DNA of 64,000 bases from Nitrospirota bacterium (GTDB taxonomy: Bacteria; Nitrospirota; Thermodesulfovibrionia; Thermodesulfovibrionales; Magnetobacteriaceae): NCBI GenBank assembly GCA_015233015.1, contig JADFYO010000001.1, forward strand, positions 1 to 64,000. Reading direction: 5' to 3'. The notes beneath the pieces were generated by a model that was not told the origin of the DNA, searched no databases, and was given only the letters and a program-made list of their open reading frames with translations. Shown here in pieces: positions 1 to 64,000 of the stretch (position 1 is its first letter; each line of letters begins with the position of its first letter). The translations under genes were made by a program, and so were the position numbers.

Positions 1-17
1 AGCGTCCCTTGTGCCAT
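1..17 (-). CDS. Start of a probable cold-shock protein gene (partial, cut by window edge)
   Basis: Only the first codons lie in the window: an ATG at 15-17 on the minus strand followed by codons for A-Q-G-T. An AGGTG Shine-Dalgarno sits about eight bases upstream. M-A-Q-G-T is the usual opening of bacterial CspA-family RNA chaperones, but the next codon begins CT (Leu) where Val is usual. The long structured leader (18 to about 136) also fits a cold-shock gene. Five residues are weak evidence, so the product name is an inference. Confidence 0.4.
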
Positions 18-26
18 AATATATTC

Positions 27-97
27 ACCTCGTTGGTGTTAGTTTTTTGTTCCACAAACTTATTCTAACATCCCGTTCCCACGGGTAACAACGAGGT
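27..97 (-). promoter_or_regulatory. Structured 5' leader that pairs over the ribosome-binding site of the edge gene
   Basis: Positions 27-35 and 89-97 form a perfect 9-bp inverted repeat (ACCTCGTTG with CAACGAGGT). In the transcript the 3' arm contains the AGGTG ribosome-binding site of the gene starting at 17. Inside the large loop is a second hairpin, CCCGT at 72-76 with ACGGG at 81-85. When folded, the long stem would hide the ribosome-binding site. This arrangement is typical of temperature- or translation-controlled leaders; the function here is inferred. Confidence 0.55.
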
Positions 98-142
98 TCC
101 CTTCTTTTTTTGATGGTGAATCAGGGTGAACTTGTGCTTGCT

Positions 143-170
143 AAAATAGAAATGTCCTGTTAGGTTACAA
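143..170 (-). promoter_or_regulatory. Candidate sigma-70 promoter for the edge gene
   Basis: On the minus strand TTGTAA (165-170) and TATTTT (143-148) are separated by 16 bases. The start of transcription would fall near 136, giving a leader of about 119 bases before the ATG at 17. The match to consensus is moderate. The region 98-233 otherwise holds no convincing gene. Confidence 0.35.
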
Positions 171-233
171 TTGATAAAACTGCAAGCTATGGCGGCCAGA
201 CACCACAGGTAGTAGTTTTTTTTTTGATTGATT

Positions 234-1205
234 TCAAAACACCTTGACCTGGTTTTTACCAGATTTCTTTGCCGTATAAAGGGCACGGTCAGCCTCGGAA
301 ATCAACCATTGAAGGGTCCTTGATTTGTCTGGTATCGTTCCTGCAATTCCAATGCTTACAGTTACAATCTTTGACTGAGCGAAGGGGATGTTCAGGCCGC
401 ATACATTTGTGCGCATCGTCTCGCCAATAATGGCAGCCCCGTCCAATGTAGTATTAGGAAGTACACTGACAAATTCCTCACCGCCATATCGCGCTATAAA
501 ATCTCCAGGGCGTCTCATCGCGTCGCTTAATGCACCTGCTACACGACTGAGACATTCATCGCCTGCCGGATGTCCTTCGGTGTCGTTAAGATGCTTAAAA
601 AAGTCTATATCGACGATTATCACCGATATAAAATAATGCTCTCTGAAGGCCTTCTTCCATTCCTGGTCTGAATATTTATCAAAGTATCGCCTGTTGGCCA
701 CTCCCGTAAGTCCATCTATGTAAGACAGATTGGTAAGGATTCGATTGGCCTCCTTAAGCTGGCGCGTCAAGCCCTCCAGTTCCTTTTCGCGGGTCTTACG
801 ACTGTCCATCTCTTGTTTCAGACTTAGTGCCGACCCTACGCGGGCACGCAGCTCTATCATCTTTACCGGTTTCGTTATGTAGTCAATAGCCCCGGCTTTA
901 AATGCCTGTTCAAGCGATGCAGTACTATTGTCGGCTGTTATCATGATTATGGGTATATCTTTGTACCATTGGTTGAACTTTATCTTCTGACATGCCCCAA
1001 TACCATCAAGCCCCGGCAGGTCTATATCCATAAGTATAAGCTCAACACCCTTGTTTATGCTGCCGTTTGCTTTATTCAGACCTAAAATATCAACTGCCTC
1101 TTCGGCAGAATATGCAAGCAGGATGTCGTTATATCCCATCTCCTCTAAATACCGGTTCAGAAGCAGGGAAATGTCCTTAGAATCTTCGACTATTAATATT
1201 AACAC
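234..1205 (-). CDS. Response regulator with GGDEF output: diguanylate cyclase
   Basis: This 323-residue protein has an N-terminal receiver (about 1-120; acidic pair E7/D8, phospho-acceptor D60, T90, K112), a coiled linker (about 130-160) and a C-terminal GGDEF domain. The active-site signature is GGEEF at 241-245, and an RxxD inhibitory site (R232-D235) lies five residues before it. It should make cyclic-di-GMP when phosphorylated and be feedback-inhibited, like PleD or WspR. It starts at GTG with a GGGGGG ribosome-binding site. It lies 8 bp downstream of an HPt gene, which could feed it phosphate. No kinase is adjacent; the Wsp-like array at 20-32 kb lacks its own cyclase, so a link is possible but unproven. 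Confidence 0.92.
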   Translation of the reverse strand: MLILIVEDSKDISLLLNRYLEEMGYNDILLAYSAEEAVDILGLNKANGSINKGVELILMDIDLPGLDGIGACQKIKFNQWYKDIPIIMITADNSTASLEQAFKAGAIDYITKPVKMIELRARVGSALSLKQEMDSRKTREKELEGLTRQLKEANRILTNLSYIDGLTGVANRRYFDKYSDQEWKKAFREHYFISVIIVDIDFFKHLNDTEGHPAGDECLSRVAGALSDAMRRPGDFIARYGGEEFVSVLPNTTLDGAAIIGETMRTNVCGLNIPFAQSKIVTVSIGIAGTIPDKSRTLQWLISEADRALYTAKKSGKNQVKVF

Positions 1206-1213
1206 AATCCCCC

Positions 1214-1528
1214 CTATTCGTAAACTGTTTCCAGCCTGTCGAGATAATCGCCGAGCGCGGCGATGTGTCTTTTTATTTCCCCGTAGTTTTTCTCTATTGC
1301 GCCTTGTTCGATGGCAGTCCCTGCATCGGTAATAAAATCAAATCCATAACCGCCGCCAGAGCCTTTTAACTGATGCCCTATACGGCGGATTGTCTCGAAT
1401 TCTCCAGAATCTAAGGCCGAGTTCATCTTTTCGATGTCGCCGTGTCTATTGACCAAATAGGCGGGGATCAGGCCGGCAAGGTCCTTATCAATAATTACAA
1501 CAATCTTCTCTGTGCCCTCCGCCACCAT
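1214..1528 (-). CDS. Stand-alone HPt phosphotransfer protein
   Basis: A 104-residue single-domain histidine phosphotransfer protein. The signature H-Q-L-K-G-S is present with the phospho-accepting histidine at residue 52, followed by the usual glycine-rich turn. It is all-helical in character with no membrane segment. The start is ATG behind a strong GGGAGGG ribosome-binding site. It lies just upstream of the REC-GGDEF gene on the same strand, so it probably relays phosphate from a hybrid kinase to that cyclase. The large hybrid kinase at 20465-23830, whose own C-terminal HPt-like region seems to lack the histidine, is one candidate donor (inference). Confidence 0.85.
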   Translation of the reverse strand: MVAEGTEKIVVIIDKDLAGLIPAYLVNRHGDIEKMNSALDSGEFETIRRIGHQLKGSGGGYGFDFITDAGTAIEQGAIEKNYGEIKRHIAALGDYLDRLETVYE

Positions 1529-1592
1529 AGCCCTCCCCTATTGCCTTTGACTTTCCTAAGTCAGGTATCGCCGCACCGTTATCTCGAGGGCG

Positions 1593-2645
<1,053 letters not shown>

Positions 2646-2648
2646 TTA

Positions 2649-3581
2649 TCAGGCGATTTGTGCGTTTATGAAGCGCTCCAAAGAGGCGCTGTCGTTTACA
2701 CTGAATATTGTTACATTTGAAACAATGCGTTTTATCAGGCCGCTAAGGACAGTGCCTGGTCCGACTTCCACATACAGCTCGACATCCATACCGGATATCG
2801 TTCTTATTGAATCTTCCCAGAGCAGGGGGCTGTTTAGCTGCCTGACAAGGGATGATTTAATCTTCTCTACCGTTCCGAGCACAATGGCGTCGGCGTTATT
2901 GACAATAGGGATATCAGGCTTATTAAACGAAATGGTCTCCATATATGCGCCAAGTTTATCCGAGGCGCTCATCATCAGTGTACAGTGAGACGGCACACTT
3001 ACTGCAAGTGGGGCGGCGCGCCTGGCGCCCTCTTGTCTGGCAAGCCTTATGGCCTCCTCTACCGCCGGTTTCTCTCCCGCTATCACTATCTGCTGCGGGC
3101 AGTTATAGTTTGCCGGAGAAACATATCCCAATGTGGAGTTCATACAAATACTATCGACAGTCTCTCTGTCTAATCCAATTATGGCTGCCATTAAACCCTG
3201 CCCTTCGGGGACTGCCTCTTGCATAAAATGCCCTCTTTTTTCGGTAAGAACAACGGCATCCTTTAATTGCAGCACTCCCGCCGCCACAAGGGCCGAATAC
3301 TCTCCAAGGCTGTGTCCTGCCACTACGTCAGGTTTAAACCCTTTTAATTCAAGCACCTTAAATGCGGCTATGCTCGTAGTTAAGATACACGGCTGAGTAT
3401 GAAAGGTCTTGTTAAGCTCCTCTTTGGGGCCGTTGAAGCATAGCTCGGATATGTCGTAGCCAAGTGCGTCCGATGCCTCTTTATAGACAGCCCTTACCTC
3501 GTCGTACTTTTCATAAAAATCCAGTCCCATACCTATGGATTGGGAACCCTGTCCGGGGAAAACGAATGCCGCTCTTTTCAT
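2649..3581 (-). CDS. fabD: Malonyl-CoA:ACP transacylase
   Basis: FabD, 310 residues, the normal length. It moves malonyl from CoA to acyl carrier protein to start fatty-acid elongation. The nucleophile elbow G-H-S-L-G (S91), the malonate-binding R116 and the second catalytic H199 are all visible, and the oxyanion QGSQ motif is at 11-14. Its start overlaps the end of etfA by four bases (ATGA), indicating translational coupling. Placing a biosynthetic enzyme behind an acyl-CoA dehydrogenase/ETF set is unusual, because other fab genes are absent here. Confidence 0.96.
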   Translation of the reverse strand: MKRAAFVFPGQGSQSIGMGLDFYEKYDEVRAVYKEASDALGYDISELCFNGPKEELNKTFHTQPCILTTSIAAFKVLELKGFKPDVVAGHSLGEYSALVAAGVLQLKDAVVLTEKRGHFMQEAVPEGQGLMAAIIGLDRETVDSICMNSTLGYVSPANYNCPQQIVIAGEKPAVEEAIRLARQEGARRAAPLAVSVPSHCTLMMSASDKLGAYMETISFNKPDIPIVNNADAIVLGTVEKIKSSLVRQLNSPLLWEDSIRTISGMDVELYVEVGPGTVLSGLIKRIVSNVTIFSVNDSASLERFINAQIA

Positions 3582-4792
3582 ATGCCTCTGCCGCCTCTGT
3601 CCTCTTTTATCTTTTTTATTGCTAACGGGATTACCTCATATAGGTCGCCGACGATGCCATAGTTGGCAATATTAAATATCGGGGCCTCCGGGTTTTTGTT
3701 TATCGCGACAATTATATCCGATGACTGCATTCCCACCATGTGCTGCACAGCCCCCGATATCCCACACGCGATATAGATCTTAGGGCAGACTGTTTTACCC
3801 GTTTGGCCGACCTGATGGCCGTATTGAATCCAGCCCTCGTCCACCGCGGCCCTCGATGCCCCAAGTGTGCCGCTTAAAAGTGCCGCGAGTTCTTTGAGCA
3901 TCTCAAATCCCTTTGCGCCTCCAAGCCCGCGTCCTCCGGAGACAATCACCTCGGCGTCTTGCAGACTTATATTGAACAACGAATCGTCTTTTACCACATC
4001 TACAACCTTTGTGCGCGATGCCTTAGCAGGTCTTTCTATTTTAATAATCTCTCCTTTCCTGTCCACGTCATAGGAGCCTGTCTTCATAACCTTGGGGCGA
4101 ACGGTGGCCATTTGCGGCCTGGTGTCGGGACACATGATAGTCGCCATGATATTTCCTCCGAATGCCGGCCTGATGGCAAGCAGGTTGCGCGTCCCCTCTT
4201 CTATTTCCAGAGATGTGCAGTCCGCCGTCAGCCCTGCGTGAAGGCGTGCCGCAACGCGCGGGAAAAATGAGCGTCCCACCGCGGTTGCCCCTGCGAGGAC
4301 TATCTCCGGTTTATGTTCAGTTATTATCTTTGACAGCAGTTCCGCATATGGTTCGTCGTTAAATCTTGTGAGCGCACCGTCATCACACAGGTAAACCGTA
4401 TCCGCCCCCCACTTTATAAGCTCACTGGCCGCTGCCTCGTCTGTACCAAATAACGCCGCGCTGAGTGAGACATTTCCAAGCGTATCTGCAAGCCTCCTGC
4501 CCGCCGAAAGAAGCTCAAACGCCACATTGGCGATATGCCCGTCCCTCTGCTCCGCAAATACTAGGACACCATTATAGGCGCTCAGGTCCCCCTGCTTAAT
4601 TTGAACCGGAGAATCGTTATATTCCTTTATTGCCCCCTCTGGACACGCACTCATACAGGCCCGGCACAACTGGCAGTACTCGTTAATAGTGGCCTTATCG
4701 TCCTCAGACATCGCTATCGCATCATATGGGCACGATGTAATACATGTCTGGCATCCCGTGCATAACTCCCTGTCCACCTTAATCTGCATCAT
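3578..4792 (-). CDS. etfA: Electron-transfer flavoprotein alpha subunit with N-terminal 2[4Fe-4S] ferredoxin domain
   Basis: 404 residues, about 80 more than ordinary EtfA. Residues 1-55 hold two CxxCxxCxxxC clusters (C11/14/17/21 and C40/43/46/50). The rest is EtfA with the FAD domain: SGGRGLGG at 285, VGQTGKTV at 328, GISGAVQH at 344 and NKNPEAPIF at 365. A ferredoxin-extended EtfA is known from CarE of the Acetobacterium caffeyl-CoA reductase complex, an electron-bifurcating enzyme. The gene order here (acyl-CoA dehydrogenase, etfB, etfA) equals carCDE. The inference is that NADH oxidation drives enoyl-CoA and ferredoxin reduction together, supplying the Rnf complex encoded at the other end of the window. 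The fused clusters could instead accept electrons from another donor. Confidence 0.94.
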   Translation of the reverse strand: MMQIKVDRELCTGCQTCITSCPYDAIAMSEDDKATINEYCQLCRACMSACPEGAIKEYNDSPVQIKQGDLSAYNGVLVFAEQRDGHIANVAFELLSAGRRLADTLGNVSLSAALFGTDEAAASELIKWGADTVYLCDDGALTRFNDEPYAELLSKIITEHKPEIVLAGATAVGRSFFPRVAARLHAGLTADCTSLEIEEGTRNLLAIRPAFGGNIMATIMCPDTRPQMATVRPKVMKTGSYDVDRKGEIIKIERPAKASRTKVVDVVKDDSLFNISLQDAEVIVSGGRGLGGAKGFEMLKELAALLSGTLGASRAAVDEGWIQYGHQVGQTGKTVCPKIYIACGISGAVQHMVGMQSSDIIVAINKNPEAPIFNIANYGIVGDLYEVIPLAIKKIKEDRGGRGI

Positions 4793-4814
4793 TACTCCTT
4801 TATAGCCATATTTC

Positions 4815-5597
4815 TTAAATACATTTAATCGCCTTTAGTATTGAAATCAGCTCATCGGTCTGTTCTTCAGGTGTGCCGCCAATAACAATCCTGTCTTTTT
4901 TCATCTCCGGCGCAAAGATATTCTTTACCCGTGTAGGGGAACCCTTCAAGCCGAGATTGTTCTCGTCTAATGAGAGGTCCTTATAGGTCAGCCTTCTGAT
5001 TTCAAGTTTCTTTGCCCGCATCTTTCCTTTTAACGACGCCATTCTGGGTTGGTTAAGCTCTTTCACCACCGTCAGGAGCACCGGAAGCGGCGCTTCAACT
5101 ATGTCGTAGCCTTCGTCCATCAGCCTTCTTACCGTTATGGAATCGCCGGAGATGGATTCTATCTTACTGACGTATGAGATATGCGGAATATCCATAAATT
5201 CAGCGATTGCAGGCCCGACCTGAGCCGTATCTCCATCGATTGCCTGCTTGCCACACAGCACTATGTCGGCACCCAGAAATTTTATCGCCGCCGCCAGCGT
5301 GTATGCGGTTGCCCATGTGTCCGAACCCGCGAATGCCCTGTCGGTTAATAATACTGCGGCGTCGGCGCCCATTGCGATAACCTCTTTCAGCGAGACCTCG
5401 GCCTGCGGCGGTCCCATTGTCAGCACCGTTACCTCTGCGTTCAGAGCATCCTTAATCGAAAGTGCCGCCTCTACGGCGTGCAGGTCAAATGGGTTTATTA
5501 TGCTTGGTACACCGTCGCGTATCAGAGTGTTTGTCTCCGGGTTTATCCTGACCTCGGAGGTGTCGGGTACCTGTTTTATGCAGACTATGATTTTCAT
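4815..5597 (-). CDS. etfB: Electron-transfer flavoprotein beta subunit, bifurcating-type signature
   Basis: EtfB of 260 residues, pairing with the downstream etfA (22 bp apart). The nucleotide-binding stretch CGKQAIDGDTAQVGP (115-129) has the IDGDTAQVGP form found in bifurcating ETFs, which bind a second FAD here. Canonical AMP-binding ETFs carry IDDD/CNQTGQ-like residues instead. This supports a flavin-based bifurcation role, but the assignment needs alignment with characterised sequences. It is two bases downstream of the acyl-CoA dehydrogenase gene and almost certainly co-transcribed. Confidence 0.94.
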   Translation of the reverse strand: MKIIVCIKQVPDTSEVRINPETNTLIRDGVPSIINPFDLHAVEAALSIKDALNAEVTVLTMGPPQAEVSLKEVIAMGADAAVLLTDRAFAGSDTWATAYTLAAAIKFLGADIVLCGKQAIDGDTAQVGPAIAEFMDIPHISYVSKIESISGDSITVRRLMDEGYDIVEAPLPVLLTVVKELNQPRMASLKGKMRAKKLEIRRLTYKDLSLDENNLGLKGSPTRVKNIFAPEMKKDRIVIGGTPEEQTDELISILKAIKCI

Positions 5598-5599
5598 GT

Positions 5600-6757
5600 T
5601 CAGACGTTCCTCGAAAACTCTTTAATCAGGCTCTGGCAGATGACGTTTCTCTGTATCTGGTTTGTGCCTTCGTATATCTGTAGGATTTTGGCGTCGCGCA
5701 TCATCTTCTCAACCGGATAGTCTCTCATGTAACCAGACCCTCCCATCACCTGAAGTGCGTCTGTCGTCACCCTCATGGCAATATCCGTGGCAAATGTCTT
5801 GGCAATTGCCGAGACCTTTGTAATATCCTTTGCCCCGCTGTCAACATAACGAGCCACGCTGTAAACCAGCGCACGTGCGGCCTCTATTTGAATTGCCATA
5901 TCGGCGAGCATGTGCTGAATGGCCTGAAAGCTTATAATCGGCTTCTCGAACTGAACACGGCTGCGGGCAAATTTCCCTGCTTCCTCAAATGCCCCCTGAG
6001 CAACTCCAACTCCCTGTGCCCCTACCCCCGTCCTTGACTTGTCAAGCGTTTTCATGGCTACTATAAAACCCATTCCATCCCGCCCAAGAATGTTGTCCTT
6101 TGGCACATGGCAATCGTCAAACACGAGTTCGCATGTGGACGAGGCCCTTATGCCCATCTTCTTCTCTTTTTTTCCAAAAGTGAAGCCGGGTGTGTCCTTT
6201 TCCACTATCAGGGCAGACGCCCCGCGCGCCCCGCGCGATTTGTCTGTCATCGCTATGACGGTATAAATTTCGGCCTCGCCGCCGTTTGTTATCCACTGCT
6301 TTGTGCCGTTCAAAATGTATTCGGTGCCGCTTTTTGTGGCTGTCGTCTGTATGCCTGCCGCGTCACTGCCGGCATTGGCCTCTGTCAGGCCAAAGGCGAC
6401 GAGTCTTTTCCCCGACGCGATGTCAGGCAGATACTTCTTTTTTTGTTCTTCAGTTCCGAATAGTAGTATCGGGTAGGTACCAAGGGCATTCGCCGCATAA
6501 CTGGTCGAAACACCGAGACAGGCCCTGCTTAATTCCTCAACGGCAAGGCATAGCTCCAACGCGCCCTTGCCAAGTCCGCCGTACTCCTCCGGTATGAATA
6601 ATCCGAACATGTCGGCCTGAGCCAGAAACTTGATTATCTCAGAAGGAAACTGTTCTTTCTCGTCAAGCTCCGCTCTGACGGGAACGATTTTCTCTTCCGC
6701 TATCTGGCGTGCCGTATCTCTTATCATCACCTGGTCTTCGTCTAAAAAATAATCCAT
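5600..6757 (-). CDS. Acyl-CoA dehydrogenase
   Basis: A 385-residue FAD flavoenzyme of the short/branched-chain acyl-CoA dehydrogenase family, the usual length. The signatures GLTEANAGSDAAG and QWITNGGEA of the central beta domain are present. The catalytic glutamate is in the C-terminal YEGTNQIQRN motif (about E363). It either oxidises an acyl-CoA or, with the adjacent ETF, reduces an enoyl-CoA as Bcd or CarC do. The substrate cannot be read from the sequence. It leads the acd-etfB-etfA-fabD-ilvC run; a 45-bp gap separates it from pmbA. Confidence 0.93.
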   Translation of the reverse strand: MDYFLDEDQVMIRDTARQIAEEKIVPVRAELDEKEQFPSEIIKFLAQADMFGLFIPEEYGGLGKGALELCLAVEELSRACLGVSTSYAANALGTYPILLFGTEEQKKKYLPDIASGKRLVAFGLTEANAGSDAAGIQTTATKSGTEYILNGTKQWITNGGEAEIYTVIAMTDKSRGARGASALIVEKDTPGFTFGKKEKKMGIRASSTCELVFDDCHVPKDNILGRDGMGFIVAMKTLDKSRTGVGAQGVGVAQGAFEEAGKFARSRVQFEKPIISFQAIQHMLADMAIQIEAARALVYSVARYVDSGAKDITKVSAIAKTFATDIAMRVTTDALQVMGGSGYMRDYPVEKMMRDAKILQIYEGTNQIQRNVICQSLIKEFSRNV

Positions 6758-6802
6758 TAATCGCCTCCAAATTTTATTATAAATAAATTGCCATGCCCTA
6801 TA

Positions 6803-8158
6803 TCAACCGCTTATATCCATATTCCTTATCAACAGAGACGGGCTTCCTATCTTGCCGTAGAATTTCAGGTCGCTGCCAACTGCCTCTACATCCCTGAACA
6901 AATCAAGGAAATTGCCTGATATTACGGCCTCCTTAATGGGATATGCCTTTTTACCGTTTTCTACCCACATGCCGCTTACGCCGACAGAAAACTCCCCCGT
7001 GATACGGTTTGCCATGTGTATGCCCATTGCGTCGGTAACGAACAGGCACTGCCCTGCGGTGGAAAACATCTCATCGAGTGTCATTGTAACATCGGATGAG
7101 GCCGGCTCTATGCAGAGATTGGACACTCCTACTGCCGGAATTCCTGAAATCCCACTCCTTACCGCATTTCCCGTCGATACTGAGCCACCCTTGGCGGCAG
7201 TATAAAGATTATACAAGAATCCCTTCAATACACCGTCCATTACAAGGACATTCCTCTCTGACGGCACCCCTTCACCGTCAAACGGACGGCTCCCGGCCTT
7301 GCCCTTGAGGAGCGCGTTATCTATGATGTTTATCTTCTCTGAGACTATCTTCTCTGATATATGATTCCCTGACAGAATTGATTTGCCCTTCTGGACATTC
7401 TCCGAGGACAACGACGAAGCTATAAGGCTCAGGAAATCGGCGGCTACGGAGTTTTCTATTATTACCGGTATCCTTACCGACTTAGAAAATGTCCTGGCGT
7501 TCAATAGTTCCAGCGCACGGGCGGCCGCTCCTCTGCCTACCCTCTCCGGCGATACCGCCGTGAGCATCCTGTCATACTCATACTCCCACCCAATCTGGCT
7601 GTCGCCCGAACCCTCCGCCATCACCATTGCCGAAACGGAGCACGAAGTAAATCTATAACCTCCGCTTAGTCCCGCGGTATTGGCAATATATACCTCTCCA
7701 GATGAGACAGAGGCCGATGCCTTCCTTACCCTTTTCACCCTGTCGTCAACCGACAGCGCGGTGCCTTCGACCGCTATGGCCATATCAACTATGTCTGCCT
7801 CTTTCATCGCAGCCGCGGCAAAATCATATATCGATACGCCAGGGCCGGCGTTATGGGGCGATGGGCTGAGAAATGACCAGTTTTCGTCTTCCTCTGTGCA
7901 GGCGGCAGTCGCGGCAGCCATATCGACGGCCTCACGCCATTTCGATATATCGTTCGTATAACTGAAGCCGTGTCTTTTACAATCCAAAACCCTTATCGAA
8001 AGCCCGGAGGCCTCCGCCCTTTCAAGCGCGTCAACAGTACCTGCCTTCGCCTCCGCGGTTATGCTCTTCGCAGAGGAGTAATAGACCTCGCCCATCAGAT
8101 TTTTACTTGATGTAAGATAGTCTAATATCTTGTTAATTAACTCTTTATCTGTTTCCAT
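6803..8158 (-). CDS. pmbA: TldE/PmbA-family protein (metalloprotease partner subunit)
   Basis: 451 residues, matching TldE/PmbA in length and in the early GFSYTND motif. TldE lacks the HExxxH zinc site and forms a heterodimer with TldD that trims modified or unfolded peptides. I see no HExxxH here, so this is the TldE half. No tldD gene lies nearby, so its partner is elsewhere or it acts alone. It sits 6 bp downstream of queD on the same strand and overlaps nothing. Confidence 0.88.
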   Translation of the reverse strand: METDKELINKILDYLTSSKNLMGEVYYSSAKSITAEAKAGTVDALERAEASGLSIRVLDCKRHGFSYTNDISKWREAVDMAAATAACTEEDENWSFLSPSPHNAGPGVSIYDFAAAAMKEADIVDMAIAVEGTALSVDDRVKRVRKASASVSSGEVYIANTAGLSGGYRFTSCSVSAMVMAEGSGDSQIGWEYEYDRMLTAVSPERVGRGAAARALELLNARTFSKSVRIPVIIENSVAADFLSLIASSLSSENVQKGKSILSGNHISEKIVSEKINIIDNALLKGKAGSRPFDGEGVPSERNVLVMDGVLKGFLYNLYTAAKGGSVSTGNAVRSGISGIPAVGVSNLCIEPASSDVTMTLDEMFSTAGQCLFVTDAMGIHMANRITGEFSVGVSGMWVENGKKAYPIKEAVISGNFLDLFRDVEAVGSDLKFYGKIGSPSLLIRNMDISG

Positions 8159-8164
8159 AATAGT

Positions 8165-8536
8165 TCAGTCTTCATAGTATGTAGCAGATGCCGAATCGGA
8201 CTCCCATACTGTAACCGCCGTAAGCCTGACGGTCTCTTCGACAATCTTCTTTTTCACAGAGTCATAAATCCATCTGGCAATATTCTCTGAAGACGGGTTT
8301 ATCTCCGTAAACGGGAACATGTTGTTGAGAAATGTATGGTCAAGCTGGTCGGTAACCTCCTTCGCGTATCGTTTCAGGTCGTGGAAGTCTATGGCTATGT
8401 CGATGTCGTTGAGCCTCTCGGCCTGCACATAGACCTGGATTCGCCAGTTATGGCCATGGAGGTCCTCGCATTTGCCCTTATAGTTTCTCAACTGGTGTGC
8501 GGCACAAAAGGTAGATTCGGTCATTAGTTCATACAT
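8165..8536 (-). CDS. queD: 6-carboxytetrahydropterin synthase (QueD)
   Basis: A 123-residue QueD/6-pyruvoyl-tetrahydropterin synthase fold. Zinc ligands H14, H27 and H29 and the catalytic C23 (in GKCEDLHGHN) are present, as is the DHTFLN motif. QueD converts dihydroneopterin triphosphate to 6-carboxytetrahydropterin, the first committed step to preQ0 and queuosine. queA, the late queuosine gene, lies 2.7 kb away on the other strand; queC, queE, queF and tgt are not in the window. Length and C-x(3)-H-G-H favour QueD over eukaryote-type PTPS. Confidence 0.93.
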   Translation of the reverse strand: MYELMTESTFCAAHQLRNYKGKCEDLHGHNWRIQVYVQAERLNDIDIAIDFHDLKRYAKEVTDQLDHTFLNNMFPFTEINPSSENIARWIYDSVKKKIVEETVRLTAVTVWESDSASATYYED

Positions 8537-8539
8537 GTC

Positions 8540-9079
8540 TTATTTAAGTACCTCTTTAGGTTTATCAAGATTGGCCACATAGGGCAGATTTCTAAAGTTA
8601 TCGTTATAATCCGTACCATAACCCACTACGAATACATCAGGGATTTCAAAGCCCGTGTAGTCAACGTCGACATCTACTAAGCGGCGCTCTTTCTTATCCA
8701 TAAAAACGCATATTTTCAGCGTGTTTGGTGATTTCTGTAAGAGTCTTTCTTTAATGTAATTAAGGGAAATCCCCGTGTCTATAATATCTTCTATAATGAG
8801 AACGTCCTTGCCGGTTACGGGTTTCCTTGTATCTAAGTGAATATTGACATTTCCGGTAGTGGCCGTATCCTCATAGCTTGAGGATACGATGAAATCCACG
8901 GTTAACGGCACTTTAATCTGTTTGACAAGGTCTGAAAAAAACATAAAGGCGCCTTTTAATACTCCGATAGCCAGGATTTCTTTTCCCTTGTAGTCTGAGT
9001 TAATCCTGTCGGCAAGCTCTTTAACCCGAACCCTGATTTGTTCTTCGGTCAGTAAGGGCCTACCTGTTACCATCGGCAC
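8540..9079 (-). CDS. hpt: Hypoxanthine phosphoribosyltransferase
   Basis: A 179-residue purine-salvage enzyme joining hypoxanthine or guanine to PRPP. The PRPP-binding loop VLIIEDIIDTGIS is at 93-105 and the flexible catalytic loop SSSYEDTATTG at about 66-76. A GTG at 9077-9079 is the preferred start because AAAGGTGG lies nine bases upstream; an ATG two codons later is the alternative. The 5' end overlaps the upstream molybdopterin-domain gene by 20 bp. It is four bases from queD. Confidence 0.95.
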   Translation of the reverse strand: MPMVTGRPLLTEEQIRVRVKELADRINSDYKGKEILAIGVLKGAFMFFSDLVKQIKVPLTVDFIVSSSYEDTATTGNVNIHLDTRKPVTGKDVLIIEDIIDTGISLNYIKERLLQKSPNTLKICVFMDKKERRLVDVDVDYTGFEIPDVFVVGYGTDYNDNFRNLPYVANLDKPKEVLK

Positions 9080-9818
9080 CGCCCCATTCCACCTTTAAAA
9101 TTTTGTCTTTGAAATCCCCACCTATCATCATTTGTACAGCGTGCCTGAGGGAGTCTGTATCCATCGACTCAAGGGTGAGCATGACGCGATAGTCCGCATT
9201 GTGCATAACCGGGTATGAGCCTATCTTTACTGCCTTATTTTCAGCAACAATTACATTTAAAAACGGGGCTATTTCGGACTCGTACTCGGTTATATACACT
9301 TTCACCAACAAAATCGGCCGTTCGTCATATAAAGTCTCTGTAAGGACTTTAAACTTGTCCTTGAACAGCTCCGGCTGTCCGGGCAGTATATACACGTTTT
9401 TATATCGGATAATGGGGAATTTAATAGAGCTGTGCTTGATAAGCTCAGAGGTCTCGGGGACTTCCGCCATTTTCAATCTCTCTGGAGTAAGTTTGTCACC
9501 GTAATGGGCGGTGAGGATTGCCTTTAAATCGTCTTCGATTGCTATACCAACGCCAAACCCCTTCGATATGCCCTCGATTGTGACATCATCGTGCGTAGGG
9601 CCAAGGCCGCCGGATGTAAATACATAGTCATATTTTTTGGAAAAAGCCGTTGTCTCGGCGGCAATCTCATCGACATCGTCTGAGATGACTGAGATACGCC
9701 GGACATCGATACCCTTTAAGCGCAGCCCCCTTGCGGCAAAACCAGAGTTTATATCCTCAACCTTGCCGGACAAGACTTCGTCGCCTATTATAATTATACC
9801 AGCTGTTTTATTAAGCAT
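9060..9818 (-). CDS. Molybdopterin-binding (CinA N-terminal-like) domain protein
   Basis: About 252 residues with the MoCF_biosynth/CinA-like fold. It has an I-I-G-D-E-V-L-S-G-K opening, a TSGGLGPTHDDVT loop and a PGQPELFKD segment. The deamidase half of full CinA is absent. The fold binds molybdopterin or nucleotides; members are also annotated as nicotinamide-nucleotide amidase relatives. I chose the ATG at 9816-9818 because the upstream extension to 9887 would run through a candidate promoter and lacks family resemblance. It is the first gene of the long minus-strand run ending at 234. Confidence 0.85.
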   Translation of the reverse strand: MLNKTAGIIIIGDEVLSGKVEDINSGFAARGLRLKGIDVRRISVISDDVDEIAAETTAFSKKYDYVFTSGGLGPTHDDVTIEGISKGFGVGIAIEDDLKAILTAHYGDKLTPERLKMAEVPETSELIKHSSIKFPIIRYKNVYILPGQPELFKDKFKVLTETLYDERPILLVKVYITEYESEIAPFLNVIVAENKAVKIGSYPVMHNADYRVMLTLESMDTDSLRHAVQMMIGGDFKDKILKVEWGGADGNR

Positions 9819-9854
9819 TACTTTAAGAAACCTTACCCTCGCTCTCTGAACTGT

Positions 9855-9884
9855 ATAATACTTTATGAGGCAGACTAAAATCAA
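9855..9884 (-). promoter_or_regulatory. Candidate promoter of the cinA-like/hpt/queD operon
   Basis: On the minus strand TTGATT (9879-9884) and TATTAT (9855-9860) are 18 bases apart. It lies between the terminator at 9901-9934 and the ATG at 9818, where a promoter for this operon is expected. Confidence 0.45.
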
Positions 9885-9900
9885 CAATCCGATTTCAAAG

Positions 9901-9934
9901 AAAATGCCCCATGTATTTCAACATGAGGCATTTT
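9901..9934 (-). terminator. Intrinsic terminator behind the small Pro-rich protein gene
   Basis: AAAATGCC (9901-9908) pairs with GGCATTTT (9927-9934) and, after one mismatch, CATGT pairs with ACATG around a six-base loop. On the minus strand the hairpin ends in TTTT. It is flanked by A and T runs on both sides, so it could work in either direction. It ends the transcript of the gene at 9953-10354. Confidence 0.8.
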
Positions 9935-9952
9935 ATTCGAAGAGTTATCGTC

Positions 9953-10354
9953 TCACCTTAGCGGCGGCATCCCTGGTGGCGGCGGTGGCGGCGGTACTGC
10001 CGGCGGTGGTCCTGGTGGTGGCGGTGGTGGCGCATTTCTCTGGGCTGTAAGGTCTCTGATTATATCATCCAACCCATGACTTATCTTTTCTGCCTCGTGT
10101 CTTGGGATAATCCCTCCATTACGGATTTCCGTATTGAGGGCGTGTTCTCTATAGTTCCTGATGCGTTTCCTGATGTCTCTGGACGCTGGTCTGGATATCT
10201 TGCCCATTCGGGTACATTCATTAAGCAGCCTTTTTGCTTCAGCCACCTTGCCGGAAATCATCTGATCCCTCAGAGGACGCGCAGCGGCGGCTATGCCCGA
10301 TATAAAAAAAACGACAGCGAATATCAAGGCAAACAAACCCAACAATTTTTTCAT
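9953..10354 (-). CDS. Small exported protein with polyproline tail
   Basis: 133 residues. A classic signal peptide occupies about 1-24 (MKK, hydrophobic core, A-A-A-A cleavage zone). A basic helical middle of about 80 residues follows. The last 30 residues are almost pure proline with Gly, Ala and Met. The start has a perfect AAGGAGG eight bases upstream. I do not recognise a family. Polyproline would need EF-P for smooth translation, and the tail may span or bind the cell wall. A terminator follows directly, so it is probably monocistronic. Confidence 0.75.
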   Translation of the reverse strand: MKKLLGLFALIFAVVFFISGIAAAARPLRDQMISGKVAEAKRLLNECTRMGKISRPASRDIRKRIRNYREHALNTEIRNGGIIPRHEAEKISHGLDDIIRDLTAQRNAPPPPPPGPPPAVPPPPPPPGMPPLR

Positions 10355-10481
10355 CCTTGTTACCTCCTTACTTCTTTCCGGCTTTATTCCCGGGAGCCGC
10401 CACCCTTAGTTATAGCTACTTCATTATTCAGAAAAATAGGAGCTAATGTCAAGTAATATCTTTCAGAGTTTTTTAAGGGAA

Positions 10482-10509
10482 AGGCCTCATATCTTTCGAC
10501 ATAAGGCCT
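10482..10509 (-). terminator. Possible terminator of the AHRAA-repeat protein gene
   Basis: AGGCCT at 10482-10487 and again at 10504-10509 (self-complementary) form a hairpin; on the minus strand TTTCCCTT follows. The T run is broken, so termination strength is doubtful. It lies in the 182-bp gap between the two secreted protein genes. Confidence 0.4.
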
Positions 10510-10536
10510 CCCGGCGTTAAATATAAATTATGGCCT

Positions 10537-11145
10537 CTATGGCGATACCGGACGAGTGGATGGGATTGTCGGCTGAGAACCTGATGTCGTTGGATTAGCT
10601 GCCGGTATTGGCGGCTGAGAACCAGATGTCGATGGATTAGCTGCCGGTATTGGTAACTGAGAACCCGCAGCCGATGGACCAGGCGGCAGAGAACCAGCCG
10701 GTGCTGGCTGAGGAACAGACGATGGCGGCCGATGTGCCCCTGCCGCGCGATGACGGGCTTCTGCCGCACGATGGGCTTCTGCCGCGCGATGGGCTTCTGC
10801 AGCACGATGGGCTGCTGCAGCACGATGGGCTGCTGCAGCACGATGGGCTGCTGCCGGGCGCTGGACTGCTGCCGGGCGTGGTGCCTGTCTTGGTGCACGC
10901 ATTGCCGCTGCCGGTGGACGATGGGCTGCTGCCGGATGATGTGGGGTCTCCGCCAATAAGACGGGATTAGACAATGTGCCGGTGCTGCTTCCAGCCAAAA
11001 GCGTCTCGTTTGCGAATTCGCCCGCGGGGGCAATGGACGGCTCAGGAACATTCACTGCGTTTGGCATTGCGTCTGCATTGACGGAAAGACCAGTCAACAA
11101 TAACGACGCAAAGGCAGTTAATACTAATAAACTCTTGTAGCTCAT
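10537..11145 (-). CDS. Secreted Ala/Pro/His-rich repetitive protein
   Basis: 202 residues from the ATG at 11145, chosen because AGGAGGTGAT lies eight bases upstream; the GTG at 11154 overlaps that site. A signal peptide covers about 1-26 (cleavage near N-A-D-A). Residues 98-139 are about seven hexapeptides of the form A-H-R-A-A-A/E, and 161-192 are three copies of a G-S-Q-x-P-I-P-A-A-N-P-type unit. Alternating Arg/His with Ala could make a cationic helix for binding polymers or metal. A second open frame crosses the same repeats but has no signal peptide or ribosome-binding site. Function unknown. Confidence 0.72.
   Translation of the reverse strand: MSYKSLLVLTAFASLLLTGLSVNADAMPNAVNVPEPSIAPAGEFANETLLAGSSTGTLSNPVLLAETPHHPAAAHRPPAAAMRAPRQAPRPAAVQRPAAAHRAAAAHRAAAAHRAAEAHRAAEAHRAAEARHRAAGAHRPPSSVPQPAPAGSLPPGPSAAGSQLPIPAANPSTSGSQPPIPAANPTTSGSQPTIPSTRPVSP
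10729..10854. repeat. 18-bp coding tandem repeat (A-H-R-A-A-A/E)
   Basis: About seven head-to-tail copies of an 18-bp unit (GGGCTGCTGCAGCACGAT and variants such as GGGCTTCTGCCGCGCGAT on the plus strand). Units differ by a few substitutions, keep the frame and include short interruptions. Copy number is a likely site of slippage between strains. Confidence 0.8.
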
Positions 11146-11265
11146 GTTTATCACCTCCTCTTTAACTAATTATATGCACGTTCAATTATATAATAAATTT
11201 CTTATTAATAAAAGTAAAATTAATGTTGTATAATTATCTCATATGTTAGCAGCCTTTTTTCACGG

Positions 11266-12294
11266 ATGAAAACATCGGGGTTCTTATTCGACCTCCCCGG
11301 GGAGTTAATAGCCCAATATCCGCCCACTGAGAGAGAGAAATCGAGGCTCATGGTGCTGAGGCGCGAGGACAGCCGTATCGAACACAAGGCCTTTCAGGAC
11401 ATAGCAGATTACTTCAATGCAGGCGACCTGCTTGTCATAAACAATACAAAAGTCCTCCCCGTAAGACTTGAGGGCAAGACCGAAACAGGTAAAACTATCG
11501 GGATGCTTATTGCACAAAAGAATGAAACCGGCGCTTATCGAATTCTATCTAAGGGAAAATACACCGGACGGGTGTTTTTTTCAGAGGATTTCTATGCCGA
11601 TATTTCAGTCGGGAAGGAGGCAGTATTCCACCATGACGGCCCATTAGAAGGACAGCTCCAAAAATTCGGCCTTATGCCCCTGCCGCCATACATTAAAAGG
11701 CCCCCCTCTTGCATGGACAGAGAGAGATACCAAACCGTGTATGCCGAAAAAGAAGGCTCAATAGCAGCCCCTACCGCGGGACTTCACTTTACACGCGGGA
11801 TTTTGGACGCGCTAAGACTTAAAGACGTGACAATTGAGACCATCACGCTCGATGTCGGCGAGGGGACTTTTAAACCAGTTCAAACCGAATATGTTTCAGA
11901 CCACAAGATGGACAGCGAACGATTTGAAATCGACACATCATTGATTGAGAAAATAAAAGAGACCAAAATAAAAGGAAATAAGACTGTCGCAGTAGGTACG
12001 ACATCGACAAGGGCTATCGAGGCCATATCATGCGGCAGGTATAAGTTAATCAGCTCCAGCCCATCAACCAACGGCTTCTGGAGAATAACCGCCACCACGG
12101 ACATATTTATCTATCCCGGTTATGAGTTTAAGGCAGCCGCCTCGCTAATAACCAATTTCCACCTGCCCAGCTCTACTCCAGTGCTGCTAGCTTCGGCGTT
12201 TGCCGGGAAAGACCTGCTCCTGAGTGCTTATAAAGCCGCTATAGCCGCCGAATATAGATTTTTCTCCTACGGTGATGTTATGCTTATACTATGA
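11266..12294 (+). CDS. queA: S-adenosylmethionine:tRNA ribosyltransferase-isomerase
   Basis: QueA, 342 residues, the family length. It transfers and isomerises the ribosyl of SAM onto preQ1 in tRNA to make epoxyqueuosine. The N-terminus (F-D-L-P-x-E-L-I-A-Q-x-P), GEGTFKPV and the GTTSTRAIE motif are diagnostic. It is the first plus-strand gene after the divergent AT-rich region 11146-11265, which has a TATAAT at 11229-11234 but no clear -35 box. No strong ribosome-binding site precedes the ATG. Its end overlaps the next gene by four bases (ATGA). Confidence 0.96.
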   Translation: MKTSGFLFDLPGELIAQYPPTEREKSRLMVLRREDSRIEHKAFQDIADYFNAGDLLVINNTKVLPVRLEGKTETGKTIGMLIAQKNETGAYRILSKGKYTGRVFFSEDFYADISVGKEAVFHHDGPLEGQLQKFGLMPLPPYIKRPPSCMDRERYQTVYAEKEGSIAAPTAGLHFTRGILDALRLKDVTIETITLDVGEGTFKPVQTEYVSDHKMDSERFEIDTSLIEKIKETKIKGNKTVAVGTTSTRAIEAISCGRYKLISSSPSTNGFWRITATTDIFIYPGYEFKAAASLITNFHLPSSTPVLLASAFAGKDLLLSAYKAAIAAEYRFFSYGDVMLIL

Positions 12295-13244
12295 AGGGCA
12301 GGATATTTGATAAAATCGGCTACAATTTTATCGAGGGAAAGGGATTGTTGATTGTGGTAGTGGTCTTGTTTTCGTCTGTCAGCTTTATTATGGGGTTTTT
12401 TGCAGGGAAAAAAGTATCTTCTTCCGCTGTTTTACAGGCGAAAAATATCGGGATTATCGAAGCTAAGGCGGTCAGGCCGGCTATGCCCACACCAACCGCA
12501 CCCGCACCCCCCCTGCCCACCGCGCCGCCAACGCAGCCTGCGCCCGCCACACTAAAGCCTCAGGAGGTTAAACCGCAGGAGGAACCTCCGGCAGGTAGAA
12601 AGACCTACGATGTTGTCAGCCCCGTTGAACAACCAAGTCATTCCGAACCTGTAAGGCCGGAGTCTGCCCTGCCAGAGCAACCTAAGGCTGAGAAACCTAA
12701 GCCGGCTGCACCCACCGCCGAACCAATAGTAATCCCCAATACCGTGAGCCAGGTACAACCTAAGGCGAAGATACCCAAAACGGCAAAACACATCCCTGAA
12801 GCTCAACCACAAACCGAGACTAAAACACCACAGCCAACACCTGAACATACTAAACCAACCCCTCCGGTGAAGGATATTTTAACCCCTGTTTCGCCACCCC
12901 CTCAAGGCAGCCAGGCTGCACAGGGCACGTTCCATGCGTCTAAAACTACCGTCCAACAGCAAAAAATTGCTAATAAGGAAGTTACTGCATCAAAATCAGG
13001 CGAAAAATATTATATACAGATCGGGGCTTTTAAAAATGCCGGCGATGCCACGAGACTTCAGGAAGATCTCAAAACAAAAGGATTTGACTCCGAAATTGTC
13101 AAGAATCCTGTCAACGACGGCGTAACGCTGTTTAAAGTAAGAGTTGGAAGCAACTATACAAAAAGCGAGGCGTCACAAGTAATGGCCAGGTTAAACAAAA
13201 AAGGCATCAAGGGTTTCATGAGGGATAACCAACGGACACCTTAG
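12291..13244 (+). CDS. SPOR-domain membrane protein with long proline-rich linker
   Basis: 317 residues. A short cytoplasmic N-terminus is followed by one transmembrane helix (about 20-40), a disordered Pro/Ala/Lys/Gln-rich periplasmic linker (about 60-230) and a C-terminal SPOR domain (about 240-312; starts YYIQIGAFKN, ends with V-R-V-G and A-R-L-N-K-K-G). SPOR domains bind denuded peptidoglycan glycan strands at division sites, so a FtsN- or DamX-like cell-wall role is likely. It overlaps queA at the 5' end and phoH at the 3' end. Confidence 0.9.
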   Translation: MKGRIFDKIGYNFIEGKGLLIVVVVLFSSVSFIMGFFAGKKVSSSAVLQAKNIGIIEAKAVRPAMPTPTAPAPPLPTAPPTQPAPATLKPQEVKPQEEPPAGRKTYDVVSPVEQPSHSEPVRPESALPEQPKAEKPKPAAPTAEPIVIPNTVSQVQPKAKIPKTAKHIPEAQPQTETKTPQPTPEHTKPTPPVKDILTPVSPPPQGSQAAQGTFHASKTTVQQQKIANKEVTASKSGEKYYIQIGAFKNAGDATRLQEDLKTKGFDSEIVKNPVNDGVTLFKVRVGSNYTKSEASQVMARLNKKGIKGFMRDNQRTP

Positions 13245-14182
13245 AAATACCAATAAGCAGCTATCTGGACTTTCTGGACGCCGGCCTCTCTCAATCCCTG
13301 AAGGCAGTAGAGGATTCACTCGGAATTGCTATCAGCGTCAGGGGAAATAAGGTAATATTAGAAGGACAGGACGAGAAGGTCAAAATAGCCAAAAAAATGA
13401 TTCTGGATATATACGATCATAAAAAAGGCGGTAAAATTGTAAGGACAGACGATATAAAAAACGCGATAAACCACTTTGGCATTACCGAAAAAGGCGTGGA
13501 GTTAAAGGATGTCTTTGACAACTACATACAAGTGCCGTCAAAGACGAGGTATATCGCTCCAAAAACAGAAACTCAGTGGAAATACTTAGAGGCCATAAAG
13601 AATAACGATATAGTCATAGGCATCGGCCCGGCCGGCACAGGCAAGACCTATCTGGCCATGGCTATGGCCGTTAACGCCTATATGAAAAAACAAGTGAGCC
13701 GGATAATCCTGGCTCGTCCGGCCGTTGAGGCCGGAGAGAAACTCGGCTTCCTTCCCGGTGACATTTACGAAAAGATAAATCCCTACCTAAGGCCCTTGTA
13801 CGACGCCCTCTTCGACATGATGGACGCCGATAAGGCGTCGCTGCTTATCGAAAAAGGCTTGTTAGAGATAGCCCCTCTTGCATTTATGCGCGGCAGAACG
13901 CTCAAGGACGCCTTTATCATACTGGACGAGGCACAAAACACTACAGCCGAACAAATGAAAATGTACCTTACAAGACTCGGTATCCACTCCAGGACGGTCA
14001 TCACCGGCGATATAACACAAATTGACCTGCCGGCTGACAAAACCTCTGGACTTGTCGAAATAGAGCGTATCTTAAAAAACATCGAAGGGATTAAGACAAT
14101 CTACTTTTCCGAAAAAGATGTCGTAAGACACAAATTGGTACAGGAGATTATCAAGGCATATGAAAAACACGAAAAGCGCTAA
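13232..14182 (+). CDS. phoH: PhoH-family ATPase with apparent ACG start codon
   Basis: About 316 residues. The P-loop GPAGTGKT is near 132-139 and the Walker B stretch I-I-L-D-E-A-Q near 229-235. The first ATG (13397) would remove about 55 residues of the conserved N-terminal PhoH domain (L-E-I-P... and G-x-x-I-x-V-R-G-N-K-V-x-L-E-G). The frame is closed by TAA at 13226. In the open part before the domain the best placed codon is ACG at 13232, seven bases after GAGGG and giving T/M-D-T-L-E-I-P. There is no in-frame ATG, GTG or TTG before 13397. PhoH proteins sit next to ybeY in many genomes and are linked to RNA metabolism. Confidence 0.9.
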   Translation, partial: TDTLEIPISSYLDFLDAGLSQSLKAVEDSLGIAISVRGNKVILEGQDEKVKIAKKMILDIYDHKKGGKIVRTDDIKNAINHFGITEKGVELKDVFDNYIQVPSKTRYIAPKTETQWKYLEAIKNNDIVIGIGPAGTGKTYLAMAMAVNAYMKKQVSRIILARPAVEAGEKLGFLPGDIYEKINPYLRPLYDALFDMMDADKASLLIEKGLLEIAPLAFMRGRTLKDAFIILDEAQNTTAEQMKMYLTRLGIHSRTVITGDITQIDLPADKTSGLVEIERILKNIEGIKTIYFSEKDVVRHKLVQEIIKAYEKHEKR

Positions 14183-15746
14183 AACATTTAAAATATTTAA
14201 AAACGCTATCGACCCAAAGACTTTATATTTCATCCTGGCTTTTTCCCTGCTTATATCGGCGACCATAGTGAGATCTCTGGATGTGTCGAATTTCATCGGG
14301 ATTTTTTCAATCTGCATAATATCCATAACCATAATGTTTATGGATATATTCCGGTATAAGCCATCATATTTGAAGCTGCAAAAAATGATAATTCTCCTTG
14401 TACTGATGTTTTTGGGCACGTTGGTCTTTGGCCGCCTGATAGAATATATATTTATTAATTTCACCAGAGGGCTTGGGTTGCATGAACAAAAGGCAATCAT
14501 CTACGGATTGCCCGTGCAGGCAGGGGCAATGCTCGTTATGCTCCTTTTCGACTCTCATACGGCAATAATTTTCTCCTTTATCATAAGCATTCTAGGCGGC
14601 ATATGGCAAAACGATGCCTACTACACGTTCTATGTATTTGCGGGGAGCATAATAGCGGCTTTTTCTGTTATCAGATGTAAGAAACGCTCCGATATTATCA
14701 AAGGAGGATTATATGTCAGCTTAGCCAATGTCCTCTCTGTCCTGGTGTTTTCCACATTCAGCGCAAACCGCTCACTTGAAATGATAATCCCATCGTTAAT
14801 TTTCGCGATGACAAGCGGCATCACAATCTCGGCCTTTACGTCTATCATGCTGCCAATACTCGAATCGGTATTTAAGGTAACCACGGACATCACCCTGCTT
14901 GAGCTTCTGGACTTAAACCAGCCTTTGATGAAAAACCTGATGATAAGCGCCCCTGGAACGTACCACCACAGCGTAATCGTAGGAAATCTGGTCGAGGCAG
15001 CCGCTGAAGACATCGGCGTCAACCCCTTGCTGGCGAGGGTTTCTGCCTATTACCACGATATAGGAAAGATTAAGATGCCCGAATATTTTGTAGAAAATCA
15101 GTCCGGCTCGATTAATAAACACGAAAAGCTGAACCCGCACATGAGCAGTATGATCCTTATTTCTCACGTCAAGGAAGGCCTCGAACTGGCCGACCAGCAT
15201 AAACTGCCAGAACTGGTCAAAGACATCATAACGCAGCACCACGGTACGCACATTATTACATACTTCTATCAAAAGGCAAAAGAAGAACAGTCCGACCCTC
15301 CAAAAGAAGAAGACTACAGATACCCCGGCCCTAAACCCCAAAACAGGATAGCCGCAATCGTCATGATAGCAGACGCCGTTGAAGCCGCCTCGAGAGTTCT
15401 CAAGGAATCCACACCGGCCCGCGTTTCTGGACTGGTCGAAAAGATCATCAATACTATATTAATAGACGGTCAATTGACCGAATGCGAACTAACCCTGAAA
15501 GATATAAACAAGATAAAAGAACGCTTTACGTATATTTTAAACGGTATCCTGCATAAGAGAATCGAATACCCCGGCTTTGATTTTAACAACATGACAGCCG
15601 TAAAGGAAGGAGAAAAACATAAAAACGTCGATAGAGAACCTCAACAAAAAGAAAAAGATAAGCCTGCGCTGGATCAAGCAACAGGCGAACCTGGCTCTAA
15701 CGTTATTGAGTTTAAAAAGGGCGGGACATCCGCTTCGAAGAGCTGA
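14160..15746 (+). CDS. Membrane HD-domain phosphohydrolase (PgpH-like) without the extracellular domain
   Basis: 528 residues. Several transmembrane helices fill about 22-245 (7TM region). A cytoplasmic HD domain follows, with H269/H270, the H-D pair at 299-300 and QHHGT at 359-363. The C-terminal 50 residues are charged and disordered. PgpH/YqfF proteins hydrolyse cyclic-di-AMP and usually have about 200 more residues, an extracellular 7TMR-HDED domain before the 7TM part. That domain is missing here, so the sensing input differs. It overlaps phoH by 23 bp and the ybeY reading frame at its end, as in phoH-yqfF-ybeY operons elsewhere. Confidence 0.9.
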   Translation: MKNTKSAKTFKIFKNAIDPKTLYFILAFSLLISATIVRSLDVSNFIGIFSICIISITIMFMDIFRYKPSYLKLQKMIILLVLMFLGTLVFGRLIEYIFINFTRGLGLHEQKAIIYGLPVQAGAMLVMLLFDSHTAIIFSFIISILGGIWQNDAYYTFYVFAGSIIAAFSVIRCKKRSDIIKGGLYVSLANVLSVLVFSTFSANRSLEMIIPSLIFAMTSGITISAFTSIMLPILESVFKVTTDITLLELLDLNQPLMKNLMISAPGTYHHSVIVGNLVEAAAEDIGVNPLLARVSAYYHDIGKIKMPEYFVENQSGSINKHEKLNPHMSSMILISHVKEGLELADQHKLPELVKDIITQHHGTHIITYFYQKAKEEQSDPPKEEDYRYPGPKPQNRIAAIVMIADAVEAASRVLKESTPARVSGLVEKIINTILIDGQLTECELTLKDINKIKERFTYILNGILHKRIEYPGFDFNNMTAVKEGEKHKNVDREPQQKEKDKPALDQATGEPGSNVIEFKKGGTSASKS

Positions 15747-16101
15747 ACTCAGCATAGTCCTTGTTGACGATGAGAAAATGCTGGCCCTCAACAAGGCTCA
15801 CCGCGGCGTTGACAAGACCACAGATGTTCTTTCCTTTCCAATGTACGACACGATAAAGGAATTCCCGAAAGAAGGCGAGTTCCTGCTTGGCGATGTAGTA
15901 ATTAATACTGAATGGATATACTCAGGATTAACGGGCAGCCCCGAGGCGGTAACAGCCGAAGTGAAAACGCAGTTAAGAATACTACTTGTCCACGCCCTCT
16001 TACATCTTTTAGGTTACGACCACGAGATAGACGCCCAACATGACCGTTCGATGAAAAAGAAGGAAGCGGAGCTAATCAATGTCCTTAAAAAAATGGATTG
16101 A
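15619..16101 (+). CDS. ybeY: Endoribonuclease YbeY with apparent ATA start codon
   Basis: YbeY processes rRNA 3' ends and takes part in ribosome quality control. The zinc motif HALLHLLGYDH is present (about H125, H129, H135). The first standard start is TTG at 15706, which lacks a ribosome-binding site and would drop about 29 family-like N-terminal residues. The frame opens after TAA at 15601, and AAGGAG at 15607-15612 points, six bases on, to ATA at 15619. The residues then encoded (K-T-S-I-E-N-L-N-K-K-K-K-I) resemble the usual YbeY N-terminus, giving 160 residues, the normal length. It overlaps the HD-protein gene by 128 bp. Confidence 0.9.
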   Translation: MKTSIENLNKKKKISLRWIKQQANLALTLLSLKRAGHPLRRAELSIVLVDDEKMLALNKAHRGVDKTTDVLSFPMYDTIKEFPKEGEFLLGDVVINTEWIYSGLTGSPEAVTAEVKTQLRILLVHALLHLLGYDHEIDAQHDRSMKKKEAELINVLKKMD

Positions 16102-16780
16102 CAGCGCAAACAATGCCATAGAAGGCATATTAACCGCGGCAAAAAATGAATGCCACGTGCGATACCACCTGTACGCCGCCGCGGTTGTCCTGCTCTTTAG
16201 CTATGCCTCGGGCGTAAGCGCTGATGAATTCCTTATAATTTCAATTCTTACTATCTTTGTAATAACTACGGAACTGCTGAATACCGCAATAGAGACCGTA
16301 GTTGACATTGTCTCTCCACAAGTAAGCGAACACGCCAGAGTTGCTAAGGATGTGGCCGCCGGCGCCGTACTTATATCGGCCGTTGGTTCAGCGGTTATCG
16401 GATATATCATTTTGTTTCCCTATCTCGTAAGTTTTTTTAAACGAGGACTTTCAATAACTTCCCACGGCGGTAACGAAGTAGCCGTTTTGTCAGTGATAAT
16501 CGTCTTAATTCTGGTAGTGCTCATTAAGTCGTTAACCGCTTCGGAAGGACGTCCATTAAGAGGAGGAATGCCAAGCGGACACGCCGCGGTGTCTTTTTCA
16601 GTATGGGTTTCAATTACTGTTATTACCCAAAATTTAGTGGTGTCAGTATTATCGTTCATCGGCGCAGCTGCAATAGCGAACAGCCGGGTTGAATCAAAAA
16701 TTCATACCGTATGGGAGGTCATAGCAGGCGCTCTCCTGGGAATTATCGCCACCTATTTGCTGTTTATTATCTTTACTTAA
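16079..16780 (+). CDS. DgkA-type lipid kinase fused to PAP2 lipid phosphatase
   Basis: 233 residues, all membrane. Residues 1-120 are diacylglycerol/undecaprenol kinase, with E65, N68, A-I-E-x-x-V-D at 70-76 and A-K-D at 89-91. Residues 125-233 are a PAP2-type acid phosphatase, with G-R-P-x-R-x-G-M-P-S-G-H at 157-168 and S-R-V..H at 202-209. One half would phosphorylate, and the other dephosphorylate, undecaprenol-type lipids. That would recycle the carrier used for peptidoglycan. Its ATG overlaps the end of ybeY by 23 bp. It is the last gene of the plus-strand operon. Confidence 0.88.
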   Translation: MSLKKWIDSANNAIEGILTAAKNECHVRYHLYAAAVVLLFSYASGVSADEFLIISILTIFVITTELLNTAIETVVDIVSPQVSEHARVAKDVAAGAVLISAVGSAVIGYIILFPYLVSFFKRGLSITSHGGNEVAVLSVIIVLILVVLIKSLTASEGRPLRGGMPSGHAAVSFSVWVSITVITQNLVVSVLSFIGAAAIANSRVESKIHTVWEVIAGALLGIIATYLLFIIFT

Positions 16781-16915
16781 AATATTGCTATTGAAATACC
16801 ATCGAGAATCCGATACGTATATTATTTGGCTGTTCTCAGGTATAGAGAATGCGGGGAAAGAGTTACCATATAATTGCCCTTTGAGGCAAAGGAATGTTAT
16901 TGCAAGGAGGCAGCG

Positions 16916-17446
16916 ATGTTAAAAAATCTTACTAAGAAGATGCCTGCGCTATTGGCGCTGGTCGCAGTGTTTATTTCAGCAGGGGCATTATGGGCAGGCA
17001 CAGTTAATATCGCCATTCCATATCTCTACACAGATGGTTATATGGTTACTTACTGTTTGATTTCTAACTTGACCAAGGCTGATAACACCACCACCACCGA
17101 CAACACCACGACTACAACATTCAAGGTAATGACAACGGAAACAGGCGGGGCAGCTCAAACCGCTCACACCATAGCATCTCAATATGCGCCTATACCAGGG
17201 GTAACCCGGATGTTAACTTTTAGTAAAAATGCTATTTATAACCGCACCGGCACACTAGTAGTCAGTCTCTCAGATGAACTTCCCTCCGGAACCATGACCG
17301 CATACACAGGGATGCTTACAATAACGTCATCGACCGCGACTTGTAAAACTATTACAATGACTTGTTTGCAGACCCAATCCGGCATAACCGAGAAACGCTT
17401 CGCCGGCTATACCTGCGACGATGGAACAAATGTATTAGCATATTGA
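16916..17446 (+). CDS. Secreted Thr-rich protein, paralogue 1
   Basis: 176 residues from the ATG at 16916, set by AAGGAGG five bases upstream; an earlier ATG at 16874 has no such site. A signal peptide spans about 1-26. The mature part begins with a T-V-N-I-x-x-P-Y-L beta-strand pattern. A Thr/Asn run with N-x-T sequons follows, then four cysteines shared with the next gene. It is about half identical to the protein at 17661-18212, so the two are a tandem duplication. No known family recognised. A surface or extracellular structural role is a guess based on composition. Confidence 0.75.
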   Translation: MLKNLTKKMPALLALVAVFISAGALWAGTVNIAIPYLYTDGYMVTYCLISNLTKADNTTTTDNTTTTTFKVMTTETGGAAQTAHTIASQYAPIPGVTRMLTFSKNAIYNRTGTLVVSLSDELPSGTMTAYTGMLTITSSTATCKTITMTCLQTQSGITEKRFAGYTCDDGTNVLAY

Positions 17447-17466
17447 AAAACAATGGAGATTTAAGT

Positions 17467-17504
17467 AAGGGAGGCGCGTGTATGATCGGCATCTCCCTTT
17501 TTTT
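17467..17504 (+). terminator. Intrinsic terminator after the first Thr-rich gene
   Basis: AAGGGAG (17467-17473) pairs with CTCCCTT (17493-17499) around a 19-base loop, followed by a run of T to 17504. It ends the transcript before the second paralogue, which has its own promoter-like TTGAAA (17571) and TATTCT (17593) 16 bases apart. Confidence 0.65.
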
Positions 17505-17660
17505 CACATCTCTTTTCCCGTATTGACTAACCATCTCAAATTTGTTAAGATATTAACGGGTTGGGGTGTGTTGAAAGATGCTCAGAAATTACTATTCTCT
17601 ATGAACTAAAATTGCCTGTTGTGGCAATTAATTTCTATAAAAAAGCAATAAGGAGGAGTT

Positions 17661-18212
17661 ATGTCAAAGACAGTGAAGGGTGTGCTTGTGCCATTGGCGC
17701 TGGCAGCAGTATTCATTTTAGCGGGGGTGTTGTACCTCCACACCGATACAGAGGCAGGTACTGTTACTATCACGTTACCTTACCTCCACACAAGCACCGG
17801 AATGGTTACTTACTGTATGGTTTCGAATACAAATTTCGATAACTCTACAAGAACAGACAACACTACAAGCGATACCACCGTGACATTTAAGGTAATGGCT
17901 ACAGAAAGAGGCGCAGCATCTCAAACTACTCACACCTTTCCGGCTACATATACGCCCAGATCAGGAGTGATGCAGATGTACGCCTTCAGGCAAAATGGTA
18001 TCTACAATGGCACTGGAGTGCAAGTAGTCAGTCTCTCGGATGAATTCCCTAGCAATGTCCTTAATGCGTATTCAGGCAAAATGACAATAACGTCTTCAAC
18101 CGCATCCTGTCAAACTATTACGTTGGCTTGTATGCAGGCCACTACCGATATGTCCGGAAAACGCTACGTCGGCTATACCTGCTCAGACGGTACAAACATA
18201 TTGTCATATTAA
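17661..18212 (+). CDS. Secreted Thr-rich protein, paralogue 2
   Basis: 183 residues. The start ATG follows AAGGAGGAG closely. A signal peptide or N-terminal membrane helix spans about 1-24, then A-G-T-V-T-I begins the mature domain. It shares with its neighbour the M-V-T-Y-C segment, the T-F-K-V-M-x-T-E block, V-V-S-L-S-D-E, M/L-T-I-T-S-S-T-A-x-C and a C-terminal Y-T-C-x-D-G-T-N. Four conserved cysteines suggest two disulfides. It has own promoter-like and terminator signals, so the copies are separately expressed. Confidence 0.75.
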   Translation: MSKTVKGVLVPLALAAVFILAGVLYLHTDTEAGTVTITLPYLHTSTGMVTYCMVSNTNFDNSTRTDNTTSDTTVTFKVMATERGAASQTTHTFPATYTPRSGVMQMYAFRQNGIYNGTGVQVVSLSDEFPSNVLNAYSGKMTITSSTASCQTITLACMQATTDMSGKRYVGYTCSDGTNILSY

Positions 18213-18237
18213 GACACAGGAGAAATTTATACATAAA

Positions 18238-18274
18238 AGAGAGGCCGGGCACAGTCCGCGCCTCTCTTTTTTTT
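18238..18274 (+). terminator. Strong intrinsic terminator after the second Thr-rich gene
   Basis: AGAGAGGC (18238-18245) pairs perfectly with GCCTCTCT (18260-18267), with G/C pairs possible further in, followed by eight T. The panD promoter begins only four bases later. Confidence 0.88.
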
Positions 18275-18277
18275 CCT

Positions 18278-18306
18278 TTTACATTACTCATTAAATCTGT
18301 TATAAT
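18278..18306 (+). promoter_or_regulatory. Strong extended -10 promoter of panD
   Basis: TTTACA (18278-18283), a 17-base spacer and TATAAT (18301-18306), preceded by TG one base away (extended -10). Transcription should begin at about 18312-18313, at the panD ATG itself. Confidence 0.75.
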
Positions 18307-18311
18307 AAATA

Positions 18312-18671
18312 ATGTTCAGGTGTATGTTGAAAGCCAAGATACATAAGGCAACGGTAACGGAGGCCAATCTCTCGTATTCCGGTTCCTTAACGGTGGACGA
18401 GGATTTAATGGACCTGGCGGTGCTGTATCCATATGAGAAGATTATGGTGAGCAATATCAACAACGGTGAGCGCTTTGAAACATACGTTATTCCGGGGGAA
18501 AGAGGCTCAGGCCGTATTTGTTTAAACGGCTCTGCGGCCAGAAAAGGGGTCATTGGCGACAAGATTATCATATTCGCGTTCGCCTATGTGCAGGAGGATG
18601 GAAACGAGTTATTATTAAAGAATTATGAGCCTAAAATCGTTATCCTCTCAGATAATAATAAACCGGTTTAA
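18312..18671 (+). CDS. panD: Aspartate 1-decarboxylase precursor
   Basis: A 119-residue pyruvoyl enzyme making beta-alanine for pantothenate and CoA. The self-cleavage site Gly-Ser lies in Y-S-G-S-L-T-V-D (serine near 24), and I-C-L-N-G-S-A-A-R is the conserved substrate-site motif. The promoter predicts a transcript starting at the ATG, so the mRNA may be leaderless. The alternative is ATG 18324, with an AGG three bases ahead and an 11-base leader. Family alignment (M-x-R-x-M-L-K-x-K-I-H) favours the first ATG. Confidence 0.95.
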   Translation: MFRCMLKAKIHKATVTEANLSYSGSLTVDEDLMDLAVLYPYEKIMVSNINNGERFETYVIPGERGSGRICLNGSAARKGVIGDKIIIFAFAYVQEDGNELLLKNYEPKIVILSDNNKPV

Positions 18672-18704
18672 ACAGGCGCCAATTAAAAAAAATAATTTAA
18701 TAAA

Positions 18705-18779
18705 ATGAAGGATTTACTGCAAAGATATGACTTTGCCGTCAGGCATGAATTACACACTGTAGAGTTTCCCTACAGCTAA
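18705..18779 (+). CDS. Possible 24-residue leader peptide upstream of the cold-shock gene
   Basis: An ATG-TAA frame of 24 codons ends 20 bases before the cold-shock ATG. It has no ribosome-binding site and codes for an ordinary, not biased, peptide. Its last codons lie in the hairpin CTGTAG/CTACAG (18757-18762 and 18770-18775), just upstream of the csp ribosome-binding site. Translation of it could open or close that hairpin. It may be a chance frame. Confidence 0.25.
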
Positions 18780-18799
18780 GCAGAGGAGGAGGTTTGCTC

Positions 18800-19006
18800 A
18801 TGTCATTCAATGGAAAGGTAAAGTGGTTTAATGAAACAAAAGGCTATGGTTTTATCCAGAAGGAAGATGGAAAAGACATTTTTGTCCACTACTCAGCCAT
18901 TGCGGGTTCTGGTTATAAATCTCTGAAAGAAGGCCAGGCAGTGACCTTCGACATAGTCGAAGAAGAGAAAGGGCCAAAGGCGGCAAACGTCCAAAAAGCC
19001 GATTAA
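18800..19006 (+). CDS. Cold-shock protein, CspA family
   Basis: 68 residues, a single cold-shock domain binding single-stranded RNA and DNA. RNP1 (K-G-Y-G-F-I) and RNP2 (D-I-F-V-H-Y) are both intact. The ATG at 18800 is preferred over the TTG at 18794 because GGAGGAGG ends seven bases upstream. A 6-bp hairpin at 18757-18775 lies just before the ribosome-binding site. Downstream is GGCCG/CGGCC, a weak hairpin without a T run. Confidence 0.95.
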
Positions 19007-19060
19007 ACTATGGCCGGCAACATGGCCTTAGTCGGCCGCACCCTGACACGCATGATGTAT

Positions 19061-19090
19061 TTGCAATAGCTCCCTATTGTATTGTATATT
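19061..19090 (+). promoter_or_regulatory. Candidate promoter of the CSD fusion gene
   Basis: TTGCAA (19061-19066) and TATATT (19085-19090) with an 18-base spacer. The transcript would start near 19097 and have a leader of about 60 bases containing the hairpin at 19124-19149. Confidence 0.45.
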
Positions 19091-19123
19091 ACATATGCTG
19101 ATTGTTCTTTGACAACGCCGGGG

Positions 19124-19149
19124 CCTCCTTAAGAAAAGAAATAAGGAGG
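19124..19149 (+). promoter_or_regulatory. Hairpin that covers the Shine-Dalgarno sequence
   Basis: CCTCCTTA (19124-19131) and TAAGGAGG (19142-19149) are perfectly complementary over 8 bp with a 10-base A-rich loop. The 3' arm is the entire ribosome-binding site of the GTG start at 19157. Folding would block initiation, so translation probably depends on temperature, a protein (for example a Csp) or helicase action. Confidence 0.75.
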
Positions 19150-19156
19150 TAAGGTA

Positions 19157-19960
19157 GTGAAAGGTTTTGATTTAGAAAACAGAATCATCGAATTGTTGGG
19201 CAAGGACTGGGTTATTGAACGCTCTCAGGATCTCGACCAGCTGGGGATTGACGCCCTGGTTCACAGATTTATCCCGATTACGTCATTCAGCGGGGCGTTT
19301 CCTATCGCGTTGCAAATAACATCTTATGTGGATGACAGCAATGAATCGCGGCGTCTTGACGAAATACAGGGTTTTGTCCAGAAAATGAACAGGAATGGAA
19401 TAAAAAAGAGTATCTACGCCGAGTTTAAGAAATTGACACTTTCTAATATTAACAGTTTTGGCTACGAATTTCTCAAGAACGCGCTGGTTGCTTTTGCATT
19501 TCAAAAGGAGTATAAAGACGTATCGATCGTCGGCCTGAGAATTGCTTCACCAGACGAATATGCTTTTTTTAGCGTCACCGAACCATCGGTCTTTGCCGTT
19601 GCCTCACAGAAGAATGGAAAACCGGCCGCATCGGAGCTTTCAGGTTATGCCGGCAGGTTAACACAGGACGAGGCGTACGAAAGTGGTAAAATATTTAGCG
19701 GAAGGGTGAAGATATTTCAGCATCGGTGGGGATTTCTGATAGCAGATGCGATTAAGGAAAACGTATATTTTCACATTTCCAACGTGGAAGATGAGATTCT
19801 TGCCGAGAAACTGGAGCAGCTGATCGAATATAAATACGATAGTTATTCAAAGGATGACACGGATGTCGTAGATGTGGAATTCAGAATTGGTAAGGCTAAG
19901 CCTAATGCGGCGAAGCCGTTTCAAGCTATTAACATTAGAATGGCCAATAGCAGTTCATAG
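19157..19960 (+). CDS. Two-domain protein: nuclease-like N-terminus plus cold-shock domain
   Basis: 267 residues starting at GTG. Residues 178-261 are a cold-shock domain, with RNP1-like R-W-G-F-L-I (190-195) and RNP2-like V-Y-F-H-I-S-N-V (203-210). The N-terminal 170 residues are not a family I can name. The pattern E8, then G-I-D-A (D32) on a strand, then A-L-Q-I-T (Q53) resembles the core of PD-(D/E)xK-type nucleases, but the second acidic residue is replaced by Gln and the lysine by Thr, so catalysis is uncertain. It follows a csp gene and carries its own leader hairpin. A role in RNA or DNA handling during cold or stress is inferred. Confidence 0.7.
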   Translation: MKGFDLENRIIELLGKDWVIERSQDLDQLGIDALVHRFIPITSFSGAFPIALQITSYVDDSNESRRLDEIQGFVQKMNRNGIKKSIYAEFKKLTLSNINSFGYEFLKNALVAFAFQKEYKDVSIVGLRIASPDEYAFFSVTEPSVFAVASQKNGKPAASELSGYAGRLTQDEAYESGKIFSGRVKIFQHRWGFLIADAIKENVYFHISNVEDEILAEKLEQLIEYKYDSYSKDDTDVVDVEFRIGKAKPNAAKPFQAINIRMANSSS

Positions 19961-20075
19961 GAGCTTTGGTTCATAAGTCTGTAGTTAACTCTTAGGTATG
20001 AGGCCCCGGCATTCACAATTTCCCCCTCACGGGTTGGAATTTGTGGTAGCTCAGCTAAAGAGCTGGTGCCCGGAT

Positions 20076-20468
20076 TTAGAGCAGCCCTATATCTTTTATT
20101 TGTTTTATAAGGGCCTTTTTGTTTACTGGTTTTATCATATATGCCGAGCACTCGCCATTGTATGATTGTAGTATTTCGTTGGGCCTGTCCACTGCTGTAA
20201 TCATTATAACCTTCACCCTGTCATCCGGCTCTATTTTCATTACCGTTTCCATCTTGCGAATTTGCATCAACGCCTCGCAGCCGTCCATCAAAGGCATCAT
20301 TATATCCAGACACAACAGGTCATAAGGCCTCTTTTGTTCGTGCGCCATCGTAAAGGCCTCTATCACCTCGAGACCATTTACCACAATATCACAGTCGGCA
20401 TACTCAGAGAGCATTTCCTGTAATATCTTTCGATTGATCAATTCGTCGTCAGCTATTAGTATCCTCAT
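20076..20468 (-). CDS. Single-domain response regulator (CheY-like)
   Basis: 130 residues, receiver only: acidic pair D7/D8, phospho-acceptor D55, T/A around 85 and conserved K114 before P. It has no output domain, so it acts by binding a partner, such as a motor, pilus or kinase. Its start overlaps the hybrid kinase by four bases (ATGA), so the two are co-translated and the kinase is the likely donor. It ends the chemosensory operon. The 115-bp region behind it contains a 5-bp hairpin (20048-20064) but no T run. Confidence 0.9.
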   Translation of the reverse strand: MRILIADDELINRKILQEMLSEYADCDIVVNGLEVIEAFTMAHEQKRPYDLLCLDIMMPLMDGCEALMQIRKMETVMKIEPDDRVKVIMITAVDRPNEILQSYNGECSAYMIKPVNKKALIKQIKDIGLL

Positions 20469-23400
20469 TTCAGATCCTTATCCTCATGTAATTTATTTAT
20501 TAACTTATCCAATTCTTCCACTATTGTCTTAAAATGATTGTTGGCATTGTTGATGTCAGACTTTCTTAATGCCAGCATCATACGAAATGCTGCCGTCTTA
20601 ATCTCCCCAAGCGACAATTTCTCGGCATTGTCTTTGACCGCCTCCGCTTTTTTCTCAGCGAGAGGGTAATTGCTGGAATCAAGGGCGTCGCGCATTATTT
20701 GTATAAGGTTGACGGCCTTTTCGATAAACACTCTTTTCTCACCCTGAGGCAGAGACTGTATGAGTTGGGACTTATCTATTTGTGTCATAATGTTTTCAAT
20801 CACCAGCTTATCCGCATCCATGCTGTCGTTGGCCTCGGCCTCGTTTGAACTAACCGGTAGGGGAGTTTTATCTAAGCGGCCTGCCGGGGGCGTGCCGGCC
20901 TGAATTTCGCGGCCTTCATGTCCGTTGGTATATTTTCTGACCATATCTATTAATTCGCCCGAATTAATGGGTTTTGTTATATAGTCGTCCATTCCTGCCT
21001 CTATACACCTCGCCCTGTCTCCTTTAAGCGCGTGGGCGGTCATTGCTATAATCGGAATTGTCATTGACGCTTGTGATGCCTTGATTATCCTTGTCGCCTC
21101 AAAACCATCCATCACGGGCATCTGTACGTCCATGAGGATAAGGTCGAACATGACATCTCCAACGAGTTTAACGGCCCTATCGCCGTCTTCAGCCTCGGTA
21201 ACGCTATATCCGTGTTTTTTCAGTATCTCTCTGGCCACTACGCGGTTAGTAATATTGTCTTCGACAAGAAGAATTCGAACCGGCACGTTACCAGTCAGCG
21301 AAATTACCGGCACCGGCCTGTGTTGTCTTTCAAAAGCCGATCCCATAGATGGTTTGTTTAGCAGCTCTGTTATGGTAGTTATGACATCCCTATACTTGAT
21401 AGGTTTAATTATATACGATGCCACACCGGCTTCTTTGCATCTGTCTATATCGCCGCTCCGGTGGTTCGTATTAAGCATCATAACGATTGGACATGCCAGT
21501 TCGTCATTTCCCATTATCTGTTCCGCCATATTAAATCCGCCGCCTCCCGAAAGCCTGATGTCTAAAAACACTATATCATAGGGGCGGCCGCTGTCTCTGG
21601 CGGCAACCAGTTTGTCATAGGTCTCCTTAGCTCCGGCGGCTTCGGATATTTCAACATGTGAGTTGCTGAGAAAATCTCCAATTATAGTGCTGCATGATTT
21701 GACATTACAGGCAACAAGGACCTTCAGGTTTTTAAAATCAAACGGAGACTGACACTCCTGCTCTTCACTCAAAGCAAATCTCGCGGTAAAGTGAAACGTA
21801 CTGCCCTGCCCTTCTACGGACTCAAGCCATATATTGCCTCTCATTAGCGAGACAAGCTGTTTAGATATGGCCAGTCCAAGCCCTGTTCCCCCGTATTTTC
21901 TTGTCATCGAGCCATCAGCCTGTGAGAATTGCTCGAATATCTTGTCGAACTTTTCGGCTGGTATCCCTATTCCGGTATCCGAGATAGAAAAAAGCAGCAT
22001 GGTGGAATTAGAGTCACAATCATCCTGTCCAATATCCACGGTTACCACAATCTCACCCACATCCGTAAATTTAAGCGCATTGCCCATTATGTTAATAAAT
22101 AATTGTCTGAGGCGCGCCGGGTCTCCTATAAGTTTTAGTGGCACGGCGGGCTTTATATGGCTTGAGAGTTCAAGCCCCTTTTTGTGAGCCTGTATCGAGA
22201 GTGGATCGCAGATATTGTCTATAACTTCCCTAAGGTCAAAGTTCACCTCTTCCAGTTCCAGTTTGCCGGCTTCGATCTTTGAAAAGTCTAAAATACTGTT
22301 GAGCAGAGTCAATAGCGAGTTCGCAGAGTTAAGCACCGTATCGAGATATTCCCTTTGCCTTGACTTTAACTCCGTATCGAGGACCAGCTCGGTCATACCT
22401 ATAATGGCATTCATAGGGGTGCGGATTTCGTGGCTCATGTTGGCAAGAAACTCGCTCTTGGCGGAATTTGCTACCTCAGACGCCTCCTTGGCCTTTTTCA
22501 GTGCCTCTTCCACTTCTTTCCGGTTTGTTATATCTTCGTTGACAGACAGGTAGTGAGTGATTACAGCCTCGGCATCTCTTATCGGCGATATCGATATACT
22601 GTTCCAGTATAATGTCCCGTCCTTTCGTTTATTCAGCAGTTCACCCTGCCAGACACCACCGGCCTTGATTGTCTCCCATAAGTCTTTGTAAATCTCAGGG
22701 TCTGTCTTGCCGGATTTCAGAAAACGCGGGGTTTTGCCTATCGCCTCCTCACGGGTATAGCCTGTCACCTCTACAAACTTAGGGTTTATAAACTCTATTA
22801 TACCATCGAGGCCGGTTATCGTTACGGCTACGGGGCTTTGTATTATGGCGCTCGAGAGTTTTATCAACTGCGCCTCGGCGTGTTTGCACTCCGTTACGTC
22901 GTTAATAAATCCTTCATAATAGAGCGGCTGCCCCATTTCGTTTTTCACGACGCGAATGTTTTGTTCTATTATCAGCTCACTGCCGTCTTTTTTCCTTAAA
23001 TGGCTGACGAAGTCTTTTATTGACTGCTTGGTTTGCAGAGCCGCCATAAAGCTCTCATACTCTTTTTGCCTGAAATACAGGCAATGCAGTTCGCCGCAAA
23101 AAGAAAGAAGCTCTTCTTTGCTTGAATAGCCAAGCATATTGTTAAACGCCGGGTTCACGGATAGGAATTTGCCTTCGGGGGTAAATCGGTAAAACCCGCT
23201 GAACATGTTTTCAAATAGTATCTTATAACTCTCTTCAGATGCCTGGAGTTCCTTTGTGCGTTCCCTGACTTTATCTTCGAGTTCTTCGTTAAGGGTTTTC
23301 AGCTCAAACTGGGTCTGGATCAACTCCTGGTTTTTTCCGACGGCGTTTTCATATGTCGAAAGAAGGAGATTTAAGATTTGTCTGGGAGTGGATTTGATCT

Positions 23401-23830
23401 GATATTCCTCTCCCATAAAGGTTATTTTAAGCCCTGCCTCAGGGTCATAGGTCCTTACAGGCGTGGCCGCGTCTTTTATCAGAGATTCTATGCTAAGCAA
23501 GAGATAGTGTTCATTATATGGCTTCGTTATATAGAAATCGGCCTTTGCCTGAAGTCCCCTGATAATCTCCTTCGCGTCCGAGAGGGCGGTCAATAAAATT
23601 ATCGGGATATGTTTGACCGTGTCAAGATTCTTTATCTTATAAGACATCTCAAAGCCGTCCATGCCCGGCATCGCTATATCGCTTACAATTAACGCGGGCA
23701 TGTGCGCCTGTGCCAAAGACAGGCCCTCTATGCCATCCCTTGCCAGAATGACCTCATAGCCTGCCTGCACCAGCGCGCGCCTTAGCAGCTCTCTCTGGAT
23801 GGCGCTGTCTTCTACGATAAGAATCTTCAT
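20465..23830 (-). CDS. Giant hybrid sensor histidine kinase (REC-PAS-PAS-HK-REC-REC)
   Basis: 1121 residues, no membrane span. Order: receiver 1 (1-120, D51), coiled coil (about 160-200), PAS (about 205-315), PAS (about 325-440), HisKA with M-S-H-E-I-R-T-P (H467), HATPase (about 570-700), receiver 2 (about 705-825), receiver 3 (about 845-965) and a helical C-terminus. Receiver 2 keeps an aspartate (V-F-L-D-I-R) but has lost the N-terminal acidic pair (V-A-C-N). The C-terminus looks like an HPt domain in which the histidine is Glu (E1063, A-E-A-V-K-D-N-A). Phosphate probably leaves through the receiver encoded next or an external HPt. It is 3 bp after cheB. Confidence 0.93.
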   Translation of the reverse strand: MKILIVEDSAIQRELLRRALVQAGYEVILARDGIEGLSLAQAHMPALIVSDIAMPGMDGFEMSYKIKNLDTVKHIPIILLTALSDAKEIIRGLQAKADFYITKPYNEHYLLLSIESLIKDAATPVRTYDPEAGLKITFMGEEYQIKSTPRQILNLLLSTYENAVGKNQELIQTQFELKTLNEELEDKVRERTKELQASEESYKILFENMFSGFYRFTPEGKFLSVNPAFNNMLGYSSKEELLSFCGELHCLYFRQKEYESFMAALQTKQSIKDFVSHLRKKDGSELIIEQNIRVVKNEMGQPLYYEGFINDVTECKHAEAQLIKLSSAIIQSPVAVTITGLDGIIEFINPKFVEVTGYTREEAIGKTPRFLKSGKTDPEIYKDLWETIKAGGVWQGELLNKRKDGTLYWNSISISPIRDAEAVITHYLSVNEDITNRKEVEEALKKAKEASEVANSAKSEFLANMSHEIRTPMNAIIGMTELVLDTELKSRQREYLDTVLNSANSLLTLLNSILDFSKIEAGKLELEEVNFDLREVIDNICDPLSIQAHKKGLELSSHIKPAVPLKLIGDPARLRQLFINIMGNALKFTDVGEIVVTVDIGQDDCDSNSTMLLFSISDTGIGIPAEKFDKIFEQFSQADGSMTRKYGGTGLGLAISKQLVSLMRGNIWLESVEGQGSTFHFTARFALSEEQECQSPFDFKNLKVLVACNVKSCSTIIGDFLSNSHVEISEAAGAKETYDKLVAARDSGRPYDIVFLDIRLSGGGGFNMAEQIMGNDELACPIVMMLNTNHRSGDIDRCKEAGVASYIIKPIKYRDVITTITELLNKPSMGSAFERQHRPVPVISLTGNVPVRILLVEDNITNRVVAREILKKHGYSVTEAEDGDRAVKLVGDVMFDLILMDVQMPVMDGFEATRIIKASQASMTIPIIAMTAHALKGDRARCIEAGMDDYITKPINSGELIDMVRKYTNGHEGREIQAGTPPAGRLDKTPLPVSSNEAEANDSMDADKLVIENIMTQIDKSQLIQSLPQGEKRVFIEKAVNLIQIMRDALDSSNYPLAEKKAEAVKDNAEKLSLGEIKTAAFRMMLALRKSDINNANNHFKTIVEELDKLINKLHEDKDLK

Positions 23831-23833
23831 CAG

Positions 23834-24949
23834 TTATTGCCCGCCTGAATTCTTTTCGATACATTCAATTTTCACCAAAAACCTGCCTATTTTGTTGATG
23901 TCAAGGACATATTTCGCCGCGCCCATTTTTATTGCCTGGTCTGGCATTCCGAAGACAATACTGCTGTCTTCGTCTTGTGCAACTGTGACGCCTCCGGCCT
24001 GGCTTATAGAGAGCATTCCCTCTGCGCCGTCTCTTCCCATTCCAGTCAGCAAAACCCCTAATACCCCGCCCATGTAGTACTCCGCCAGCGATACCATTGT
24101 TACCGTGATTGACGGCTTATGACCGCCATCCGGTGGGTCATCGTTTAGTTGAAAGGCGCCTGACTTGCCGATTTTCAGATGTCTGTCATCCGGGGCAAAG
24201 TAAATATTACCCGGGACAGGTCTCTCATTATTTCGGGCTATAGCCACATTCAGTTTACTGTGTCCCTTTAACCAATCAACGAGGCTTACCAGAAATCCCT
24301 CGCTGATGTGCTGTATGCAGACAATGGGAATGGAGAAGTTAGCGGGCAGCCCTGTAAATATTTTCTCGAGGGCCTGCGGCCCTCCGGTTGAAGCCCCGAT
24401 TACAATCATTTTCAAATGTCTGCTTAATGTCTCAATATGGGGAAGTGAACCGCCACTATCGGCGCATGGCTTGGGGATATGTGCCGTTGTCTTTCCAGAT
24501 GAGGCAATACCGTGTTTCTTTTGTTTACGAAATGGTACGACCCCTGAGAGGATCTTTATCTTAGTAATTAACTCGGATGAAAACTTGCTCAATTGTCCAG
24601 ACAGCACCCCGCGCGGCTTGGGAAACACATCTATCGCCCCCGCCTCGAGGAGTTGAAATACGTTTTCTGTCTTGTCTTCACTAACCGAGACGCTTATCAC
24701 AAGGATAGGAAGCGGGTGTCTGGCCATTACCTCTTTGACAAATTCAAGGCCGTTCATCTGCGGCATATGCAAATCCGTACAGATGACGTTTGGCCTCAGG
24801 CGCGGTATCATCTCCAGCGCCTCTTTGCCGTGTCTTGCCGAACCCACCAACTCTATTTCGTCTGATGTCGCCAGTATCCTCGTGAGGACTTCTACCGCTA
24901 CCGGAGAGTCATCTACTATCAGCACCTTTATGCGCTTAACACCTGTCAT
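23834..24949 (-). CDS. cheB: Chemotaxis methylesterase/glutamine deamidase
   Basis: 371 residues. A receiver (D14/D15 pair, phospho-acceptor D59) is joined to the CheB esterase domain. The catalytic triad is visible: S187 in I-G-A-S-T-G-G, H214 in I-Q-H-I-S and an Asp in T-G-M-G-R-D-G. It removes methyl groups from the adjacent MCP when phosphorylated by CheA, giving adaptation. It overlaps cheA by four bases. Confidence 0.96.
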   Translation of the reverse strand: MTGVKRIKVLIVDDSPVAVEVLTRILATSDEIELVGSARHGKEALEMIPRLRPNVICTDLHMPQMNGLEFVKEVMARHPLPILVISVSVSEDKTENVFQLLEAGAIDVFPKPRGVLSGQLSKFSSELITKIKILSGVVPFRKQKKHGIASSGKTTAHIPKPCADSGGSLPHIETLSRHLKMIVIGASTGGPQALEKIFTGLPANFSIPIVCIQHISEGFLVSLVDWLKGHSKLNVAIARNNERPVPGNIYFAPDDRHLKIGKSGAFQLNDDPPDGGHKPSITVTMVSLAEYYMGGVLGVLLTGMGRDGAEGMLSISQAGGVTVAQDEDSSIVFGMPDQAIKMGAAKYVLDINKIGRFLVKIECIEKNSGGQ

Positions 24950-27267
24950 ATCAACCTTTTCAGCGTATCCAGAAACACCTGTCTGTCAAATGCCGGCTTG
25001 CTGATATAGGCATTTGCCCCCACATCCGCGCCCCTTTTCATATCCTCTTCAGAGGACAGCGTCGTAACAAGGATAACTGGCAGCTCTTTGTATTTTTTGT
25101 TCTTTCTTATTGTCTCCGTCAGCGTGAGGCCGTCCATGTTCGGCATTTGAACGTCCGAGACAACCGCGTCAAAATTAGCCAACTCCAGCTTTCTCAAGGC
25201 GTCCATACCATCTACGCTCACCGTAACATTGTATCCGGCGCCCTCGAGAATGCGTCTCATCTGTGTCCTCGTAGTTATGGAGTCCTCCGCCAGTAAAACC
25301 GCGTATGGCATTTCCTGCGCCTCGACCGAATTAAGCGACGCCGAAGTGAAACCCTTGCTCTTTATCGTCTTCAAAATATCGGAAGGGTTTAATACCATAC
25401 ACACCTCACCGGTGCCCAGGATTGTCGAGCCAAGCACATTGCGCACGCTTTTGAGTATCCCGCCGTAGGATTTAACCACAATTTCCTGTTCATCGACAAG
25501 GGTATCGACCATAACTCCAAAATTATCGCCGTTCAGCGAAAATACTATACAGGGCAGCTTTTCAGCCGGTGATTGTTTATCGCTGCTTTTGTCAGAGGTG
25601 TCTCCTTTGAGTTCAAGGATGTCAGACACATAGACAACTGACATCGGCGTATTGCCGTCAAAGGTGATGGTCTTTTGACCATCCACATTATATACATCTG
25701 CCAGGGAGGCCATAAAGGTTGTCTTTACATAATCAATCGGCAGGGCGTATGTCATCCCCGCGGCCTTTACGATAAACACACGTGTCGTAGAAATAGTAAT
25801 CGGCAGGCTTATGGTTATACTGCATCCCTGCTCAGGAAGCGAATCTACCGAAACCGTGCCCTTGAGGCGCGCAAGTGCCGTCTTTACAACATCCATACCA
25901 ACGCCCCTGCCGGACATGTCCGTTATTATGGGACTAGTGGTAAAGCCAGGCATAAAGATAAAATTGTACAGCTCCTTAAGCGGCATGACGCTGAGGGTCT
26001 CCAACGAGGCCAGCTTGTTTTTTATGGCGGTCTCTTTTATCTTTTCTATATTGAGGCCGCGCCCGTCGTCTATTATTTCTATTACTATGTTTGAGCCCTT
26101 CTTGGAGGCCTTTGCGGTGATCGTTCCGGTTCGGCTTTTCCCCCTGCTTAACCGCTCCTCGGGAGCTTCTATGCCATGGTCTATGGAGTTTCTGATAATG
26201 TGCATCAGCGGGTCTTTCATCTCCTCGAGGATTCGTTTCTCCGCCTTTGTTTCACCGCCTTCGATTAAGAATTCTATCTCTTTCGATTTTTGATTGGCTA
26301 AATCCCTCACCATACGCTTAAAGGGATTAAAGATATTTGACAGGGGAAGGAGCATAAGGGTTCGCGACCTTTCCTCTATTTCCTTGGATATAAACGTAAG
26401 CCTGGCGTCGTCTTCATAAATGGCGCTCTTAAGATTATTCAGAATTCCTGAGAACCTCCCGATGTGCATATCAAGATCGTGGTTTTGGTGTTTGTTGGCA
26501 GCGGCATTACCGCTTAGTTCTTTTAACAATTTGGTATTCCAGACGTGAACGGTCTCTTCGATATCGTTCAGGCGCTGGTTTATCCGGTTTTTCATAACCA
26601 GGAGTTCACCAATATGCATCATAAGGGCGTCCAGCTTATAGGACTCCACGCGGATTGTGCCGATTGTGAATTTTTTACCTTCCTGTGTTATCGCCGAATA
26701 TTCCTGTTCATGGGGAATCTCCTTATCGCCTTCCTGCGGCTTTTCGACCGGGGCCGCGGCTGTCTCTTCGGTCAGGACAGCTGGCGCAACGGCGGAGATT
26801 TCCTGCCGGGATTTGGGCGGAGGCTGATCTTGCGCCGCCATTTCAGCTTCACCTGCCTGCCTTATAACAGGGCATGGCTCTGCGGCTTTGCCGTCCTTAA
26901 GTTCGGCAATTACATTGGAGACATTTACCGAGGATGCCTTCCCCGTAACCGCCTCTTCGAGGAGTTCCTTTATTGCGTCGAGACACCTGTAAATGCCGTT
27001 GACCATGTCAGGGGAAAGATCTTTCAGGCCGCGCTTTGCCGCGTTTAACATATCTTCTAATGTGTGGCCCAGTATCTCAATCTTATTCAGGCCAAGCTGA
27101 CGGGCCGAACCCTTCAGACTGTGGGCCTCACGAAACAGCCCCTCCATGAGCGCCTTCATATCGTCAGGGTTTTTCTTCTCCAGCTGCAGAAGCCCCTCTT
27201 CGATATTCTGAATATGCTCCTGAGTTTCGGCGTTAAATATCTCTCTGAGTTCCTTATCTTCTATCAT
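24946..27267 (-). CDS. cheA: CheA-type histidine kinase with C-terminal receiver (WspE-like)
   Basis: 773 residues. An HPt domain (H49 in A-H-S-L-K-G-S), a long linker, a dimerisation helix bundle, a HATPase (N-box S-I-D-H-G-I-E, G-R-G-V-G-M-D), a CheW-like regulatory domain (about 505-640) and a receiver (about 655-773). The attached receiver is typical of alternative-function systems such as WspE, FrzE or PilL/ChpA, not flagellar CheA. It sits between mcp (6 bp away) and cheB. Confidence 0.95.
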   Translation of the reverse strand: MIEDKELREIFNAETQEHIQNIEEGLLQLEKKNPDDMKALMEGLFREAHSLKGSARQLGLNKIEILGHTLEDMLNAAKRGLKDLSPDMVNGIYRCLDAIKELLEEAVTGKASSVNVSNVIAELKDGKAAEPCPVIRQAGEAEMAAQDQPPPKSRQEISAVAPAVLTEETAAAPVEKPQEGDKEIPHEQEYSAITQEGKKFTIGTIRVESYKLDALMMHIGELLVMKNRINQRLNDIEETVHVWNTKLLKELSGNAAANKHQNHDLDMHIGRFSGILNNLKSAIYEDDARLTFISKEIEERSRTLMLLPLSNIFNPFKRMVRDLANQKSKEIEFLIEGGETKAEKRILEEMKDPLMHIIRNSIDHGIEAPEERLSRGKSRTGTITAKASKKGSNIVIEIIDDGRGLNIEKIKETAIKNKLASLETLSVMPLKELYNFIFMPGFTTSPIITDMSGRGVGMDVVKTALARLKGTVSVDSLPEQGCSITISLPITISTTRVFIVKAAGMTYALPIDYVKTTFMASLADVYNVDGQKTITFDGNTPMSVVYVSDILELKGDTSDKSSDKQSPAEKLPCIVFSLNGDNFGVMVDTLVDEQEIVVKSYGGILKSVRNVLGSTILGTGEVCMVLNPSDILKTIKSKGFTSASLNSVEAQEMPYAVLLAEDSITTRTQMRRILEGAGYNVTVSVDGMDALRKLELANFDAVVSDVQMPNMDGLTLTETIRKNKKYKELPVILVTTLSSEEDMKRGADVGANAYISKPAFDRQVFLDTLKRLI

Positions 27268-27273
27268 TGTCTC

Positions 27274-29439
27274 TTACACCATTTGTTTCAGGTCTGTGGC
27301 TACCTCGTTGAGTTTCAAGATGCCCTGCTTTGTCTGTGTTATGCCCGAGGATGTCTCCTTGACGCTCCTGTTAATGGAGTTCATTGCCTCTACAACCTGT
27401 GCAATAGCGGACGACTGCTGCTGGATATTCAGAAATATCTGCTGAATATTCTCCGCTGAACTCTTTATCACCCTCGATAGTTTACCGAATGTATCGGCGG
27501 CAACATCGGCCAGTTCCATTTCCTTATCAACTGTCTTTGTGCTTTCCTCGGTTACCATAACGGTAGAATTTGTGGCCTTCTGTATCTCCGTTACGACGGA
27601 GTTAATCTCCTCGGCAGATTTCTTGCTCTGCTCGGCAAGTTTGCGTATCTCCATGGCGACGACCGAAAATCCCTTGCCGTGCTCCCCTGCCCTTACGGCC
27701 TCAACCGCGGCGTTCATGGCGAGCATCTTGGTCTCGCCGGCGAAGTCAGACACCACATTGGCGATATTCTCAATACGGGTAGTCTTCTCGCTAAGCTGCA
27801 GGATCATGGAGGCAGTTGCCTCAACCCGTTCTTTTAGCGAGGTCATACCTTCGAGCATTTCGTTCAGGTTTGCAGCCCCTTCGTTTGCCATAACCATTAC
27901 ATGCTCAGCACCCTCGGCGGCCGTCCTGGCCTGCTCGGCGGACTGCTTAAACGAGGCCGACAGCTCATCCATCGTCGTCGTGGTCTCATTCACCGCTGTT
28001 GACTGCTGGGACGCCGTCCTTTCGTGCTGTTCAACGGTAGCAGATATCTCATTTGTTGAAATCGATATGTTGTTGATACTCCTGCTTAACGGTACGCTTA
28101 TCGAGCGGCTGAACCTCCAGCCGATGACAAAGACACAAATCGTGGTAATCAGCCCAAAAATCAACATGCTATAAAAAAGATGCGTTGTGGTAGTGAGGGC
28201 CTCATCCTTTGCAACCTCTGCCACTATCAGCCAATTAAGGCCTTCGATGTCAAGCGGGGAGGCGGTCATTATGACTGGAATATTCAAATAATTCGTAGAA
28301 AAAGTACTGATAGTAGATTTGTTGGCCGCCGCTTCTTTTATATTTTTATCGGTTATCGTCAGAAGATTGATAGTTGTATTGAATTTTTTTATCTTATCGA
28401 TAACCTTTTTATCCAGAGAGGTCTTTTGTATGGCGTTGTAAAAAATATCGGGCAATTGCAACAGATATCTCGAGTCAGTATTCATTTTCATATCGTTAGC
28501 TCCTACGATGTAAGTCTCGTCAGTCTTGCCGGAGACCCCTTGGTCTTGCTTCCACTGCTTGTTGCGGGTAGTTATATTGTTTATCTTGTCAATAGGCAGC
28601 TGGAATGCAAGAACTCCAATTTTCTTGTCTCCGTCGTAAATAGCCGAGGCTATGAAGCCGGCAGAAGCGCCGTTTGATGGGGCATAGGATTCGAAATCCT
28701 CGATTTTTATGAAGTCTCTGTCTTTTGATTTAAGGACGGCGTCAAAGGCCCTGGCCAGATTCGTGTCGCTGTATGGACCGCTAATCAGGCTTGTCGCGAA
28801 GTCAAGTTCTTTCATCGTGGTATAAACTATATAGCCGGTGTCAGGTTCTATCAAAAACATATCATAGTAACCAAACTTTTCCACGTATTGGCGAAATATA
28901 CGCTGGTACTTTTTATGAACGGAACTGTACGAGTTATCGGCGGCGGCAAAATCAAGGTTTTGCTTTTGCCCAACCTTAAAAGGATTTGCCGATATGTACT
29001 GATGCTGAAGCATTTTCACCACTTTTTTCTTAGGCCACCATGTGGATATGATATTGTCAGGGACGTCCGTCGTCTTTTCTTTCTGTTCCTGATACCTTGC
29101 CATGAGCAGGTCTTCGTTGTATTTCGCATTAGCATCATATTTAACGCTGAATTCCTTTTCTACGTTAAAAAAGGCTGTCGTAAATTCCTTCATCGCATCC
29201 ACAACCATTATATCCTCTGCAAATGTTACCGAGCGGTATATTATTTGTCTGAAATACTGCTCGATATGGGCCTTCTTTAAATTCATGGTTGAACCGCGAT
29301 GTCTGAAAGCCGCATCCACTAAGGAATTCTTCGCCTTTATATAAGAATATGTGCCTATGGTAATAAACGGCACCAACCCTATTAATACAAACAAAACAAA
29401 CAGTTTCTGTTTTAATGTCAACGATACCTTTACATTCAT
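27274..29439 (-). CDS. Methyl-accepting chemotaxis protein, WspA-like
   Basis: About 721 residues from the ATG at 29439, chosen because GGGAGGAAG precedes it; an upstream in-frame start at 29466 is poorly placed. A first transmembrane helix (about 12-33), a large periplasmic ligand domain of double-Cache type (about 40-390), a second helix and the coiled-coil signalling domain follow. The hairpin tip is V-E-A-V-R-A-G-E-H-G-K-G-F. The HAMP region is short or absent after helix 2. It has no C-terminal tethering pentapeptide. As the only MCP in the operon, it should be the dedicated receptor. Confidence 0.93.
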   Translation of the reverse strand: MNVKVSLTLKQKLFVLFVLIGLVPFITIGTYSYIKAKNSLVDAAFRHRGSTMNLKKAHIEQYFRQIIYRSVTFAEDIMVVDAMKEFTTAFFNVEKEFSVKYDANAKYNEDLLMARYQEQKEKTTDVPDNIISTWWPKKKVVKMLQHQYISANPFKVGQKQNLDFAAADNSYSSVHKKYQRIFRQYVEKFGYYDMFLIEPDTGYIVYTTMKELDFATSLISGPYSDTNLARAFDAVLKSKDRDFIKIEDFESYAPSNGASAGFIASAIYDGDKKIGVLAFQLPIDKINNITTRNKQWKQDQGVSGKTDETYIVGANDMKMNTDSRYLLQLPDIFYNAIQKTSLDKKVIDKIKKFNTTINLLTITDKNIKEAAANKSTISTFSTNYLNIPVIMTASPLDIEGLNWLIVAEVAKDEALTTTTHLFYSMLIFGLITTICVFVIGWRFSRSISVPLSRSINNISISTNEISATVEQHERTASQQSTAVNETTTTMDELSASFKQSAEQARTAAEGAEHVMVMANEGAANLNEMLEGMTSLKERVEATASMILQLSEKTTRIENIANVVSDFAGETKMLAMNAAVEAVRAGEHGKGFSVVAMEIRKLAEQSKKSAEEINSVVTEIQKATNSTVMVTEESTKTVDKEMELADVAADTFGKLSRVIKSSAENIQQIFLNIQQQSSAIAQVVEAMNSINRSVKETSSGITQTKQGILKLNEVATDLKQMV

Positions 29440-29469
29440 CGATCTTCCTCCCTTATTTTGCAACATTTA

Positions 29470-30507
29470 TCACATAACCTCATTTACTATTAAATTCCCC
29501 ATGTATAAGATACTCTGCAGGTTTATAACAACGACCGCCCTGCCATCGTAAAGCGTGGTGAACTCAAAGAAATCATTGCTGGCCTGTGCTAAGGCAGCCG
29601 GCAGCTCTTTAAACCCGGACATCGGCAGGTACAGTATGTCGCATAGGTTGTCTATGCAAATGCCGACGGTAAAATTATCAATCGACACCACGACGGCAGA
29701 TTTGATATTCCCTCTGGTCAGCGATAACACGCCCGTAATATCTATCAGCGTCAATATCTCGCCCCTGAGGTTAATATTCCCTACAATGTGGCCTGGGCAG
29801 CATGGAACCTGCCTGTATTCGTTAATATTAATAAACTCACGTATCACATCAAGTTCGATTCCAAAAAACTCCCCGCCTGTCTCTACGATAGCAAGCGGCA
29901 TTAAGTCATCCTCCTGGCCGTCCCTCGAGGTTGAACTTGCAAGGTCTAAGGCCCGCTTGTGGAATACTGCTTTATCTGTCTCCGGCGAGGTGGGACAAAA
30001 AAAAGGTTCGGCGTCGGTGCCGACGGCTAAAAAATCCTCAGCGGGTTTATAAACAGGGTCGAATAATTTCTTTTGATTTAGAATCATAATAATATCTTCG
30101 TCTATTTTTGCCACTGTTTCGATAAAAAACATGTTTTCTAAAGACAAACTATCGCGGCCATATGTCGGGGCCGGCACAATTGAATCTGGTGGTATTTCAT
30201 ATATATCGATGATCTCATTAACGATAATCCCCATGGGGCTGCCATCGCAGTTAAATATGACCACCTTATCAGTCGTCCTGTACTGGTGCTGGTGCTGGCA
30301 GGAGGGGCGTCCAAAACGCACATCGAGGTCCATTAATGGGACAACAGCCCCACGAATGCTGACAAGCCCGGCTATATGCTCAGGGGCCTCGTCAACCTGC
30401 TTGAACTCAGGCAAATGGATTATTTCCCGAACCTCAATCGCCGGTACCGCATACGCGAATCTGCCAACCCGGAACGCCAAATAAGATATTGACGACTGCT
30501 CTTCCAA
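29470..30507 (-). CDS. cheW: Double CheW-domain coupling protein
   Basis: 345 residues with two CheW domains in tandem: about 5-155 (opens L-A-F-R-V-G-R-F-A-Y-A-V-P) and about 195-340 (L-A-I-V-E-T-G-G-E-F-F-G-I). Each has the V-R-G-x-V/E-I/V-P-L-M-D or L-R-G-E-I-L-T-L-I-D core. CheW bridges MCP and CheA. Wsp systems have two separate cheW genes (wspB, wspD); here they appear merged in one chain. It lies 30 bp upstream of mcp. Confidence 0.93.
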   Translation of the reverse strand: MEEQSSISYLAFRVGRFAYAVPAIEVREIIHLPEFKQVDEAPEHIAGLVSIRGAVVPLMDLDVRFGRPSCQHQHQYRTTDKVVIFNCDGSPMGIIVNEIIDIYEIPPDSIVPAPTYGRDSLSLENMFFIETVAKIDEDIIMILNQKKLFDPVYKPAEDFLAVGTDAEPFFCPTSPETDKAVFHKRALDLASSTSRDGQEDDLMPLAIVETGGEFFGIELDVIREFININEYRQVPCCPGHIVGNINLRGEILTLIDITGVLSLTRGNIKSAVVVSIDNFTVGICIDNLCDILYLPMSGFKELPAALAQASNDFFEFTTLYDGRAVVVINLQSILYMGNLIVNEVM

Positions 30508-30533
30508 CGCTATATCCTCATTATTTCTGGCAT

Positions 30534-32039
30534 TTAATGTATATTTTTATGGGATTTTTTTAAGTGTGCCAACAATTCCCCCGCCGTCACGCCGTCGTAA
30601 AACTCAACCGCATGACTGGCCGGCAGCCCCTCGAGGATATTTATGGCCGACTCTATCAGTTTCACTCCTCTTTTGGCGTCGCCCTCGTGTTCATATATGG
30701 CGCTTAGCTCAACATAGGCCGGTACGCAGCGTCCGTCAAGGTAAATAACCCGTTTAAACATCTCCCTGGCCTCCTCTGTCTTACCCTGTTCTTCGGCTAT
30801 GTGTGCAAGCATGTAATATGGTTCTGCCATGAGTGAATCAATCCCCATAGCGTTTGTACAGGCGTCAGAGGCGCGCTTTAAATCGCCTGTGTTGGCATAA
30901 GCACGTGCAAGGAGGACATGGGCGCCGTGATGTCTCGGATTGTCCATCAGGAACCTTGTAGTTTTTTCTATAGCCAAGGGATATTTCCCCTCCTTGTACA
31001 AGCGCTGCGCCTCCACATATAAACTCTCGCCCGGTAATTGCTTTAGTGAAAAACCATCTTTGACCTTACCGTTTGCGGCTGCCGTTTTTGCGTTAATAGT
31101 AGTTTTTATTGGCTTACCGATTGTAACATTTTTCTTAATATTTATGATTGATATTTGTTTGGCGGGTTTAAAATTTACAGTCTTTGTCAGGGTGGTTGCT
31201 GCTTCTTTGGCCGACTGGTCAATGGAGCGCCTGTAAACGATACTCTGAGGGTAAGTGACGGGGACAAGACCGCCTAACCTGACAGACTGAAGCTCGGCAT
31301 GACCTGTGAGGAGATACCCGCCCCTGTTAAGCGTCTGGGAGAGTTTTCCCAGGGCCAGGGCAATGTTTTCCGGCTGAAAATAAATAAATACATTTCTGCA
31401 TATTATCAGGTCTATGTCGCAGATACCGGCGGCGTCAGGTAAGGCGTCCCGTATAAGATTACCCTGCCTGAAGACAACCATGCGGCGCACACGCTCATCC
31501 AGTTCATACATGCCCTTGCGCCTTTTGAAATACGCGGTAATAATGGCAGGGTCAACCATTCTGAAAGACCAGTCGCCGTAGATGCCTTTACGTGCCTTTT
31601 CGAGGGCGTCTTCGTTGATGTCGGTACCTATTATGGAGACATCCCAGAGGTTTATGTCAGGGAGGAGTTCTAAGACGGTTATTGCCAGTGAATACGGCTC
31701 TTCGCCGGTCGAGCAGCCGGCGCTCCAGATGCGAAGTGTCCTTGTGTTCCGGTTGGCGTCGATAATATCCTTAAGCACTGTGTTTCTTATCAGCTGAAAT
31801 TGCCCCTTATCGCGAAAAAAAAAGCTCTCGCCGGTAGTGATTATCTGGCAAAGCTGTTTCCATTCGTCTTTGCTTTCAGGGGAGTCTCTTTCCAGAAACC
31901 TGCAATATTCGTCAACATAGTCAAACCCAAGGTCTTTCATCCTCGCAGTTACGGTTGACTTTAAGTCCTTATCGCCAACGCTCAAACCCGTATGCGCCGA
32001 GATAAACTCCTGTATATATGACATTGACAGAGTGTTCAT
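30534..32039 (-). CDS. cheR: CheR methyltransferase with C-terminal TPR repeats (WspC-like)
   Basis: 501 residues. The N-terminal CheR helical domain and SAM-dependent methyltransferase (S-A-G-C-S-T-G-E-E-P-Y-S at about 107, D-L-I-I-C-R-N-V-F-I-Y-F at about 207) are followed by a linker rich in Lys/Thr and about three TPR repeats (340-470). It methylates glutamates of the MCP. TPR-tailed CheR is typical of WspC and FrzF-like proteins. It is the first gene of the chemosensory operon. No Shine-Dalgarno precedes ATG 32039. Confidence 0.95.
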   Translation of the reverse strand: MNTLSMSYIQEFISAHTGLSVGDKDLKSTVTARMKDLGFDYVDEYCRFLERDSPESKDEWKQLCQIITTGESFFFRDKGQFQLIRNTVLKDIIDANRNTRTLRIWSAGCSTGEEPYSLAITVLELLPDINLWDVSIIGTDINEDALEKARKGIYGDWSFRMVDPAIITAYFKRRKGMYELDERVRRMVVFRQGNLIRDALPDAAGICDIDLIICRNVFIYFQPENIALALGKLSQTLNRGGYLLTGHAELQSVRLGGLVPVTYPQSIVYRRSIDQSAKEAATTLTKTVNFKPAKQISIINIKKNVTIGKPIKTTINAKTAAANGKVKDGFSLKQLPGESLYVEAQRLYKEGKYPLAIEKTTRFLMDNPRHHGAHVLLARAYANTGDLKRASDACTNAMGIDSLMAEPYYMLAHIAEEQGKTEEAREMFKRVIYLDGRCVPAYVELSAIYEHEGDAKRGVKLIESAINILEGLPASHAVEFYDGVTAGELLAHLKKSHKNIH

Positions 32040-32105
32040 GTTAAGTCTGGCAGCTCACTATTTTTAAAAAAATGATTGTAGAATTGACCTTAACATCAAT
32101 GTTGA

Positions 32106-32124
32106 CGGTCACCTGTAGTGACCG
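32106..32124 (-). promoter_or_regulatory. Perfect hairpin between tRNA-Pro and cheR
   Basis: CGGTCAC (32106-32112) and GTGACCG (32118-32124) form a 7-bp stem with a five-base loop. No T run follows on either strand, so termination is unlikely; it may be a processing site or operator. A near palindrome AACATcaATGTT lies beside it at about 32092-32103. Confidence 0.45.
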
Positions 32125-32169
32125 CTTTAGTAGAATGCCCCTGAGTGTCTGCATATTGTCTTTAATAAA

Positions 32170-32244
32170 TCGGGGCGACCCGATTTGAACGGGCGACCAC
32201 TCGCACCCCAAGCGAGTGCGCTATCCAGGCTGCGCTACGCCCCG
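32170..32244 (-). tRNA. tRNA-Pro (GGG)
   Basis: 75 bases on the minus strand. Acceptor stem CGGGGCG/CGCCCCG plus discriminator A, D-arm TAGCGCAGCCTGGATAGCGC, anticodon stem CTCGC/GCGAG with loop TTGGGGT (anticodon GGG), and T-arm G-T-T-C-A-A-A-T-C. CCA is not encoded; the cca gene at 55480-56874 would add it. It starts 10 bases downstream of merR and is likely co-transcribed with it. Confidence 0.95.
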
Positions 32245-32254
32245 TTATTTCCTT

Positions 32255-32674
32255 TTATTTTCTTAGTATTAACTGGAGTTCTCTCAGGTGTGACTTTATT
32301 TTTTCTATTCGCTGCTTCACCGTCGTCTCTGTGTTGCGTTCCGGCTCTTTCGTCTCAACTATGCCGATAGCCGCGTCAGCATTCTCCTCAAACTTGCCCG
32401 ATAGTCTCTTTCTCACCCCTTCTATCGTAAATCGCTCATCGTACAATAACCGCTTTATCTCTGTCAGCATCTCTATGTCTTTCTTCTGATACATCCGCTG
32501 TTTGGATTTGCCCTTGCGCGGTTTCAGGAAACCGAACTCTGTCTCCCAATATCTCAGCACATACGGCTCAAGGCTGGTAATGCGGCTGACCTCGCCTATT
32601 TTATAAAAGAGTTTATGCGGGATATCTTCTTTTTTGGCTTTTTTACCTGTTTCTGCCGCTTGAGTCTTTATCAT
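32255..32674 (-). CDS. MerR-family transcriptional regulator
   Basis: 139 residues. The winged helix-turn-helix (Y-K-I-G-E-V-S-R-I-T, Y-V-L-R-Y-W-E-T-E-F) is followed by the dimerisation coiled coil with basic tail. No metal-binding cysteines are seen, so the inducer is unknown. The ihfA-merR pairing followed by tRNA-Pro is recurrent in Deltaproteobacteria-like genomes. It is 22 bp downstream of ihfA. Confidence 0.92.
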   Translation of the reverse strand: MIKTQAAETGKKAKKEDIPHKLFYKIGEVSRITSLEPYVLRYWETEFGFLKPRKGKSKQRMYQKKDIEMLTEIKRLLYDERFTIEGVRKRLSGKFEENADAAIGIVETKEPERNTETTVKQRIEKIKSHLRELQLILRK

Positions 32675-32696
32675 AAAACCTTACTCCGCACCTCTG

Positions 32697-32969
32697 CTAC
32701 TCTACCTTTGCTTTCAAATAGTTACTAGGCTTGAAAGTCACAACCGTCCTCGGCGTAATCTCGATGTCTTCGCCAGTTTTGGGATTGCGCCCCCTGCGCA
32801 AACGCTTCTTTCTTACGTTAAAAGTCCCAAACCCGGAAACCTTGATCGACTCACCCTCTGAAAACGTCCTCTTCATAGCATCGAGAATTGTCTCTATGAT
32901 CTCCTCGGATTCCTTTTTCGGAAGGCCGACATTCTCAAACAGCGAGTTTATTATATCTGCCTTTGTCAC
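32697..32969 (-). CDS. ihfA: Integration host factor / HU-family DNA-bending protein
   Basis: 90 residues with the IHF/HU fold. The conserved G-F-G-T-F and beta-arm G-R-N-P-K-T-G-E motifs are intact, so it should bend DNA by proline intercalation. It begins with GTG at 32967-32969. The TGA of an upstream leader ORF overlaps this start by two bases. Codons 2-6 (ACAAAGGCAGATATA) closely match the 18-bp repeat that fills the leader. The alpha designation is inferred from length and sequence. Confidence 0.94.
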   Translation of the reverse strand: MTKADIINSLFENVGLPKKESEEIIETILDAMKRTFSEGESIKVSGFGTFNVRKKRLRRGRNPKTGEDIEITPRTVVTFKPSNYLKAKVE

Positions 32970-33082
32970 GCCGCTATTTCTGCCTTTGCCGCTATTTCTG
33001 CCTTTGCCGTTATTTCTGCCTTTGCCGTTATTTCTGCCTTTGCCGTTATTTCTGCCTTTGCCGTTATTTCTGCCTTTGTCAT
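32966..33082 (-). CDS. Repeat-encoded leader ORF ahead of ihfA
   Basis: A 38-codon ATG-to-TGA frame on the minus strand, reading M-T then six hexapeptides K-A-E-I-T-A or K-A-E-I-A-A. It is in a different frame from ihfA. Its TGA overlaps the ihfA GTG, giving a classic reinitiation junction. The first six residues nearly repeat the ihfA N-terminus (M-T-K-A-D-I). The promoter at 33091-33120 places transcription start about two bases before this ATG, so it would be almost leaderless. Whether it is translated is unknown. Confidence 0.5.
   Translation of the reverse strand: MTKAEITAKAEITAKAEITAKAEITAKAEIAAKAEIAA
32971..33078. repeat. Six perfect-to-near-perfect 18-bp tandem repeats
   Basis: Six head-to-tail copies of CCGYTATTTCTGCCTTTG (plus strand). 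The two nearest ihfA have C, and the other four T, at the fourth base; otherwise they are identical. Unit length is a multiple of three, so copy changes keep the leader frame. The minus-strand unit carries AAAGG. The array appears to derive from ihfA codons 2-6. Confidence 0.95.
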
Positions 33083-33090
33083 GATTGATT

Positions 33091-33120
33091 AATATAGCAA
33101 ACCATCATATTTAATGTCAA
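33091..33120 (-). promoter_or_regulatory. Strong promoter of ihfA and its leader ORF
   Basis: TTGACA (33115-33120), an 18-base spacer and TATATT (33091-33096) preceded by TGC (extended -10). The predicted start is near 33084, two bases before the leader ATG. It lies in the 55-bp gap behind the SurA-like gene. Confidence 0.7.
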
Positions 33121-33137
33121 GAACTATTTAAAGTATT

Positions 33138-34148
33138 TTATAGAATTATTTTAATAAAGCGCTTTTCTTTAAGGGATTTTACCCAATCCCTATGTGCCTG
33201 TCTGGATTTCTCTTCTATCAGCTTTGCCCTGACCTCGGCAGCCAACTTATCATCTGTGTCTATTGACCTTTTCTCAAGCAGCTGGACTATGTTATACCCG
33301 TTTGGCGATACAAAAAGCTGACTTATACTGCCTTCGTTCATCTTTTCTACGATTGTAAGCAGCTCCCTGACCATCTCATCGGCGCCCACAAACCCAAGGT
33401 CACCGCCGGAAGACGCGCTTGAGTCGTCTGAATATTTAGAGGCCATCTCCCTGAAATCAGCCCCTTTCATCAACTTGTCATATATATCCTCGGCCTTATT
33501 CCGTGACTGTAAATCTTCCTCTTTATCGGCCTTTTTCGCGATTAATATCAACCTTAACTTATACTTTATCTGCCCCGTTGACGACTTCGACGAGTTGGCG
33601 CGCCGGGCTATTTCCTCATCGGTAACTATTGCCTTCTCTGCCACAATTACGTTTCCAACCTTTTGCAGCAGGAGCTGTTCGCCCATTCTCTTCCGGTATT
33701 CGTCAAATAAAAAACCTTCTTTTTTGAGCGATTCCTTAAGCTGGTCCTTTGTTAACGAGAACTTCCTCATGATATCTTCAATTGCCGCATCAATTTCCCT
33801 GTCGGATATGCTTATATGGGCGGCCTCGGCGTACATCAACTGCAGCTTCATTTCTATTAGTTTTTCAAGGAATTCTTTTTCGTATTTTTTCAGAAAGGCG
33901 AGGCGTTCTTTATTTGACATATCCCTGACTTTGTCCTTGAGTTCAAACTCCATTGCCTTATACAAGTCGCTCCATGTTATGACTTCTTTATCGATAAGGG
34001 CTACTATGCGGTCAAGCATTATGTCGTTGGACTCTGCGGGATTTATAAATATCAGCCCTAATAACAGCAAAAGCAACACTAATGCAGCCTTACTCAGCGC
34101 CCAAGTCTTTTTCTCTCGTAAAATAATCCTGCCCAACTCTGCCCCCAA
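33138..34148 (-). CDS. SurA-like periplasmic peptidyl-prolyl isomerase (parvulin)
   Basis: 336 residues. A signal anchor (about 19-38, poly-Leu) is followed by a SurA_N helical region and a PpiC/parvulin domain (about 195-290; L-R-L-I-L-I, S-D-D-S-S-A-S-S-G-G-D-L-G-F, G-Y-N-I-V-Q-L). It assists outer-membrane protein folding. Start is TTG at 34148 or TTG at 34136; both lie in a 12-bp tandem repeat (GGGGGCAGAGTT) and have G-rich upstream sequence, so the true start is unsure. It is not coupled to ihfA, which has its own promoter. Confidence 0.9.
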   Translation of the reverse strand: MGAELGRIILREKKTWALSKAALVLLLLLLGLIFINPAESNDIMLDRIVALIDKEVITWSDLYKAMEFELKDKVRDMSNKERLAFLKKYEKEFLEKLIEMKLQLMYAEAAHISISDREIDAAIEDIMRKFSLTKDQLKESLKKEGFLFDEYRKRMGEQLLLQKVGNVIVAEKAIVTDEEIARRANSSKSSTGQIKYKLRLILIAKKADKEEDLQSRNKAEDIYDKLMKGADFREMASKYSDDSSASSGGDLGFVGADEMVRELLTIVEKMNEGSISQLFVSPNGYNIVQLLEKRSIDTDDKLAAEVRAKLIEEKSRQAHRDWVKSLKEKRFIKIIL

Positions 34149-34253
34149 CTCTGCCCCCCGTTGCCTTTAATAACCATACACGAATAGGGAATGATGCCAT
34201 ACCCACTGTGATAAAATCAATACTTATTTCTCTGCAAAATATTTATATTCAAA

Positions 34254-34280
34254 GCGGAACGGGCAGAAGGCCCACTCCGC
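34254..34280 (-). terminator. Likely terminator of the glycogen operon
   Basis: GCGGA-AC-GGGC pairs with GCCC-AC-TCCGC around a five-base loop, just downstream of glgB. On the minus strand only TTT follows, so it is a moderate terminator. The rest of the gap 34149-34300 holds no recognisable gene. Confidence 0.6.
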
Positions 34281-34300
34281 CTACGGGTTTACCGCGCCAC

Positions 34301-36514
34301 TTATTCCACCTTTCTTATCGGCTTTAAGAGCACCGCTCCAAGAGGCGGCAGCTGCAGGGACAGAGAAAACGGCTTGCCTTGCCACCATATGTGGTCGGCG
34401 TAAAATCCGCCCCAGTTCCCCACATTGCTGCCCCAGTATATTTCGGCGTCACTGTTTAGCATTTCCTTGTAAAATCCTTCGAACGGGACGCCTATCCGAT
34501 AGTTATTCCTTGGCACCGGAGTAAAGTTAAACACACAGATCATTATGTCGTCAGGGTCTTTCCCTTTTCTTATGAACGATACGAGGCTGTTCTGGTAATC
34601 TGTGAAATCTATCCACTCAAACCCATGATAGCTGAAATCAACCTCATACATGGATTTTTCTTCCTTATAAAGCGCATTAAGGTCTTTTACGTACCTTAGG
34701 AGTTTCTGATGTGGCTCATAATCAAGCAGATGCCAGTCGAGGCTAATGTCAAAATTCCACTCCCGCCACTGGCCAAATTCACTTCCCATGAACATAAGTT
34801 TCTTGCCGGGCTGTGCGTACATATATGTGAAGAGCAGTCTGAGGTTTGCGAACTTCTGCCACAAATCCCCCGGCATTTTATCCAGCATGGAGCGCTTTAA
34901 ATACACGACCTCGTCGTGAGAAAAGACATTTACGAAATTCTCTGTAAAGGCATAGAGAAGGGCAAAGGTCAGATTATTGTGATGGAACCTTCTGTGTACG
35001 GGGTCTTTTTGGAAATAGAGCAGGATGTCGTGCATCCATCCCATGTTCCATTTCAGGCTGAATCCAAGCCCTCCGATGTATGTAGGGCGCGAGACCATAG
35101 GCCAGGCGGTGGACTCCTCGGCTATTGTCATCACACCGGGGTGGTAGCCGTGCACCAGTTCGTTAAACCGTTTCAGGAAGGCAACTGCCTCAAGGTTTTC
35201 GTTTCCGCCGTACTGGTTTGGAACCCAATCGCCGGGTTTCCTCGAATAATCCAGATAGAGCATAGAGGCAACCGCATCGACCCTAAGTCCGTCAAGGTGA
35301 TACTTGTCAATCCAGAATAAGGCATTGGCTAACAGGAAGTTTTGGACTTCGTTTCTCCCATAATTAAAAATCAGGGTTCCCCAGTCCCTGTGCGCACCCT
35401 TGCGGGGGTCTTCGTGCTCATACAGGGCTGTACCGTCAAAATAGGACAGGCCGTGAGAGTCCCTTGGGAAATGTGCAGGAACCCAGTCCATTATCACACC
35501 GATCCCGTTTTCGTGGCACTTGTCAACAAAATACATGAAATCGTCGGGAGTTCCGTAGCGGCTCGTAGGAGCAAAATAACCCACTGGCTGATATCCCCAT
35601 GATGCGTCAAGGGGGTGTTCAGTTACGGGAAGAAGCTGAATATGGGTAAAGTTATTTTCTTTTACATAAGAGACAAGTTTTTCTGCCAGTTCACGATATG
35701 TCAGCCACCGGTCATGGTCCTCCGGCACCCTCATCCATGAGCTAAGGTGCACTTCATATGTGCTTAAGGGAGACTCAAGCCAATTTGTCTCCCGCCTTTT
35801 TGCAATCCATTCGTTGTCGTTCCACTTGTATTTTTCTATGTCATAAACGATAGAGGCACTGCTTGGCCTGACCTCGGCATAAAACCCGTACGGGTCAGAC
35901 TTAGTTCCGATATAATCATGATACCTGCCCTTTATCTCAAACTTATAGACATCGCCTTCCCGCATCTCCGGGACAAACAACTCCCATATGCCGTGCGGTT
36001 CTCTTATGCGCATGGGATTCGCCCTTCCATCCCAGTTGTTGAAATCTCCTACTACGCTGACCCTTAGGGCATTAGGCGCCCATACGGCAAAAAACACGCC
36101 CTCAATATTGTTTATCGTCACTACATGTGCGCCAAGTTTTTCGTACTTCTTATAATGTGTGCCCTCGTCCATCAAATGAAGGTCAAAATCGGTCAATACC
36201 GGCAGAAACGTATATGGATCAATGAATTCACGCACCCTGTCATCTTCGTATTTAGCCTTTAATTTATATGGAAATATCTCGGTTACCGTCTCAGCAATGG
36301 CCTCAAAAAAGCCTTCCTGCCGTATTTTTGTAGCGGCATATACTTTTTTTACCTTATCCGTCCTTACTACAAATAACTCTTTTACACCAGGAAGAAACGC
36401 CCTTACCACTATGGCGTCATTATTGTTAAACTTAATGGGATGTGCCCCCAGTACAGCAAACGGATCAGAGTGAACCGCCTGTACTATCATGTCTATCTGC
36501 TCGTTAATATTCAT
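34301..36514 (-). CDS. glgB: 1,4-alpha-glucan branching enzyme
   Basis: 737 residues. An N-terminal GlgB N1-type domain, CBM48, the GH13 barrel and the C-terminal beta domain are present. The active-site regions read G-L-R-V-D-A-V-A-S (nucleophile Asp), I-A-E-E-S-T-A-W (acid Glu) and F-S-H-D-E-V-V. It makes alpha-1,6 branches in glycogen. Last gene of malQ-glgX-glgB, which lacks glgA and glgC here. Confidence 0.97.
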
Positions 36515-36536
36515 TCATAGCCTCCTCGTTATCTTC

Positions 36537-36572
36537 CCGGTTATCGATTATATGCCGGTCATCGATTATATT
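36537..36572. repeat. 18-bp direct repeat, two copies
   Basis: CCGGTTATCGATTATATG (36537-36554) and CCGGTCATCGATTATATT (36555-36572) abut in the 157-bp gap between glgB and glgX. No function is apparent. It is one of several head-to-tail duplications of similar size at gene boundaries in this window. Confidence 0.75.
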
Positions 36573-36671
36573 AAGTTATCAGTTAACGGTTCAACACAAA
36601 ACCGCCCCATGGGAATATTACCTTATAAAACAATATTTTGTCAACCTGCCAAACTAATGCACTTGTCTGTG

Positions 36672-38783
36672 TCATTTGCTTATCAGTATAAGAACCGATC
36701 TCGCAGACACATCGTAAAATTTCTGTTCGTTCAGCACTACCTCCTCGCCCACGTCTTCTATATCATGCGGCGGGGCGAGATTGGTATCCACAACCCTGTA
36801 CCACTTTTTGTAGTGTGGAAGGACAGGCAGTTCAAATCGTAATTGCTCGTAGAAGGAGTTCATAATCAGGTAAACATCACTATCATCTGGAGCGCCCGAT
36901 TGCAGCATAGCCAGAGTTCTCGAGTGAACATCGAGGTCTGGTTCGTCGAGTTTAACGCCATGCCACGTCACTGAACCCATCCCATTTTCCTGAAACGTCT
37001 CGCGCTTTAACAAAGACTGCTTTTTTCTGAACCTGATAAATAATCTGAAAAACCTGACAAGGTCTGCATTTTTCTCCGTCAATTTCCAATCGACCCAGCT
37101 TATTTCGTTGTCCTGGCAGTAGGCGTTATTGTTGCCCTGCTGAGAACGCCCCATTTCATCGCCGCCAAGTATCATCGGCACCCCGTGGGAGAAGAGTAAA
37201 ATTGCCGCAAGATTTTTCATTTGTCTCATTCGCAGATTATTAATATCCCATGAATCGGTATGTCCTTCCCGGCCGCAGTTCCAGCTATGATTGTCATCCG
37301 AACCGTCTCTATTATCTTCACCGTTGATCTCATTATGTTTCCTGTTGTATGAGACAAGGTCTTTCAGAGTAAACCCATCGTGGCTCGTTATGAAATTTAT
37401 ACTATGATAGGGTTCGCGCCCTCCCTTTTCATAGAGGTCAGGGGAGCCGGTGAGCCTTTTCATCAAAGCCGGTACGAGACCGTTTTCACCTCTGACAAAG
37501 CGTCTTATATCGTCGCGAAACTTACCGTTCCACTCTGCCCATCGGCCCCAGTTGGGGAATGTGCCTACCTGATAGAGGCCGGCGGCGTCCCATGCCTCCG
37601 CTATCAGTTTTGTAGTGGCAAGTATAGGGTCGGCCGCAATCCTCTCCAGAAGGGGTGGATTTTGTAGCACCGTACCGTCGCGGCCTCTACCCAATATTGA
37701 GGCCAGGTCAAACCTGAAGCCGTCAACATGCATCTCCATCACCCAGTATCTAAGGCAGTCCACTATCATATTACGTACCACGGGGTGGTTGCAATTTACC
37801 GTGTTGCCGCAGCCGGAGTAATTGTGGTAATCGCCCGTTATGGGGTCAACTATATAGTAAATCGAGTTGTCAATCCCTTTAAATGAGAATGTCGGGCCCA
37901 TCTCATTACCCTCTGCCGTGTGATTGAACACGACATCTAGAATGACCTCTATGCCGGCCTCATGGAATTTCTTAACCATCGACTTAAATTCCATGACCTG
38001 TCGGCCATTTGTGCCGTTGGCGGCGTATGACGCCTTGGGCGCGAAAAAAGATATGGGCTGGTAACCCCAGAGATTCATAAGACGCTGCCCGCTCAGGGGA
38101 TTTACCCTGTCAGAGTCCATCTCCTCAAACTCCGTAATAGGGAGAAGCTCAACGGCCGTTATGCCTAATTCTTTCAGATATGGAATCTTCTCGATAATAC
38201 CGGCATATGTGCCAGGATTTTCCACCCCTGACGAGGGATGCCGCGTAAAGCCGCGCACGTGAAGTTCGTATATTATTGAATCCTTTAAGGGAATATTCAG
38301 CGGTTTGTCGTAACCCCAGTCGAAATCATCGTCTATGATGACAGAACGGCGCTCATTTATGATGGCTTTACTTTTTTCGTCGCCGCGCCGGCTATAGATA
38401 GTTCCCCACTGCGAAGCCCCGGAGGTGGCCTTTGCGTATGGATCTAATAGCGGCACTTTGCTGTTAAATCTGTGACGCACTGCGTCCTCCTTTGAGTTTC
38501 TTCCCATCCGGTAGCAATACCGCGCCGTGGGATGAAGACCGAGCAGGAATACGTGCCATACGTCGCCTGTTTTGTTGTAAGACGGATTTAGGATTATCTC
38601 TGCCTCCGGCTCTCGTACCCCTGTCTTGAAAATCACAAGGGTCACGTATTCGGCGTGTTTTGAAAACACTGCTAAATTCACTCCATTACGCATTAGTGTC
38701 GCGCCAAGATAGGCCGGAGTACCTCTGTAGATTTCTATATTACCTATTTTTGACAGTAAGTTATCCTTTTTCAGATCTTTCAT
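36672..38783 (-). CDS. glgX: Glycogen debranching enzyme (GlgX/isoamylase type)
   Basis: 703 residues, GH13 isoamylase family. CBM48 at the N-terminus (G-V-N-L-A-V-F-S-K-H-A), then the barrel with V-F-N-H-T-A-E-G, D-G-F-R-F-D-L-A-S, A-E-A-W-D-A and S-H-D-G-F-T-L. It hydrolyses alpha-1,6 links in limit dextrin. Between malQ and glgB in the operon. Confidence 0.96.
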   Translation of the reverse strand: MKDLKKDNLLSKIGNIEIYRGTPAYLGATLMRNGVNLAVFSKHAEYVTLVIFKTGVREPEAEIILNPSYNKTGDVWHVFLLGLHPTARYCYRMGRNSKEDAVRHRFNSKVPLLDPYAKATSGASQWGTIYSRRGDEKSKAIINERRSVIIDDDFDWGYDKPLNIPLKDSIIYELHVRGFTRHPSSGVENPGTYAGIIEKIPYLKELGITAVELLPITEFEEMDSDRVNPLSGQRLMNLWGYQPISFFAPKASYAANGTNGRQVMEFKSMVKKFHEAGIEVILDVVFNHTAEGNEMGPTFSFKGIDNSIYYIVDPITGDYHNYSGCGNTVNCNHPVVRNMIVDCLRYWVMEMHVDGFRFDLASILGRGRDGTVLQNPPLLERIAADPILATTKLIAEAWDAAGLYQVGTFPNWGRWAEWNGKFRDDIRRFVRGENGLVPALMKRLTGSPDLYEKGGREPYHSINFITSHDGFTLKDLVSYNRKHNEINGEDNRDGSDDNHSWNCGREGHTDSWDINNLRMRQMKNLAAILLFSHGVPMILGGDEMGRSQQGNNNAYCQDNEISWVDWKLTEKNADLVRFFRLFIRFRKKQSLLKRETFQENGMGSVTWHGVKLDEPDLDVHSRTLAMLQSGAPDDSDVYLIMNSFYEQLRFELPVLPHYKKWYRVVDTNLAPPHDIEDVGEEVVLNEQKFYDVSARSVLILISK

Positions 38784-38818
38784 TGTTAATTAATCCATCC
38801 TCTGTTTATTAATATAGT

Positions 38819-40786
38819 TCAAAATGAGCGCCAGCGGCGCTCACCAATCAGGCCATTCACATAGTTGTTATACTCATCATAGTTTATTACCGTCTCAAGA
38901 TTGTCTTTCATCCTGTATGCCCAGTTTTTTAGCGTTACCGTACCTGGGATGTTTATCCTCTCCTGTTCATAGTCTTTTGTGCGCAGGTTGTAGTAGAGCG
39001 ACAGCAGGTCCTGAAAAGGGAAAATTGCAAGTGTCGAGTTAGAGTTTAAGTTGCGCCTTATTATCGTTGCAGCTAATTCGGTCGTCAGGTATTTGGGGCA
39101 CTCTCCGCTCATCCCGATAGTGTTGTAATACTGGTTTCTGTCCCAGCCGACTTCTTCCCACCAGCCGCGCAGTGTAGATGTGTCATGCACCGATGGCGAG
39201 CATACTGAGAGCCGCGGGTAGTTGGATGTGTCTATGTATGGGGCGTCGGGCTGGTAATAGTCTCTTGCCCAGCGCTCTACTTTGAGGCTCAGTATCTTTA
39301 GTTCTTCCAGAACCTCTGGAACGCACGCCGGCGTTGCGCCAAGGTCTTCGGCACAAACCAGCATATCCGTCGTTTCGCACATCATATTCAGGAGTTTTAC
39401 GGCATTTTTTCGCCATAAATCATCCTGTTCACCTGCGTTTGCATCAACGAGTTCCCTTAAACGCCTGCGTTCGTCCTCTGTCATATTGTTAAATGTCATC
39501 GTCTTGTAGTAATACCATGCGGGCTGGTAGGCGCTGCCTGTGTCAATCAGGATTCTATTGTGATATAGTTCCGAGAGTTTATCCCTGATGGACTGGTCTT
39601 CGTGCAGCGCTGCGATTGCCCTTTCACCTTCTATTGATTTTGCAAAGGCCAGATGGCCGGAGGCTGTAGTCTCGAAATATTTATTTATTACGTCCTCAGA
39701 TGCGTTGCCAAAGAGGCTCGTCACATATGACCTCGTAAATACCGGATGGACAAAGGTTTTAATTCTTTCTTCATCGAAGCCGTATTTTTTCAGTTCTGCC
39801 TTCTTTATTGGAACCGCCGGACTGAAAAACCCAAGTATGCCGGTTTGTTCTTTTTCAGGGATCCCCCAAATGCGGAAAAATCCCAGTACATGGTCTATGC
39901 GATAGGCATGATAGAACTTTGACGCCTGCTTAAGCCTTTGGCGCCACCATGTGTAGTCTTCTTTTTCCAGTACGTCCCATTTATAGCACGGGAATCCCCA
40001 GTTCTGACCTTTTTCCGAAAACATGTCGGGCGGCGCCCCTGCCCTCATGCCGAGGTCGAAGTATTTCCTTTCGGCCCAAACATCGGCACTGTCTTCATTT
40101 ATCATTATCGGGATATCGCCTTTTAACCGAATCCCCATGAATTCAAGCGCCTGTGCGGCCCGCTTCAGCTGCTTTTCAAGCTCAAACTGTACCCATGCAT
40201 AAAATAACACCTCGTCCTGCTGGTTAGTCCAATAGGCGTAGATTTCCCCTGCCTTAGGGTCTTTCATCGTTGTCCATCCCTTCCACCAGTTTTGCTTGTG
40301 AATGTCCTTAAGGCAGCGATAGACACAATAGTGTTTTACCCACGCATTGGAATCTATCCATGTGCTGAGCGTCCTGTCTTTTTTAATGTAATCAATGTTG
40401 TCAGCATATATCTTTTTGAGAATAGTCTCTTTAAAATGCCTCACGGCGGAATAATCGACAAGTTCAAGTGCGTTAAGGCGTGAAGCGGCCGCCCTGATTT
40501 CCTCTTTATTGTCCTCTGTGAAAACCCTGACTGAAGACGCCAGCTCCCCAAGCCGTATATAGACGGGATGGAGCGCGAAGGCGCTGATGGCGTTATAGGG
40601 GGAGGCGTCTGTCCCGGTATCGTTAACCGGCAAAATCTGAATGACATCAAGCCCAGCCTTCTTACACCATGACCCCATCTTTATTAAATCAAGGAATTCG
40701 CCTATCCCACAGCCCTCCTCCGTCCTTATCGAAAACACAGGTATTGCCACTCCTGTGAGAAAGCGCGTTATGCTGCCGAACTTCAT
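38819..40786 (-). CDS. malQ: 4-alpha-glucanotransferase, long form
   Basis: 655 residues, about 150 more than typical MalQ, without the starch-binding modules of plant DPE2. GH77 catalytic regions are present: Y-R-I-D-H-V-L-G-F-F-R-I-W (nucleophile Asp), A-E-D-L-G (acid) and S-V-H-D-T-S-T-L-R-G-W-W. The extra length is mostly inserted between early barrel strands. It shuffles maltodextrins after debranching. First gene of the operon. AAGGGGG precedes the ATG, and the 149-bp AT-rich upstream gap holds TATAAT boxes. Confidence 0.94.
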   Translation of the reverse strand: MKFGSITRFLTGVAIPVFSIRTEEGCGIGEFLDLIKMGSWCKKAGLDVIQILPVNDTGTDASPYNAISAFALHPVYIRLGELASSVRVFTEDNKEEIRAAASRLNALELVDYSAVRHFKETILKKIYADNIDYIKKDRTLSTWIDSNAWVKHYCVYRCLKDIHKQNWWKGWTTMKDPKAGEIYAYWTNQQDEVLFYAWVQFELEKQLKRAAQALEFMGIRLKGDIPIMINEDSADVWAERKYFDLGMRAGAPPDMFSEKGQNWGFPCYKWDVLEKEDYTWWRQRLKQASKFYHAYRIDHVLGFFRIWGIPEKEQTGILGFFSPAVPIKKAELKKYGFDEERIKTFVHPVFTRSYVTSLFGNASEDVINKYFETTASGHLAFAKSIEGERAIAALHEDQSIRDKLSELYHNRILIDTGSAYQPAWYYYKTMTFNNMTEDERRRLRELVDANAGEQDDLWRKNAVKLLNMMCETTDMLVCAEDLGATPACVPEVLEELKILSLKVERWARDYYQPDAPYIDTSNYPRLSVCSPSVHDTSTLRGWWEEVGWDRNQYYNTIGMSGECPKYLTTELAATIIRRNLNSNSTLAIFPFQDLLSLYYNLRTKDYEQERINIPGTVTLKNWAYRMKDNLETVINYDEYNNYVNGLIGERRWRSF

Positions 40787-40935
40787 AGCTATACCCCCTT
40801 GTTGTTGTTTTTTAAAAACCCATTTTTAAAAACAGATTTTCTATGGATTAAGTACATATCTAACGAGATATATAATTTCTGGCTGAATTATAATATAAAT
40901 CCCGTTATATAATAAAGGGGGTGGGGGCGGCTTTT

Positions 40936-41565
40936 TTATCTCACCCTCTTAAAGCGGCAAAATACAAACTTCTGCTTCTCATTCGCTGGCGTAATATGTT
41001 CTATACCGATAGATTCTATCAGAGTAAAAAAATCACTGCCAAACTCATTATGAAGCGTCTGAGGGCTATACCTTACCACATCTAACCCGCTGCATTTCAA
41101 CGGGCCGTCTATCGAGAATGTTGCAACGATAATGTGTCCGCCCATCTTCAATGATTGTTTGACGGCATCGATGTATCTTTTTCTGTCTTGCGCTCCGGCA
41201 AGAAAATGAAAGACCGCCCTATCGTGCCAGACGTCATAGTCTTCAGTTAGGCTTACATCCATAATATCAGCCTCAATCCACTTTACGTCGTTGGCCTTAT
41301 CCCCAAGCCTCTCCTTTGCCATCTCTAAAGCCGAGGGGGCTATGTCAAGGACGGTTATCCTTCGATATCCATTTCTCAGCAGGTGCTCTGCGAGGCTTGA
41401 CGTGCCTCCTCCGACATCTATAATATTGGCGTCAGGCCCAACCCCTGTGGCGTCAATCATATCAAACGACACCACTGGATACTTCTCATACCAGCTTAGC
41501 TTGTCCGGCTGCTTGTTTTTGTAAACGTTGTCCCAGTGTTTTTTACGTTCGTTGTGGTTATTCAT
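40936..41565 (-). CDS. Class I SAM-dependent methyltransferase
   Basis: 209 residues from the ATG at 41565, which has GGAG eight bases upstream. The SAM-binding glycine loop (I-I-D-V-G-G-G-T-S) and D-I-A-P-S-A-L-E-M-A strand are clear. It opens with H-W-D-N-V-Y-K-N-K-x-P-D-K-L-S-W-Y, as in thiopurine- and UbiE-like small methyltransferases; substrate unknown. The frame extends upstream into the MITE-like element only by chance. No partner gene; possibly transcribed from within the element. Confidence 0.88.
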   Translation of the reverse strand: MNNHNERKKHWDNVYKNKQPDKLSWYEKYPVVSFDMIDATGVGPDANIIDVGGGTSSLAEHLLRNGYRRITVLDIAPSALEMAKERLGDKANDVKWIEADIMDVSLTEDYDVWHDRAVFHFLAGAQDRKRYIDAVKQSLKMGGHIIVATFSIDGPLKCSGLDVVRYSPQTLHNEFGSDFFTLIESIGIEHITPANEKQKFVFCRFKRVR

Positions 41566-41580
41566 TATACCATCTCCACT

Positions 41581-41818
41581 AATACCAAGTTGCAAACATA
41601 TGAGTAATTTTGTCATTCCTGCGAAACATACATGAATAGGGTCAATATTCGCCCCCGCCCATGAAAATTGAGATGCCCTACTGCTAACATTTTCTCATTT
41701 CACGGTAAAGCAGGAATCCAGTTTTTCGGAAAACAGCGTAAGGACTGGATTCCAGCTCGTAGGCTGGAATGACAGACCTGGGAAAATCTTGTTACTTCTA
41801 TGAACACAACTTGGTATT
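41581..41818. mobile_element. MITE-like non-coding element with terminal inverted repeats
   Basis: 238 bp starting AATACCAAGTTG and ending CAACTTGGTATT (perfect 12-bp inverted ends, weaker similarity to about 30 bp). Inside are a 111-bp segment found again at 45148-45258 and a palindrome ATTCCAGC/GCTGGAAT (41749-41770). It codes for no protein, so movement would need a transposase elsewhere. I could not identify a clear target-site duplication. It sits 16 bp upstream of the methyltransferase ATG. The rest of the gap to 41923 shows nothing else. Confidence 0.65.
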
Positions 41819-41923
41819 CTGATGCGGCAAACTGAATCAACAACTACGGGATTAAGCCCTGTCTCCGACAGAGAGCCGGCAGCTCATCCTGCCGGCAGTA
41901 CTCTGATGGGGGTTTCCTGACGC

Positions 41924-43000
41924 TTACTCATGTTTATTATCATCATCATATATGTCCTTAAATATATTCGAACAGTTCTTAAATGCCTCCAGCACTTTGG
42001 GATCAAAATGACTGGGCATGGTTCTTCCATCACCAATGGTCAATATCTCATACGTCTTTTCATGTCCGAATGACGGCTTGTAGGGTCTGCTTGTCATCAG
42101 GGCGTCGTACTGGTCACAGATATTTACTATTCTCGCTTCCAGTATGATCTCTTCACCTATCAACCCGCGGGGATAGCCGCTGCCATCAAATCTCTCATGG
42201 TGGCTTAGTGCCACTTCCGCCGCCAGCCTTATCAGCTCATTGTTTGATCCTTTTAATATTTCGGCACCAATTGTTGTATGGGTCTTTATCAGATTAAATT
42301 CCTCATTCGTTAGTTTTTCAGTTTTTAACAGGACACTTTCCGGGATGCCTATCTTTCCGACATCATGCAGAGGGCTGCTAAAGGCTATCTTATCGACAAA
42401 ATCCCTGGGCATTCCCAATTCCTCGGCAAGAACGACTGAGTACTGCTTAACCCTTACTATATGCGTGCCTGTCTCCTGATCTTTATACTCTGACGCCTTT
42501 ATCAGGCGAAACATGATTTCGTTGTTTAATTCTGTAATCTTGCCGAACGCTTCCTTTAATTCTCTTGTTTTGAGCAATACCTCTTGTTCCAACTGCTTTT
42601 TGTAACGTTTTTCAATATTCAATAAACGGCTGAAACGCATTCCACGCCCTACTGCTAAGAGGAAATCTTCAGGCTTGAACGGTTTCAATAAAAAATCATA
42701 TGCCCCTCTTCTGATGGCGTCTATGGCCGCCGGCAGCTCCGCATACGCCGTCATAAGGATTACCGGCTCTTCCATTCCCCTTTTTCTCATCTCCGCTATT
42801 ATTTCCAGCCCCGTGATATTTGGCATTCTGATGTCGGTTATTATCAGGTCATATACCCCGGCTATAATTCTTTCTAACGCGGCCTTGCTCTCCTGCTCAA
42901 TCTCTACATCATAACCTTCCACCTTTAAAATCATCATAGACGATTTAAGCATCGATTTGTCGTCGTCAATAACAAGTATTTTTCCCTTTGTGTTTATCAA
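41924..43000 (-). CDS. HD-GYP response regulator: cyclic-di-GMP phosphodiesterase
   Basis: 358 residues. A receiver (D12-D14 acidic cluster, phospho-acceptor D56), a coiled-coil linker (about 130-170) and an HD-GYP domain. The metal motifs H-D-V-G-K-I-G-I-P and S-H-H-E-R-F-D-G-S-G-Y-P are intact. It should degrade cyclic-di-GMP under control of the upstream kinase, whose gene overlaps it by four bases. Together they form a two-gene operon bounded by the repeats at 41611 and 45148. Confidence 0.95.
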   Translation of the reverse strand: MINTKGKILVIDDDKSMLKSSMMILKVEGYDVEIEQESKAALERIIAGVYDLIITDIRMPNITGLEIIAEMRKRGMEEPVILMTAYAELPAAIDAIRRGAYDFLLKPFKPEDFLLAVGRGMRFSRLLNIEKRYKKQLEQEVLLKTRELKEAFGKITELNNEIMFRLIKASEYKDQETGTHIVRVKQYSVVLAEELGMPRDFVDKIAFSSPLHDVGKIGIPESVLLKTEKLTNEEFNLIKTHTTIGAEILKGSNNELIRLAAEVALSHHERFDGSGYPRGLIGEEIILEARIVNICDQYDALMTSRPYKPSFGHEKTYEILTIGDGRTMPSHFDPKVLEAFKNCSNIFKDIYDDDNKHE

Positions 43001-44979
43001 TTAATTATTTCCTTAATCATCGTTAACAACTTATCTACGTCAATCGGCTTTGTTATGTAACTAAACTTCTCCTCTTTTATCAGTTTATTCTCTAAATAGA
43101 CATCTGTATATCCGCTTATGAAGATAACCCTGGCGTCTTTGTTCATTTTAATTATTGTATCATATGCCGCTTTCCCATTCATCTTTGGCATTATAATATC
43201 CATTATTATTAAATCTATACTGTTTTCACTGTACAATTTTACAGCCTCTTCACCATCGACAGCAGTTATCACCTCATAGCCCGCCCGTCTTAACAAGCGG
43301 GAGGCAGCTTGTCTCAAAGACTCGTCATCTTCGGCAATGAGAATGCGCCCACTTCCAAGAGCTGGCTCACAACTGAGCAATGCCGCTTCGTTTGTTATAA
43401 AATTATCGGTCAAAGGGATATAAATCTGAAAGGTTGTCCCTTGGTTTAATTCACTTTTTACATGTATATACCCTTTGTGCTGTTTTACAATTCCATAGAC
43501 AGTAGATAATCCAAGCCCGGTTCCTTTTCCCACTTCTTTTGTAGTGAAAAATGGATCGAAGATATTTCTGATTATCTCACCATCCATTCCCGTGCCGGTA
43601 TCTGTAACGCTTATCAGGGCATAATCATGCGCCTTCTCCACGCTTTGCAATTTTTTAAAGATTTCGTTAGCTTTAACTTTTTTCAAACTAATCAATAATT
43701 TACCGCCGGCAGCCATAGCATCCCTCGCGTTAGCGGCTAAATTCATAAGCATCATCTCTATCTGGTTGACATCGGCATCTATGGGAAGCTCATTGTCAGA
43801 GATACTAATCTCTAATTCAATATCTTCACCAATCAGATTGATTAAGAGCATCTTCATTTTATGAATTATATCGACAAGATTTACAGTGTGAAATTCAAAC
43901 GCATGTTTTCTGCTGAATACCAGCAGACTTTTTGTAAGATTTGCCGCCCTTACTGCAGCCGCCTGAATCTCATCTACAAACACCTGCAACTCATCGCTGG
44001 TTATATCTTTTATTTTTCTTTTTATCAAATACACATAGTTTATAATCGTTGCGATTATATTATTAAAATCATGGGCTACACCGCCGGCAAGCTGCCCTAT
44101 CGACTCCATCTTCTGGGCGTGGCGCAGTTCCTGTTCAACTAATCTTCTTTCGGTTATGTCAACAACTCCTGCGACTGCCCCATCATAAGCGCCAGACTCA
44201 TTAAATATGGGCGACAGATCTACCATTGTGTATAGTTTGGTACCATCTCTTTTAGTAAATCTAAGCTCTACCTGTTCCTTTTTCCCTTCCCGCAAATTTT
44301 TTCTTATGTCTATTAATAAAGGCGCATCTGCCTCGTCAATATATTCTTGTGCTTTATGCCCAATTATTTCCCCGGCGGTGTAACCAAGCATCTCAGCCAT
44401 CGCCGGATTTACATATATAGTGGAACCATCTTTATCAAAAACACATATGCCGGCGTGGTGAAGCTCAACCAATTGGCGGGATCTCTTTTCACTCTTTTTA
44501 AGTTTACGTTCCGCCGCTTTCGCTGTTGTCACATCACGAAAACTCCATACCCTTCCAAGTATATCGTCGTCCATTTTTTGCGGCTGTGAGTATCGATCAA
44601 ATATCCTTCCATCCTTAAATTCTATAGTATCAAAACTCGATTCCGAAGGTTTTCCATAAAGTTCCTTTACTTTTGTGATAAACTCCTCCGGTTTGCTTAA
44701 CTGTTCAAGCGCGAAAGGCAAAACCGCATCGTCGTCTTTGGTCGATAATAATGACTCAGGTATATGCCACATATCTGCGAATTTTTTATTGTAGAAAGTT
44801 ATCTTTCCTTCTCTGTCCACGACAAGGATTCCGTCGGCAGTTGATTCGAGGGTTGAGATAAGAAGTGATTTTGTTCTATTATGAAGATATCGCTCCGCGT
44901 ACTCGCAATCTTCTAACATCTGCCTCATAATCAACAACTCATCTATCAACTGTTCGTTAGTCTTGTCTTTATCTTCCAT
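42997..44979 (-). CDS. Hybrid sensor kinase (PAS-PAS-HK-REC)
   Basis: 660 residues, soluble. Two PAS domains (about 40-155 and 165-280), HisKA of the V-A-H-D-F-N-N type (H303), HATPase with D-T-G-T-G-M, G-T-G-L-G-L-S, and a C-terminal receiver (about 540-660). The H-D-F-N-N group typically signals to response regulators of several kinds. Downstream lies the HD-GYP regulator with a 4-base overlap, the likely target. Confidence 0.94.
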
Positions 44980-45047
44980 TTATTCCTCTCTTTGCATGAT
45001 ATGGCGCACTAAAATTGACTTCGCAGCTAAATCCGCAAATAAAAAAA

Positions 45048-45074
45048 CTGGATTCCTGCTTTCGCAGGAATGAC
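45048..45074. repeat. REP-like palindrome
   Basis: ATTCCTGC (45052-45059) pairs with GCAGGAAT (45064-45071) around TTTC. This CTGGATTCCTGC..GCAGGAATGACA unit is a small dispersed repeat type seen in many genomes. The 111-bp repeats have the same ends split by an insert. The gap 44980-45305 also holds three copies of TCCTGTCTGTCATT (about 45110-45160) and no gene. Confidence 0.75.
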
Positions 45075-45147
45075 AAATTATGGTGTGTATTCGTCCAGTC
45101 CTGTCTGTCATTTGTCCTTTCCTGTCTGTCATTCGCACTGTCCTGTC

Positions 45148-45258
45148 TGTCATTCCTGCGAAACATACATGAATAGGGTCAATATTCGCCCCCGCCCATG
45201 AAAATTGAGATGCCCTACTGCTAACATTTTCTCATTTCACGGTAAAGCAGGAATCCAG
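45148..45258. repeat. 111-bp dispersed repeat, copy B
   Basis: Identical, as read by eye, to 41611-41721, in the same orientation. Its ends, TGTCATTCCTGCGAAA and AAAGCAGGAATCCAG, are the arms of the REP-like palindrome seen complete at 45048, so the middle 80 or so bases look like an insert flanked by AAA. Copy A lies inside the MITE-like element; copy B stands outside one. Confidence 0.85.
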
Positions 45259-45305
45259 AGGAGGTTTGAGGAAACTCACTATCTTCTGTTCAATCTCTAG
45301 AATCA

Positions 45306-47327
45306 TCACCTTCTCACACCCAACGCTATAATAAACTCAGCCCCGCCTTCTACATTTCTCACCGTCAGGCTGCCGCCCATATTCGTCTCTATAATCGTTT
45401 TTGACATATACAGCCCTATCCCTGTGCCTTCTTTTCCTTTTGTCGAATAGTAGGGCTTGAACATGTTCTCTAACCCATTTTCTGTAATGCCGCCTCCATT
45501 ATCTCTTATTGAAATTATTACCTTATCTCTTTCTTCATTATTGCAAACACTAATTGCAATCAGCCCATGAAACGTTTTATCGGCTTTTCTTTTTAAAGTA
45601 ATAGCGTCTTTTGCATTATTCAGAATGTTAAGCATCACCTGATTAAACTCATTAGGATATCCCACTGTGGATATTAGTGAATCTCTCTCTGTTATCATAG
45701 AAATATCGACACCGGCATTCTTAAACATCTGTTCAAACATCGAGAGCAGCCCTTCTATGGTCATTTTCACATCGAACTGTACTTTTCCCTTTGACGGCTT
45801 AAAGAAGTTTCTGAAATCGTCTATTGTTTTTGCCATAAACGTTATTTGAGTCATTGTCGTATCGACAGAACTTTTCAAATACTCATCAGTTAGTTCGCCG
45901 TAGTCGTAAACCTCTTTTATATCCTGAACGATAATGCTGATAGCATTCAGAGGATGCCTCCATTGATGCGCTATAAGCCCTATCATCTCACCCACTGCCG
46001 CCATTTTGGATTGCTGAATCAATATTTGCTCATTCTGCCGCCCTTTCTCGGTTTCATTTGCTACCATTTTTTCAAGATTGGCATTCAATTGTTTCAGTTC
46101 CCTTTCCATTGTCTTACGCTGCGTTATATCTATCATGGCAGCTATCGAACCTGCATACTCTTCACCTTCAATTACTGGCGCTGCCTCGACCATCAGATAT
46201 ATTGGCGTCCCGTCCTTTTTTATGAACTCAAACTCATAACTTTCCTGAATACCCTGCCTCCTGCGCTCCAGCCTTTCTTTCATATCCTCAACCCTGGCTT
46301 CATCCATAAAGTCAAACAGGTGTCTGCCGGTCATCTCTTCGGTTTTATAGCCCAGCATATCGGCCATCGCAGGATTCACATACCTTGTATATCCATCCTG
46401 ATCGAAAGCACATATGCCGGCGTGGTGAAGTTCAACCAATTGACGGTACTTAGCCTCGCTTTCTCTCAGCTTAATCTCAGTATGTTTTTTTTCCGTTATA
46501 TCCTCAACCATCGATATGTGGTAAGTCGGCGCATCTTCACTAGTCCATAACAGGACGCATTTCATATTAACCCATACAATATTACCGTTTTTGTGTATGT
46601 AGCGTTTTTCCATTGTAATCACATCTGTTTCACCGTTTATGAGACGTTTTATGTTAATTAAGTCTGCCTTAATATCCTCTTCATATGTTATCTCCTGAAA
46701 TGTCTGATTTAACATCTCTTCACACACATATCCTGTTATTTCACAGTATTTTTTATTAATTTGTACAATATGGCCTGTATAGGAGTTGATAATTGCTATT
46801 CCTACGGGGGATTGTTCAAAGATTTGCAGCTGCCTCCGCTGGCTCTCTTTTAACTGGAACTCTATATTTTTACGGAACGCGATCTCTTTTTCCAGAACTT
46901 CAGCATGTTCTTCTATATGCTTCTTATAAGTTTTTTCAATATTCAGCAAACGGCTAAACCGAATCCCCCGTTCTACCGCCGAAATGAAATCTTCAGGTTT
47001 GAATGGTTTAAGCAAAAAGTCGAACGCCCCTTTTCTGATTGCATCTATTGCCGCCGGCAGCTCCGCATAGGCTGTTATCAATATTACGAGTTCCTCCAAC
47101 CCTGCCCTTCTCATCTGTTCTATCAGTTCTAAACCAGTAATGTCCGGCATCCTGATGTCGCTTACTATTAAGTCATATTTCACTGCATGGATTCTCTCTA
47201 ATGCCGCCCTGCTCTCTGGCTCAACATCTACCTCATAACCCTCCGCTTTTAAAATCGTCATCGATGATATAAGCAAAGACTTGTCGTCATCTACAATAAG
47301 GATTTTCCCTTTTGGAGCGTTCAGCAA
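45306..47327 (-). CDS. REC-PAS-PAS histidine kinase
   Basis: 673 residues, soluble. Receiver (D57) at the N-terminus, then coiled coil, PAS (about 165-290), PAS (about 295-410) and a kinase core of the I-A-H-Q-W-R-H-P-L-N type with HATPase. The receiver and second PAS closely resemble those of the HD-GYP regulator and neighbouring hybrid kinase (both contain [11 protein letters not shown]). The set probably arose by duplication. An N-terminal receiver suggests it is itself a relay target. Confidence 0.93.
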   Translation of the reverse strand: MLNAPKGKILIVDDDKSLLISSMTILKAEGYEVDVEPESRAALERIHAVKYDLIVSDIRMPDITGLELIEQMRRAGLEELVILITAYAELPAAIDAIRKGAFDFLLKPFKPEDFISAVERGIRFSRLLNIEKTYKKHIEEHAEVLEKEIAFRKNIEFQLKESQRRQLQIFEQSPVGIAIINSYTGHIVQINKKYCEITGYVCEEMLNQTFQEITYEEDIKADLINIKRLINGETDVITMEKRYIHKNGNIVWVNMKCVLLWTSEDAPTYHISMVEDITEKKHTEIKLRESEAKYRQLVELHHAGICAFDQDGYTRYVNPAMADMLGYKTEEMTGRHLFDFMDEARVEDMKERLERRRQGIQESYEFEFIKKDGTPIYLMVEAAPVIEGEEYAGSIAAMIDITQRKTMERELKQLNANLEKMVANETEKGRQNEQILIQQSKMAAVGEMIGLIAHQWRHPLNAISIIVQDIKEVYDYGELTDEYLKSSVDTTMTQITFMAKTIDDFRNFFKPSKGKVQFDVKMTIEGLLSMFEQMFKNAGVDISMITERDSLISTVGYPNEFNQVMLNILNNAKDAITLKRKADKTFHGLIAISVCNNEERDKVIISIRDNGGGITENGLENMFKPYYSTKGKEGTGIGLYMSKTIIETNMGGSLTVRNVEGGAEFIIALGVRR

Positions 47328-47366
47328 TTTAATATCTCCTTAGTAATACCAAAAACACGCTGTCAA

Positions 47367-50300
47367 TCAGACTGTCTCAGATTCGCTTATACCCAATGTT
47401 ATCATAAACTCCGCCCCTTCATCTACATTTTTAACCGTCAATGTGCCGCCCATATTTGTCTCTATTATGGTTTTCGACATATACAGCCCTATTCCTGTGC
47501 CTTGGTCCCCTTTTGTCGTATAGTAGGGGTCAAAGATTTTCTCTATTATTTGTTCTGGTATGCCGCCGCCGTTATCACGCATAGACACAATAACCTTGTC
47601 CAGCTGTTCATTATTGCTAAGGTTGATTTCAATCAGCCCCGTTATTATATTGCCAGCGTCTCTTTTTGAAGTAATAGCGTCTTTGGCGTTATTCATGATG
47701 TTGAGGACCACCTGTTTAAACTCATTGGGATATCCCTCTGTAAACATTATCGCATCCTGCCAGGTTTCAAATGAAATATCCACATCACTTTTCTTAAATA
47801 TATGTGAGAACATTGCGAGAAGCTCTTCTATGGCAACTGTTATATTGAACCGGACCCTTTCCTTTGACGGCTTGAAAAAGTTCTTGAAATCCTCTATCGT
47901 CTTTGACATAAAATACACTTGTTTCATGGTTGTATCGACAGAATTATTTATATATAACTCGTCGAGTTCTCCGTAGATATAGGCCTGTTTTATGTCCTGC
48001 ACTATCATACCTACGGCGTTCAGAGGCTGCCTCCATTGGTGGGCTATCAGTCCTATCATCTCGCCCATCGACGCCATTTTGGATTGCTGGATCAGCAGTT
48101 GCTCATTTCGCTGCCTTTTTTGTATCTCTTCCGTTACCAATTCCATAAGGTGGTCATTCAATCTTTTTAACTGCAATTCCATCCTCTTACGTTGTGTTAT
48201 GTCCCGAATTGCTACCAATCTGATTCTATGTCCTTCATATTCCATGTTCCTACCGCACACTTCGACACTTATTATAGTACCGTCCTTTTTCAGGCAATCC
48301 AATTCGTATGGTTTATCATATCCCTCCGAAACATGCTTCCTGATTATCTCACGGTATTGCGGGGTTACAGTGTCAAACACCGAAATGCCGAGGACCTCTC
48401 CCTCGTCGCAGCCAAACATCTCGGCAAGCCGTTTATTGGCGTCTATAATTCGTCCATTTTCTGTAATGGATATCCCTTCGAAGGATGCCTCTAATAGCAG
48501 AGCCAACCTTTTCTCAGCCGTACGCCGGGCGGCAACCTCGATGAGGAGTTCCTCTTCCATTCTTTTACGTTCGGTGATATCGGTAGCTATGCCGCATACG
48601 CCGTATATTTGACCTTGCATATCAAACATGGGAAATTTTACGGAAATGTATGTGTGTACACCGTCATCATGCTGAACGAGTTCGTCAAAGTTTAAAGGCG
48701 CTTTCTTTTTTTCCACTTCGATGTCATGTGCCCTGAAATTATCAGCCTGCTCCCGTGGAAAGATATCATAATCTGTCATACCAACAACGCCTTCCTTAGT
48801 TACATGAAAAAGCGTCTCATATTGGCTATTTATTAATATATATCTGCCTTGCAGATCTTTCAGAAAAACAACGGCGGTTGTGCAGTTTATTATCGACTGG
48901 AGCTGCGTGCGAGCTTCTTCCAGTTTTGTCTCTAAGTTTTTTCGCCTGGTGATGTCCTGATTGGATCCCCTCAATTTCAGTAACTTACCGGAAGCATCCA
49001 ATATAGGCTCTCCAATAACGCAAAGGATCTTTTCAGTCTCATCAGACATGCAAAGGCGTATCTCTAGCTCATAAGATTTATGTAGTTCAATTGATTCTCT
49101 TACAGTATCGTCAAAACGCTGCCAGTCATCGGGGTGAATATAGTTACTGAGATCGGAATAAGAGAGCGGGCCTAACTTTGGATCTACACCCCATATATTG
49201 TACATTTCTAATGACCATTTCGGTTGCCGGGTCACAGGGTCATATGTCCATGTACCGAATTTTGCCTTACTTTGTGCCTCTATTACGTCACGTTCACTTT
49301 CTTTAAGTACTTCTGCCATCCGTTTCTTATCTGTTATATCCTCAACTATGGTAAGGTTTAACTCAGGTTGATTTGATCCTACATACAATGGAATAGCTGT
49401 AAGGCTGACCCATACTATTTTTGAATTCTTGTGAATATATCTTTTCTCCATACTAAAGACTGGTATATCGCCTCTGTGCAAAAGTTTCAACCCATCCATA
49501 TGCTGCTGAATATCGCCGGGATGCGTAATATCCTGAAATCTTGAGCTTAGCAACTCATCGCTGGAATAACCGGTAATATTGCTGTACTCCTGATTAACCT
49601 GAACAAATTCACAGGTAGCCGCCTCTGTAATTGCAACTCCAATCGGAGCTTTCTCAAAGATAATCCTGAATCTGTGCTCGCTTTCTTTAAGTCTCTCATC
49701 TACCTCTTTTCTCTCTAAAGCCACGGCATATATCGACGCCAGCTGTCTGATGACAGACAAATCCCTGTCTGTATAATCCCTCGTGGAATTAGCCAGTGCA
49801 ATTTGCCCGATTATCATGCCGCCTGATTTCACACAAACCGATAAGAAGTTTTTAATCTCAACATGTCCGGGCGGCGCACTTGCCTTATAGTACTTATGTT
49901 CTTTTGGCGAGTTGGTGAAAAAATCCTCTCCCGTATTTAAGGAATGTCCCCACATGGAGTTATATCCATCCGGGCCTTTAGGAAATCGAACAGCTTGCTG
50001 CGCCATTGCAACCTTACATTCATTGACCATCATACCCGTAAGAGTATAAGCGGCGTTATCGCCGTTTTCATCTATAATCGACACGTAGCCATGTGCACTT
50101 TCGGTAAGTATTAACGATTCATCATGTACTATTCTTGAAATGTCGTATTTATCATTCTTTAAGTCTAAAAGGGCTTCAGTTACCTTAGTAATTGAAGATT
50201 GAAGAGCAAGTTCCTGTCTTAATGCATCCATCAATTGTTCACTACCCGATATATTATGCCGCAAGTTCTCCGTCATTTCCTGAAACGCCTGAGAAAGCTG

Positions 50301-51032
50301 ACCAACTTCGTCCTTTGCCGAAACCTCTATGGTTACATCAAAATTGCCCGAACCTATTTCTTTGGCTGCCTTTAACAGCCTCGATATTGGAAGGGTTATC
50401 ATTCGAGTAAAGACAAACGATAGTACAGCACTCAACAGTATTGCCATAACCAAAATAGCAAATAAGATATGCCTGTATCTATAGTTCGATTCCAGAACGC
50501 TTTCATAGAGCGAGAATGCATCGTTAGAGGCGGCGTTAACAGCTTCCTGTAGTAACTTCTCATTCTCCGCAGCATTTCTATCTATTTTAGAATCTAATAA
50601 CTTTAACGCCTCAGCCCTCTTACCCTGTAACAGAAGATTAAAATAATCATCGTTAAGTGAAATATATTCCTCATAATGGCTGCGAATGTGTTTTCTTATT
50701 AAATTCTTATCGCCTGAATACAGATTTTCCACGACCGTCAGATCGTACATTATTTCAGATTCAACAGACGACACCTGTAATTTAGTTTTCACAGTTTCAT
50801 CCTTAGTATCCTGTGAATATGCCTTTCTTAACAGAAGTCTGATTTTGTAAGTATTTGCATTGATTGATAGTAACTTACTTTTAACCATGAACGGACGCTC
50901 GTAGAGATTCCTCATTTGATCCGTAGAATGGTTTAGTTTGCCTATCGAAAATAGTGACAGCAACATGAAAATAAATAATATGAGCAGGTATCCTAAGACA
51001 ATACGAGAGCCTATCTTCAGATTCCTAATCAC
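47367..51032 (-). CDS. Large membrane sensor histidine kinase (4HB-HAMP-GAF-4xPAS-HK)
   Basis: 1221 residues from the GTG at 51032, set by GAGGAGG upstream. A transmembrane helix, a periplasmic four-helix-bundle input domain, a second helix (about 190-215), HAMP, GAF (about 300-450), four PAS domains, HisKA (I-A-H-Q-W-R-Q-P-L-N) and HATPase. It has no receiver, so it needs an external partner; the upstream REC-PAS-PAS kinase (downstream on this strand, 39 bp away) starts with one. A promoter is visible at 51200-51229. Confidence 0.93.
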   Translation of the reverse strand: MIRNLKIGSRIVLGYLLILFIFMLLSLFSIGKLNHSTDQMRNLYERPFMVKSKLLSINANTYKIRLLLRKAYSQDTKDETVKTKLQVSSVESEIMYDLTVVENLYSGDKNLIRKHIRSHYEEYISLNDDYFNLLLQGKRAEALKLLDSKIDRNAAENEKLLQEAVNAASNDAFSLYESVLESNYRYRHILFAILVMAILLSAVLSFVFTRMITLPISRLLKAAKEIGSGNFDVTIEVSAKDEVGQLSQAFQEMTENLRHNISGSEQLMDALRQELALQSSITKVTEALLDLKNDKYDISRIVHDESLILTESAHGYVSIIDENGDNAAYTLTGMMVNECKVAMAQQAVRFPKGPDGYNSMWGHSLNTGEDFFTNSPKEHKYYKASAPPGHVEIKNFLSVCVKSGGMIIGQIALANSTRDYTDRDLSVIRQLASIYAVALERKEVDERLKESEHRFRIIFEKAPIGVAITEAATCEFVQVNQEYSNITGYSSDELLSSRFQDITHPGDIQQHMDGLKLLHRGDIPVFSMEKRYIHKNSKIVWVSLTAIPLYVGSNQPELNLTIVEDITDKKRMAEVLKESERDVIEAQSKAKFGTWTYDPVTRQPKWSLEMYNIWGVDPKLGPLSYSDLSNYIHPDDWQRFDDTVRESIELHKSYELEIRLCMSDETEKILCVIGEPILDASGKLLKLRGSNQDITRRKNLETKLEEARTQLQSIINCTTAVVFLKDLQGRYILINSQYETLFHVTKEGVVGMTDYDIFPREQADNFRAHDIEVEKKKAPLNFDELVQHDDGVHTYISVKFPMFDMQGQIYGVCGIATDITERKRMEEELLIEVAARRTAEKRLALLLEASFEGISITENGRIIDANKRLAEMFGCDEGEVLGISVFDTVTPQYREIIRKHVSEGYDKPYELDCLKKDGTIISVEVCGRNMEYEGHRIRLVAIRDITQRKRMELQLKRLNDHLMELVTEEIQKRQRNEQLLIQQSKMASMGEMIGLIAHQWRQPLNAVGMIVQDIKQAYIYGELDELYINNSVDTTMKQVYFMSKTIEDFKNFFKPSKERVRFNITVAIEELLAMFSHIFKKSDVDISFETWQDAIMFTEGYPNEFKQVVLNIMNNAKDAITSKRDAGNIITGLIEINLSNNEQLDKVIVSMRDNGGGIPEQIIEKIFDPYYTTKGDQGTGIGLYMSKTIIETNMGGTLTVKNVDEGAEFMITLGISESETV

Positions 51033-51199
51033 TGACGCCTCCTCACCATCTACGTTATAACGCCATGCCGGCTTCAACAAATGCCGCAAATCCACAATGA
51101 ATTATACTGGTATTACATTTGTTTAGAATGAAACCGTATCTGTTTGAGAACAACGCCATAAACAGGCCGACAACCCCCTGCAACAACCGCCCTTAGCGG

Positions 51200-51229
51200 A
51201 TTATAACATACATTACGCCATAAACACAA
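51200..51229 (-). promoter_or_regulatory. Promoter of the large sensor kinase gene
   Basis: TTGTGT (51224-51229), 18-base spacer and TATAAT (51200-51205) with TG one base upstream (extended -10). The leader is about 160 bases and starts with a CCGC/GCGG hairpin. The gap 51033-51259 holds nothing else. Confidence 0.6.
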
Positions 51230-51259
51230 TTTTTTTACATAGGCCACAGTCAGAGGCCG

Positions 51260-52912
51260 TTACTTCTCCATGACGTTTTCTTTCTGGCGGGTCTTCGGCA
51301 CATACCATTTCGGCAGATTATAGCCTATGCCGATTGTGGTGGGTGTAATCCCCATGAACTTCTTATTCACTACGACGAGGGAGTCGGGGACATAGAGAAA
51401 CACGTATGGGAGTTCGTCGGCAAGGATGTCCTGAATTTTATAGTATGCCGCCTTGCGCTTTTCGATGTCAAAGGTGCGCCTTCCTGTCTCAAGCAGTTCA
51501 TCGACCTCGGTGTTGGCATAACTTACGAAATTAAACTCCTTCTCTTTTGTCTTGCTGGAGTGCCAGATGTCGTACTGGTCGCCGTCCATCCCAATTCCCC
51601 AGCCGAGGATTACGGCGTCAAACCGCTTTTTATCGATAAATTCGTTTAAGAAGGTGCTCCACTCAAGGGCGCGAATATGGACCCTTATGCCGACTTGCTT
51701 TAGTTTCCACTGGATAATGGCGGCTGTTTTCATCCTGAGGGGATTGCCCATATTCGTGAGAATGGTAAACTCAAACGGGACGCCGTCCTTCATCAAAACA
51801 CCGCCGCTGTCCTTCCAGCCAGCCTCGGCAAGCAGAGACTTTGCCTTTTCGGGATTAAACTGATACTTCTTTACGTTTGGATTATACGGCCATGTGTTCG
51901 GCACATACGGGCCGGTTGACGGTGTGGCAAGCCCATAGAGCACGATGTCAATTATCTCATCTTTATCTATCGCGTGGGCAATTGCCTGCCGCACCCTCTT
52001 ATCTGCGAAAAACCGGTGTTTCAGGTTAAAGCCCAGATACGTATAGGAGAAGACCGGATAGCGGTATTTATTAAAATTGGCATTAAAATATTCGGAGTTA
52101 GTCTGCCTCTTATATTGAATAGGCGTAACCCCCATGAGGTCAACCTCCCCGGCCTGAAGCGCCATGAACATTGTGGATTGGTCAGGGATGACCCTGTAAA
52201 CATATTTATCTAAATACGGGCGGCCTTCGAAATAGTCGTGATTTGACGAGAGCGTAAGCTCCTGCCCGGAAACCCATGTATCTAGTTTAAACGGCCCCAT
52301 ACCGACGGGTTTTCTTACCAACGGGGTCTTGGTTATTTCAACGCCGCTAAGGAGATGTTTTGGCATCACGACAAGATTCCCCCAGCTGTTGAGCGCCGGT
52401 GCGAAGGGTTTTCCATAAGTCACTCTGAATGTATAATTATCCGGGGCATCGGCAGTCTTCACCTGCAGGAAGTCTTCCTTATATGGCGTAGGGGTCTTAT
52501 CGTCTTTGATCGTCTCAAAGCCAAACATCACATCCTCAGATGTAAACTCAACGCCGTCAGTCCAATGAACCCCCTTTCTGAGATGAAAGGTGATGGTGAG
52601 GCCGTCGGGGGATATGTCCCAGCTCTCTGCAAGGTCGCCGACGGTGCTGAGGTCGGGGGCATATTTTACAAGCCCGTTGTAGATGTTGCCAGCAACGGAG
52701 TGCGAGGCGCTGTCACCGGCCAGCACTGGCAGGAGGACACTCGGCTCTGCCGTCATGCCTTCGACCAGCGTGCCCCCGTAGGCGGGTGTATTATCACCGG
52801 CGGCCTTAGACGCGGGGCCTGACTGATTTTGGCCTCCAGCGCGCGAATCGCATGAGAACAGGAGGATGGTCAATATAAAAATAAATATTTTTGCCATAAG
52901 TACGGTTTTCAT
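51260..52912 (-). CDS. Peptide/nickel-type ABC transporter binding lipoprotein (SBP family 5)
   Basis: 550 residues. A signal peptide with lipobox L-L-F-S-C (Cys near 21) is followed by the family 5 solute-binding fold: F-H-L-R-K-G-V-H-W-T-D-G and the lobe-2 G-M-G-P-F-K-L motif. Dpp/Opp-like proteins bind peptides, nickel or other ligands. No permease or ATPase genes are adjacent. The second ATG (M7) is an alternative start. The C-terminus ends normally. Confidence 0.92.
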   Translation of the reverse strand: MKTVLMAKIFIFILTILLFSCDSRAGGQNQSGPASKAAGDNTPAYGGTLVEGMTAEPSVLLPVLAGDSASHSVAGNIYNGLVKYAPDLSTVGDLAESWDISPDGLTITFHLRKGVHWTDGVEFTSEDVMFGFETIKDDKTPTPYKEDFLQVKTADAPDNYTFRVTYGKPFAPALNSWGNLVVMPKHLLSGVEITKTPLVRKPVGMGPFKLDTWVSGQELTLSSNHDYFEGRPYLDKYVYRVIPDQSTMFMALQAGEVDLMGVTPIQYKRQTNSEYFNANFNKYRYPVFSYTYLGFNLKHRFFADKRVRQAIAHAIDKDEIIDIVLYGLATPSTGPYVPNTWPYNPNVKKYQFNPEKAKSLLAEAGWKDSGGVLMKDGVPFEFTILTNMGNPLRMKTAAIIQWKLKQVGIRVHIRALEWSTFLNEFIDKKRFDAVILGWGIGMDGDQYDIWHSSKTKEKEFNFVSYANTEVDELLETGRRTFDIEKRKAAYYKIQDILADELPYVFLYVPDSLVVVNKKFMGITPTTIGIGYNLPKWYVPKTRQKENVMEK

Positions 52913-52953
52913 ATTATATTACTTTTAAAGATACCCATTTTGGCATTTATAAA

Positions 52954-53409
52954 TTATCTAAAACTAATCTCTTCCTGAAAAGGGATGTTTGGTTCGCCAA
53001 TAATCAATGGTGGGGTACCAATTCGACCATCCAAGTTTATCAGATATTTATCAAAAGTGTCTATAATGGGGATTTCTGCCTCTATTGCAGACGCTATATG
53101 TATTGCGTCATTAGGTCGAAGAGCGCCGTAATCCCATAATAGATTTCTCGATGATTCCGCGATGTGACGGTCAACGTTAATCAGGTCGATATACTCATTA
53201 TCAAAAAAACTACAAATCTCATCTGACTTACGTCTGTCTATTTTTGGCTCAGTCCTTAAATAGATTACTTCAGTCATAGTCAATACAGACGTCACTATTT
53301 TAATCTCGCCCGCTTCGGCTTTTGCTATGATACCTTCACACTTCTCATATCCCGATTCTTTTTTAAGCCAACGCAAACAACAACATGAATCCCAATACCG
53401 GAGTTCCAA
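52954..53409 (-). CDS. PIN-domain protein (VapC-like RNase)
   Basis: 151 residues. The four acidic residues of a PIN nuclease are in order: D7, E47, D101 (R-P-N-D-A-I-H-I-A) and D117 or D120. It begins with TTG, eight bases after AGGAG within the end of the previous gene. VapC-type toxins cleave tRNA or rRNA, but the neighbour is not a small antitoxin. Three bases separate the two genes, so they are co-translated. Confidence 0.85.
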   Translation of the reverse strand: MELRYWDSCCCLRWLKKESGYEKCEGIIAKAEAGEIKIVTSVLTMTEVIYLRTEPKIDRRKSDEICSFFDNEYIDLINVDRHIAESSRNLLWDYGALRPNDAIHIASAIEAEIPIIDTFDKYLINLDGRIGTPPLIIGEPNIPFQEEISFR

Positions 53410-53412
53410 TAA

Positions 53413-54210
53413 CTATTCTCCTAATATGCCGCATATCTGATGGGCAGATGGAATATCTTCTTTATTCCTAAACAATCTCAATTTACGGACTTGAATAGTT
53501 TTAGGGGTGCCATATTGATCATAACTAATCATGCCGAATATAGATATGCGTTGTCCAAACGCCTTAGACGCTACTTCCAGTGCCTCGCAACGGAGGTCAT
53601 CCGAAATATAACATCTGACAGGTTTATCGTTTAAAGTATCATAAATCGTAAATTTTAGTCCGCCTCTTTCGGAGATAGTTTGTAGTTTCCCCTCTACCGA
53701 ACCTAAACTATTGTAACGCATACCCAAAATTGTATCAATATTAGCGGTAGCACTCCTTGTTAAGACATAGAAATCTCCGTTTATAGTAATATTTATTTCA
53801 GTGAGTTCATCGCTTCCCGCACTCGAAACAGACACAAGATTTTGTAAAAGTTCTAATGCCTTATCAGAAAAATACTCCGGCCTCCCGGCCTTGTTTTCTA
53901 AATTACTAATCCCATAGTGTATCGCGGTAACTGTTTTTTCAATAATATCGATATTTTCTTCTTTAACTACAGGATTATTAAGTAATATTACATTACCATG
54001 CTTTACCGTTACAATCCATTTTACGGGTTTCCTTGTACCGGAGACTTGCGCTGATACCTCAGCGACAAAGTCATAAAAATTACTGATACTGTCCCTTAGC
54101 TTATCAGACGTAATATTGTCGCCCTTTAAGGCAAGCGCAAATGTGTTCTTCTTTGTTTTGCCCATTATACTGGAGGATATTCCCGATTCTGCCACTATTT
54201 GTCCTGTCAT
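53413..54210 (-). CDS. Unknown protein co-transcribed with the PIN gene
   Basis: 265 residues from the ATG at 54210, fixed by GGAGG upstream. No membrane segment, no recognised catalytic motif, and no family I can name. The centre (about 85-130) looks alpha-helical, and the C-terminal part (about 180-255) looks like mixed beta strands. Its C-terminal half resembles ATP-independent folds only vaguely. As the upstream gene of a PIN ORF it may be the partner of a toxin-antitoxin-like pair. It is much larger than typical VapB antitoxins, which bind DNA. Confidence 0.7.
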   Translation of the reverse strand: MTGQIVAESGISSSIMGKTKKNTFALALKGDNITSDKLRDSISNFYDFVAEVSAQVSGTRKPVKWIVTVKHGNVILLNNPVVKEENIDIIEKTVTAIHYGISNLENKAGRPEYFSDKALELLQNLVSVSSAGSDELTEINITINGDFYVLTRSATANIDTILGMRYNSLGSVEGKLQTISERGGLKFTIYDTLNDKPVRCYISDDLRCEALEVASKAFGQRISIFGMISYDQYGTPKTIQVRKLRLFRNKEDIPSAHQICGILGE

Positions 54211-54280
54211 AGTCTCATCCTCCTGAGTTTTCAAACTATTTGCTGCCATGATTATAGAGTAACAATTATGTCGATGGTTG

Positions 54281-55480
54281 TCAAGGGTGAAAGTGTCTAA
54301 AGATAACATATTCAAGCGCCGGTGCGATAAAATAAAGCATGACCGCGGGAATTATTTTTTTATACAGTCCCCATACGTCCGCTTTAAAATAATCCCTCGT
54401 AAGAATAAGACATACGTGGACCGGCGATAAAAGCACGCCCGCATAACCCGCTCCAAAGGCAAATGAAAACGAATGCGCGTCCAGCCCGGGCAGGCTCATA
54501 AACAACGGAAAGGCACTGCCCACAAAGGCCAGCGTAAATCCAGTAAGAAGCCCTGTCACAAATGGCAGAAGAAACAGTATTGGTAAAAGCGGTATGTGGC
54601 GGGCAATAAAATAATTGCTGATATTCGCAACAGCGCCGGAGCTGTCAAGCGTGGCCTTAAACATCATCACGCCCAAAATCAACAAAACCACCTCCCTGTT
54701 AAACCCATACCTTAATACCCTCAACATCTCCTTTACGCTGTACCTGAAATAAATCATGAGCAGGAAGACCATCACAACAAGCGCATAGTGCAGCTTTATG
54801 CCAAACACAATAACAAGCACAAGCAGTATAACAAAGGGCATAAAACTAAAGAACGCCCTGTATGACCTGTTTTCCACCCGCGGGAAAGTACCCCTTACGC
54901 CCTTCATGCAAAATAACAGGCCGATTGCCATCATAGCCAGCGCATAGCTTAGATTCAAGAGAACCATCTCCCTCATTCCGATACGGGTAATCAGTGTGGC
55001 CAGTATCAGTCCCGGGTAAAGCGGCAGAACAGCCTCCCACGGGTGCCTGTACCAGTAATTGGTAAAGGCCTTGTCCTCCTGGGTCAAATTAAGCCCCTTT
55101 GCGGAACTGTCCACCATTGGACAGGAAAAATACGCCCCTCCTATCGATGGCAGCATCCCGATTAACAGGGGCATCGAGACAAGCACGAACTTTTTGTTCC
55201 TTAACACACCCTTTACCGCATCGGTCATCAGGTTAAGTATGTTTTTCTCTCTGAGAACCATCTCAAGCATCCTGATAAATGTCAGGGCAATAGTCAGCTC
55301 AAGCGTTGCCTGAGACACTATGGCAGAGTGAACTGTAGCGGCAATCGCCGCCGGTCTCATCCAATATATGGCAAAAAGCATCGCTGAAGCGGTAATCAGC
55401 ACGTAGCCGACATGCCATTTCAAGCGAAGCAGAATTATCATCACCACAAAAACAGCGGTTATCCCAACGATATCAAACAT
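54281..55480 (-). CDS. DUF401-family integral membrane protein (transporter-like)
   Basis: 399 residues with about ten transmembrane helices and the DUF401 pattern around P-S-I-G-G-A-Y-F-S-C-P-M and G-A-G-Y-A-G-V-L-L-S-P-V-H. The family is related to gluconate/H+ and Na+ transporters; substrate unknown. Its ATG shares one base with the cca stop (TGATG), so it is translationally coupled to cca. Confidence 0.85.
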   Translation of the reverse strand: MFDIVGITAVFVVMIILLRLKWHVGYVLITASAMLFAIYWMRPAAIAATVHSAIVSQATLELTIALTFIRMLEMVLREKNILNLMTDAVKGVLRNKKFVLVSMPLLIGMLPSIGGAYFSCPMVDSSAKGLNLTQEDKAFTNYWYRHPWEAVLPLYPGLILATLITRIGMREMVLLNLSYALAMMAIGLLFCMKGVRGTFPRVENRSYRAFFSFMPFVILLVLVIVFGIKLHYALVVMVFLLMIYFRYSVKEMLRVLRYGFNREVVLLILGVMMFKATLDSSGAVANISNYFIARHIPLLPILFLLPFVTGLLTGFTLAFVGSAFPLFMSLPGLDAHSFSFAFGAGYAGVLLSPVHVCLILTRDYFKADVWGLYKKIIPAVMLYFIAPALEYVIFRHFHP

Positions 55481-56874
55481 CAGCGCACCCCCCTTGCGTG
55501 CAGCAACTCTTCAACCAGGGAAGCGGCCTTGTCCTTTGAGTCTATCAATCCCTCGAGTGTCTTTAACTCGACAGCCCCTATGATTTCACTAAACAACGGT
55601 GACGGCGTAAGGCCATAGGTCTCAATTAAATCCCGGCCAGTGATAAACCGTGGAGCTGTCTTTCTCGGCATGTATTGACACTCGTAAAAATCCAGCATTC
55701 CCCTGCATATCCCGATAGTCTCTTCCTTTCCTTCTGGTTTCGCGCCTGCATCTGCCGCCCACACAACCACCAAACCATATATATCATCCCCCACAGTATT
55801 TAATAGCCTGATAAGCGGTTTCTTCATCCTGGCAAGATCAAGCCGCCCTACCCGTTTGAACGCCAACATTCTCATGTGATTTTTTACGAGCATAGTTACG
55901 AATTCGGTCTCTTTCACAGAGGCATTAAATCTGCTTAAAATATTGGCGGCAATCTCCTCACCCTCATGCTCGTGGCGGTGAAATGTGCACTGACCATCTG
56001 CTGACTGACCCTGCGATTGATATTTCCCAACGTCATGAAGCAGTATAGAGAGTTTTATAAGGCCGCACTTGAGTGGATTCTTATCCAGCCATGCCCTAAG
56101 ATCAGGGGTAATCGGCAAACCCGCATTATTAATAATCTCCTCTGCCTGCCTATACGCGGCCATCGTGTGGTCAAAGACATCGAGGTGATGATAGCGGTTT
56201 TGCCTCAGTCCTCTGAGCGGCTCAAGCTCTGGAAGCAACTCAAAAAGAAGACCCGTATCACGCAATAATTTTAAGATTTCTGTTGAGCTACAGGCTTGCA
56301 ATAGCATCTTAAACTCTGCCCACACACGCTCCACGGCAGACACTGAGATAAGTCCCCTGAGTGCAGTGATGGCATCGAGCGTCCCCTGCTCTATGGTAAA
56401 TCCCAGTTCGGCGGCAAGCCTGAAGGCCCTTAACATCCTGACGGGGTCGTCGGACAGATTATCCTTTGATACCATCCTGATTACCTTGTCATTTACATCG
56501 TCCATGCCGCCGGTTACGTCTATGGGCTTATTCACCGGATTGAAAATCGAAACAGCAATGGCATTTACCGTAAAATCACGGCTCAGGAGGTCGCCCGCGA
56601 TGCTCCCTCCCCTAAAAGACGTAAAATCAAAAATGCAGTCCCCTTTTACAACCCTGGCGGTAGGAAATCTCTCATGCAGCACGACATATGCTCCATTAAT
56701 AGATTCGGCAAACCCCCTCGCTATGTGAAAAGGGCTATCACTCAGGACAAAGTCATAGTCCCGGACTTGCCGGTTTAAAATTAAGTCTCTAACAGTACCA
56801 CCTACTATATAGCTCTCCCGACATAAGCCAATGCACTCTATAAGAGTGTCGATATATGGTATCTTCCTTATCAC
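55480..56874 (-). CDS. cca: CCA-adding tRNA nucleotidyltransferase with HD domain
   Basis: 464 residues, class II poly(A) polymerase/CCA family. V-G-G-T-V-R-D-L-I-L and D-Y-D-F-V (metal aspartates) at the start, R-A-F-R-L-A-A-E-L-G-F, then an HD phosphohydrolase domain (L-L-H-D-V-G-K, H-R-H-E-H-E-G). It repairs or adds tRNA 3' CCA. Since the tRNA-Pro here has no encoded CCA, it is needed for that tRNA. It lies 7 bp downstream of the AckA fusion. Confidence 0.93.
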   Translation of the reverse strand: MIRKIPYIDTLIECIGLCRESYIVGGTVRDLILNRQVRDYDFVLSDSPFHIARGFAESINGAYVVLHERFPTARVVKGDCIFDFTSFRGGSIAGDLLSRDFTVNAIAVSIFNPVNKPIDVTGGMDDVNDKVIRMVSKDNLSDDPVRMLRAFRLAAELGFTIEQGTLDAITALRGLISVSAVERVWAEFKMLLQACSSTEILKLLRDTGLLFELLPELEPLRGLRQNRYHHLDVFDHTMAAYRQAEEIINNAGLPITPDLRAWLDKNPLKCGLIKLSILLHDVGKYQSQGQSADGQCTFHRHEHEGEEIAANILSRFNASVKETEFVTMLVKNHMRMLAFKRVGRLDLARMKKPLIRLLNTVGDDIYGLVVVWAADAGAKPEGKEETIGICRGMLDFYECQYMPRKTAPRFITGRDLIETYGLTPSPLFSEIIGAVELKTLEGLIDSKDKAASLVEELLHARGVR

Positions 56875-56881
56875 TGTAGTG

Positions 56882-59236
56882 TTAAATAAATGCCCTTGAC
56901 TGGATTGAAACTATGTGGGCAGTGGAGTCCTCTGTTACACCTGCATAGTTTGCCTCATCGGTATCGAGATGCAGCTCTAGCGTATAGGAAGGGTTAACCC
57001 TTACAAAGACATCGCCAAAGATAACGTTCTTACTGCCAGAAACTCCTACCCTCAAGACATCATAATCTCTCAGCCCATAAGAAAGGGCGTCTTGGGGGCT
57101 CATGTGAATATGGCGCTGGGGGCAGATGACACAGCTGTTGAGTTTGATGCTGCCGGCAGGCCCATCAATTGTAACAGAGGCCGCGCCCTCAAGGTCACCG
57201 GAAAGCCGGACGGGGGCGTCGATGCCAAGTTTGAACTCCCCTGTGCGGCTTATCTCCACCTGTGTTTCTCTTTTTAGCGGTGCGACTATTCTGACGTTTT
57301 CTATTGTGCCAAGGGGCCCCATCAAACTCACTGTCTCCTCTGAGATAAACGATTGCGGCTGCCTAAGCTGGTGTTTCTTTGTGAGCGTCTTTCCCTCGCC
57401 AAAGAGGGCGGCGAAATCTTTTTCACATAAGTGGACGTGATGCCCTGCAACGTAAATGGGAATCTGCCTGTTCATTTTCACATCTATAGTGGCAGTTGCC
57501 TCTCTCACCTTCGATATATTCAGGGCATGGAGGGTCTCTCTGGCAATCATTCGTTCTTCGTCGGCGGCTACGACAAGTATCTTAATCTGCTGGCCAAGGG
57601 CCGAGATCTCCTCAATATGTCCCCTCTTGACCCTTGCCTTCTCGTTTGCCTCTTTCGAGAGCACCAAGCCAATGTGTTCAAGGCCGTGGCATACGCGGCC
57701 GCGTATATCAGCAGAGTTCTCGCCAATTCCAGCCGTGAAAATCAATGCGTCAATACCACCCAACACCGCCGCATACGCGGCAATATATTTCTTCAGCCTG
57801 TAACAAAACAGAGACACCGCGGTCTTAGCCCTTGCATCACCTGCACTAGCCGCCTCAAGTATTTCCCTCATATCGTTACTAAGTCCTGTGAGGCCCTTAA
57901 GACCGCTTTCCTTGTTCAGCAAATTATCGACATCCTTAACACTTAGTCCAGAGTTTAAAAGATAAATTAGAGCCCCGGGGTCAATATCGCCGCAGCGCGT
58001 ACCCATGACCAGGCCTTCCATCGGCGTCATACCCATGCTTGTATCGACACTAATGCCGTGGTCTATGGCGCATATAGAAGCCCCATTGCCAAGATGGCAC
58101 GATATTACTCTCAGCTCCCTGACGCTGCGCTTGAGATATGTCGCCGCCGTCAATGAGACATAGTTATGATTAGTACCGTGGAACCCGTAACGGCGAATGT
58201 TTTCAGTGATGTGATATTTCTCCCCAAGATTGCTGGAGATTGCGTATAAATAGGCGTTTTCGGGCATGTTCTGATGAAACGCCGTATCAAACACCGCCAC
58301 CGCGCCCTTGTGCGGCAGGAGTTCCCGCATCGCCTCGATGCCGGCAAGATTATACGGGTTGTGAAGAGGAGCTAATGGGATACACTGCCTTATTCCCTCG
58401 ATTACATCGTCAGTTATCACGGCCGAGTTCTTAAACTTATCCCCACCGTGCACTACCCTATGCCCGACAGCGTCTATTACATCAAAAGCGGCGATAACGC
58501 CAATTGAGGGATCAGTCAGGGCGGCCTCCATTTCGGCGAAGGCCTTTGGGAAATCCGGCACTTCGACCTCTCTTTTCACCTCTGATTTCAGAGACTTTAT
58601 CTTGTGATATGACCCGCCTGTCCCGATTTTCTCAATCAGTCCCTCCATCATTGGAACTGGGTCAGACGTGTCAAAGAGCGAGTATTTTAACGAGGAGCTG
58701 CCGCAGTTTATGACCAAAATCTTCGATGGTTTAAGTGCAGATGTAAAGTTTAAGTCATAGGGGTCGGGGTTTTCCTTCCTCGATGCCTTGTACTGAGCTA
58801 TAATGGCCTCGTTCTGTTCCTTTTGGGTCATCCTCTTACTAATCAGCGAGGCTATCTTAATTAGAACCGCAGAGTTTCTCACAATCACCTCGGAGAAGCT
58901 ATCGCGGGCAACGGCAATGCACTGTGACGGCGCAACGGCAACAACATCGGCAACCGCCGGCTCCCCGGTCATAATAGACATCTCACCGAACACATCACTG
59001 GATTTTAGCGTCGCAGTAAATAATTTGTCGCCCGAAGCATCCGTAAAAATCACCTCGCCCTTGCCTTTTACGAGAATGTAGAGAAACCTGCCCGGCTGAC
59101 CGCGCGATATTATTTTTTGTCCCGGACTGTAGTCCTCAACCGTCGAGGCTGCTATCAGCGTATCAAGTTCACTATCTGTCACATCTGAAAAATAATGAGT
59201 TGACTTGAGAAATGCCTTTATATCCATTATATCCAT
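56882..59236 (-). CDS. Cyclic-nucleotide-binding-like domain / acetate kinase / PduL phosphotransacylase fusion
   Basis: 784 residues with three parts. (1) 1-145: Crp-type CNB fold with F-G-E-M-S at 83-87; the usual phosphate-binding Arg after it is Ala or Val (P-A-V-A-D-V). (2) about 170-575: complete AckA, with N177-C-G-S-S-S, R260, D317 (F-D-T-A-F-H), H353-G-T-N-H, R414-C-G-D-I-D-P-G and G-I-G-E-N-S at 503. (3) about 590-784: PduL, with zinc histidines in G-H-H-V-H-L (598-603), R-H-I-H-M (708-712) and E-L-H-L-D-T-D-E-A-N (754-763). Known activities of the parts would turn acetyl-CoA and ADP into acetate and ATP without releasing acetyl-phosphate. The CNB part may control it. Start ATG follows GGGGGGCGG. 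Confidence 0.95.
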   Translation of the reverse strand: MDIMDIKAFLKSTHYFSDVTDSELDTLIAASTVEDYSPGQKIISRGQPGRFLYILVKGKGEVIFTDASGDKLFTATLKSSDVFGEMSIMTGEPAVADVVAVAPSQCIAVARDSFSEVIVRNSAVLIKIASLISKRMTQKEQNEAIIAQYKASRKENPDPYDLNFTSALKPSKILVINCGSSSLKYSLFDTSDPVPMMEGLIEKIGTGGSYHKIKSLKSEVKREVEVPDFPKAFAEMEAALTDPSIGVIAAFDVIDAVGHRVVHGGDKFKNSAVITDDVIEGIRQCIPLAPLHNPYNLAGIEAMRELLPHKGAVAVFDTAFHQNMPENAYLYAISSNLGEKYHITENIRRYGFHGTNHNYVSLTAATYLKRSVRELRVISCHLGNGASICAIDHGISVDTSMGMTPMEGLVMGTRCGDIDPGALIYLLNSGLSVKDVDNLLNKESGLKGLTGLSNDMREILEAASAGDARAKTAVSLFCYRLKKYIAAYAAVLGGIDALIFTAGIGENSADIRGRVCHGLEHIGLVLSKEANEKARVKRGHIEEISALGQQIKILVVAADEERMIARETLHALNISKVREATATIDVKMNRQIPIYVAGHHVHLCEKDFAALFGEGKTLTKKHQLRQPQSFISEETVSLMGPLGTIENVRIVAPLKRETQVEISRTGEFKLGIDAPVRLSGDLEGAASVTIDGPAGSIKLNSCVICPQRHIHMSPQDALSYGLRDYDVLRVGVSGSKNVIFGDVFVRVNPSYTLELHLDTDEANYAGVTEDSTAHIVSIQSRAFI

Positions 59237-59250
59237 TCACCGCCCCCCTT

Positions 59251-59345
59251 ATGTTTTAGTAATGCATTCATGTTTTAGTAATACATTCATGTTTTAGTAA
59301 TGCACTCATGTTTTAGTAATGCACTCATGTTTTAGTAATACATTT
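59251..59345. repeat. Five 19-bp tandem repeats
   Basis: ATGTTTTAGTAATGCATTC in five head-to-tail copies with few changes. Copy 5 covers the last codons of the flavin reductase gene (C-I-T-K-T-stop), and the other four copy the same bases downstream of its stop. The array separates it from the ackA fusion start and so fills the fusion's 5' region. Confidence 0.92.
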
Positions 59346-59834
59346 AACTATCTCGCCCAAGTACATCCTATGATAGTCCTTCAGCGGGTAATTGGCGTCA
59401 ATTTCCGGGTCAAGAAAATGGCCTGGGTCTATGTCGTGGTAATAGATCTTCCTGCACAGGAAGACCAGACGAGCCTCTTTGAAGTATATCGTGCCATTGT
59501 CTTCGACGGGGGTAAGTCCGGTTTCGGCCATCTTGTTGGTGTCTCTGCCTGAGTGAGTGCCGCAGAAAAGAAGTGTCTTTTTGTGCTCTTCCCCAAAGAA
59601 AGAGAGTGTGAACATGTCCGACTTTTCCATAAATCCATAGGTATGCCGGGTGGGGCGAATGACGCAGGTGCAAATCTTTTTGGCCCACATGATGCCGAAG
59701 CCGCCCCAGCTGGCGGTCATGGTGTTGAATTTATCAGCAGTACCGGCGGTAACGAGCATCCACTGTGTGCCAATCACCTTAAATGGGTTATCGGAAAGGT
59801 CGTCGGGGTTTACCTCAATGAACTCATCAGTCAT
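59325..59834 (-). CDS. Flavin reductase-like FMN-binding protein
   Basis: 169 residues with the flavin reductase/FlaRed fold: P-F-K-V-I-G-T-Q-W-M-L-V-T-A, N-T-M-T-A-S-W-G-G-F-G and a C-V-I-R-P-T-R-H-T-Y segment. It probably reduces FMN or transfers electrons in the cytoplasm. It lies between tandem repeats on both sides and upstream of the AckA fusion on the same strand. Confidence 0.88.
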   Translation of the reverse strand: MTDEFIEVNPDDLSDNPFKVIGTQWMLVTAGTADKFNTMTASWGGFGIMWAKKICTCVIRPTRHTYGFMEKSDMFTLSFFGEEHKKTLLFCGTHSGRDTNKMAETGLTPVEDNGTIYFKEARLVFLCRKIYYHDIDPGHFLDPEIDANYPLKDYHRMYLGEIVKCITKT

Positions 59835-59847
59835 AAGATCTCCTTTA

Positions 59848-59916
59848 TATATGTATTAGTGTTGTATATGTATTAGTATTGTGATTAATCATAATCGTTT
59901 AATATAATCGTTTAAT
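59848..59916. repeat. Tandem duplications in the flavin reductase upstream region
   Basis: TATATGTATTAGTGTTG is repeated with one change at 59848-59864 and 59865-59881. ATAATCGTTTAAT is repeated exactly at 59891-59903 and 59904-59916. They lie in the promoter region of the flavin reductase gene. The remaining part of the gap to 60021 shows no gene. Confidence 0.8.
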
Positions 59917-60021
59917 ATAACATACTGGAGAAATAAAATTATCATGCGTCACGGGTTTTAAAAGAAGAGGTCAAGGAGGCAAGCCTCCTTGCGGGAGTTT
60001 GAGGGCAGCGCCCTCAATGTC

Positions 60022-61176
60022 TCAGTCTGTTTTGGATTTCAGTGCTTTTTCGAATACTTCTCGTGCGTTGAATGTGCCGTCTATGGCCTGTTTGGGACAT
60101 TTCGCTACGCAGATACCACAGCCGATACATCTTGCCGCGTCTATCGTGTGCAGCTTTTTCATCTCCCCTGTGGCCGCGTTTACAGGGCATACCTTCATGC
60201 ACATGTTGCAGCCTATACACTTGCTTGCCGTTATGACGGCCTTTCCCCTAGTTTGGAGCAGGTCGACGATCGCATGCGTCGGGCATTTTGTTACACATAG
60301 TCCACATACCCGGCATTTCTCTATGTCTATTTTTGATACATTATCAGTAATCGATGGGGCATCAAACGGACATACCTTCACACACATCCCACAGGCTATA
60401 CAACCTACCTGACAGTTTTTTCTCGTTGCGGCGCCTTTGTCCTTCGAATGGCACGCAACAAACACCGCTTTTGACCCGGGCAATATTTCTATAACCTTCT
60501 TAGGACAAGCCTCGGCACACTTCCTGCAGCCCGTGCATTTCTTTAAGTCAACCACCGGCAGGTCAAATTCGTTCATATGCAAGGCGTCAAAAGGGCATAC
60601 AGACGCGCACGTCCCATAACCAAGGCACCCATACGCACAGGCCTTATCCCCGCCACCGGCAAGCACCGCCGCACGGCAATCTTTTACACCCTCATATTTA
60701 AACTTCTTTATTGATTTCTTACAATCGCCCTGACACATTATCCTTGAATACACGGGTTCCATCGCTACCGCCTGCTTGCCGGTTATCGCGGATATGATTT
60801 CGGCGGCATGTTTACCAGCCGGCACACAAAGAATTGGTTTTACATCGGCATTCGCTACCACCGCCTCGGCATACTGCTGACAGCCGGCATATCCGCACGC
60901 ACCACACTGTGCACCCGCAAGTACATCACGCACCTTTTCTACCCGAGGGTCCATCTTAACGGAAAACTTCTTTGCCGCAAACGCAAGCCCAAATCCAAAT
61001 ATCGCCCCTATTCCCGCTATAAATATCAGCGTAAACTTTATTGTCGCGGCTATATCGACTGTCTCTTTGGCCTCTATTCCGCCGCCCACTCCTGCAAAAG
61101 GCAACGGTATATGACTCGCTAAAGCGATTAGCCCGCTTAATATCTCGTGTACTATGTTTATATCCAAGTTAATCAT
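60022..61176 (-). CDS. rnfB: Rnf complex subunit B, extended multi-cluster form
   Basis: 384 residues. A membrane anchor (about 40-65) is followed by the DUF4-type C-G-x-C-G-Y-A-G-C-Q cluster. Six ferredoxin-like C-x-x-C-x-x-C-x-x-x-C-P runs are seen: C-A-S-V-C-P, C-T-G-C-R-K-C, C-I-A-C-G-M-C, C-R-V-C-G-L-C, C-I-G-C-N-M-C and C-I-G-C-G-I-C. About seven [4Fe-4S] clusters would thus be present, more than in proteobacterial RnfB. RnfB accepts electrons from reduced ferredoxin on the cytoplasmic side. It ends the operon and is 12 bp after rnfA. Confidence 0.94.
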   Translation of the reverse strand: MINLDINIVHEILSGLIALASHIPLPFAGVGGGIEAKETVDIAATIKFTLIFIAGIGAIFGFGLAFAAKKFSVKMDPRVEKVRDVLAGAQCGACGYAGCQQYAEAVVANADVKPILCVPAGKHAAEIISAITGKQAVAMEPVYSRIMCQGDCKKSIKKFKYEGVKDCRAAVLAGGGDKACAYGCLGYGTCASVCPFDALHMNEFDLPVVDLKKCTGCRKCAEACPKKVIEILPGSKAVFVACHSKDKGAATRKNCQVGCIACGMCVKVCPFDAPSITDNVSKIDIEKCRVCGLCVTKCPTHAIVDLLQTRGKAVITASKCIGCNMCMKVCPVNAATGEMKKLHTIDAARCIGCGICVAKCPKQAIDGTFNAREVFEKALKSKTD

Positions 61177-61188
61177 CTTTAATAATCC

Positions 61189-61782
61189 CTATGATGTTAT
61201 TATTCCCGCAAATCCCGTAAACGCGAGAGCTATCAGTCCCGTCGTAACAAATGCTATCGGAAGCCCCCTGAACGGAACCGGCACATCCGCAATCTCAAGC
61301 TTCTCTCTGATACTTGCCATTATAACAAGAGCAAGCGCAAACCCCAGCCCAGAACCCAGCCCCAGCGTTATTCCCTCGAGAAACGAATAGTGCTCTCCGG
61401 CGTTTATAAGCGGCACCGCCAGTATTATACAGTTTGTCGATATCAGAGCTAAATACACTCCAAGTTTATAATACAGCCCTGGACTTACCTTCCTCATTAT
61501 CGTATCCGAACTCTGCACAAAGGCCGCTATTACACCTATAAATATCACTATCTTCAGAAACGTCAGATCAAGCGGTACCATCACAAAATTAAATATCACC
61601 CAGCTTAGAGCCGCCGATATCATCATCACCGCCGTAAACGTTATGCTCATTCCAACCGCCGTCTCTACCTTCTTCGTCACACCAAAAAATATGCACAGCC
61701 CAAGGAACCTCGTGAACACAAAATTATTTATCAGCGAGGACGCTATAAATATCTCAAATAGTTTTGTCAGTTCTTTTTCCAT
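61189..61782 (-). CDS. rnfA: Rnf complex subunit A
   Basis: 197 residues, six transmembrane helices, the normal length. The opening N-N-F-V-F-T-R-F-L-G-L-C and L-I-S-T-N-C-I-I-L carry the two conserved cysteines thought to ligand an [Fe-S] centre with RnfE. Between rnfE and rnfB on the same strand. Confidence 0.95.
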   Translation of the reverse strand: MEKELTKLFEIFIASSLINNFVFTRFLGLCIFFGVTKKVETAVGMSITFTAVMMISAALSWVIFNFVMVPLDLTFLKIVIFIGVIAAFVQSSDTIMRKVSPGLYYKLGVYLALISTNCIILAVPLINAGEHYSFLEGITLGLGSGLGFALALVIMASIREKLEIADVPVPFRGLPIAFVTTGLIALAFTGFAGIITS

Positions 61783-61797
61783 ATCATTGCCTCCACA

Positions 61798-62460
61798 TTA
61801 ATGGCCAGATGCACCGCCGGCCCCTTTGCCTCCGTAAAACCTTATGTCTATCCAGTTGAAAAATGCCATCAATATGCCCGTTGCTAAAAACCCGCCTGTC
61901 GGCAGAAGCATTATCAGGAGCGGTTTTGCACCTATTATAGAAAAACCCCACAGCGCGCCCTTTCCAAGCATTTCCCTAAAGAAACTAATAGTTGCAAGGG
62001 AAAACATAAACCCTACACCCATACCTATGCCGTCGAAAAAAGACGGTACTATCTTGTTTTTGCTTGCAAATATCTCAGCTCTCGTAAATATAGACGCAAA
62101 CGCCACTATGAGCTGTATGTATAGGCCCATCTGCTTATACGCCTCGCGTGCAAAGGCCGCCATCGACAAGTCGGCAACGGTTACCCAGCCAGAGATTATC
62201 AGCATAAAAATCGGCATTCTTATTCGGGGATGTATGAACACCCTTATGGCCGATACTGTTACATTTGACATCACGTTTACAAACACGACGGCAATACCCA
62301 TCAACACGCCTGTCTTGAGGCCCGTCGTTACGGCTATAGCCGGACACAGGCTGATTGCAAGGCGGAATATGGCGTTTTCTTTAAAAATGCCGCTTAGGGT
62401 TACTTTCCAGTAATCTATTTTTTGAGAATTAGTGGCTTCCATGCGGGTTGTCTCCTTCAT
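61798..62460 (-). CDS. rnfE: Rnf complex subunit E
   Basis: 220 residues, membrane protein homologous to RnfA. L-S-L-C-P-A-I-A-V-T and the paired A-F-A-S-I-F strand are seen. Two ATGs are possible: 62460 (GGGGGG six bases upstream, overlapping rnfG) and 62442 (AAGGAG nine bases upstream). The former gives a 32-base overlap with rnfG. Confidence 0.93.
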   Translation of the reverse strand: MKETTRMEATNSQKIDYWKVTLSGIFKENAIFRLAISLCPAIAVTTGLKTGVLMGIAVVFVNVMSNVTVSAIRVFIHPRIRMPIFMLIISGWVTVADLSMAAFAREAYKQMGLYIQLIVAFASIFTRAEIFASKNKIVPSFFDGIGMGVGFMFSLATISFFREMLGKGALWGFSIIGAKPLLIMLLPTGGFLATGILMAFFNWIDIRFYGGKGAGGASGH

Positions 62461-63049
62461 GCATTCCCCCCGTAGTTGAGGGGTCGCTGACCCCTTTAAG
62501 GGCCTTCTCTAAGAATATATCGCCGTTTCTTATCCCATCCTCCGTAACTGCCCTCGAGGATATTGTAGCGCCGGTTATCGCCTGAACATACTCAGTTGTC
62601 TCCTCTTTTTTTACCTTCAGGTGTTCAATATCCTTGCCTTTAAACTGCTCTATAAACGACGGAGTGGCAACCTCGTCCCCAAGTCCCGGGGTCTCAGCCT
62701 GATGTAATATAGTCACCTTCTGTACTATTAAGTCCTTGTTTACAGCAAATAGTATGTTTATATAACTCGAATATCCTTTGGCAAAGGTCTGCACGATATA
62801 GCCCATTATCTGACCGTCTTTCTTAGCCGCATAGTACTCGGCATGTTTTTCGTGGGGATGCCAGTCGCCGAGCTTTTCTATTTTATCGGCCTCGGGTATC
62901 AATTTTTGCAGGGCGTCTTTCTTCTCCTCTTCGTTATGCTGAAATATTATCGGAGACGTATAGGCGTAAATTAACGCAAGGAGCACTCCGCCCACCACAT
63001 ATATTACGAGCAGGTTCAGGGTTATCTTTATAAGTTCTTTCGTGCTCAT
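62429..63049 (-). CDS. rnfG: Rnf complex subunit G
   Basis: 206 residues. One N-terminal membrane helix (about 10-30) and a periplasmic FMN domain. The covalent FMN site is I-T-G-A-T-I-S-S at about 168, with the threonine as attachment point. It overlaps rnfD by four bases. Confidence 0.95.
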   Translation of the reverse strand: MSTKELIKITLNLLVIYVVGGVLLALIYAYTSPIIFQHNEEEKKDALQKLIPEADKIEKLGDWHPHEKHAEYYAAKKDGQIMGYIVQTFAKGYSSYINILFAVNKDLIVQKVTILHQAETPGLGDEVATPSFIEQFKGKDIEHLKVKKEETTEYVQAITGATISSRAVTEDGIRNGDIFLEKALKGVSDPSTTGGMHEGDNPHGSH

Positions 63050-64000
63050 TTCTTCGCTTTCTTAGCCCCAAAAACAGATGTCCGGAAGTTTCTGTCAATA
63101 AGCGGCGCAAAACAATTCATGATCAAAATAGCAAACATAACGCCTTCCGGGTAACCGGCCTTCAATCTTATTAATATCGTCAAAAACCCGCACCCTATCC
63201 CAAACAATATCTGGCCCCTCGACACGGTCGGACATGTTACATAATCCGTTGCCATGTAAAACGCCCCAAGCATCAAACCGCCGCTTAGGAGATGCACTAT
63301 CGGGTCCCCTGTGAACAGCCCCTCTTTGCCGCCGAAAATCCACACCCCCAGTGCCACCGTGGCAAGGAATGACAATGGAATCCTAAGGGAAATATACCGG
63401 CGATAAACCAAAAACGCCGCCCCTATCAGTATCGCTATCATAGAGGTCTCACCAAGCGACCCGGGCCTGTGTCCTACGAGAAGTTCTTTATATAAACTTA
63501 ACTTATCGCCAAATACCTCGATGAGTTTCCCCATGCCCTCTTCTTTGAGAATTCCAAGCGGCGTGGCGGTTGTCTTTGCGTTTACGGTCAAAAAAGCCGC
63601 ATCGGGAACCGACCATGTAGTCATAGCGCGCGTCCATGTTATCAGGGCAAAGGCGCGTCCTATCAGCGCCGGATTAAATATATTATACCCAAGTCCGCCA
63701 AAGAGCTGCTTAGTTATCCCTACGCTTACAAACGCGGCAACCAGCGGTATATAAAAAGGTACCGTAGAGGGCATATTTAGACCGAGCAGAAGTCCCGTCA
63801 AAAAGGCACTCCCATCGGCTAATGTTATCTCCTTCCCCGCCACTTTCTGGACAAACCACTCGCTTAACAGTGAGCCGATTATACACAGCGCTGTCACATA
63901 TAACGCCTTGGGGCCAAAATAATATATCCCCATCACAAGGGCCGGCAACAGACTGATACTCACCGTCCACATTATCCGCGGCACCGTCTCCTCACTGCTT
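63046..64000 (-). CDS. rnfD: Rnf complex subunit D (5' end beyond the window)
   Basis: At least 318 residues and multiple membrane helices. The covalent FMN site T-T-A-T-P-L and G-S-L-G-E-T-S motifs are clear. The GTG at 63984 is not a convincing start: the frame stays open to 64000, and the encoded S-S-E-E-T-V-P-R-I-M-W matches the usual RnfD interior. So the true start, and rnfC, should lie past the window edge. The order is thus (C)-D-G-E-A-B. Confidence 0.96.
   Translation of the reverse strand, partial: SSEETVPRIMWTVSISLLPALVMGIYYFGPKALYVTALCIIGSLLSEWFVQKVAGKEITLADGSAFLTGLLLGLNMPSTVPFYIPLVAAFVSVGITKQLFGGLGYNIFNPALIGRAFALITWTRAMTTWSVPDAAFLTVNAKTTATPLGILKEEGMGKLIEVFGDKLSLYKELLVGHRPGSLGETSMIAILIGAAFLVYRRYISLRIPLSFLATVALGVWIFGGKEGLFTGDPIVHLLSGGLMLGAFYMATDYVTCPTVSRGQILFGIGCGFLTILIRLKAGYPEGVMFAILIMNCFAPLIDRNFRTSVFGAKKAKK

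Follow-up and report, generated by a model that had tools for sequence, protein, structure and literature searches.

Reciprocal active-site loss in paired copies of a fused CNB-acetate kinase-PduL protein from Nitrospirota

A relative of Candidatus Magnetominusculus (Nitrospirota) carries two full-length copies of a gene that joins a Crp/PKA-type nucleotide-binding (CNB) domain, acetate kinase (AckA), and the phosphate propanoyl/acetyltransferase PduL in a single chain, and the two copies have lost active-site residues in opposite halves. The copy in the window (the whole 64,000-nucleotide stretch of DNA analyzed here), called A, has a canonical acetate kinase and an altered PduL; the other, B, has a PduL with its catalytic residues in place and an acetate kinase with an altered ATP site. 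We favor, with moderate confidence, a division of labor in which A serves as acetate kinase and B as phosphotransacylase, the two being halves of a duplicated, once-bifunctional enzyme that would replace Pta-AckA.

The fused chain and its active sites

The window gene is an open reading frame of 784 codons without an internal stop. Its start is probably at 59227 (residue 4) rather than at 59236, since a duplication of ATGGATATA accounts for the first three codons and the alignment with most relatives begins only at residue 4. The features of the gene are as follows.

56882..59236, minus strand: CNB-AckA-PduL fusion gene, 784 aa (A copy), identified by reading frame, Pfam, and homologs in nine genomes of the family
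58877..59137, minus strand: CNB domain (Pfam cNMP_binding)
58940..58990, minus strand: phosphate-binding-cassette segment FGEMSIMTGEPAVADVV, with Glu kept, Arg absent, and Asp three residues on
58745..58765, minus strand: linker motif DPYDLNF between CNB and AckA
57539..58723, minus strand: acetate kinase domain with canonical active-site positions
56936..57457, minus strand: PduL domain with zinc ligands retained
57350..57352, minus strand: codon for Ser629, equivalent to PduL Gln77 (acyl preference) by alignment to 5CUO, role from PMC4784909
57272..57274, minus strand: codon for Lys655, equivalent to PduL Arg103 (phosphate contact) by alignment to 5CUO, role from PMC4784909

All three Pfam matches are well above their respective cutoffs: cNMP_binding at residues 34 to 120 (68 bits), Acetate_kinase at residues 172 to 566 (464 bits, spanning the full profile, 1-392/392), and PTAC/PduL at residues 594 to 767 (212 bits, a complete domain). 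The NCBIfam models TIGR00016 for AckA (464 bits, cutoff 293) and NF011652 for PduL (216.5, cutoff 209) are matched as well. The initial annotation, made from the DNA letters alone, had described three complete parts in this order, and the reading frame and both profile collections bear it out. The structure prediction of the full chain that it had proposed as a check agrees: an AlphaFold2 model built on 21 relatives (mean pLDDT 78) matches the solved structures of AckA (1g99; TM 0.86 by target) and PduL (5cuo; TM 0.95), and Foldseek also returned CNB proteins, one of which (6h4g) is a cAMP-independent regulatory subunit of PKA from Trypanosoma brucei. AckA and PduL share one uninterrupted frame, and the same fusion recurs in many independent genomes from several phyla; a frameshift or a chimeric assembly, either of which had been named as a way the fusion could prove spurious, is therefore ruled out.

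Active sites were compared at 23 positions with the AckA of Methanosarcina and at 18 positions with the PduL structure from Rhodopseudomonas (5CUO). The window AckA is identical at 23 of 23, which upholds the claim that it has all of its catalytic residues. The PduL zinc histidines reported earlier are likewise there, as part of a complete set of six zinc ligands (His48, His50, Glu109, His157, His159, and His204), and Gln74, Gln107, and Ser127 are retained. Other positions have changed. Arg103, which in the passages of PMC4784909 on these residues contacts phosphate and is stated to be present in all PduL homologs, is replaced by Lys, as it is in L027 and L047, so that three species of the genus share the replacement. 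Gln77, connected with acyl preference in the same passages, is Ser; Lys70 is His, Leu99 is Val, and Ser45 has changed too. The initial annotation had mentioned neither the replacements of Arg103, Gln77, and Lys70 nor the second copy in the genome or the probable start at residue 4. It had singled out H-H in place of R-H in the first PduL histidine motif; the substitution is real, but H-H-x-H is found in nearly the whole CNB-bearing family and is no peculiarity of the window protein.

A second copy with the opposite losses

The second full-length copy, B, lies at C119:13077-15404 and is 49% identical to the window copy. No complete stand-alone AckA or PduL was found in this 99%-complete genome. 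One A copy of the window type and one B copy were present in each of the 11 genomes of the group that we examined. The AckA of the A copies is canonical at all 23 positions across these genomes, with N335H in L036 as the sole exception. Five of the 11 have no PduL, the PduL of L036 has lost zinc ligands, and that of the remaining five is altered: it is heavily changed in L034, it carries R194M and lacks a loop segment in L029 (which retains Arg103 and Gln77), and in the three species of the window's genus it shares the replacements at positions 103, 77, 70, and 99 with the zinc ligands kept.

In the B copies of the same 11 genomes, every readable catalytic PduL position is kept (the copy in L160 is truncated by a contig end); these PduL domains have H-H in place of R-H and vary at residue 70, as does most of the family. 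Their AckA is changed at Gly9, Asp283, Arg285, and Glu385 (MtACK numbering) in 11 of 11 copies and at Asn211, to His, in 10 of 11. Since other conserved active-site residues are still there (Arg91, His123, Asp148, and His180 in all, Arg241 in all but one), the B kinase looks to have been stripped specifically of its nucleotide site. In MtACK, Asn211 is on the ATP beta-phosphate, Arg285 lies along the adenine ring, and Ser10 and Ser11 are among the PHOSPHATE1 residues; Asn211 variants show a 6- to 200-fold loss, and single Arg285 mutants have a kcat down only about 7- to 9-fold (PMC4390882). The B copies carry several such ATP-site changes together.

A third copy was considered and rejected: an AckA fragment (C86:1-120) and a PduL fragment (C119:16907-17032) are short pieces, 98 to 99% identical to gene B, which lie inverted at contig ends beside repeats and were taken as assembly ends. 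Gene B fragments of the same kind, short, inverted, and next to repeats at the ends of contigs, are found at L003:1-127 and at the end of L046; these too are probably assembly ends.

Selective constraint differs between the copies in the same sense as the residues. Pairwise dN/dS within the genus (Nei-Gojobori, own script) is 0.06 to 0.07 for AckA and 0.14 to 0.20 for PduL among A copies, and 0.07 to 0.15 for AckA and 0.04 to 0.07 for PduL among B copies; synonymous sites are rather diverged (pS 0.43 to 0.61), which makes the absolute values rough, yet the order of AckA and PduL is still reversed between A and B. Syntrophales pairs have low and similar values for the two domains. With dN/dS far below 1 throughout, all domains are still maintained and none is near neutrality. 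PduL identity to the Syntrophales proteins is 0.36 to 0.54 for A versus 0.64 to 0.68 for B, in every genome having both.

In AckA trees the B copies form one clade, the Syntrophales proteins form another, and the A copies make up an unresolved grade; the 11 B copies thus count as one event and not as independent observations. The trees leave the branching order of A, B, and Syntrophales unresolved, and the A/B split may predate or postdate the transfer between phyla. On the simplest reading of this history, both sites worked in the ancestral chain, the kinase then lost its ATP site once, in the ancestor of the B clade, and PduL later decayed several times independently in different A copies. 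This decay has run its full course in genus g2, where an AckA without further domains occurs together with B and with an additional, third PduL, 347 to 348 aa long (L039:8459-9505, L042:8288-9334, and L045:8454-9497). In its N-terminal part, this third PduL has weak similarity to part of the C-terminal region of AckA (E roughly 1e-5 to 1e-6), and these genes are apparently remnants of a broken fusion.

Distribution, CNB domain, and gene neighborhood

A search for the CNB-AckA-PduL order, also proposed in the initial annotation, located it in the window's Nitrospirota family, in the order Syntrophales, and in a Rhodocyclales-type family. The nearest relatives of the window protein are those of Candidatus Magnetominusculus xianensis HCH-1 (G148; 81% identity) and Candidatus Magnetominusculus sp. 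LBB02 (79%). All nine sampled genomes of its family have the window gene or derived forms, and in a sample of 296 Nitrospirota genomes, long matches spanning CNB and AckA were confined to that family. AckA matches within frames of 1214 to 1228 aa in three other Nitrospirota (G050, G200, and G204) possibly represent another AckA fusion.

By our own count of full-length matches, the complete chain is present in 25 of 149 Syntrophales-order genomes sampled, at about 52% identity, and most of these chains keep both active sites apart from Asn211 of AckA. Almost all of these Syntrophales fusions (L164-L192), canonical in other respects, have this residue replaced by Ser; the change costs the Methanosarcina enzyme about 200-fold, and the Cryptococcus enzyme has Ser naturally (PMC4390882). 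In the Rhodocyclales-type family (that of an Azonexaceae bacterium), the complete chain was counted in 19 of 121 genomes. PduL is intact in 9 of 9 loci read, and the AckA of all nine has S10I, S12Q, K14H, N211I, G239P, R285H, G331D, N335T, and E384D; the two genomes checked have a separate, nearly canonical AckA. Judged by these residues, the Rhodocyclales-type chains, with an intact PduL and a predicted ruined kinase, are a case parallel to the B copies.

AckA-PduL fusions that have no CNB domain occur in Myxococcota, Gammaproteobacteria, Bacteroidota, and others, and in eight Syntrophales-order genomes. In the latter (L195-L202), PduL Gln74 is replaced by Ile, Leu, or Met. Two further AckA-PduL frames (L059:3410-5701 and L056:23-3181) have N-terminal regions of about 165 and 475 aa, respectively, that give no Pfam match.

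The CNB domain keeps the FGE Glu and lacks the Arg that normally binds the cyclic-nucleotide phosphate. The initial annotation had noted as much for the window protein, and the observation extends to the family: the Arg is missing in 51 of 51 aligned homologs, 40 of which have an Asp three residues on. The Rhodocyclales-type copies are also without the Glu, and some have an Arg one position earlier. The DPYDL-type linker between CNB and AckA is nearly invariant among 49 Nitrospirota and Syntrophales homologs. Canonical cyclic-nucleotide signaling probably exists in the organism, since the Arg is kept in roughly half of the genome's other CNB domains and 11 class III cyclase domains are encoded there as well. 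These cyclases, together with the retained fold and Glu, might suggest that the domain is a working allosteric cAMP or cGMP sensor that switches the enzyme, a question separate from which half is active. With the Arg absent from every homolog aligned, an Asp usually nearby, the Glu lost as well in the Rhodocyclales-type copies, and Arg-bearing CNB proteins elsewhere in the same genome, we consider such a sensor highly improbable and a response of this domain to the canonical signal unlikely. The domain would more readily be a sensor of some other small molecule, or a structural or dimerization module.

The genes around the fusion gene are as follows.

54281..55480, minus strand: DUF401 membrane protein, likewise kept beside A copies
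55480..56874, minus strand: poly(A) polymerase/CCA-adding-type gene, 7 bp downstream of the fusion gene and adjoining A copies in several genera
59325..59834, minus strand: flavin-reductase-domain gene, upstream of the fusion gene and kept within the genus
60022-63984: Rnf-type electron-transport cluster, upstream of the fusion gene

The order of A gene, poly(A) polymerase/CCA-adding-type gene, and DUF401 gene is conserved in several genera. Comparison of gene neighborhoods gave no consistent conserved neighbors for the B or Syntrophales copies. A functional link between the fusion gene and the Rnf cluster was considered and dropped, as neither of the two closest relatives has the cluster next to the gene. 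A tandem repeat of 19 bp, ATGTTTTAGTAATGCATTC, is present five times at 59251-59344, between the fusion gene and the flavin-reductase gene; the array looks like a local expansion, since the nearest relative has one similar copy and LBB02 has none.

Proposed roles of the two copies

The window's genome encodes the catalytic subunit of CO dehydrogenase/acetyl-CoA synthase, and a search of it for Pta gave only a 33-bit partial match in a 347-aa frame that is probably PlsX. Given the presence of the former and the absence of Pta, the A/B pair would be the visible means of converting acetyl-CoA, by way of acetyl phosphate, into acetate and ATP. In the division of labor that we favor, B would form acetyl phosphate from acetyl-CoA and phosphate, its AckA domain retaining the fold but no normal ATP site, and A would use acetyl phosphate and ADP to make acetate and ATP, its PduL domain, still folded and constrained, probably being weak, inactive, or changed in specificity. 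Together they would stand in for the missing Pta-AckA downstream of CO dehydrogenase/acetyl-CoA synthase. Acetate kinases form dimers and the AckA fold is retained in both chains, so A and B could plausibly form a complex in which acetyl phosphate passes from one chain to the other. We offer only tentatively the fuller proposal that the reactions were split by reciprocal site loss, that the damaged domains were kept for a channeling A-B complex, and that the CNB domain gates this complex by a ligand other than a cyclic nucleotide.

Some observations pull against this division. The window PduL may be active, since its six zinc ligands are kept in three species and its dN/dS is far below 1; Lys can sometimes replace Arg, and the A copy of L029 retains both Arg103 and Gln77. 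The B kinase might likewise have slight activity left, given how modestly single Arg285 mutations lower the kcat of MtACK. The initial annotation had read the window protein as one polypeptide taking acetyl-CoA to acetate and ATP, which would be fully bifunctional and could channel acetyl phosphate. The three domains behind that reading are all there, AckA and the PduL zinc site are intact, Gln74, Gln107, and Ser127 are present, purifying selection acts on every domain, and Syntrophales homologs hold both sites in one chain. It becomes doubtful for the window protein because its PduL has lost Arg103, given as universal in the relevant passages of PMC4784909, along with Gln77, Lys70, Leu99, and Ser45; because the PduL of the A copies is under relaxed constraint and was repeatedly lost in sister genera; and because a paralog has a perfect PduL and a broken kinase ATP site. 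We regard full bifunctionality of the window protein as unlikely, and the Syntrophales homologs would make a better case for it.

The window PduL could also act on a different acyl-CoA, which would make A and B two acyl-specific enzymes instead of a kinase and a transacylase. Position 77 is the one that the passages of PMC4784909 link to acyl preference, and the three species of the genus all have Ser and Lys at positions 77 and 103 while their zinc ligands are kept. Deletion of the domain or loss of its zinc ligands in sister genera nevertheless points to decay more than to a newly acquired function that is needed, and B would lack an intact kinase as partner for its PduL; we think this reading quite improbable.

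Fusion of AckA to PduL and channeling of acetyl phosphate were already proposed by Erbilgin et al. in 2016 (PMC4784909), whose fusions share with the window protein the presence of both enzymes in one chain; the CNB domain, the paired copies, and the reciprocal site loss are not part of the fusion description given there. Our AckA tree separates the CNB-bearing proteins, as a clade, from the sampled CNB-free fusions. The window AckA shares its fold and all active-site residues with Methanosarcina thermophila AckA (1TUU/1G99) but sits between CNB and PduL and has a partner copy with an altered ATP site. The window PduL shares its fold and zinc ligands with Rhodopseudomonas palustris PduL (5CUO), from which it differs in being fused to AckA, in the Arg103, Gln77, and Lys70 replacements, and in the H-H-x-H form of its first motif. 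Relative to the CNB domains of CRP and PKA, whose fold and FGE it shares, the family's domain lacks the phosphate-binding Arg and has no DNA-binding or protein-kinase partner domain. The literature searched contained no CNB-AckA-PduL protein, no family-wide absence of the CNB Arg, and no reciprocal site loss. The CNB-bearing form and the reciprocal decay therefore appear to be undescribed, while the idea of AckA-PduL channeling is not new.

In a study of a marine magnetotactic Nitrospirota, the Pta-AckA pathway was named as a trait distinguishing that organism from freshwater relatives (PMC10278575). The A/B pair would offer such organisms the same conversion by way of PduL, invisible to a search for Pta. 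The family also contributes many CNB domains, attached to metabolic enzymes, for which conventional binding of cyclic nucleotides is unlikely. The pair amounts to a natural experiment in which a fused bifunctional enzyme would have been divided again after duplication; the undivided form survives in Syntrophales, and a parallel form whose kinase appears to be dead exists in the Rhodocyclales-type family. These natural variants make the old question of channeling by fusion testable.
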